This document shows positions 1 to 35,226 of a stretch of 35,226 bases of DNA, piece after piece; the stretch's first letter is position 1, and each line of letters opens with the position of its first letter. Both the position numbers and the translations under genes were made by a program. The notes beneath the pieces are model-generated. The model was not told the DNA's origin. It saw only the letters and a list, made by a program, of their open reading frames with translations, and did no database searches. Source of the DNA: Akkermansia sp. (lineage in GTDB: Bacteria > Verrucomicrobiota > Verrucomicrobiia > Verrucomicrobiales > Akkermansiaceae); the NCBI GenBank assembly GCA_024405415.1, contig JAKSOV010000010.1, positions 1-35,226 of the forward strand. Reading direction: 5' to 3'.

Positions 1-6
1 ATTCAA

Positions 7-38
7 AAATAGTACATAGTACCTAGTACATAGTAAAT
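7..38. repeat. Heptamer array A (ACTAKGT flavour)
   Basis: Consecutive 7-bp units in one register: AAATAGT, ACATAGT, ACCTAGT, ACATAGT, then AAAT. The 44 bases from position 1 are identical to 7070-7113. The array would be the right arm of a composite element whose left part lies outside the window. A small GC-rich hairpin-like stretch (gcttcgctctaagc) follows at about 54-67. Confidence 0.85.
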
Positions 39-124
39 CTACAAATCCCCCTTTGCTTCGCTCTAAGCTCTTCATAATGTTTGAGTTTAAAAACGGAAAA
101 AATTGTTAATTGCAATTATTCGGG

Positions 125-153
125 TTGACGTTTCGGCAAAAAATCGGTATACT
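125..153 (+). promoter_or_regulatory. Sigma70-type promoter of the giant surface protein gene
   Basis: TTGACG at 125-130 and TATACT at 148-153 are separated by exactly 17 bp. Transcription should start near 160, at the edge of a run of eight C residues (159-166). This places the promoter inside the longest possible reading frame, which opens at a TTG at 110, and so favours the ATG at 221. Confidence 0.85.
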
Positions 154-220
154 CTCTGCCCCCCCCGAGTACTTGAATTTATCAATAAAACACAGGGGTG
201 AGGGCCTCTTCAGACGACCA

Positions 221-3200
221 ATGAAAGCTCATACACAGGTAACGAAATGGAAAAATGCTGTCAGACACGGCCTTGCGTTCGTGTTGGCGACCCTTGCGCT
301 GCCGGTGATGGCGCAGGTCGAGGACCTGCGCGACGGTGAGAAGCACACCGCCGTATTGCACGGCATGGATGCCGCTGCGCGTCACGCTCGTACAACGCGC
401 GCGAAGGCGCTGTCTGCTCCTCTCGTGCAGAATGGTATGGATGCCGTGAGCGCTTTTGAGCTGTCATGGGCTGCCCTTGCCGGGGAGGCCGCGGGTAAGG
501 GTCGTGCCGAGGATATTCTGGCCGATTTGCAGCAGAACACGCATGAGGAGGTCCTGGCGGCTCTCAGCGTGGAGGAGTTTGTGGACTTGCTGGCTGCGTT
601 GGAGGATGAGGTCGATGCTACGAAGAAGGCGCACGGCGTGGGCATGCATGCCCTCCTGCACCGTTTGGGGCAGTTGTTGCAGAATGAGCGTGAATACCAG
701 GGCATGGGCTTTGTGAGCGGCACGGTGAGCGGCGGCTGGGTGCAGCTCGCGCAGCAACAGGAGCAGCGCGAGGGCGCGATTCTGCCTGCTGTCTGGTCGC
801 TCGTCAACCACTCCGGCACGATTTTGCAATATGAGCCGGATTTTCCCGCCTTCCTGCCGCCCGGTCGCCCCGGCGGCAGCGACCACGACACCATCATCGA
901 TGAAATCGTGGAGGAAAAGAAGAAGGCGGCCCCCCAAGAGGAGCTTGAGACCCAGACGTTTTCCCTTGCCAGCCTGACCGATACGCAGCCCGCAGCCCGC
1001 TCTTTGGGCGTCAGCCTCATGAGCTTCGGCGGCGGTGGCGGCGGTGGCGGCGGTGGCTTTGCCCCGTTCCGCATGATGATGATGGCGGCTCCGTTGGCGG
1101 ATTCGGGCAGCGATGATGTGGTGTGGGACGGCGACCTGACCAAGCTGACCGACGGCGTGAGCGCTACTTTTGACAAGAGAGGGCAGATTAACAAAGGCAA
1201 CGATTATCTCGATGTCACGCTGGACTCCGAGTGGCGCCCCTATGAGATTATCGTGGATGACACGGGTGTCTCCATGACCCAGCGCGGCGAAGCCTACGGC
1301 AAAATCGGCTACGCTTTTAACGGCACCGGCTCCATTGCTGACGATGCAGGGCACAAGACCACCCTCACCAAGAAGGGCAGCGGCATCCTCGTCATGGCCA
1401 ATGCGGGCAACAGCTACAGCGGCGGCACGGATGTGCAGGGCGGTACGATTTATGTGGCCGACCAGGGCGTCCTCGGCACGGGTGCCGTCACCATGCACGA
1501 CGGCACGTCCATGTGGGTGAACTACACATGGAACCTCGACTACTCCTCCTCCTTCCGCAACCCTGTGGTGAGCAACAGTATCCGTCTGGCGGACGGTGCG
1601 TCCTCCACGATTTCCTACGGCGACTTCATCTATCGCAAGGTGCTCGGCAACAACACCAGCCGTGTGTGGCGCAACCTGTACCTGACCGGCGGCATCAGCG
1701 GCGGGGAGGATACCCGGCTTCTCCTGCAAGGGTACACCTCCCGCCTTGATAATTCTTCCTCGCTGAGGTTCACATGCGCCCATATCGGTGGCTCCGTCGA
1801 CCTGCGCGCGACACTGTGGTACAGCGGCTTCATCCTGAACCGCAGCGTGGCCGCCGAGGATGAAAAGCGTTTCTACGGCACGCTGACGCTGGGCAACCAT
1901 GTGAATGATTCCCTCCACAAAGAATCTTCCGTGGATGACCGACTCTCCAACCGCGAGTCCGGTGCCGTGAAGCTGGTGCTCTCGGACGATGTGCTGGAAT
2001 ATGGCACGCTGGATGCCACCCGCGAGTTCGCGTGGTCGAATCTGGATTCCGGCCTCGGCGACAACAACAAGCTGTTGCTGACGGGTGAATACAGCGGCGG
2101 GAAGGTGGATGTGAATGTCAGCGATGCGGTGAGCAAGGCCTATACCGATGCGGGCGGCACGAGCAGCAACTACGGCAGTTACGGTCTGCGCCAGACACAT
2201 TCCAACGAGATTCTTATCTCCAATAACACCAAGGTGGGTGAGCTGAAGGCCGATCTCCTGGGCGTGACGCAGGAGAGCTACCGCGATGCCATTGACTGGA
2301 GCGAAGCGCTGGAAGTGAAGCTGGTGCGGGTGGTGACGCAGGAGAACAGCACGACCCTGACCCTCGGCAAGACGGGGGCTAAGGCGGATTCCTGGTTCTC
2401 CGGCATGGTGGGCTTTGACAAGCAGCTCTGCGATGCCGACGGCGACGGCAAGGATACGCTGACGAAGGATGATATCAGCAAACCTGTTGATGGCTCCGGC
2501 ACCACCGTGGCGGGTGTCAGCATGGTGAAGGTGGGCAACAACGCGCAGTACATCCACTCCGCCAAGCTGCACAACCTCGATGTGCAGGACGGCACGCTGG
2601 GCTTCAACAATGTGGATTTGGCAGGCAACCTGCAACTCCGCAGCGGCACCCGTCTGCGCGTGGGTGTGAATGACGACCGCTGGAAAACCGCTGCTGATAC
2701 CACGCTGGAAATCGGCGAGTGGGGCCAAAACAACAACCACCGTCTCACCGTGGTGACGGAGGATGCCGTGAGCATGAAGAGCCCCATCACGGGTGAAACC
2801 AAGCCTGTGCCCACCGCTGCCCGCATCGAGGGTCAGCTGACGCTGCATGCCGGCACGGAGCTGGAATTCGTGGTAGAGAACCTCATGCAGGACACGGGCG
2901 ACCGCAAGGTGATTATCCCCGTGGGTATCCCCAAGGGCACCGACCTCTCCACCGTGGGCACCACGGGTATCAACTACCTGAAGGAACACTCGCTGCTGCA
3001 GGTGGCGGGCACCACGGGTGTCAAGGATGCTGCGGGCAAGGCCGCCGATGTGCAGGGCCTGCTCACCCTCAGCCAAAATATCGCCGTCTCGCTGACGGGC
3101 GTGAACTTCCTGCGCGAAGATTACAGCGAGCGCACCTACTTCCTCGCCTCGGCGGATAAAATTATCGTGGACGGCGAAAACGTGGCGGAGGGCCATGCGT

Positions 3201-6200
3201 CGGACTTCGCCTCCCGCATCGTGACCCTCGGTTACGGTTTCTACGGCATTGTCTCCTCCATCGACGGCCACGGCCACTACGACAACAACGGCACCTATCA
3301 GACCTACACGGGCAGCAGCTATCTCGGTCAGGACTTCCTGACGCTGAAAGTGGCGGCGGACCCCACGCGCTCGTGGACGGGCTCGACCGTGGCCCGTGGT
3401 ACGCAGGGCAGCGACAAACAGGGCGCGGAGGTGGACGCATGGCTCGGCACCGCGAACACATGGAAGGCGCTGCCCGGCATCAGCGATTATTCGGCCTACA
3501 AGGAGTCCGACTACAAGGATTTGGTCGACCCGCAGTGGAAGGAGAACGGCGTGTACACGGACGGCGTGTCCGTGAAGTTCGGCAACCTCTACCTGCCTGA
3601 AAAATGGGCCGAGTTCCGGAAGAAGAATCCCGAGGCTTCCCTCAATGATTTCCTGGATGCTCTCGACTCCTCCATGGTGACCAAGGTGGACAACACGGCC
3701 ATTTTCTCCCCGAACGGTCACGGCAACGGCATTGCCATGCGCAATGAAACGGGCGATATTCTCTATGGCGTGGACGGCAGCTCCTATTTCAATGAGGACG
3801 GCACCAAGTTCGTGACGAAGGACGGTCTGAGCGCGCACTACGAGCACGTGATGATTGACGGCACGGTGCGCCCCGGCTATGTGACGGTGAACTCCGACTA
3901 CACCGTCAAGACGCAGGACGGCTACGTCACCCTGAAGGATGACACCAACTACGTGTTCACCAATGTCCTGGATGCCGAGGGCAAGGTTGTCCGAACCGGC
4001 TGCATCGCGGATGCCACGGCGGCGGACATGGAGGGCATTTACGCCGGTCTGCTGGGCGCGGATTTGGATGAGGGTGTGAGGAGCGACCTCGCCCACTGGC
4101 ACACGGGCCTGGCCAAGGGCGGCACGGGCGCGCTGGTCATCGAGACGGAGAACACCTACAGCGGCGGTTCCCTGCTGCGCGGCGGTCTCACCGTGATGCG
4201 CAACAAGTGGGCGCTCGGCATGGCAGACCCCACGCTGGCCAAGACGGATGCCGCCGCCAAGGGCGGTAAGATTGAAATGGCCTACGGCGCCGCCCTGATG
4301 GTGGACTACATCGACTCCGCCTACAACGCGGAGAACGTGATAGCACAGGGGCAGGTGACGAACGACTTGGTCATCACCCACATGGCGGACTTCGACAACA
4401 GCAAGGCCACGGGCGATGCCCAGCTGATGAACCGATACGATGCCGCCCTCGTCGTCAACAACCTCAGCTCTTATGACGATGCCATCCTGACCCTGCGCGG
4501 CGCCTCGCTGGCGGAAAACTCCTTCATCAAGAAAGACAGCAAGGAACACGCCTTCTACTCCTACGCCGACTATGTGTTCACCAACCCCGTGAACGCTTAC
4601 GGCACCATCCGCATGGCAGGCTACCTGCAGGGCGGCGCGGGCCGCATCCTCACGGATGACGGCTCCGCCTACCAATACGGCGGCGGCAATGTGCAGCTCA
4701 CCATCTCCGGCCACGATGCGACGGAGGAGAACCCCAAGGTGCTCTGGGACAACACCACCATCGACCTCTCCCTCAACGGCGGCAACAAGAACGTGCTCGC
4801 CATCGAGACGCGCTTCCTGCACAATGAGGACGGCACGGTGACGGAAAATGACGGCACGCGCAAGATTAAGCTCAAGCTCGGTACCCTGAAGGATGACGGC
4901 AAGAGCGGTTACAACGCCTGTGTGATTAACGATGCCTCCTCCGAGCGTATCGGCAAGGGCAACAAGGAATCCTATCTGGCCATCCTGACCCTTGACCCCG
5001 CGGCGGATGCTAACTTCTCCGGCAATGTGGGCTTCGGCATCGGTCAGAACGCCGAGGGCGCGGATATGCCCTCCCGCGGCTACATCAGCCTGATTAAGAC
5101 GGGGGCCGCCACGCAGAGCATCGGCAACGCCCGCCTGCTGGACCTCACGGTGCAGGATTCGGGCCTCATGCACGTTAGCAAGGCCCTGTCCGCGCGCTCC
5201 ATCTCCACCACCAACATCGGTGCTCAGCACATCCACGTGGGCGCGGTGGAGGATGCCGCCATGTCCCATACCCTCATCGTGGGTAAGGGCGGCGTGCTCT
5301 CCTTTGATACCACGCTGAACGCGACCGACCCGCTGAAAAACCTCCTCACCACGGAAAGTTCCGATAACTACGGTAAGGAACTGACCTATGTGCTGCTCAA
5401 GGACGGCGCGACCGTCACAGGCAGCGGCAACTGGTTCACCGACAAGGGTATTTCTGTGATGGGCGGTGCGGAAATCACCTTCAACACCCATGACTACAGC
5501 ATGGACCAGACCGTGACCTCGACCATGGCGGTGTATGGTGCTTCCGCCCAGGCGTTGAAGGATGCTTTTGATGACAGCCACATTTTCTGGCTGAAGCAGG
5601 CCCTCTCCGGCACGGGCGTGACGCTGAACCTCGTGAACGAACAGATGAGCGTGGGTGCCACGGAACAAGAGCGCGGCACCGCCACGGCGAACGGCTATTT
5701 CCTGACGCGCGACCTCAACGCCTACGAAAACACCGCCAAGAAGCTGCAATACGGCTTGCGGGACGGCAGCACGGTGAACATCGGTGCCAAGACCATCCTC
5801 CAGAGCTACATGTCCGCCACCGCGAACAGCGGCATTGAATATAACATCACAGGCGCGGATGCTGCGTTGCAGTTCCTCGATGCGGACTCCAATAAGCTCA
5901 AACTTTCGGAAAAGACCTACGGCGGCGCTCTGGGTGAGACATCCTATGTGGACAAGGCGACCCTTTCCGAGGGCGGTCGCATCATCCTCGGCGGCGCGGC
6001 GGCAGCCACGACAAGCACCAATCAGAACACCGAGAATGTCGTCAATAAGACGGATATCACGGCGGATGCCGATGTCGTCATCACGAACAAGGCGGGGCAG
6101 ACCGCGAGCGTGCTGAACATGAAGACGGACACCGTCAACGCGAACGGCTATGAGACCATCCTCAGCGCGGCGAACAGCGGTCGCGCCACCGTGGCGAACG

Positions 6201-6931
6201 CCGAGATGACGGTGAAGCAGGAAAGCAGTGTCAACAACACCCTCGTGCAGAAAACGGACATCAACACCTCTCTGGTGCACCTGCAAAACAAGTGCTCCGT
6301 CACGCTGGAGGACGTGCTCGTCTCCGCCGATTCCAAGGTGGAGGGCGAAGGCCCCGAGAGCGGCACTGTGGGCGCAGCGGCCGTGTTCCAAGGCGCTACC
6401 GCCGCTTCCGATCAGGATGTCCTGGTGAAGCTTCCCTCCTTCTCCACGGGTTCCGTGACGCTGACGGACCCTGTCACCTGCATCAACACCACGCTCACCA
6501 CCGTGGCGAACGTAGTGAAGAATGACGTGCTGATTCAGGTGGCGAAGGCAGACCAGCTTTCCCGCACGGACGTGGGCGGCAAGGGCCTCACGCTGGGCCT
6601 CACGCAAGAGACGCTGGAGAAGGCCACCGCCGCAGGTGTGCGCTACCTCGCCATCCAAGTGAGCGACAGCGGCCGCTTCCTCTACGAGCAGCAGGCGGTG
6701 CTGGAGTCCGTGAAGCTCACGGACCACAACGGTGCCACCTACACCAACCCCGCCTACGAATACCGCGTGGTGTCCTCCAAGGAGGTGGCGGACTTTATCG
6801 GCGTGGATCAGTCGGAGGTTTCAAACACCGTGATCTACATCGAGGTGAGCGAAACGCCTGAGCCCACGACGGCGACCCTCTCCCTGCTCGCGCTGGCCGC
6901 CCTCATGGCGCGCCGCAAGCGCAACAAATGA
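221..6931 (+). CDS. Giant PEP-CTERM surface protein with autotransporter-type beta-strand repeats
   Basis: This is a 2236-residue exported protein, probably displayed at the cell surface. Residues 1-31 form a signal peptide (basic start, hydrophobic core, cleavage after VMA). Residues 32-260 are charged and helical-looking, followed by a ten-glycine run (270-279) and four methionines (285-288). The rest is low-complexity, rich in Gly, Asp, Thr and Asn. Two stretches fit the autotransporter-associated beta-strand repeat: around residues 366-427 (NSYSGGTDVQGGTIYV) and 1292-1340 (ENTYSGGSLLRGGLTVM). The last 24 residues are a PEP-CTERM tail: PEP, a hydrophobic stretch, then MARRKRNK. In known systems exosortase removes this tail. 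No C-terminal beta-barrel is visible, so it is not a classical autotransporter. ATG 221 is preferred over TTG 110 because the promoter lies at 125-153. Function is unknown; adhesion is a guess. Confidence 0.85.
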   Translation: MKAHTQVTKWKNAVRHGLAFVLATLALPVMAQVEDLRDGEKHTAVLHGMDAAARHARTTRAKALSAPLVQNGMDAVSAFELSWAALAGEAAGKGRAEDILADLQQNTHEEVLAALSVEEFVDLLAALEDEVDATKKAHGVGMHALLHRLGQLLQNEREYQGMGFVSGTVSGGWVQLAQQQEQREGAILPAVWSLVNHSGTILQYEPDFPAFLPPGRPGGSDHDTIIDEIVEEKKKAAPQEELETQTFSLASLTDTQPAARSLGVSLMSFGGGGGGGGGGFAPFRMMMMAAPLADSGSDDVVWDGDLTKLTDGVSATFDKRGQINKGNDYLDVTLDSEWRPYEIIVDDTGVSMTQRGEAYGKIGYAFNGTGSIADDAGHKTTLTKKGSGILVMANAGNSYSGGTDVQGGTIYVADQGVLGTGAVTMHDGTSMWVNYTWNLDYSSSFRNPVVSNSIRLADGASSTISYGDFIYRKVLGNNTSRVWRNLYLTGGISGGEDTRLLLQGYTSRLDNSSSLRFTCAHIGGSVDLRATLWYSGFILNRSVAAEDEKRFYGTLTLGNHVNDSLHKESSVDDRLSNRESGAVKLVLSDDVLEYGTLDATREFAWSNLDSGLGDNNKLLLTGEYSGGKVDVNVSDAVSKAYTDAGGTSSNYGSYGLRQTHSNEILISNNTKVGELKADLLGVTQESYRDAIDWSEALEVKLVRVVTQENSTTLTLGKTGAKADSWFSGMVGFDKQLCDADGDGKDTLTKDDISKPVDGSGTTVAGVSMVKVGNNAQYIHSAKLHNLDVQDGTLGFNNVDLAGNLQLRSGTRLRVGVNDDRWKTAADTTLEIGEWGQNNNHRLTVVTEDAVSMKSPITGETKPVPTAARIEGQLTLHAGTELEFVVENLMQDTGDRKVIIPVGIPKGTDLSTVGTTGINYLKEHSLLQVAGTTGVKDAAGKAADVQGLLTLSQNIAVSLTGVNFLREDYSERTYFLASADKIIVDGENVAEGHASDFASRIVTLGYGFYGIVSSIDGHGHYDNNGTYQTYTGSSYLGQDFLTLKVAADPTRSWTGSTVARGTQGSDKQGAEVDAWLGTANTWKALPGISDYSAYKESDYKDLVDPQWKENGVYTDGVSVKFGNLYLPEKWAEFRKKNPEASLNDFLDALDSSMVTKVDNTAIFSPNGHGNGIAMRNETGDILYGVDGSSYFNEDGTKFVTKDGLSAHYEHVMIDGTVRPGYVTVNSDYTVKTQDGYVTLKDDTNYVFTNVLDAEGKVVRTGCIADATAADMEGIYAGLLGADLDEGVRSDLAHWHTGLAKGGTGALVIETENTYSGGSLLRGGLTVMRNKWALGMADPTLAKTDAAAKGGKIEMAYGAALMVDYIDSAYNAENVIAQGQVTNDLVITHMADFDNSKATGDAQLMNRYDAALVVNNLSSYDDAILTLRGASLAENSFIKKDSKEHAFYSYADYVFTNPVNAYGTIRMAGYLQGGAGRILTDDGSAYQYGGGNVQLTISGHDATEENPKVLWDNTTIDLSLNGGNKNVLAIETRFLHNEDGTVTENDGTRKIKLKLGTLKDDGKSGYNACVINDASSERIGKGNKESYLAILTLDPAADANFSGNVGFGIGQNAEGADMPSRGYISLIKTGAATQSIGNARLLDLTVQDSGLMHVSKALSARSISTTNIGAQHIHVGAVEDAAMSHTLIVGKGGVLSFDTTLNATDPLKNLLTTESSDNYGKELTYVLLKDGATVTGSGNWFTDKGISVMGGAEITFNTHDYSMDQTVTSTMAVYGASAQALKDAFDDSHIFWLKQALSGTGVTLNLVNEQMSVGATEQERGTATANGYFLTRDLNAYENTAKKLQYGLRDGSTVNIGAKTILQSYMSATANSGIEYNITGADAALQFLDADSNKLKLSEKTYGGALGETSYVDKATLSEGGRIILGGAAAATTSTNQNTENVVNKTDITADADVVITNKAGQTASVLNMKTDTVNANGYETILSAANSGRATVANAEMTVKQESSVNNTLVQKTDINTSLVHLQNKCSVTLEDVLVSADSKVEGEGPESGTVGAAAVFQGATAASDQDVLVKLPSFSTGSVTLTDPVTCINTTLTTVANVVKNDVLIQVAKADQLSRTDVGGKGLTLGLTQETLEKATAAGVRYLAIQVSDSGRFLYEQQAVLESVKLTDHNGATYTNPAYEYRVVSSKEVADFIGVDQSEVSNTVIYIEVSETPEPTTATLSLLALAALMARRKRNK

Positions 6932-6943
6932 GGATTTGTCGGG

Positions 6944-6975
6944 ATTTACTAGGTACTATGTACTAGGTACTATTT
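6944..6975. repeat. Heptamer array B (ACTAKGT flavour), left arm
   Basis: ATTT followed by ACTAGGT, ACTATGT, ACTAGGT, ACTATTT in perfect 7-bp register. It faces array C in inverted orientation. It is preceded by a small hairpin, ACAAAT-GAGG-ATTTGT at 6924-6939, that overlaps the stop codon of the giant gene. Confidence 0.85.
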
Positions 6976-7008
6976 ATCAAGTTCGGCGGCTGCCGCCGCG
7001 AGATAACG

Positions 7009-7040
7009 AACCCGTTCTGACGCAAGCGTCAGAACGGGTT
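7009..7040. terminator. Bidirectional hairpin terminator with CTGAC/GTCAG core
   Basis: A perfect 14-bp stem, AACCCGTTCTGACG and its complement, with loop CAAG, followed by a short T run. It ends transcription of the giant gene and is one of five terminators in the window sharing CTGAC-loop-GTCAG at the stem top. Confidence 0.85.
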
Positions 7041-7075
7041 TCCCATCCTTGCGGCGACAGCCGCACTCTATTCAA

Positions 7076-7107
7076 AAATAGTACATAGTACCTAGTACAT
7101 AGTAAAT
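7076..7107. repeat. Heptamer array C (ACTAKGT flavour), right arm
   Basis: AAATAGT, ACATAGT, ACCTAGT, ACATAGT, AAAT in register. It is the inverted partner of array B and an exact copy of array A including flanks (44 bp identical). Confidence 0.85.
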
Positions 7108-7125
7108 CTACAACAAGCATTCTTC

Positions 7126-7153
7126 TTTACATCCTGCCGATATCTGGTATACT
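7126..7153 (+). promoter_or_regulatory. tkt promoter, leaderless geometry
   Basis: TTTACA at 7126-7131, a 16-bp spacer, and TATACT at 7148-7153. Only 9 nt separate the -10 from the ATG at 7163, so the mRNA is predicted to start within a few bases of the start codon. There is no Shine-Dalgarno sequence. Confidence 0.7.
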
Positions 7154-7162
7154 CGAACGCGC

Positions 7163-9172
7163 ATGAACACGGACATTCTTCTCAAGGCGGCCAATGAGGC
7201 TCGTGGTTTGGCAATCGATGCGATTTTTGACAAAGCATCCGGGCACATGGGTCTGCCGCTGGGTTGCGCGGAAATCGGTGCGGCGCTCTACGGCGAGCTG
7301 CTGCGCGTGAATCCCTCCGAACCCCGCTGGCTCAACCGCGACCGTTTCGTGCTCTCCGGCGGCCACGGCTCCATGTTCCTGTATGCGTGGCTGCACCTCA
7401 GCGGCTTCGCTGTCACGCTCGATGACGTGAAGGCCTTCCGCTCCAAGGGTTCCATCACCCCCGGTCACCCCGAATTTAAGAGCTGCCCCGGCGTGGAATG
7501 CACCACGGGTCCGCTCGGCCAGGGCATCGCGAACGCCGTCGGTTTCGCCATCTCCGCGAAGCACGCCGCCGCCCGCTTCAACACGCCCGAGCATGAAATT
7601 TTCTCCCAGAATGTCTACTGTCTCGCCGGTGACGGCTGCATTGAAGAGGGTATCTCCCGCGAAGCTGCCGCCATCGCCGGCACGCTGAAGCTCGATAACC
7701 TCGTGCTCATCTACGACGCCAACGGCATCACGCTGGATGCCCCCATCGAGGTCTCCCAGATTGACGATGTGGCCGCCGCGTTCACTGCGCAGGGTTGGGA
7801 TGCCTTCACCATCGACGGCAACGACCTCGCCCAAGTGCGCGAGACGCTCCGCATCGCCCGCCTTGAAAAGAACGGCCGCCCGAAGCTCATCGTCGCCAAG
7901 ACCGTCATTGCCAAGGGTGTGCCCGGTATCGAAGGCACCACCAAGGGCCATGGCGAAGGCGGTGCCAAGCTCTGGAGCGAGGCGCACGCCAACTGGGGTC
8001 TGCCCACCGACAAGCAGTACTTCGTCTCCGATGAGGTGCGCGCCTACATGGCGGGTCTGAAAGCCGAGCGCGAAGCCGCCTGCGCCGAATGGCACGCCGT
8101 CTACGACGCTTGGCGCGCCGCCAACCCCGAGAAGGCCGCCGAGCTGGATGCCTGCTGCGAGCTCTCCGTTCACTCTCAGGAAGCCCCCGTCAGCAGTGCG
8201 GAAATCCCCGTGTTCCCCGCGGGCACCAAGGCCGCGACCCGCGTCTCCGGTGCCGATGCCGAGAACGCTCTCGCGCAGCACTGCCCCGGTCTGCTCTCCT
8301 TCAGCGCCGACCTCTTCTCCTCCAACAAGAATTACCTGAAGGGGATGGGTGATTTCTCCGCGACGGACTACACGGGCCGCAACTTCTGGTGCGGCATCCG
8401 CGAGCACGCCATGGCCGCTATCGCCAACGGCGTGGCCTACGACGGCATCTTCCGCGTCTCCTGCGGCACCTTCTGCGTGTTCGTGGACTACATGCGCGCC
8501 GCCATCCGCGTGGCCGCTCTCTCCCACCTTCCCGTCACCTACGTCCTGACGCACGATTCCGTGGCCGTGGGCGAGGACGGCCCCACTCACCAGCCGGTCG
8601 AAACCGTCAGCGGTCTGCGCATCATCCCCAATCTGGATGTCATCCGCCCCGCTGATGAGGAAGAAGCCGCAGGTGCCTGGATTTGCGCGCTGCGCCGCCG
8701 CCAGGGGCCGACCGCCCTCATCCTCACCCGCCAGAACGTGCCCAGCCTGACCGCCAGCTGCCCCGAGCTCTCCGCCGAGACACGCCGTCAGGGCACGCGC
8801 AAGGGCGCCTACATCGCTCTCAAGGAGAAGACGGCGACTCCCCGTCTCATCATCATCGCCACGGGCAGTGAGGTCTACCTCGCGTTGGAAGCTGCCAAGC
8901 AGCTGGGCGATGACGTGCGCGTGGTTTCCATGCCCTCCATGTTCCGCTTCAACCTCCAAGATGCCGCCTACAAGGAGGAGGTGCTCCCCGCCGCCTGCAA
9001 GCGCCGCATCGCCATCGAGGCCGGCAAGACGGACCTCTGGTACCGCTACGTCGGCGAGGAAGGCCGCATCATCGGTATCGATGACTTCGGCTTCTCCGCC
9101 CCCGGCCCGCAGGTGCTCTCCGAGCTCGGCATGAACGTCGAGAACATCATCTCGGTGGCCAAGGGGCTGTGA
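7163..9172 (+). CDS. tkt: Transketolase
   Basis: A thiamine-diphosphate enzyme of the non-oxidative pentose phosphate pathway that moves two-carbon ketol units between sugar phosphates in the cytosol. The protein has 669 residues, the usual full length. Visible landmarks are SGGHGSMFLYAWLHLSG near residue 70, CTTGPLGQG near 112, the cofactor motif starting GDG at 156-158 and ending near DANG, and the pyrimidine-domain IREHAM with the expected catalytic glutamate at residue 414. The ATG at 7163 is the only sensible start; its promoter ends 9 nt before it. The gene stands alone, between a composite repeat element upstream and a hairpin terminator downstream that it shares with the convergent GNAT gene. 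No other pentose phosphate gene is near. Confidence 0.96.
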   Translation: MNTDILLKAANEARGLAIDAIFDKASGHMGLPLGCAEIGAALYGELLRVNPSEPRWLNRDRFVLSGGHGSMFLYAWLHLSGFAVTLDDVKAFRSKGSITPGHPEFKSCPGVECTTGPLGQGIANAVGFAISAKHAAARFNTPEHEIFSQNVYCLAGDGCIEEGISREAAAIAGTLKLDNLVLIYDANGITLDAPIEVSQIDDVAAAFTAQGWDAFTIDGNDLAQVRETLRIARLEKNGRPKLIVAKTVIAKGVPGIEGTTKGHGEGGAKLWSEAHANWGLPTDKQYFVSDEVRAYMAGLKAEREAACAEWHAVYDAWRAANPEKAAELDACCELSVHSQEAPVSSAEIPVFPAGTKAATRVSGADAENALAQHCPGLLSFSADLFSSNKNYLKGMGDFSATDYTGRNFWCGIREHAMAAIANGVAYDGIFRVSCGTFCVFVDYMRAAIRVAALSHLPVTYVLTHDSVAVGEDGPTHQPVETVSGLRIIPNLDVIRPADEEEAAGAWICALRRRQGPTALILTRQNVPSLTASCPELSAETRRQGTRKGAYIALKEKTATPRLIIIATGSEVYLALEAAKQLGDDVRVVSMPSMFRFNLQDAAYKEEVLPAACKRRIAIEAGKTDLWYRYVGEEGRIIGIDDFGFSAPGPQVLSELGMNVENIISVAKGL

Positions 9173-9173
9173 G

Positions 9174-9208
9174 AATTACAAATTACAATTTACAAATTAC
9201 AATTTAAA
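9174..9208. repeat. Heptamer array E (AATTACA flavour)
   Basis: AATTACA, AATTACA, ATTTACA, AATTACA, ATTTAAA in perfect register, beginning 2 bp after the tkt stop codon. A GC-rich mini-hairpin (GCGGC-TTC-GCCGC, about 9217-9229) and a terminator follow. The right-hand inverted arm is missing because the GNAT gene ends there. Confidence 0.85.
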
Positions 9209-9238
9209 AAATTCGTGCGGCTTCGCCGCAGGGATGAG

Positions 9239-9271
9239 AAAAGCGGGCTGACATACTGTCAGACCGCTTTT
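9239..9271. terminator. Bidirectional terminator between tkt and the GNAT gene
   Basis: Stem AAAAGCGG / CCGCTTTT, one G-A mismatch, then CTGAC / GTCAG closing a 5-nt loop (ATACT). It is flanked by A and T runs on both sides, so it serves both convergent genes. Confidence 0.85.
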
Positions 9272-9277
9272 TCGTTT

Positions 9278-9904
9278 TCAGAAGAGCTGGCCGGGGAGTC
9301 GGTGCTTTTCCTTGGGCGGGAAAGTCGCATCATAGGCGGCGACCGCTGCTTCTTCCACAAGGTAGGCGGCGGGTGTGGCGTATTCCCCCGTGATGCCCGC
9401 GAGGTAGCCCGGTATCAGCTCTCGGCAGAGGAAGAAGGAGCTGTCCGCCCCCTCGGGCAGGCCGTGGTAGCGCAGGCCGAAGGAGGCGGCGTAGGTGAAG
9501 CCGCTTTTGCCGTAGAAGGCGATATCGCCCTCGAAGCAGAGTGCCCCGCAACCCAGCGCTGTTGCGCGGCGTATCGCCTCATCGAGGAGCATTTTACCGT
9601 AGCCCTGCCGCTTGTAGGCGGGCGCAATGCAGATAGGCCCCATGGTCATGATGGGGATGCGGCGGCCGTCATCGGCGGCAAGGGTGGTTCTCACAAAGGC
9701 GCATTGGCCGATGAGGCGGCCGCCCTGTTCCGCCACCAAGGCCAGCTCAGGCACATAGTCGGCATGTTCGCGCAGGACGTGTAACACATAATGCTCCCAA
9801 CAGCCGGGGCGGTACACATCCCAAAAACTCTCCCGCACAAGCTCTTCCACCTGCCGATGTTCCTCCGGCCGTTCCGGGCGAACGACAAATCTTTCCTCTT
9901 TCAT
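9278..9904 (-). CDS. GNAT-family N-acetyltransferase
   Basis: A 208-residue single-domain acetyltransferase that should move an acetyl group from acetyl-CoA to an amine. The substrate cannot be read from the sequence. The acetyl-CoA motif A is clear: GPICIAPAYKRQGYGKMLL, with the pyrophosphate loop RQGYGK at residues 99-104. FYGKSGF further on is typical of motif B in this superfamily. The N terminus (VVRPERPEEHRQVEELV) starts the fold directly, which supports the ATG at 9904. The gene is convergent with tkt. A promoter (TTGCCG, 17 bp, TACAAC) lies 16 nt upstream, giving a very short leader. Its family is secure; its role is unknown. Confidence 0.85.
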   Translation of the reverse strand: MKEERFVVRPERPEEHRQVEELVRESFWDVYRPGCWEHYVLHVLREHADYVPELALVAEQGGRLIGQCAFVRTTLAADDGRRIPIMTMGPICIAPAYKRQGYGKMLLDEAIRRATALGCGALCFEGDIAFYGKSGFTYAASFGLRYHGLPEGADSSFFLCRELIPGYLAGITGEYATPAAYLVEEAAVAAYDATFPPKEKHRLPGQLF

Positions 9905-9920
9905 GGCTTATCTGCTTTGG

Positions 9921-9949
9921 GTTGTACCACTCGCCCATGGCTGCGGCAA
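9921..9949 (-). promoter_or_regulatory. Putative promoter of the GNAT gene
   Basis: On the minus strand TTGCCG (9944-9949), a 17-bp spacer and TACAAC (9921-9926). The ATG is 16 nt further on. Both boxes differ from consensus by one or two bases. Confidence 0.5.
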
Positions 9950-9978
9950 GCCTATTGTCGGGCAGCGGGGGCAAAAAA

Positions 9979-10002
9979 GGCGGCAGACGTAAGTCTGCCG
10001 CC
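9979..10002 (-). terminator. Terminator of the ppk1-lspA-DUF1573 group
   Basis: A perfect 10-bp stem GGCGGCAGAC / GTCTGCCGCC with a 4-nt loop, followed on the minus strand by six T residues (9973-9978). It lies about 160 nt past the DUF1573 gene stop. The stretch 10003-10160 between them holds no gene I can support. Confidence 0.8.
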
Positions 10003-10160
10003 TCTCCCCATTGGCCCATCACCTATAGATTATCTATTAAGCCAACGGACGAAACTCCACCGAGCCGCGGTGAAGCCGTGCGACTATACTAGCGGAAAGT
10101 GTTCTGTATGTCGAACATAAAATGCCGAAAAACGAACATTTCAGCGAGGCGGCTGCAAGT

Positions 10161-10772
10161 TCATTTGCCGGCTTTGACCTGCAAATAGATGATGCGTTGG
10201 GCGTAGCGCGGGTCGGCGCAGTCGGTCTTGATGACGAGGCGCTCGAGGTTCCCTTTCTCCGTGCTCTTGGGGGTGACGGTGAGGCGGTACTCCCGCCCCT
10301 TCGAGACGGTTTCGGGCACGAAGTCGTAGTTGTTGCCGCTCAGGCCTGCGTCCTTGATGCTGCGGATGGGGGAGCCCTCGGGCAGGGTGATGGTGAGCAC
10401 CTGCGGCTCGGGGGCGGAGCCGCGCACCCAAACAAGGCTGCGGGCGGAGAGAACGATGGCGGGCGGCACCTCGAAGTGCATGGTGAGGCGCGTGGTCAGC
10501 CCGTCGCTCGTGCGGACGTCGATTTGCTTGTCTACGGAGCTGTCGAAGGTGGCGGTGTTCACCTCGGCAATGAGCTTGGTGCCGCTCGTTTCCAACTTGG
10601 TGCAGTCGCAGAGGGGCTTGGCCTTGCGGATGGCGCTGCCGTCGGTTTCAAACACGACGGTGGCGCGCGTCTGCGTGGGGCTGAGTTTCACCGTTTGCTC
10701 CGCCGTGCGGAAACCCGCGAGGGCCGGCAGGGCGGCGAGGAGCAGGAGGGGCAGCAGGGGGCGGGCATTCAT
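10161..10772 (-). CDS. Secreted DUF1573-like protein
   Basis: A 203-residue exported protein of unknown function. Residues 1-19 form a signal peptide with a leucine-rich core and cleavage after ALA. The mature part reads as beta-sandwich, with the paired-cysteine motif PLCDCTK (Cys55, Cys57) that resembles the CGCT signature of DUF1573 proteins. A longer frame is open upstream, but it runs antisense-like through lspA; the start chosen here follows the lspA stop after a single base. AAGGAG lies 10 nt before this ATG (minus strand, 10783-10788), one of the few good Shine-Dalgarno sites in the window. The tight spacing implies translational coupling to lspA. The family assignment rests on the motif and layout only. 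Confidence 0.7.
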   Translation of the reverse strand: MNARPLLPLLLLAALPALAGFRTAEQTVKLSPTQTRATVVFETDGSAIRKAKPLCDCTKLETSGTKLIAEVNTATFDSSVDKQIDVRTSDGLTTRLTMHFEVPPAIVLSARSLVWVRGSAPEPQVLTITLPEGSPIRSIKDAGLSGNNYDFVPETVSKGREYRLTVTPKSTEKGNLERLVIKTDCADPRYAQRIIYLQVKAGK

Positions 10773-10773
10773 C

Positions 10774-11391
10774 TTACTTAGTCTCCTTGTGAGGGGTGGG
10801 GTTCTTGGGGGCGAGGAAGCCCGAGAGGAGGAAGAGCGCGGCGGCGGTGCAGACGCAGCTGTCCGCCACGTTGAAGGAGGGCCAGTGGTAGCAGCCGTCA
10901 TAGGACATGGCCGAGGAGACCCAGGGCAGGGAGAAGTCCAAAAAGTCCACGACGTAGCCGCGCAGCAGGTTTTCGAGGAAGGTGAGCTTTTCCGCCCCGG
11001 GGATGAAGAAGCCCTGTGTAAGGCGGTCGGCCATGTTGCCGAGCACACCCGCCATGATGAGTACCCACGCAGCACGCAGCAGGCGCGTGGAGAAGAAGTT
11101 TTTCAGGTAGAGCCGCGTCAGCGCGATGAGGGCGACCACCTGCACGCCGAGGAAGAGGAAGGGCGCCCAGACTGTGCCGTTGCCCGTGCCGAAGGCCACG
11201 CCCGTGTTGTGCACGCGGGCAAGGTCGAGGTGGCAGATGGGGCCGCCCCACACCGGAACGTGGCGGAAGGATTGCCCGTATTCCCACACAACATCGGGGA
11301 AGGAGAGAACGATGGCCCATTTGCTGGCTTGGTCGAGGCCGACGAGGGCCGCTATGCACAGGATGAGGAAAATGGTGGTGCGCTGCTTCAC
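10774..11391 (-). CDS. lspA: Lipoprotein signal peptidase (signal peptidase II)
   Basis: An inner-membrane aspartic protease that removes signal peptides from prolipoproteins after lipidation. The 205-residue chain has four hydrophobic segments and both catalytic aspartates: Asp122 in GVLGNMADRL and Asp177 in WPSFNVADS. LDQASKW near residue 19 is also typical. It is longer than the roughly 165-residue enterobacterial form because of loops around residues 125-170 and a polar tail. Two starts are possible: ATG at 11409 and GTG at 11391. A TACAAT box (11398-11403) lies between them, so the GTG, six bases after the box, is preferred and would be leaderless. The next gene follows after one base. 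Confidence 0.92.
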   Translation of the reverse strand: MKQRTTIFLILCIAALVGLDQASKWAIVLSFPDVVWEYGQSFRHVPVWGGPICHLDLARVHNTGVAFGTGNGTVWAPFLFLGVQVVALIALTRLYLKNFFSTRLLRAAWVLIMAGVLGNMADRLTQGFFIPGAEKLTFLENLLRGYVVDFLDFSLPWVSSAMSYDGCYHWPSFNVADSCVCTAAALFLLSGFLAPKNPTPHKETK

Positions 11392-11397
11392 GCGCCC

Positions 11398-11403
11398 ATT
11401 GTA
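11398..11403 (-). promoter_or_regulatory. Putative -10 box of lspA
   Basis: TACAAT on the minus strand, followed after GGGCGC by a GTG start. The -10-to-GTG geometry matches that of the SNF2 gene (TACAAT, GCGGCC, GTG). The -35 is weak (TCGATT at 17 bp). Confidence 0.45.
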
Positions 11404-11495
11404 GCGCATCTGAAGCGAAAAATCGAGGAGATTTGTGAGGCCCGTTCGACAAACTGTCCATTCGTCGCATTCACCGGCTCTAACCTTTCGGCAAG

Positions 11496-13595
11496 TCAAT
11501 CGCGGGGAGCAGCAAGACCCTTTTTGGGCCGATGCGGTTCCAGCGTCTGGCGTTTGGCTCGCTCTTGCGTGCGTGCGGTGCGGCGAGCCTGTTGTTGCAG
11601 GTAGGCCTGCATGGCAAAGGGCTTTTTCTTGCCCTTGGGCGGCATGGGGTGGGAGGTGCCGTCCGCCTCGATGAGGGAGGCCTGTGCCGTGTCCTTGAAG
11701 CAGGCGTCCAGAATGCCGCGCACGCGGCGGGCGAGGCGGGGCTCCGCTACGGGTACCATCAGCTCCACGCGGCGGTCGAGGTTGCGGCTCATCCAGTCCG
11801 CGCTGGCAATATAGCAGAGCGTGTCCCCGCCGTTGTGGAAGCTGAAGATGCGCGCGTGCTCCAGGTAGCGATCCACAATGGAAACGATGTGTGTGCAGGC
11901 GCGTCCGCGCGCCGTTGTGGGCGCCCAGCAGCAGATGCCGCGGATGTTGAGGCGAATTTGCACACCGGCCTCCGCCGCGCGCTCCAGCGCCTCCATCATC
12001 TCGACGTCGTTGAGGGAGTTCATCTTGGCGCGGATGCCGGCGCTTTCGCCCATGCGTGCGCGGCGTGTCTCAGCCTCAATCAGCTCGATAAGCTTCTCCT
12101 TCATCATGGCGGGGCTGGGGTGCAGGCGGCGGAAGCGTGAGAGCTGCGTCAGCCCTGTTACCGTGTTGAAAAACTGAGAGGCATCGGCCCCGAGGTTCTC
12201 CTCGCAGGTGAGCAACGAGAGGTCGCTGTAGAGCTTGGCGGTCTTTTCGTTGTAGTTGCCTGTGCCGAAGTGGCAGTAGCGACGCAACGTCCCGTTCTCG
12301 CGGCGCACGATGAGCATGATTTTCGCATGCGTTTTGAAGCCTTTGACGCCATAGATAACCTGCACGCCTGCGCGCTGCAGCTTCTCGGCCTGCGCGAGGT
12401 TGTGGCGCTCGTCGAAGCGGGCTTTCAGCTCCACGAGCACGGTCACCTGCTTGCCCGCCTCCGCCGCGCGGCAGAGCGCGGCGATGAAGCGTGAGCCCGG
12501 TGCGGTGCGGTAGAGCACCTGTTTGATGGCCAGCACGTCGGGGTCCGCGGCGGCCTCCTCGATGAGGCGTACGACGGGCTCGTAGCTTTCAAAGGGGTTG
12601 TGGATGAGGATGTCCCCCTGCGCGATGTTCTCGAACATGGAGATGTTGGGGTCCACGTCGGCGGGCGGGTTGCCGCTCCAGGATTCCACCTTCAGGGCCT
12701 CGTGGCCCGGTTCGTAGGCAATCTGCTGGAAATCCACGAGGCGCAGGAAGCCCGGCACGCGCCAGAGCGCCACGCCCTCCGCCCCGCAAACGCGGGCAAT
12801 GCGGGCGGCGAAATCGGGGGCAATGCCCTCGGGCAGCTCGAGGCGCACACAGTCGGAGAACTTGCGGGCTACGAGCGCCTCCTCCATCTCATGGGCGAGG
12901 TCGCCTCCTTCTTCCTCGGAGACGGCGATGTCGCCGTTGCGCGTCACACGGAAGGGGGCGGCGCATAGCACGCGTTCCTTGGGGAAGAATTTATGAAGGA
13001 AGGCCATTACCAGCTCCTCCAGCAGCACGTAGCCCTCGCGCCCGAGAGCCGCAGAGCGGATGCAACGCGGTAGAGACTCCGGCAGAGTGACGGCAATAAA
13101 GCGGCTCTCTTCTGCTCCTTCTGCCTGAATTTCCGCGCCCACGATGAGGCTGAGGTTGGGCAGCATGGGCGGGTTTTCGCGCTCCATGGCCAGCGGAGTG
13201 AGCAAGGGGGCTACGTTGGCAGTGAAATAGTCCTCCAACGCGAGACGCTGCGCCTCGTTGAGCGATGCCATGGGCAGGGGGTAAAGCCCGGCCTCCTGTA
13301 GGGGGGCGCGCAGCTCTTCCAACAAGGCGTACTGCTCCTGCACCATGCGGGCCACTCGCTCGTGAATCAACTCCAGCTGCTCCGCCGGTGTCAGTCCCAC
13401 CAAATCGGGTGCAGCCTTGCCGCTGCGATCCAGCAACACGAGGCCTCCCACGCGCACTTGGAAGAACTCGTCCAGGTTGCTCGCTGTGATGGACAGGAAT
13501 TTCAGACGCTCCAGCAGGGGTAAATCGCGGCGCTGCCCCTGCCGCAGAACGCGCTGGTTGAACTCCAGCCAGGAAATCTCGCGGTTAATATACAT
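11496..13595 (-). CDS. ppk1: Polyphosphate kinase 1
   Basis: Makes inorganic polyphosphate from ATP through a phosphohistidine. The 699 residues match the family length. The N-terminal domain opens YINREISWLEFNQRVL, and the catalytic core includes HNPFESYEPV (332-341), FKTHAKI with the expected catalytic His423, RYCHFGTGNYNEKTA (439-453) with His442, and LEHARIF with His580, the second conserved histidine. The ATG at 13595 is chosen because the family begins at YINRE and a promoter lies 10 nt upstream; the longer frame from 13634 would start inside that promoter. The last 50 residues are a basic, Arg/Lys/Gln-rich tail. lspA follows after about 100 nt and may have its own promoter. Confidence 0.96.
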   Translation of the reverse strand: MYINREISWLEFNQRVLRQGQRRDLPLLERLKFLSITASNLDEFFQVRVGGLVLLDRSGKAAPDLVGLTPAEQLELIHERVARMVQEQYALLEELRAPLQEAGLYPLPMASLNEAQRLALEDYFTANVAPLLTPLAMERENPPMLPNLSLIVGAEIQAEGAEESRFIAVTLPESLPRCIRSAALGREGYVLLEELVMAFLHKFFPKERVLCAAPFRVTRNGDIAVSEEEGGDLAHEMEEALVARKFSDCVRLELPEGIAPDFAARIARVCGAEGVALWRVPGFLRLVDFQQIAYEPGHEALKVESWSGNPPADVDPNISMFENIAQGDILIHNPFESYEPVVRLIEEAAADPDVLAIKQVLYRTAPGSRFIAALCRAAEAGKQVTVLVELKARFDERHNLAQAEKLQRAGVQVIYGVKGFKTHAKIMLIVRRENGTLRRYCHFGTGNYNEKTAKLYSDLSLLTCEENLGADASQFFNTVTGLTQLSRFRRLHPSPAMMKEKLIELIEAETRRARMGESAGIRAKMNSLNDVEMMEALERAAEAGVQIRLNIRGICCWAPTTARGRACTHIVSIVDRYLEHARIFSFHNGGDTLCYIASADWMSRNLDRRVELMVPVAEPRLARRVRGILDACFKDTAQASLIEADGTSHPMPPKGKKKPFAMQAYLQQQARRTARTQERAKRQTLEPHRPKKGLAAPRD

Positions 13596-13605
13596 CGCTC
13601 CCGCC

Positions 13606-13634
13606 ACTTTAGCACAAGCCGGGGCACATGGCAA
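13606..13634 (-). promoter_or_regulatory. ppk1 promoter, near-leaderless
   Basis: Minus strand TTGCCA (13629-13634), 17-bp spacer, TAAAGT (13606-13611), then 10 nt to the ATG. Predicted leader is only about 3-4 nt. Confidence 0.65.
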
Positions 13635-13650
13635 CGCGAGAATTCAGGGA

Positions 13651-13762
13651 AATGCGGATTTGTAGGGATGATTAAGATTCAGAATGGAGGGGGAGTTTCA
13701 CCTGCAACCGCAGATAACGAAAATGGTCCGGCGCAGGCGCCGGACCATTTTGTTCTGAATCG
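13651..13762. repeat. Degenerate composite element with terminator
   Basis: The gap between kbl and ppk1 has the same order of parts as the full elements but worn arms. It shows the edge motif AATGCGGATTTGTAGGGAT (13651-13669), an arm holding gattcagaa, the spacer motif GATAACGA, a terminator, and the inverted arm ttctgaatc. No intact heptamer register remains. Confidence 0.5.
13720..13751. terminator. Terminator of kbl
   Basis: A 15-bp perfect inverted repeat, AAAATGGTCCGGCGC and its complement, with a minimal loop and T run. It lies 30 nt past the kbl stop and lacks the CTGAC/GTCAG core of its relatives. Confidence 0.85.
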
Positions 13763-13780
13763 CGTTGAAAGATGCGTCAA

Positions 13781-14980
13781 TTACTTCACCAGCCCCAGCT
13801 CGCGGCCGGCGGTGGCGAAGGCCTCGATGGCGCGGTCGAGCTGCTCCTCCGTGTGGGCGGCGGAGAGCTGGGTGCGGATACGGGCCTGCTCCTTGGGCAC
13901 CACGGGGTAGAAGAAGCCCATGGCGTACACGCCGAGCTCCAGCAGGCGGTCGCTCATCTTCTGGGAGAGAGCGGCGTCCCCGATCATGACGGGCACGATG
14001 GCGTGGCCGGCACCCGCGAGGTTGAAGCCGACCTGCTCCATACCCTTGCGGAAGTAAGCGGCGTTGTGCTGCACCTTTTCGGTGAGCTCGGTGGAGGCCT
14101 CCAGCATGTCCAGCACCTTGATGGTGGTGGCGGCGATGGCGGGCATCACGCTGTTGGAGAAGAGGTAGGGGCGAGCCTTCTGGCGCAGGACGTCCACGAT
14201 TTCCTTCTTGGCGGAGATGTAGCCGCCGGAAGCACCGCCGAGAGCCTTGCCGAAGGTACCCGTGGTGATGTCGATGTTGCCGAAGAGGCCGCAATGCTCG
14301 TGCGTACCGCGACCGCGCTTGCCGAGCACGCCCGTGGCGTGGGACTCGTCGAAGTGCACCAGCGCGCCGTACTTCTCGGCCAGCGCATGAATCTTGTCGA
14401 GGGAGGCGACGATACCGTCCATGGAGAACACGCCGTCCGTGGAGATGAGGATGGTGCGGGCGCCGTTGGCTTTAGCCTCTTGCAGCTTGGCTTCGAGGTC
14501 GGCCATGTCGTTGTTGGCGTAGCGATAGCGGGCGGCCTTGCAGAGACGCACGCCGTCGATGATGGAGGCGTGGTTGAGTGCATCGGAGATGATGGCGTCT
14601 TCCTTATCGAGCAGGGCGCCGAAGAGACCGCCGTTGGCATCGAAGCAGGAGCCGAAGAGGATGGTGTCCTCCGTGCCGAGGAAGGCGGAGAGGCGCTCTT
14701 CAAGCTGCTGGTGCAGGGTCTGCGTGCCGCAGATGAAGCGCACGGACGCCATGCCGAAGCCCCACTTGTCGATGGCTTCCTTGGCGGCCTTCTCCAGCTC
14801 GGGGTGGTTGGCGAGGCCGAGGTAGTTGTTGGCGCACATGTTGATGACCTTGCTGCCATCCTTCAGGCCCACCTCGGAGAACTGCGGGGTGGCGATGTAG
14901 CGTTCCTGCTTGTAGAGACCCGCAGCCTTCAGGCCCGCGAGGTCCGCGACGAGACGATTCTTGAAATCAGCGTTGTACAT
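13781..14980 (-). CDS. kbl: Glycine C-acetyltransferase (2-amino-3-ketobutyrate CoA ligase)
   Basis: A pyridoxal-phosphate enzyme of the alpha-oxoamine synthase family. In threonine breakdown it cleaves 2-amino-3-ketobutyrate with CoA to glycine and acetyl-CoA. The 399-residue length is almost the same as the known enzymes. [18 protein letters not shown] carries the expected cofactor lysine at 245; HFDESHATG (209-217) carries the Asp and His that hold the cofactor; NHAS near residue 136 fits the ring-stacking histidine. The ATG at 14980 is used; the longer frame begins at the TTG that is really the -35 box. No threonine dehydrogenase is nearby, so a related oxoamine synthase activity is possible but less likely given the close length and motifs. 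Confidence 0.93.
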
Positions 14981-15011
14981 AAGTCGATAGGGGCGCACAC
15001 GCGTCCGCAGG

Positions 15012-15039
15012 GATTGTACTCCGCTTGGCGTCAGAGTCA
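15012..15039 (-). promoter_or_regulatory. kbl promoter
   Basis: Minus strand TTGACT (15034-15039), 16-bp spacer, TACAAT (15012-15017), and a leader of about 25 nt without a Shine-Dalgarno sequence. Divergent from the purC promoter 60 bp away. Confidence 0.75.
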
Positions 15040-15098
15040 AGCCCGAAGGCTGATTTAGGGATAGATATGATTTTCCCCCTTATCCGCTCGGCTTTGGC

Positions 15099-15126
15099 TT
15101 GACTACTCCCTTTTTTCGGGTATACT
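15099..15126 (+). promoter_or_regulatory. purC promoter
   Basis: TTGACT (15099-15104), 16-bp spacer, TATACT (15121-15126). The leader of about 35 nt can fold a small GAGGG/CCCTC hairpin (15133-15137 with 15154-15158). I see no purine riboswitch. Confidence 0.8.
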
Positions 15127-15167
15127 GCCCGCGAGGGAGAATCACCACAACAGCCCTCTCTGATACT

Positions 15168-15872
15168 ATGGAACCCATTTACGAAGGTAAGGCTAAGCGT
15201 CTGTTCACCACGGACGACCCCAATGTGCTGCGCATGGAGTACAAGGACTCCGCCACGGCGTTCAACGGCGAGAAGAAGGAAGATTTCGAGAACAAGGGCC
15301 GCTTCAACAAGGCCATCACGCTCATCATCTACAAGATGCTCGAGGACAAGGGTGTGAAGACTCACCTCGTGCAGGATGTGGACGACATCAACCTGCTGGT
15401 GCAGAAGGTGTCCATCATGCCGCTGGAGGTCATCGTGCGCAATGTGGCCGCGGGTTCCTTCTCCAAGCGCATGGGCGTGGCGGAAGGCACGGCCTTCAAG
15501 AAGCCCATCGTCGAGTTCTCCTACAAGGACGATGCACTGGGTGACCCCTTCATCAACGATGACTACGCCCGCGAGATGGGCGCCGCCACCGAAGAGGAAA
15601 TGGCCTACATCAAGGCTCAGGTGCTCACCATCAACGAGACGCTGAAGGAGTTCTTCCTGAAGGCCAACCTGCGCCTCATCGACTTCAAGGTGGAGTTCGG
15701 CCGCCTCGCTACCGACCCGACCAAGATTGTGCTCGCCGACGAGATTTCCCCCGACACCTGCCGTCTGTGGGATGTTGAGACCGGCAAGAAGATGGACAAG
15801 GACCGCTTCCGCCGCGGTCTCGGCGGCTTCATGGAAGCCTACGCCGAGGTGCTTGACCGTCTGAGCAAGTAA
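15168..15872 (+). CDS. purC: SAICAR synthetase
   Basis: Joins aspartate to CAIR with ATP in purine synthesis, in the cytosol. The 234-residue length is typical of the bacterial single-domain enzyme. It opens with the family start MEPIYEGKAKRLF, and includes FNGEKKEDFENKGRFN near residue 28, MPLEVIVRNVAAGSFSKR near 84, LIDFKVEFG near 172 and EISPDTCRLWD near 190. A longer frame runs back to TTG 15099, but that TTG is the -35 box, so ATG 15168 is the true start. First gene of a purine cluster; a hairpin terminator separates it from the next gene by 76 nt, so downstream expression may depend on read-through. Confidence 0.96.
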   Translation: MEPIYEGKAKRLFTTDDPNVLRMEYKDSATAFNGEKKEDFENKGRFNKAITLIIYKMLEDKGVKTHLVQDVDDINLLVQKVSIMPLEVIVRNVAAGSFSKRMGVAEGTAFKKPIVEFSYKDDALGDPFINDDYAREMGAATEEEMAYIKAQVLTINETLKEFFLKANLRLIDFKVEFGRLATDPTKIVLADEISPDTCRLWDVETGKKMDKDRFRRGLGGFMEAYAEVLDRLSK

Positions 15873-15886
15873 TTTTTCCCTTTCCG

Positions 15887-15924
15887 CGCCCCCGCGACTG
15901 ACCGCAGCCGACGGGGGCGTTTTT
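15887..15924 (+). terminator. Hairpin terminator or attenuator between purC and the purS-like gene
   Basis: Stem CGCCCCCG (15887-15894) / CGGGGGCG (15912-15919) with a 17-nt loop, then TTTTT (15920-15924). It lies within the purine cluster with no visible promoter after it, so it probably sets a lower level for the three downstream genes. Confidence 0.65.
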
Positions 15925-15947
15925 CCAAAGAAACACGTCACTCTCTT

Positions 15948-16397
15948 ATGGCCACTCTGACCTTTGAAGTCTTCAGCCGCTTCCAGTCGGCGACGGACGC
16001 GAACAAACTGCTCTACACGCCCATCGCGGATGAGCTGACCTACAACCACACCCGCCTTTACACCGCGGAGTGCGAAGGCGACATCGATGCCGCCCGCGCC
16101 TACCTCCGCAGCGTGCTGGTGGAGCCCATCTCCCAGAAGGTGCAGGAGGACGGCACCCCCGCCCTCGACGGCGAGCTGTTCTGCATCTCCTACGGCATCA
16201 AGAAGGGCGCGCTCGACCTCGAGAAGGAAGCCATCCTGACCAACTACCGCGGTCGCAAGGGGCTTCCCTTCACGCTGGAATCCCTCACCATCACCCAGAA
16301 GGTGTACATCTTCGGGCATGGCGATAAGGAAGCCCTCTCCGCCCGCTTCTGCAACGATGTCTGCAACCCCGCCATCCATACGTGGAGCGTTAAGTAA
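15948..16397 (+). CDS. Enlarged PurS-like subunit of FGAM synthase
   Basis: A 149-residue protein placed exactly where purS is expected, 23 nt before purL. Classical PurS is about 80 residues. Here the N-terminal half (TLTFEVFSR, then DIDAARAYLRSVLVEPISQKV) is followed by LFCISYGIKKGALDLEKEA and a C-terminal part TITQKVYIFGHGDKEALSARF ending at NPAIHTWS. The layout resembles the PurS-like N-terminal region of single-chain FGAM synthases, where two related half-domains occur; that comparison is from memory and should be treated as inference. Its likely job is to bridge PurL and PurQ and help pass ammonia. No Shine-Dalgarno site is visible. Confidence 0.6.
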   Translation: MATLTFEVFSRFQSATDANKLLYTPIADELTYNHTRLYTAECEGDIDAARAYLRSVLVEPISQKVQEDGTPALDGELFCISYGIKKGALDLEKEAILTNYRGRKGLPFTLESLTITQKVYIFGHGDKEALSARFCNDVCNPAIHTWSVK

Positions 16398-16420
16398 CCT
16401 TTACAACAGAGCAAACTGAT

Positions 16421-18814
16421 ATGGCAACATACCGCACGATTCCCGTCCGCAACCTCAGCGAAGCCGAGCTGACGCAGCTGAGTCAGGACATGAAACTCTC
16501 CCTCTCCACGGAGGATATGCTCGTGGTGCAGCAGATTTTCTGCGAAATCGGCCGCGAGCCCACGGATGTGGAGCTGGAGGTCATCGCCCAGACCTGGTCC
16601 GAGCACTGCAAGCACCGCATCTTCGCCGCCACCGTGCAGCACACCGTCAACGGTGAGACGGAGGAGATTAAGTCCATGTACAAGACTTTTATTCAGCGCC
16701 CCTCCAAGGAGATTATGGCGCAGAAGCCCGGCTTCGTGCTGAGCTGCTTCGTGGACAACGCAGGCTTCATCAAGCTCGACGACGAGCTCTCCGTCTGCCT
16801 GAAGGCCGAGACGCACAACCACCCCAGCGCCATTGAGCCCTACGCCGGTGCCAACACGGGTCTCGGCGGCGTGATTCGCGACATTCTCGGCGCAGGCAAG
16901 GGCGCCAAGCCCATCGCCAACCTCGATGTGTTCTGCTTCGGCGCGCCCGATACCCCGCAGAGCATGGTGGAGGGTCACAATATTATCCACCCGCTCGGCA
17001 TCATGCGCGGCGTGGTGCACGGCGTGCGCGACTACGGCAACCGCATGGGTATCCCGACCACGAGCGGCGCCATCCAGTTCGACCCGACCTACATCTACAA
17101 CCCCCTCGTGTTCTGCGGCACCGCCGGTGTCATCCCGCAGAGCGACATTGCCAAGGAAATGAAACCGGGTCTCGCCGTTGTGGTGATCGGCGGGCGCACC
17201 GGCAAGGACGGCCTCCACGGCGCGACCTTCTCCTCCGCGGCCATGGGTGAAGCCTCCCACGAGGAAGACCAGCAGGCCGTGCAGATCGGCAACCCCATCG
17301 AAGAGAAGAAGACGCTCGACGTGATTCTCGAAGCCCGCGAGCGCGGCCTCATCGAGTTCGTGACGGACTGCGGCGCGGGCGGTTTCTCCTCCGCCGCGGG
17401 CGAAATGCTCTCCGAAACGGGCGGCAACCTGTATCTGGAGCGCGCCCCCCTCAAGGAGACGAACATGCTCAGCTGGCAGATTTTCCTCTCCGAGTCTCAG
17501 GAGCGCATGGTGCTCGCCGTGAAGCCCGAGAACCTCGACGAGCTGCAGAAGCTGGCCGACACCTTCCAGACGGAAATGACGGTGCTCGGCGAATCCGATG
17601 ACAGCGGCGTGCTGCGCGTGTGGCACAACGGGGCCCTCGTCTGCGAGCTGGACAACTCCAAACTCCACGACGCGCCCACCAAGCACCTCACCTCCGTCTT
17701 CACCCCCGGTCCCGCCCTCACGGGTCTCACGCCCGATGACAGCGACCTGACCGCTGACCTCAAAAAGCTGTTCGGTGACTTCGCCATCGTCTCCCGCGAG
17801 CCCATCATCCGCGAGTACGACCACGAGGTGCAGGGCAACACGGTGCTCAAGCCCCTCGCCGGTGCCACCGCCGATGCCCCGCAGGACGCCTCCGTCATCG
17901 ACATCGACGGTTCCGAAAAACTCATGTCCCTCGCGCTGGCCATCCTGCCCGAGTGGGGCAAGACCGACCCCCACGCCATGGGCACGGGTACGGTGGATGA
18001 GACCGTCCGCCAGCTCGTCCTCGCCGGCACGAACCCCGACAAGATTGCCCTCCTCGATAACTTCTGCATGGGCAACCCCGAGGAACCCACCGAGCTGGGT
18101 CGCATCGTGGAATGTGCCAAGGGCATTCGCGAAGCCGCCCTCGCCTACGGCGCGCCCTACGTCTCCGGCAAGGACTCCTTCTACAACTACTTCGAGACCG
18201 AGGACGGTCCCGTGAACATCCCCGTCACCTTCCTCTGCTCCGGCTTCGGTGTGGTGGAGGATGCCGACCACGTTCGCGGCTCCTCCCTGCGCCGCAGCAA
18301 CAGCGCGCTCTTCATCGTCGGCAACACCGAGGATGAGCTCGGCGGCTCCGTCTACGCCCGCGTGAACGACATCAAGGGTGCCAAGGTGCCCCAGACCGAC
18401 TGCGCCGAGAACTACGCCATCTACAAGCAGTACTACGAGAACGCGCTCACCAAGGGTCTCGTGCTCTCCGCGCACGACCTCTCCGAGGGCGGTCTCGCCG
18501 TGGCTGCTGCCGAGATGGCTTTCTCCGGCAAGGGCGGCATCACGCTCGACCTCGACAAGCTGCCGACCGTCGGCGGCTGGAAGAGCAACGTCATCCCCTG
18601 CTTCGCTGAAAGCACAGGCCGCTTCCTCGTGGAAGTGGACGAGGACCTCGTGCCCGAGTTCACCAAGGCCATGGAAGGCACGCCCTGCGCCCTCATCGGC
18701 CACGCCACGGAGGACGGTAAGCTCACCATCACGAGCGGCGAGAAGACCCTCATCTCCGCCGATGTCGCCGACCTCAAGCACATCTGGAAGCACGGCCTCA
18801 CGCCCTACTATTAA
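16421..18814 (+). CDS. purL: FGAM synthase, large synthetase subunit
   Basis: Converts FGAR, glutamine-derived ammonia and ATP to FGAM, the fourth step of purine synthesis. The 797 residues fit a stand-alone PurL, slightly longer than the Bacillus type. Landmarks are TWSEHCKHRIF (about residues 58-68) with the conserved histidine, KAETHNHPSAIEPYAGANTG (about 127-146) with the metal-binding glutamate, GGRTGKDGLHGATFSSAA near 257, and SGKDSFYNYF near 582. Two repeated ATP-grasp-like halves of the PurM/PurL fold are evident. It needs the purS-like and purQ products beside it. The only unusual feature is the repeat array in the 40-nt gap before purQ. Confidence 0.96.
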   Translation: MATYRTIPVRNLSEAELTQLSQDMKLSLSTEDMLVVQQIFCEIGREPTDVELEVIAQTWSEHCKHRIFAATVQHTVNGETEEIKSMYKTFIQRPSKEIMAQKPGFVLSCFVDNAGFIKLDDELSVCLKAETHNHPSAIEPYAGANTGLGGVIRDILGAGKGAKPIANLDVFCFGAPDTPQSMVEGHNIIHPLGIMRGVVHGVRDYGNRMGIPTTSGAIQFDPTYIYNPLVFCGTAGVIPQSDIAKEMKPGLAVVVIGGRTGKDGLHGATFSSAAMGEASHEEDQQAVQIGNPIEEKKTLDVILEARERGLIEFVTDCGAGGFSSAAGEMLSETGGNLYLERAPLKETNMLSWQIFLSESQERMVLAVKPENLDELQKLADTFQTEMTVLGESDDSGVLRVWHNGALVCELDNSKLHDAPTKHLTSVFTPGPALTGLTPDDSDLTADLKKLFGDFAIVSREPIIREYDHEVQGNTVLKPLAGATADAPQDASVIDIDGSEKLMSLALAILPEWGKTDPHAMGTGTVDETVRQLVLAGTNPDKIALLDNFCMGNPEEPTELGRIVECAKGIREAALAYGAPYVSGKDSFYNYFETEDGPVNIPVTFLCSGFGVVEDADHVRGSSLRRSNSALFIVGNTEDELGGSVYARVNDIKGAKVPQTDCAENYAIYKQYYENALTKGLVLSAHDLSEGGLAVAAAEMAFSGKGGITLDLDKLPTVGGWKSNVIPCFAESTGRFLVEVDEDLVPEFTKAMEGTPCALIGHATEDGKLTITSGEKTLISADVADLKHIWKHGLTPYY

Positions 18815-18816
18815 AA

Positions 18817-18848
18817 AAATAGTACCTAGTAAATAGTACCTAGTAAAT
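18817..18848. repeat. Heptamer array D (ACTAKGT flavour) inside the pur cluster
   Basis: AAATAGT, ACCTAGT, AAATAGT, ACCTAGT, AAAT in register, filling the purL-purQ gap. It is a solo array with no terminator, so it must be transcribed as part of the operon. It lies 6 nt before the purQ ATG. Confidence 0.85.
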
Positions 18849-18854
18849 CCTCTT

Positions 18855-19562
18855 ATGCCTCACGCATTACTTCTCAAATACCCCGGCACCAACTGCGATG
18901 TGGAAACCGCGCGCGCGCTGAACGCGGCGGGCTTCTCCACGCAGGTGCAGCCCATCGCCACCGCCACCCCCGCGCATGTCGCCAAGGCGCAGCTCGTCGT
19001 GTTCAGCGGCGGCTTCTCCTACGGTGACTATGTGATGAGCGGCCGCCTCGCCCAGCTCGAAACCGAGCGTTTCCTGGGCGACGCCCTGCAAAAGCACTTC
19101 GACAACGGCGGCTTCCTCTTCGGCATCTGCAACGGCTTCCAGATTCTCACGAAGCTCGGCATCCTGCCCAAAGCCTCCCTCATCTGGAACAAGAGCGAGC
19201 GTTTCGAGTGCATGTGGGACAAGCTGGTGAAGGTCTCCCACACCAGTCCCTATACGCAGTATCTGCCCGACAACTTCGAGCTGCCCTCCGCCCACGCGGA
19301 AGGCCGTCTCGTCACCGAGCCCGGCGACGCTCAGAAATACTTCGACACCAACTGTGTCGCCCTTCAGTACGCCGACAACCACAACGGCTCCGAGATGCGC
19401 ATCGCGGGTCTCCAAGACCCCACGGGCCGCGCCATGGGTCTCATGCCGCACCCCGAACGCTTCCTGAAGCCCCGCCACCACTACGACCCCGACTGGTCGG
19501 GCGACCCCGATTGGGGCTGGGGCTACTACTTCTTCAAGGGCGCGTTTGACGCCATCAAGTAA
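18855..19562 (+). CDS. purQ: FGAM synthase, glutaminase subunit
   Basis: A class I glutamine amidotransferase that hydrolyses glutamine and feeds ammonia to PurL. The 235 residues include the nucleophile elbow GICNGFQIL with Cys92 and the His/Glu pair in LMPHPERF (His199, Glu201), so the triad is complete. The N terminus LLLKYPGTNCDVETARAL and GGFSYGDYV (52-60) are typical of PurQ. The last 30 residues (HHYDPDWSGDPDWGWGYYF) are aromatic-rich. ATG 18855 lies just after a heptamer array and has no Shine-Dalgarno site. Last gene of the cluster, followed by a strong terminator. Confidence 0.95.
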   Translation: MPHALLLKYPGTNCDVETARALNAAGFSTQVQPIATATPAHVAKAQLVVFSGGFSYGDYVMSGRLAQLETERFLGDALQKHFDNGGFLFGICNGFQILTKLGILPKASLIWNKSERFECMWDKLVKVSHTSPYTQYLPDNFELPSAHAEGRLVTEPGDAQKYFDTNCVALQYADNHNGSEMRIAGLQDPTGRAMGLMPHPERFLKPRHHYDPDWSGDPDWGWGYYFFKGAFDAIK

Positions 19563-19585
19563 GCGGTATCCGCCCCTCTCTTTTT

Positions 19586-19625
19586 CCGCCCTGCTGCGTA
19601 TTGCGCGGCAGGGCGGCATGTTTTT
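19586..19625 (+). terminator. Terminator of the pur cluster
   Basis: Stem CCGCCCTGC (19586-19594) / GCAGGGCGG (19608-19616), then CATG and five T residues (19621-19625). It ends the purQ transcript 60 nt before the convergent acyltransferase gene. Confidence 0.8.
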
Positions 19626-19672
19626 CGGAAAGTGAGGAAGATATACGCCGCAGCTCGACTACAGAGCCTGCA

Positions 19673-20725
19673 TCACCTAGCTAAAGCAAAGATACGCAGG
19701 AAGGCGGGGCAGAGGCGCTTGAAAAGGAAGAAGAGCGCCACGCTGACGGCGAGGATGATGAAGGGCAGGAAGTAGCAGAGCGTGACGGGCAGACCGCCGT
19801 GCCACGAGCCCGTGAGCGCGTAGCGGAAGCAGAGCAGGATAGGGTAGTGTGTCACATAGATGAAGAAGGACGCGGTGCCGAGCGAGGCCACGACCTTGCA
19901 GAAGCGCGGCAGGTAGCGCTCGCAGAGGCAGCCGATGCTCATGGTGGTGGCCACGCCCAGCAGCACCAGCGAGGCGCTCTGCACGGGCGGGTAGAAGGTC
20001 CACGTCAGCACGGGGTAGAGCAGCACCAGCGAGCCCAGCACGGGCGCGAGGGCGTAGGAGCGCAGGAAGGTCGTCAGCGCCTCGGGATTCGCATAGCGGC
20101 GCAGCAGAATGCCGCCCGCGAAGAAGCCGAAGGCCAGCTCGCTCTCATACGCGCGGAACGCTAACCACTTTTGCGCGTGATTGACGGTACGGTGGGATTC
20201 ATTCGCCTCCAAATCCACATCGCAGAGCACGTCGCTCGCCGCAAAAGAGATGAGCACCAGTGCGATGAGCACCTTGGAGGGCACACGGTGGATGAGCGGC
20301 GCAAAGAAGGCCAGCAGAATGAGCGTGCGCAGGAACCAGAGCGGCACGTTGGTAAAATTCCAGTAGCACCACGAGGTGAGCCCCAGCTCGGAGGCGACTT
20401 TATACGGCGTGAGCCAAGACCAGTCTCCCGCGGCCATGGAGGGCGCGTACACCAGCAGCATGCCGAACAGGCACCAGAAGATGTAGGGGATGGCGAGCTG
20501 CTTGGTGCGCTTCACATCCACCCACTGACCTTCCGCAGGGCGGTGGCTGAAGTAGCCCGACATCAGGAAGAAGAAGAAAATCAGGCTGCGGAAGTTAAAT
20601 AAATCCGCAAGGTAGTTGATGGTGGGTACCCCCACGAACCAGCGGTCCACGTGGCGCACGATGACGAAAAAGGCCGTGTAGACACGGCAGAAGTCAATCC
20701 ATGTGATACGGGAAGAGGGGGGCAT
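19673..20725 (-). CDS. Membrane acyltransferase (acyltransferase 3 family)
   Basis: A 350-residue polytopic inner-membrane protein with about ten hydrophobic segments. The first one holds the family signature: Arg14 and His25 in IDFCRVYTAFFVIVRHV. Family members add acetyl or other acyl groups to sugars of surface polysaccharides or related molecules; the substrate here is unknown. SLIFFFFLMSGYF near residue 47 and the WCYWNFTNVPLWFLRTL segment near 117 fit the family. The start at 20725 follows directly from an AT-rich heptamer array that may carry its promoter. No polysaccharide genes are adjacent. Residues 160-205 form an unusually long polar loop between membrane segments. Confidence 0.82.
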   Translation of the reverse strand: MPPSSRITWIDFCRVYTAFFVIVRHVDRWFVGVPTINYLADLFNFRSLIFFFFLMSGYFSHRPAEGQWVDVKRTKQLAIPYIFWCLFGMLLVYAPSMAAGDWSWLTPYKVASELGLTSWCYWNFTNVPLWFLRTLILLAFFAPLIHRVPSKVLIALVLISFAASDVLCDVDLEANESHRTVNHAQKWLAFRAYESELAFGFFAGGILLRRYANPEALTTFLRSYALAPVLGSLVLLYPVLTWTFYPPVQSASLVLLGVATTMSIGCLCERYLPRFCKVVASLGTASFFIYVTHYPILLCFRYALTGSWHGGLPVTLCYFLPFIILAVSVALFFLFKRLCPAFLRIFALAR

Positions 20726-20737
20726 GAGGAATATGGT

Positions 20738-20765
20738 ATTTATAATTTATGATTTATAATTTGTG
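20738..20765. repeat. Heptamer array F (ATTTATA flavour), left arm
   Basis: ATTTATA, ATTTATG, ATTTATA, ATTTGTG in perfect register, then AATTC and a GC-rich mini-hairpin (GCTCGCTTTGCTCGC). Confidence 0.85.
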
Positions 20766-20767
20766 AA
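20739..20767 (-). promoter_or_regulatory. Putative acyltransferase promoter formed by heptamer array F
   Basis: Minus strand TTCACA (20762-20767), 17-bp spacer, TATAAA (20739-20744), then 13 nt to the ATG. Both boxes are built from or touch the heptamer units. Confidence 0.5.
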
Positions 20768-20794
20768 TTCGGCTCGCTTTGCTCGCGGATGGGG

Positions 20795-20825
20795 AAAACG
20801 GTCTGACGAATCGTCAGACCGTTTT
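20795..20825. terminator. Bidirectional terminator with CTGAC/GTCAG core
   Basis: Perfect 14-bp stem AAAACGGTCTGACG and its complement around AAT. It lies downstream of the thioredoxin gene on the minus strand. Confidence 0.87.
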
Positions 20826-20860
20826 GGTAACCTTCGCGGCGAAGGCGCGCGAATATCCTA

Positions 20861-20888
20861 CTTTATAAATTATAAATCTTAAATTTCT
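20861..20888. repeat. Heptamer array G (ATTTATA flavour), right arm
   Basis: CTTTATA, AATTATA, AATCTTA, AATTTCT in register, more degenerate than its partner F. It ends 2 bp before the thioredoxin stop codon. Confidence 0.65.
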
Positions 20889-20890
20889 TT

Positions 20891-21169
20891 TCACCCAAGC
20901 ATCGCGTTGACCTTCTCGCGGATGATGGCGGGGTTGATGGCGCCCTCGTGGCGATAGGTCACTTCATTGGCCTCGTTGAGGAAGAAGAAGGTGGGCACGC
21001 GGTGCACGCCGTGCTTCTCGGCGAGAGCCTTGCCCTGACCCTCCAGCGCATTGACGCTGAAGAAGGAGAGTTTGTCGGCGGGGAATTCGGCCACGGTCTT
21101 GGCGACCATGGGGGCAATCATTTTGCAGACGCTGCAATCGGGCGTGGTGAGTTCAACGATTTTAACCAT
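20891..21169 (-). CDS. Small thioredoxin-like protein
   Basis: A 92-residue single thioredoxin fold with no signal peptide, so cytosolic. The redox motif is CSVC (Cys12 and Cys15), not the usual CGPC, and the cis-proline is Pro59 in HRVPTFFFL. The chain is slightly shorter than classical thioredoxin (about 105) and lacks the first strand and helix. It may reduce disulphides or a specific partner; the altered dipeptide between the cysteines would shift its redox potential. It follows pssA after 36 nt on the same strand and probably shares its transcript. The ATG at 21169 begins the fold directly (VKIVELTTPDCSVC). Confidence 0.88.
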   Translation of the reverse strand: MVKIVELTTPDCSVCKMIAPMVAKTVAEFPADKLSFFSVNALEGQGKALAEKHGVHRVPTFFFLNEANEVTYRHEGAINPAIIREKVNAMLG

Positions 21170-21205
21170 AAAAGACAGAGATATGTTAGAGTGAATGACG
21201 GGGTA

Positions 21206-22051
21206 TCAGGCAGCGGGGGTGTTGTTGTCTTCCTCGTCCGCGACCTCGATGACGCTGCGCATGCGGCGGGAGAGCAGCGGGCGCACCACCAGGCCGTACA
21301 TCAGGTAGCAGAGGAAGATGACGGCGGGCGCAATCCACGGGAAGACGATGAAGAGGCAGACCGCCGCAATCGCCAGCAGAATGGCGGTGATGGTGCCGCG
21401 CTTCTCAAAGTTCACATGCTTGAAGCTGGGGTAGATGACGCGGCTCATCATGAGCAGGGAGACCACTGTCATGATGACAGCCATCATGATTTGCAGCGGC
21501 AGGGGGATGATGAGGTCGCGGTGGGCGGTCACGTCAATGACCAGATACATGGTGCTCACCACGGCACCTGCGGCCATGGGCACGGGCAGGCCCACGAAGT
21601 CCATGCTCTGATTGGGCTTCTTGGGCGCAGCGGCCATGCAGTTGAAACGCGCGAGACGCAGCGCCGCGCAGAGGAAGTACAGCACGGCCACCGCCCAGCC
21701 GATGTAGTCGCCGGGCAGGTCGAAGAGCACGGCACGGGCCAGCAGCATGGCGGGCGCAATGCCGAAGGAGACGACATCGGCGATGGAGTCGAACTCGCGG
21801 CCGAAGGGGCCGTCGCACTTGCACATGCGCGCCACGCGACCATCCAGCAAATCGAACAGACAGGCGAGGAAGATGAGATAGGTCGCCTGCTGGTAATAGG
21901 TAAACGCCTCCTCACTGCCGCTCGGGAAGGCCATGCCCTTGAAGATGGTGAGGATAGCGAAGAAACCGCAGAGCAGATTGCCGGCCGTCAGCAGATTCGG
22001 CAGGATGGGAATCTGCGGCTCATCGGGATAAACGGGAGGAGGTGTAGCCAT
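21206..22051 (-). CDS. pssA: CDP-diacylglycerol-serine O-phosphatidyltransferase
   Basis: An inner-membrane enzyme that makes phosphatidylserine, the precursor of phosphatidylethanolamine. The 281-residue chain has about seven hydrophobic segments and a complete CDP-alcohol phosphotransferase motif: D67..D70-G71..A74-R75, eight residues, G84, then D88 and D92. IPILPNLLTAGNLLCGFFAI near the N terminus and DSIADVVSFGIAPA after the motif are typical of the serine enzyme of the Bacillus type. The first 16 residues are a proline-rich cytosolic tail. A six-unit heptamer array lies immediately upstream, between this gene and the end of alaS, and carries a TATAAA 12 nt before the start. Confidence 0.93.
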   Translation of the reverse strand: MATPPPVYPDEPQIPILPNLLTAGNLLCGFFAILTIFKGMAFPSGSEEAFTYYQQATYLIFLACLFDLLDGRVARMCKCDGPFGREFDSIADVVSFGIAPAMLLARAVLFDLPGDYIGWAVAVLYFLCAALRLARFNCMAAAPKKPNQSMDFVGLPVPMAAGAVVSTMYLVIDVTAHRDLIIPLPLQIMMAVIMTVVSLLMMSRVIYPSFKHVNFEKRGTITAILLAIAAVCLFIVFPWIAPAVIFLCYLMYGLVVRPLLSRRMRSVIEVADEEDNNTPAA

Positions 22052-22055
22052 GGGA

Positions 22056-22097
22056 ATTTGTGATTTATAATTTATAATTTATGATTTTTGATTTGTT
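22056..22097. repeat. Heptamer array H, six units (ATTTATA flavour)
   Basis: ATTTGTG, ATTTATA, ATTTATA, ATTTATG, ATTTTTG, ATTTGTT: six units in unbroken 7-bp register, the longest array here. It is a solo array filling the 53-bp gap between alaS and pssA, without terminator or GC-rich hairpin. Confidence 0.87.
22064..22069 (-). promoter_or_regulatory. Possible -10 box of pssA inside heptamer array H
   Basis: TATAAA on the minus strand, 12 nt before the pssA ATG, nearly the same spacing as at the acyltransferase gene. No good -35 is visible, so this may only be a chance product of the AT-rich units. Confidence 0.3.
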
Positions 22098-22104
22098 TTG
22101 TAAA

Positions 22105-24909
<2,805 letters not shown>

Positions 24910-24942
24910 AACGTGTTAAAAAAAGGAAAATTGTTGCGCGAA

Positions 24943-24971
24943 AGCATACACGCATCGCGCGCACGTGTAAA
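24943..24971 (-). promoter_or_regulatory. alaS promoter
   Basis: Minus strand TTTACA (24966-24971), 17-bp spacer, TATGCT (24943-24948). The predicted leader is about 27 nt, T-rich, without Shine-Dalgarno site, and too short for a T-box. Confidence 0.7.
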
Positions 24972-25036
24972 GCGCAAAGTCGGCGGCAGAGGTATGGAGG
25001 TCAGACGATGTCGATATATCAGTCTCGTTCATAGGG

Positions 25037-25058
25037 AAAAGGGGGCGGTTGAGCCCCC
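25037..25058 (-). terminator. Possible minus-strand terminator of an unknown transcript
   Basis: GGGGGC-GGTTGA-GCCCCC, followed on the minus strand by TTTT (25037-25040). It lies upstream of the alaS promoter, so it cannot serve a known gene; it could end a small RNA from the AT-rich stretch or be an isolated hairpin. Confidence 0.4.
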
Positions 25059-25246
25059 ACACTAACGTTCGTTTTTTCTGCGCCCAGTCAACCTCAATGC
25101 ATCGTTTTCCCACTTTTTGACGCAATGCTCAATGATAATGAAAATATACTTTCATGGAAACACCAGAATAACAATGAAGAACGTGCATTTTAGATGATGA
25201 AAGAGTGCCTTAGTTGGCGCGTAAAGTTTAAAAGAAGCGGGTCGTT

Positions 25247-25274
25247 ATTTAATTTTATCGCGCTAAAATTAAAT
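25247..25274. promoter_or_regulatory. Perfect 11-bp palindrome abutting the Fic promoter
   Basis: Arms ATTTAATTTTA (25247-25257) and TAAAATTAAAT (25264-25274) around TCGCGC. The right arm ends on the first base of the -35 box, the usual position for an operator. The regulator is unknown; the Fic protein itself has a C-terminal winged-helix-like part and could bind here. Confidence 0.55.
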
Positions 25275-25302
25275 TGACATCCCTCTTCTTTACGTTTAGG
25301 AT
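25274..25302 (+). promoter_or_regulatory. Fic gene promoter, leaderless geometry
   Basis: Consensus TTGACA (25274-25279), 17-bp spacer, TAGGAT (25297-25302), then GTCGGC and the ATG at 25309. Only six bases separate the -10 from the start codon. Confidence 0.75.
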
Positions 25303-25308
25303 GTCGGC

Positions 25309-26460
25309 ATGGAACGCAAGGAGACAGGGCGGTATGTCGTCATCAGTACGGTCGGGGAAAGGGCCCATGCCTTTATCCCCGCGCCTTTGCCGCCCTGTCC
25401 GCTGCCGCAAATAGACGCAACGACCCAACAAAAGCTCGGTGAAGCGACACGCCGACTTGCCGCGCTGGATGCCGTCGGGCAGCAGCTGCCCGACATCACG
25501 CCTTTCATCTACACCTGTGTCCGAAGAGAAGCCGTTCTTTCCTCCCGCATTGAAGGAACACAGTCTTCACTGAGTGACCTTCTGCTATATGAGCAAGGTG
25601 CCTACGAACAAGCCGACACAGACGATGTAGCCCTTGTCAGCCACTATGTTTCCGCCATGCAGCTGGGCATGCAACGCATGGAGGAAGGCTTTCCTATTTC
25701 CTTACGCCTCATCCGCGAACTCCACCGTGAATTGCTGCGCCAAGGACGCGGCGCAACCAAAATGCCGGGGGAATTCCGCCAAAGCCAAAACTGGATCGGC
25801 GGCACGCGTCCCGGAAATGCCGTTTATGTTCCCCCGCCGGCGCAAGAAGTGATTCCCTGCTTGGGAGACCTGGAATTATTCATCAACCGAGAGGATGATA
25901 TGATTCCCGGACTCATCAAAGCTGCGCTGGTGCACGTTCAGTTTGAGAGCATTCACCCCTTTTTGGACGGCAACGGACGCATCGGTCGTCTGCTGATTCA
26001 GATGATGTTCTGCCGCAGCGGTCTGTTGAGCAAGCCGCTGCTCTACCTGAGCTTGTATTTCAAACAGCACCGGCAGGATTATTACCGACTGCTCGGCAGC
26101 ATCCGAGAGACCGGCAACTGGGAAGCGTGGATAGACTTTTTCCTTGATGCCGTTGCCCATACTGCCGCAGAGGCTTTCCGAATCCTGACGGAACTGCGGA
26201 GCCGCATGGAGCAGGATGCCGCCGCCATCAGCCGCATGGGAAGAATGCGGTTCAACGCAGCCAAGGTACTGGACTATATGCAGCACCGCATCATCGCCCG
26301 ACCGAGTGTCATGGTGCGCCAATTGAATCTTTCCGCCCCGACGGTCTATAAAATTCTGGATGCCATGGTGCAGGAGGGTATCATTCTTCCCTGCCACACA
26401 GGACAGCGCAACCGCCTCTACGCCTACACGCCATACCGCGAGATGCTCGCTGACCATTGA
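25309..26460 (+). CDS. Fic/DOC-family protein with N-terminal self-inhibitory motif and C-terminal winged helix
   Basis: Fic enzymes usually transfer AMP from ATP to a hydroxyl on a target protein. The 383-residue protein has the complete core motif HPFLDGNGRIGR (216-227), so it should be active. SSRIEG (78-83) matches the class II inhibitory motif (S/T)xxxE(G/N), where Glu82 would block the ATP site, so no separate antitoxin is needed and none is seen. Residues 1-70 form the leading domain common in this group (TPFIYTCVRREAVLSSRIEGTQ), and residues 312-376 look like a winged helix (ARPSVMVRQLNLSAPTVYKIL). Unlike its neighbours it uses TTA and TCA codons and is less GC-rich, which together with the AT-rich upstream gap suggests acquisition by transfer. 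Targets are unknown. Confidence 0.9.
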   Translation: MERKETGRYVVISTVGERAHAFIPAPLPPCPLPQIDATTQQKLGEATRRLAALDAVGQQLPDITPFIYTCVRREAVLSSRIEGTQSSLSDLLLYEQGAYEQADTDDVALVSHYVSAMQLGMQRMEEGFPISLRLIRELHRELLRQGRGATKMPGEFRQSQNWIGGTRPGNAVYVPPPAQEVIPCLGDLELFINREDDMIPGLIKAALVHVQFESIHPFLDGNGRIGRLLIQMMFCRSGLLSKPLLYLSLYFKQHRQDYYRLLGSIRETGNWEAWIDFFLDAVAHTAAEAFRILTELRSRMEQDAAAISRMGRMRFNAAKVLDYMQHRIIARPSVMVRQLNLSAPTVYKILDAMVQEGIILPCHTGQRNRLYAYTPYREMLADH

Positions 26461-26479
26461 GTGACAAGGAGAAGAGGCG

Positions 26480-26605
26480 ATAGGCGATTTGAGGTTGTTG
26501 ATTTAAGAAATCCATGCGGCTGCAGGGATGGCAACCCCATCTGACAGACTGTCAGATGGGGTTCTTCTCCTTCGAGCTTAGCGAGACTCTATTCCCAAAT
26601 CACAA
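26480..26605. repeat. Degenerate composite element between convergent genes
   Basis: Left arm with units ATTTGAG, GTTGTTG, ATTTAAG; then GCGGCTGC, the spacer GGGATGGC, a terminator, a GC-rich piece cgagcttagcg, and a right arm whose minus strand reads ATTTGTG, ATTTGGG. The order of parts matches the full elements. Confidence 0.55.
26533..26563. terminator. Bidirectional terminator with CTGAC/GTCAG core
   Basis: Perfect 13-bp stem AACCCCATCTGAC and its complement around AGACT, shared by the convergent Fic and metallophosphoesterase genes. Confidence 0.85.
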
Positions 26606-26610
26606 ATCCC

Positions 26611-27138
26611 TCAGAAGCTCAACAGGTTTCTGTGGTCTTCGGGCTTGTAGTTCTCCCACTCCGGCACCTGCACGGGGGCGTAGCCGTGGCGGCAGGAGCA
26701 GACGCACATGCTGTTGGGCGAGTGCGTGCGCACGGCGGGGTGCAGATGCACATGGCCGAAGATGTTGAAGTAGGGCATGGAGGGCGTGAGGAAGAGCGGC
26801 TCGTGGGAAAGAATAAAGAAATTCCGCAGGATGACGGGGTGGTCGTACACGCGCTCAAAGCCCAAATCGTAGTAAAACGCAGGGCTGCCGTGGTCGTGAT
26901 TGCCGAGAATCAGGCGCTTGCGCCCATGGAGACGCTCCACATAGCCCCGCATGCGTTCCTTGTCCCCGCCCATGGCAAAATCTCCGAGGTGGTACACGAT
27001 ATCCTCCTCCCCCACGACGGTATTCCATCGCTCAATCAGGGCCTCGTCATATTCCTCGATGGAGGCAAATCCCGTCTCATCAAAGGTGATAATGTTCCGG
27101 TGGCCGAAATGCGTATCCGCCGTAAAGAAAATCTTCAT
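26611..27138 (-). CDS. Calcineurin-like metallophosphoesterase
   Basis: A 175-residue phosphoesterase with every metal-binding motif of the superfamily: ADTHFGH (Asp8, His10), GDF (52-54), GNHDH (79-83), SHEP (111-114) and GHVHLH (128-133). It would hold two metal ions and hydrolyse a phosphate ester, perhaps of a nucleotide; the substrate cannot be told. The compact form with DTHFGHRNII at the start is common among bacterial single-domain members, often found in phages and mobile DNA too. No signal peptide, so cytosolic. Promoter TTGACG-17-TATAAC ends six bases before the ATG, so the mRNA is predicted leaderless. Convergent with the Fic gene. Confidence 0.92.
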   Translation of the reverse strand: MKIFFTADTHFGHRNIITFDETGFASIEEYDEALIERWNTVVGEEDIVYHLGDFAMGGDKERMRGYVERLHGRKRLILGNHDHGSPAFYYDLGFERVYDHPVILRNFFILSHEPLFLTPSMPYFNIFGHVHLHPAVRTHSPNSMCVCSCRHGYAPVQVPEWENYKPEDHRNLLSF

Positions 27139-27144
27139 AGCCCT

Positions 27145-27173
27145 GTTATAAACAAAAGATGTTGCTCCGTCAA
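27145..27173 (-). promoter_or_regulatory. Metallophosphoesterase promoter, leaderless geometry
   Basis: Minus strand TTGACG (27168-27173), 17-bp spacer, TATAAC (27145-27150), then AGGGCT and ATG. It overlaps nothing coding and lies just past the ahcY terminator. Confidence 0.75.
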
Positions 27174-27179
27174 TCCTCT

Positions 27180-27204
27180 AAAAAACGGCCTGACCACAAG
27201 GCCG
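27180..27204 (-). terminator. ahcY terminator
   Basis: Minus strand stem CGGCC / GGCCG (27200-27204 with 27186-27190) around a 9-nt loop, followed by six T residues (27180-27185). A second GC-rich palindrome piece (GCGGCGGAACCGC, about 27225-27237) lies between it and the gene. Confidence 0.65.
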
Positions 27205-27262
27205 GACCGTTGTTTTTTAATCTTGCGGCGGAACCGCGTTTACTTCATGATTTGGACATCCG

Positions 27263-28675
<1,413 letters not shown>

Positions 28676-28684
28676 GTTGCGCCC

Positions 28685-28713
28685 AGTCTAGCGCAAAACC
28701 TCAGGATTTTCAA
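28685..28713 (-). promoter_or_regulatory. ahcY promoter, leaderless geometry
   Basis: Minus strand TTGAAA (28708-28713), 17-bp spacer, TAGACT (28685-28690), then nine bases to the ATG. Confidence 0.72.
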
Positions 28714-28755
28714 CGCCAATTCGCGCGGCGGGGTGGGGCGCACGGCATTTTCTTT

Positions 28756-28784
28756 TTTACAGGCCGCGGGCCTTGCGTTACAAT
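28756..28784 (+). promoter_or_regulatory. SNF2 gene promoter, leaderless geometry
   Basis: TTTACA (28756-28761), 17-bp spacer, TACAAT (28779-28784), then GCGGCC and a GTG at 28791. A TTG at 28773 in the same frame falls inside the promoter and cannot be the start. Confidence 0.7.
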
Positions 28785-28790
28785 GCGGCC

Positions 28791-31451
28791 GTGCAGCTTC
28801 ACCTGATAGCTACGGATGACGGCGGCCTGCGGCTTTGCCCCGCGGGGGCTTTGCCGCGCTTGGAGCGCGCGTTGGCTTATCGCCCTGCCTCGGGCCTGCT
28901 GGACATGGTGCGCTATGGACTGCCCGCGGGGGCAAGCCCTGCGATGGCGTGGTTGCGCGAGCGAGCGCAGGCGCAGCTCATGCGCTACCTGCGCGCGTTG
29001 CGCCGTGGGGAGGAGGTTTCCGCCGCTACCTTGTCGCCCGATGCCGCCACGGCTGTCGCGTGGTTGGAGGCCATGCCGCCGCTGCATGGTGTGCCTATCG
29101 GCGCGAGTACACTGCAAGCGTGGTTCGGCGGGCTGGCGGAGGCCTTGCAACGCGCCGCCGCGCGCGATTGGTGCAGCGAGGAGGAGTGGCTCTCGCGCCT
29201 CGGCGAGGGCTGGCGGCAGCTCGGCACGCTCTGTTTCCATTTGGCGGAAAACGCGGGCGAGGGGGCGGATGTCGCGCCCTTCGCTTTTCTGGCCACCTTC
29301 ATCCACAAGGCGGGGGCGGACGGCAAGCCGCGCCACGCACCGCTGGGCTTGGCCCAAAAGATTTTTGCAAGCGATACGGCGGCCTTGCTGGCCCTGCTGC
29401 GCCCGCTCAAAGAGGCTGCGCAGGATGTGCCTTTTCTGCGCGAGCTGATTGACAGCGGGGCGGTGATGCGTCCCTGTGCGTGGAGCGCGCGGCAGGCCTA
29501 CGCTTTTTTGGAGTCTCTTCCGCAGTTGGAGGCGGCGGGCATTGAGACGCGCGTGGTAAACCTGTGGAAGGCCTACCCGCCCCGCGTGGAGCTGGAGGTG
29601 AAACTCGATCCCGCAGAGAGTGCGGACGGCCGCAAGAGCGACCGCGCCCCCGCGCTCAACATCGGCTCGCTGCTGCGTTTTATCCCGCAAGTGGCGCTGG
29701 GGCAGCACTACCTGACGGAGGCGGAGCTGGAGGAGCTGCTCGCGTCGGAGGATGACGGCTTGGTGCGTTTCCGCGGCGAGTGGGTGCGGCTGGACCGCGA
29801 GCGCCTGCAAAAGCTGCTCGACAGCTGGCGACAGGCGGCACGCATGGCGGCGGGCGGCATCCCGCTGCTGGCGGGTTTGCGCTGGCTGCTGGCTCCTAAG
29901 ACACAGCGCCCCGCAGGGCTGCCGCCTGCGGAGGACGGCGTTCGCGTGCGGGCAAGCGAGGCGCTGTCGGCCGCGCTGGAGCACCTGCGTATCGGGCAGG
30001 TTGCACCGCAGGTGCCGTCCGCGCTGTGGGGCACGCTGCGCTGCTACCAGCAGGAGGGCGTGCGCTTCCTGCTCAACGTGACGGAGGCGGGTTTCGGCGC
30101 CTGTCTGGCGGATGATATGGGGCTGGGCAAGACGATTCAGGTGGTGGCGTGGCTCACGCATCTGCATGCGGCGGGGGGGCTTGGTGAGCGCGCGGCGCTC
30201 ATTGTGGCTCCTGCCTCCCTGCTCACCAACTGGCAGCAGGAGTTTTGCCGCTTTGCCCCGCAGCTCAGGGTGCGGTTACTGCACCCCGAGGCTCTCTCCG
30301 CCGCGGATACGGCGCGGTTGCACCGCGACCCCCTCTCCCTGCTGGCGGGTGTCCATGTGGCGCTCACGACCTACGGCATGGCCACGCGCTTGGCGGAGCT
30401 GTTATCCGCCGCCGAGCTGCCCGCTATCGTGTTAGATGAAGCACAGGCTATCAAGAATGCGGACAGTGCTCGCAGCCGAGCGGTGCGGCAGCTCTGCTCC
30501 CCGCGGCGCGTAGCGCTCACGGGTACGCCCGTGGAGAACTCCCCCGCAGAGCTGCACAGTCTCTTCGATTTCCTGACACCGGGGCTGCTCGGCAAGGCTA
30601 AGGATTTTGCCGCTCACCTGCGCCGCATGGGCAACGACTACACGGGCTTGCGCCGCATCGTGCGCCCCTTCCTGCTGCGCCGCCTGAAGAGCAACCCCGC
30701 CCTGCTGCCCGAGCTGCCGCCCAAGACGGAGCAGCCCGCGTGGTGCCTGCTCACCCCGCAGCAGGTGCAGCTCTACCGCCGCGAGACGGAGAACCTGCGC
30801 GCTGTGGTGAACGAACCCGACCCCGCCGCCCGCCTTGCGTTGGTATTGCCCATCCTCGGCCGGCTCAAGCAGATTTGCAACCACCCCGCGCAGTACCTCG
30901 GCGAGCCTTCCTACGACCCCGCTGCGAGCGGCAAGATGCAGCAGCTCGGCTACCTTGCCGAGCGCATGGCGGCGGCGGGCGACGCCGTCCTCGTGTTCAC
31001 GCAGTACCGCTCTGTCATCGAGCCGCTGCACGACTACTTGGCGGGCATCTTCGGCCGCAGCGGGCTGGTGCTGCACGGCGGCACCCCGCTGGAGGAGCGG
31101 CAGCAGCGTGTGGAGGCTTTTCAGCAGGCGGGCGGCCCGCCCTTCATGGTGCTCTCCCTCATGGCTGCGGGCACGGGGCTGACGCTCACGCGCGCCCGCC
31201 ATGTCATCCACTTCGACCGCTGGTGGAACCCCGCGGTGGAGAATCAGGCCTCCGACCGGGCCTACCGCATCGGCCAGAAGAACCCCGTGGTCATCCACCC
31301 CTTTATTTGCCGCGGCACCATCGAGGAGAACATCCACCGCATGCTCACCCGCAAGCGCGAGATGGCCGACGCCCTCCTCGGCGGCGGCATGGAGAAGCTC
31401 CTCCTGCAACTCAATCCGCAGGAATTGATGGCCCTTGTCGGAGAGCTGTGA
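28791..31451 (+). CDS. SNF2-family DEAD/DEAH-type ATPase
   Basis: An 886-residue double-stranded-DNA translocase of the bacterial SNF2 class, likely acting in transcription recycling or DNA repair; its exact role is open. The N-terminal 400 residues are a family-specific region without a recognised motif. The motor follows: Walker A DMGLGKT (442-448), motif Ia LIVAPASLLTNWQQEF, Walker B DEAQ (549-552), motif III ALTGTPVENS, then the second lobe with LVFTQYRSVIEPL, LVLHGGTPLEERQQRV, MAAGTGLTL and FDRWWNPAVENQASDRAYRIGQ. All catalytic motifs are intact. It is not RapA by architecture (no clear N-terminal Tudor-like part) but resembles the HepA-like group. The GTG start is chosen from the promoter position. 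Confidence 0.92.
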   Translation: MQLHLIATDDGGLRLCPAGALPRLERALAYRPASGLLDMVRYGLPAGASPAMAWLRERAQAQLMRYLRALRRGEEVSAATLSPDAATAVAWLEAMPPLHGVPIGASTLQAWFGGLAEALQRAAARDWCSEEEWLSRLGEGWRQLGTLCFHLAENAGEGADVAPFAFLATFIHKAGADGKPRHAPLGLAQKIFASDTAALLALLRPLKEAAQDVPFLRELIDSGAVMRPCAWSARQAYAFLESLPQLEAAGIETRVVNLWKAYPPRVELEVKLDPAESADGRKSDRAPALNIGSLLRFIPQVALGQHYLTEAELEELLASEDDGLVRFRGEWVRLDRERLQKLLDSWRQAARMAAGGIPLLAGLRWLLAPKTQRPAGLPPAEDGVRVRASEALSAALEHLRIGQVAPQVPSALWGTLRCYQQEGVRFLLNVTEAGFGACLADDMGLGKTIQVVAWLTHLHAAGGLGERAALIVAPASLLTNWQQEFCRFAPQLRVRLLHPEALSAADTARLHRDPLSLLAGVHVALTTYGMATRLAELLSAAELPAIVLDEAQAIKNADSARSRAVRQLCSPRRVALTGTPVENSPAELHSLFDFLTPGLLGKAKDFAAHLRRMGNDYTGLRRIVRPFLLRRLKSNPALLPELPPKTEQPAWCLLTPQQVQLYRRETENLRAVVNEPDPAARLALVLPILGRLKQICNHPAQYLGEPSYDPAASGKMQQLGYLAERMAAAGDAVLVFTQYRSVIEPLHDYLAGIFGRSGLVLHGGTPLEERQQRVEAFQQAGGPPFMVLSLMAAGTGLTLTRARHVIHFDRWWNPAVENQASDRAYRIGQKNPVVIHPFICRGTIEENIHRMLTRKREMADALLGGGMEKLLLQLNPQELMALVGEL

Positions 31452-31490
31452 GGACGCGAGATAAATGAGCAGTTTATCGCGCCAATCAAA

Positions 31491-31521
31491 AAAACGGCTC
31501 GGCGTCATGCCGAGCCGTTTT
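31491..31521. terminator. Bidirectional terminator between the SNF2 gene and the symporter gene
   Basis: Perfect 13-bp stem AAAACGGCTCGGC and its complement around GTCAT with A and T runs outside. It lacks the CTGAC/GTCAG core. A second small hairpin (CGCGAGATAAA / TTTATCGCG, about 31456-31481) precedes it. Confidence 0.85.
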
Positions 31522-31546
31522 GTTGTGAGAGGTCGGACCTCGCTCT

Positions 31547-33700
31547 TTACCAGAAGATGGCGTAGAGGGCAATCGTGAGGATAACCACGATGATGCCGAA
31601 CACCTTGGCGCGGGCAGAGGGCTTGATTTCGATGATGCCCTTGTCCGTCAGCACAACGGCTTCGCCGCCCTTGGCGATATTCACCAGCGTGAGGATGAGG
31701 CCGCAGACACAGACCGCGAGGAAGGAGACGGCCATGCGGTCAAGGAAGGCCCAATCAGGCAGGATGACCCACTTGCAGGAGGCATAGGCCACCGCACCGA
31801 GCACGATGCCGAGCCAGCCGAACACGCGCGGGCACTTCGGCACGAAGAAGCCGAAGAGGAACACGGCGAGCACGCCCGGGCTCAGGAAGCCCTGGAACTC
31901 CTGAATGAAGGTGAAGATGCCGCCGAAGGCGGGGTTGTCGAGGAAGGGCGCAATCGCCGTAGCGATGAGCGCGCAGACCAACACGCCCACCTTACCGACG
32001 GCCACGAGCTGCGTGGGGGAGGCGGGGGAGCCGCACACTTCCTTGGCCTTGCCGTAGATATCCATGGTGAACAGCGTGGAGGCGGAGTTGAGCATGGAGG
32101 CCAGCGAGCTGACCACTGCGCCGAACAGAGCCGCCAGCACGAACCACGCCCAGCCCGTGCCGGGCAGCAGACGCTTGAGCAGCGTGGCGAAGGCGGAGTC
32201 GTAGTGGTAGGCGGCGAGGGAGGAGGTCACGATGAAGTGGGCTTCATCGGCGCGAGCAGCCTTGGTGACATCGGCTTCGACCTCCATGATGTGTTGGGCG
32301 ACTTCCGCGCGCTCGCCGATGTTGGCAGCGGGGATGGCGGCGAGCTGCTCGCCCAGCTCGGTAATCTTGGTGATGGCGTCGCTCGCGGAGGCAACCTCGG
32401 CGTTGTGCTTCACCATCTCCAGAGCCTCGGCAGCGGAATCCGTGCGGATGAGGCGGCTGGCGTTGAGGTTGTAGATGACGGCTTTGCCCGTGGCAGCGGC
32501 GTCAGCCTCGGCCTTGGTCACCACGGCGGCGGTGTTCTTATCGGCCAAAGACGAGAGGTCGTCGCGGAAGAGGTTGTAGGCAAGGATGCCGGGGATAATC
32601 ACCACGAAGGGGATGAGCAGCTTGAGGAACGCGGCGAACACCACACCGAGCTGACCTTCTTCCAAGCTCTTGGAGGCAAGGGTGCGCTGCATGATGTACT
32701 GGTTGAGACCCCAGTAGAAGAAGTTGGGAATCCAGAGACCCAGCAGGTACACCGTCCAGGGCATCACGGGGTCGTTGGCAGGGCGAATCATGTGCAGCTT
32801 GCCGCCGATGCCGTTCACAGCAGCACCGCCGTCGCCGTCATTGAGCGTCCAGAGGCGGTGGAGACCGTCGCAGAAGGAGCAACCCGTGCTCTGCATGGCA
32901 TCCGCCGTGGCGCCGGAGGAAACGGTCGCGGTGTCCATCAGCTTCTGCCCCGCCGCGGAGGCGATGTCCATGGAGCCGAGAGCCGCGATGGCGAAGTACG
33001 CCACCACGCCGCCGCCCACGATGAGCGCGGCACCCCAGATGAGGTCCGTCCATGCGCAGGCCTTCAGACCGCCGACATAGACATACACCGTGGCGCAGGC
33101 CGCGATGATGAGGCAGCCCTGCCACACCTGCAGACCGAAGTACACAGCCACGACATTCGCACCCGCGTAAATCACGGTAGCGGTGGGCACACCCACGAGG
33201 ATGAGGAGGTTGACGAGAGCCATCGTCACGCGGGAGACACCGTTGTAGCGTTCCTCGAGGAACTGCGGGATGGTGAACACGCCGCGCTTGAGCAGCATGG
33301 GCAGGAAGGTGAAGGCCACAATCACCAGCACGATGGCGGCGAGCCATTCATAACCGGCAATGGCGAGACCCAGCCAGTCGGCTGCCTGACCGCTCATGCC
33401 CACGAACTGCTCCGTGGAGATGTTGGCGGCGAGCAGGGAGAAGCCCACGAGCCACCAGCTCAGCCCGCGGCCCGCGAGGAAGTAATCCGCGGCGCCCTTT
33501 TCCTTCTTTTCTTCTTCGGTTTCCTTCGAGTCGCCGGACTTCCAGATACCGAGACCGATGACGCCGACAACGACGAGGCAGAACACCACCATCTCCCACG
33601 GGGCAAGCGCGCTCGCTTCCGCCGTAGCTTCGGCCGTTTCCTGCGCCATGGCGGTGCCAAGCATCGCCACGAGCGCGGGGAGGTACATGAGTTGTTTCAT
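31547..33700 (-). CDS. Sodium:solute symporter, SGLT-like (galactose likely)
   Basis: An inner-membrane Na+-coupled transporter of the SSS family. The 717 residues contain about 14 hydrophobic segments. ADYFLAGRGLSWWLVGFSLLAANI (two halves, 71-94) and SSLASMLNSASTLFTMDIY (531-549) are the family signatures. The first 20 residues look like a cleavable signal (MYLPALVAMLGTAMA, then QE), followed by an acidic, Ala-rich linker. Residues about 378-500 form a long Ala/Glu/Lys-rich helical insertion between two membrane segments that I do not know from family members. The neighbour galK makes galactose the best guess for the substrate. A weak promoter (TTGTAA-16-TACGTT) is partly made by heptamer array I. 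Confidence 0.85.
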   Translation of the reverse strand: MKQLMYLPALVAMLGTAMAQETAEATAEASALAPWEMVVFCLVVVGVIGLGIWKSGDSKETEEEKKEKGAADYFLAGRGLSWWLVGFSLLAANISTEQFVGMSGQAADWLGLAIAGYEWLAAIVLVIVAFTFLPMLLKRGVFTIPQFLEERYNGVSRVTMALVNLLILVGVPTATVIYAGANVVAVYFGLQVWQGCLIIAACATVYVYVGGLKACAWTDLIWGAALIVGGGVVAYFAIAALGSMDIASAAGQKLMDTATVSSGATADAMQSTGCSFCDGLHRLWTLNDGDGGAAVNGIGGKLHMIRPANDPVMPWTVYLLGLWIPNFFYWGLNQYIMQRTLASKSLEEGQLGVVFAAFLKLLIPFVVIIPGILAYNLFRDDLSSLADKNTAAVVTKAEADAAATGKAVIYNLNASRLIRTDSAAEALEMVKHNAEVASASDAITKITELGEQLAAIPAANIGERAEVAQHIMEVEADVTKAARADEAHFIVTSSLAAYHYDSAFATLLKRLLPGTGWAWFVLAALFGAVVSSLASMLNSASTLFTMDIYGKAKEVCGSPASPTQLVAVGKVGVLVCALIATAIAPFLDNPAFGGIFTFIQEFQGFLSPGVLAVFLFGFFVPKCPRVFGWLGIVLGAVAYASCKWVILPDWAFLDRMAVSFLAVCVCGLILTLVNIAKGGEAVVLTDKGIIEIKPSARAKVFGIIVVILTIALYAIFW

Positions 33701-33727
33701 GGTATTAGTTGTTTTATTTTTGTTGGA

Positions 33728-33755
33728 AACGTATCATGAGAATTACAATTTACAA
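33728..33755 (-). promoter_or_regulatory. Possible symporter promoter
   Basis: Minus strand TTGTAA (33750-33755, inside array I), 16-bp spacer, TACGTT (33728-33733). The leader would be about 20 nt. Confidence 0.3.
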
Positions 33756-33772
33756 ATTACAAATTACAAATT
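33741..33772. repeat. Heptamer array I (AATTACA flavour), left arm
   Basis: AATTACA, ATTTACA, AATTACA, AATTACA, then AATT in perfect register; almost fully complementary to array J. Confidence 0.87.
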
Positions 33773-33805
33773 GGGAAGTTAGCGCGCCTGCGGCGCGTTC
33801 TCAAG

Positions 33806-33836
33806 AACTCGGTCTGACGGTCCGTCAGACCGAGTT
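33806..33836. terminator. galK terminator with CTGAC/GTCAG core
   Basis: Stem AACTCGGTCTGAC and its complement around GGTCC, bidirectional. It separates galK from the symporter gene, so the two are not a simple operon. Confidence 0.85.
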
Positions 33837-33872
33837 TCTTCTCATGCGAGCGAAGCGAGCCAAATTCTAAAA

Positions 33873-33900
33873 ATTTGTAATTTATAATTTGTAATTTGTA
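33873..33900. repeat. Heptamer array J (ATTTGTA flavour), right arm
   Basis: ATTTGTA, ATTTATA, ATTTGTA, ATTTGTA in register, followed by the edge motif AATCCCT. Confidence 0.87.
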
Positions 33901-33927
33901 AATCCCTAAAGGCTGCTGATTTCAGAT

Positions 33928-35106
33928 TTACGCCTGATACAACACTCGGGCGCCTTCGCCCGGGCGGGTGATGAGGTAAGCGGTTTCGATGCCCAGCGCG
34001 TTGCGGTAGGCCTCAATCATCTCTTCGGCCACCTGCTGCACGTCGTCGGACTTGACGAGTGCCACGATGCAGCCGCCGAAGCCGCCGCCCGTCATGCGCG
34101 CGCCGTACACGGACGCGGCGGAGGGGATGCTGTCGGCAAGGGAGACGAGGGTGTCCACCTCGGCGCAGGAGACTTCAAAATCATCGCGCAGGGAGGCGTG
34201 GGAGCCGCGCATGGCGACACCCGCGGCGTTCCAGTCACCCGCGGCCACGGCCTCCGCAAAGGCGGCCACGCGCAGGTTTTCGCCGATGACGTGGCGGGCG
34301 CGGCGGTAGCAGAGGTCGCCGAGCTCGGCCTTCTTGGCCTCCAGCATCTCCAGCGTGGCTCCGCGCAGGGAGGACACGCCGAGGATGGTGCAGGCGTCCT
34401 CGCAGTTCTTGCGGCGGGCGGCATAACCGCCGTCGGCAAGGGAGTGCTTCACGGCGGAGTCGATGACGAGCACGCTGACGGTGGGGTCCGTCATCGGCAC
34501 GAGCTTGTAGGAAAGGTCTTTGCAGTCCAGCATCAGCGCGTGGTCCTTGCGACCGTTGGCGGAGATGAACTGGTCCATGATGCCGCAGGGCACGTTCACG
34601 AACTCATGCTCCGTGGCCTGGCCGATGAGGGCGCGGTCCGTGGGTGTGACATCCGCGCCGCAGAGGGCGGCAAACGCCGTGCAGGCGGACACCTCGAAGG
34701 CGGCGGAGGAGGACAGGCCGCCGCCGCGCGGCACGTTGGAGTCGATGAGCATATCCACGGCGGGAACGCTGATGCCGCGGCGGCCGAGCATCGTGATGAC
34801 GCCGCGCACGTAGTTCGTCCAGAAAGGTTCACCGGGCTTGTCCGTCTCGGCGGGGTCGAGCTCAATCATCTCTTCGCCGATGCCGCCGATCCAGCGGTGC
34901 TTGCCCGTGGGGGAGGGGGCGATGGCGATGACATTGATGTTGTTGAGCGCCATGGGCATGACAAAACCCTCGTTGTAATCCGTGTGTTCACCGATGAGGT
35001 TCACACGGCCGGGGGAGGCGGAAATGACGGTGGGCTTGTGTCCGAAGTATTCTTCGAAGTACGGCGTGATGGTTTCTGCGCTGATTTCGCGTTCCTCTAA
35101 GTCCAT
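33928..35106 (-). CDS. galK: Galactokinase
   Basis: Phosphorylates galactose at C1 with ATP, the entry to the Leloir pathway. The 392-residue GHMP kinase has the galactokinase signature GRVNLIGEHTDYN (near residues 33-45), the ATP loop PRGGGLSSSAAFEVS, CGIMDQF with the catalytic aspartate, and the third GHMP motif MTGGGFGGCIVAL near the C terminus. Two ATG codons are in frame, at 35115 and 35106. A TAAATA box (35116-35121) touches the first, so a transcript starting about seven bases later would only carry the second; 35106 is therefore preferred, with moderate certainty. It stands upstream of an SGLT-like transporter but is separated from it by a terminator. Confidence 0.95.
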   Translation of the reverse strand: MDLEEREISAETITPYFEEYFGHKPTVISASPGRVNLIGEHTDYNEGFVMPMALNNINVIAIAPSPTGKHRWIGGIGEEMIELDPAETDKPGEPFWTNYVRGVITMLGRRGISVPAVDMLIDSNVPRGGGLSSSAAFEVSACTAFAALCGADVTPTDRALIGQATEHEFVNVPCGIMDQFISANGRKDHALMLDCKDLSYKLVPMTDPTVSVLVIDSAVKHSLADGGYAARRKNCEDACTILGVSSLRGATLEMLEAKKAELGDLCYRRARHVIGENLRVAAFAEAVAAGDWNAAGVAMRGSHASLRDDFEVSCAEVDTLVSLADSIPSAASVYGARMTGGGFGGCIVALVKSDDVQQVAEEMIEAYRNALGIETAYLITRPGEGARVLYQA

Positions 35107-35115
35107 AACAGGCAT

Positions 35116-35121
35116 TATTTA
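35116..35121 (-). promoter_or_regulatory. Weak -10 box of galK
   Basis: TAAATA on the minus strand, with only a poor -35 (TTTCCT at 17 bp, 35139-35144). Nine bases separate it from ATG 35106, similar to other leaderless starts here. Confidence 0.35.
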
Positions 35122-35174
35122 GCACAAACGCGCGCGGAAGGAAAGCGTAAAGTGCGGCCCGAAGGAACGCAGTT

Positions 35175-35194
35175 CGACAAATGAGAATTTGTCG
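35175..35194. other. Edge hairpin CGACAAAT-GAGA-ATTTGTCG
   Basis: A perfect 8-bp stem with a GAGA loop immediately before the GGGATTT that opens array K. From 35176 to 35226 it matches 6923-6973 with one or two differences, so the hairpin is part of the repeat element. Confidence 0.7.
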
Positions 35195-35196
35195 GG

Positions 35197-35226
35197 ATTT
35201 ACTAGGTACTATGTACTAGGTACTAT
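35197..35226. repeat. Heptamer array K (ACTAKGT flavour), cut by the window end
   Basis: ATTT, ACTAGGT, ACTATGT, ACTAGGT, ACTAT up to the last base. Same sequence as array B, so a terminator and inverted arm probably follow outside the window. Confidence 0.85.

Follow-up and report, generated by a model that had tools for sequence, protein, structure and literature searches.

Palindromic intergenic repeats with heptamer-array arms in a gut Akkermansia: a probable family of non-autonomous mobile elements

The intergenic DNA of a gut Akkermansia harbors a repeat family, apparently undescribed so far, whose members are probably non-autonomous palindromic mobile repeats, i.e., mosaic elements that resemble REPINs and MITEs. 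The family is present in high copy number, is dispersed over the genome, is missing from orthologous sites in relatives, lies at gene ends and has a central stem whose two sides covary. The stretch analyzed here (the window, 35,226 nt) is one whole contig of a 95%-complete Akkermansia MAG of 1.98 Mb in 122 contigs. The assignment to an Akkermansia species agrees with the alanyl-tRNA synthetase, whose nearest matches are Akkermansia MAGs, several of which come from animal guts. A literature search of partial coverage returned no earlier account of such repeats in Akkermansia, and no Rfam family scored above its gathering threshold, the only matches being sub-threshold miRNA hairpins. An earlier note on this DNA had proposed that the elements could be non-autonomous mobile repeats, chromosome-organizing sites or two-way transcription barriers. 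The first option is the best supported, by about 38 dispersed copies, empty orthologous sites and a shared end site; nothing found here speaks for the second; the third is plausible in view of the position of the elements and their stem.

Architecture of the elements in the window

Three gaps, at 33740-33904, 6940-7113 and 20736-20888, are built alike. From a heptamer array, each passes through a GC-rich module and a spacer to a perfect stem, and from there through another GC-rich module to an array in inverted orientation. This order, the inverted period-7 arrays and the perfect central stem had been described in the earlier note, and both reading and folding bear them out (z -10 to -14). The minimum free energy folds reach -70.1 kcal/mol (z -10.4), -98.8 kcal/mol (z -13.7) and -64.9 kcal/mol (z -10.0), respectively, with none of 200 shuffles as good in any case, and in all three the two arms pair with each other, enclosing the central stem.

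In the first element, the left array (33740-33773, + strand, flavor ACAAATT, units NNNNTAC from outer to inner) is followed by the GC-rich palindrome GCGCGCCTGCGGCGCG (33782-33797) and by the perfect central stem AACTCGGTCTGACG-GTC-CGTCAGACCGAGTT (33806-33836), which is terminator-like on the + strand with the tail TTTCTTCT. The right GC-rich module, GCGAGCGAAGCGAGC (33846-33861), had been taken for a second palindrome; the left one is indeed a palindrome, but the right one is a mirror repeat rather than an inverted one, and in the fold it pairs with the left GC module. The right array (33872-33904, - strand, same flavor) is 91% complementary to the left. The second element is present as described except that it continues on its left side into a palindromic end site, AACAAATGAGGATTTGTCG (6923-6941, + strand). 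A left array of flavor TAGTACM (6942-6976, + strand) precedes a GC palindrome, a GATAACG spacer, the central stem, a GC palindrome and the right TAGTACM array (6983-7113); the right end site of this copy is not intact. The element directly follows a long PATR autotransporter-like gene (281-6931) with a PEP-CTERM-like tail (PEPTTATLSLLALAALMARRKRNK). The third element has TTTATAA/TTTATGA arms.

Two further stretches, at 13651-13762 and 26480-26605, had been regarded as worn copies, which is plausible since both keep a perfect central stem. The former (13647-13762) also retains a GATAACG spacer and a degenerate left end site with three mismatches, and the latter (26480-26608) an AAATCAC-type right arm. 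The window also contains a solo half-element, composed of an ACAAATT array and a GC hairpin (9171-9229, + strand), a solo TAGTACM array with a gene on either side (18811-18854, - strand) and a solo TTTATAA array (22053-22094, + strand). Both window ends fall within TAGTACM copies on the + strand, with a right half cut by the contig start (1-44) and a left half cut by the contig end (35176-35226).

The family in the genome and its end site

Searched against the genome, the 6930-7113 query matches about 38 places, many of them 97-100% identical over the aligned length, the 33738-33905 query some 40 more diverged places, and the 20738-20888 query only weak kin. Period-7 arrays number 160 in 474 kb of the genome's own DNA, sampled around matches and hence biased as to array counts, versus none in Markov shuffles and none at periods 4, 5, 8, 10 and 11. 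Different elements use different flavors, as the earlier note had it: TAGTACM, AAATTAC, AAAGTAC/AATGTAC, ACATCGT, AACTTCC, AAATTAT and AAATCAC occur in the genome, and left arms read outside inwards are mostly NNNNTAC variants. Some copies (L103-L110 near 3000, L019 near 1480) have a GTCACGGCGTAGCCGTAGGCGAAGACGGAAG-type loop module inserted within their first GC hairpin, and a similar one occurs in a relative, G001.

Eighteen distinct elements with five array flavors align into one architecture. In this alignment, the central stem is paired in 99.2% of cases, 8 of its 14 pairs show double changes, and its covariation is 0.387 (0.093 when shuffled, at most 0.12 in slid controls). For the arms, the paired share of cells is 92.7% and the covariation 0.281 (0.108 when shuffled); related rows inflate the figures for stem and arms. 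Selection for the central hairpin is likely.

The TAGTACM copies carry CGACAAAT-GRGG-ATTTGTCG at both ends, a 20-bp site that is itself a palindrome. Its core pattern occurs 259 times genome-wide with up to two mismatches, and a reversed control pattern not once. The core has no occurrence in G001 and G003, and variants are found in three other Akkermansia genomes (G002, G005 and G011). In this genome, the site also surrounds AAAGTAC arms, array-free interiors (L268) and 139-bp short forms (L260, L261), stands alone at L263, L264, L271 and L277, and lies back to back at L276. In G005 and G011, it bounds hairpin interiors quite unlike those of this genome. There (L240, L242, L244, L247, L250, L252, L254), the palindrome encloses hairpins of the GGGACTTCAGTCCC type, 117 bp long, as well as larger trains of hairpins, and several of these sit within another repeat ending in CACGTGTCCCAAAG. 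At least 27 contigs start within 60 bp of an end site; the family is thus probably among the chief reasons why the assembly breaks, and helps to account for its 122 pieces.

It could be proposed that this palindrome serves for site-specific recombination, and that hairpin interiors are cassettes gained at, or lost from, solitary sites. The enclosure of unrelated interiors by one site in three genomes (this one, G005 and G011), the solitary and back-to-back sites and the lack of a target duplication all agree with such a system. However, solitary sites may equally well be deletion remnants, some elements have no such site, and no recombinase was identified. The exact site has no match in viral contigs, nor the element in the plasmids and phages searched, a result on which carriage by phage or plasmid was rejected and which also weighs against cassettes. 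Overall, a cassette system appears unlikely. One may also picture the 20-bp site shuttling interchangeable hairpin interiors while hairpin-templated copying homogenizes the arms, so that new flavors would arise on both arms together, a combination that we likewise consider doubtful.

Dispersal, gene ends and the matching of arms

Insertion of a mobile repeat, the preferred reading, is consistent with the state of orthologous gaps. The element is absent from several loci of relatives in the gaps orthologous to 20738 and 22053, and from L034 in the gap orthologous to 33741. The clearest empty site concerns L111:9404-9523, an element of about 120 bp whose flanking genes are separated by 5-14 bp in three relatives and by 40 bp in a fourth. 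Relatives are only about 70-85% identical in DNA, too distant for insertion junctions to be resolved to the base; a permutation test gave no excess over chance of target site duplications of at least 4 bp. The earlier note had expected a conserved fold to keep its arm pairing in orthologous gaps. The gaps of relatives are without it, which favors insertion over a conserved structural site.

Candidates for a mobilizing activity were sought among transposases, and the 95%-complete genome contains none of the IS200/RAYT (PF01797), IS110 (PF02371) or IS4/5 (PF01609) families. A RAYT is thus rejected as the current mobilizer, there being no Y1 transposase in the genome, and the RAYT-like genes of G001 and G003 have palindromes of their own. 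These Y1 genes (L155, L156) have at their flanks GC-rich palindromes and GGTTGGTAGGCATGC-type repeats that are unrelated to the heptamer elements. IS110 and IS4/5 transposases are likewise rejected, being absent here and unlinked to the end site elsewhere. A 7.6-kb stretch that is absent from four relatives (L127:4437-12095) encodes a 1479-aa ORF and has a half-element at either side; it was considered as a possible carrier element and set aside, as its ends fall at ordinary gene ends.

The position of the arrays is strongly biased. None of 176 lies within a called gene (as predicted with a home-made gene caller), and gaps with arrays are co-directional in 62 cases, convergent in 28 and divergent in 6, against 86, 18 and 41 for gaps without arrays. 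Divergent gaps are avoided (odds ratio 0.17, p 1e-5), and in nearly half of the cases a stop codon is found no more than about 10 bp from the outer edge of the array. In relatives (L181, L188, L189, L193, L228), an array may end about 0-5 bp from an ATG start codon, at the expected position of a ribosome-binding site. The central stem is found in all 18 elements, with a T-rich tail on the + strand in 11 and on the - strand in 13, the tail being weak in the TAGTACM type. This is the layout of an intrinsic terminator, a stable GC stem followed by a T-rich tract. To judge from sequence, a two-way transcription barrier is a plausible role, and the element may secondarily be a partly two-way terminator.

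Matching of the two arms had been claimed as a rule and read as selection for a long fold. The detector returned 46 inverted pairs with the arrays outside and the hairpins inside, and 73 unpaired arrays. Arms are of like flavor in 17 of 25 non-redundant pairs versus 5.3 expected (12 of 20, p 0.0002, with the two large families collapsed to one each), so that the claim holds as a tendency. It does not hold as a rule, since eight pairs are unlike, such as the hybrid elements L137:3001-3158 and L118:11378-11547. In the relatives G001, G003 and G031, single half-elements predominate, and four of the six pairs seen are unlike. Within one flavor, an element's own arms are not more complementary to each other than to foreign arms, and unit number varies between copies, changing on one arm alone. 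Arms do covary at the level of flavor, yet with unlike arms so frequent here and in relatives, no base-by-base covariation within a flavor and length change on a single arm, the matching of arms supports the presumed selection for a long fold only in part.

The same observations bear on the idea that the elements are selected two-way terminators, bidirectional barriers kept at gene ends whose arms are held by selection for the long fold through compensatory changes. Their place at gene ends and rarity in divergent gaps, the covarying central stem, the pairing and covariation of the arms and the strong folds would all fit. Nevertheless, the unlike pairs, the interchangeability of arms within a flavor and the one-sided length changes run counter to it, as do the complete absence of the element from orthologous gaps and the existence of 97-100% identical copies at unrelated loci, which require spread. 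Selection as terminators is thus distinctly improbable as an account of the family. In situ growth by heptamer slippage and hairpin-templated (quasi-palindrome) copying around ordinary terminators, a neutral process devoid of mobility, would agree with the differing unit numbers and with heptamer arrays of many flavors in unrelated bacteria, but cannot yield about 20 copies that are 97-100% identical and share an end site at unrelated loci, and is very improbable overall and already unlikely for the TAGTACM family. Period-7 arrays of many flavors were seen at Bacteroidales loci (L041-L086), some as inverted pairs (L072:1108-1171).

Under the mobile-repeat reading, the unit would be a half-element, which begins next to a gene with about 3-5 AT-rich heptamers (...TAC) in tandem and continues inwards into a GC-rich hairpin. 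Two such halves would be set in opposite directions on either side of a strong central stem-loop. Copies would spread between genes, presumably by transposition, through a putative activity acting in trans, and those of the TAGTACM and AAAGTAC subfamilies would do so at the 20-bp palindromic end site. The mode of spread is less certain for the 33741 and 20738 types, which have no such site. Insertions that break promoters would be lost, while those behind genes would persist, and the central stem could then terminate transcription on one or both strands, if weakly in the TAGTACM type. Arrays would lengthen, shorten and drift by slippage, and interiors and arms would be exchanged between copies. 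Unlike arms would be the product of such exchange, and like arms that of descent, perhaps also of copying between arms. With this family, the question of how inverted repeat arms come to change together becomes testable.

Relation to known repeat systems

In their working, the elements are nearest to REPINs, which are REP doublets forming hairpins, with singlets as presumed remnants and compensatory changes on record (PMC3116915). Both are extragenic, high-copy inverted doublets with a spacer, predicted to fold into one long hairpin and accompanied by singlets. Unlike REPINs, which are built on a conserved 16-mer REP, the arms here are tandem heptamer arrays with a GC hairpin, this 95%-complete genome has no RAYT, and the hairpin foot bears no GTAG/CGTC tag, the flanks, read by eye in the alignment, being AGTTMG and CTTG/CACTC. 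As to the plan of a palindrome around varied interiors, the nearest system is NIME/dRS3 of Neisseria, in which 20-bp palindromes, ATTCCC(N8)GGGAAT, flank heterogeneous intergenic units in very high copy number; cassette behavior has been suggested for it, and dRS3 is a phage integrase target (PMC3898611). Palindrome length, interior heterogeneity and copy number are shared, whereas the site sequence here is CGACAAAT(N4)ATTTGTCG, and no phage targeting was seen when viral contigs were searched for the exact site.

Correia elements are MITEs for which a TA duplication and also a probable parent IS are known (PMC3898611). The present elements resemble MITEs in being non-autonomous, 100-250 bp long, intergenic and in high copy, and the TAGTACM and AAAGTAC types, unlike the 33741 type, have terminal inverted repeats in dispersed, near-identical copies. 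They differ in that neither a TA duplication nor, among the three transposase families searched, a parent IS was found. For the arms, the nearest relatives are the TAACTGA heptanucleotide direct repeats of Beggiatoaceae, cyanobacteria and Bacteroidetes, intergenic arrays of 2-6 units (PMC4679880). Those share the period of 7 but are mostly single direct arrays, many of them just upstream of start codons, whereas the arrays described here form inverted pairs around hairpins, lie mostly behind genes and come in several flavors per genome. The elements also recall the PU-BIMEs of E. coli and uptake-sequence terminators (reviewed in PMC2267715), mosaic extragenic palindromes able to attenuate or end transcription, to which the sequence, array arms and end site found here are unrelated.

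Because the defining features of REP-RAYT (the RAYT and its tag), MITEs (target duplication) and dRS3 (sequence) are not found, the family is assigned to the bacterial interspersed palindromic repeats in general and to none of these. It occupies a visible share of intergenic DNA in a gut Akkermansia species, placing strong hairpins at many gene ends, and brings together intergenic heptamer arrays and inverted palindromic mobile repeats, both of them known before but as unconnected phenomena.
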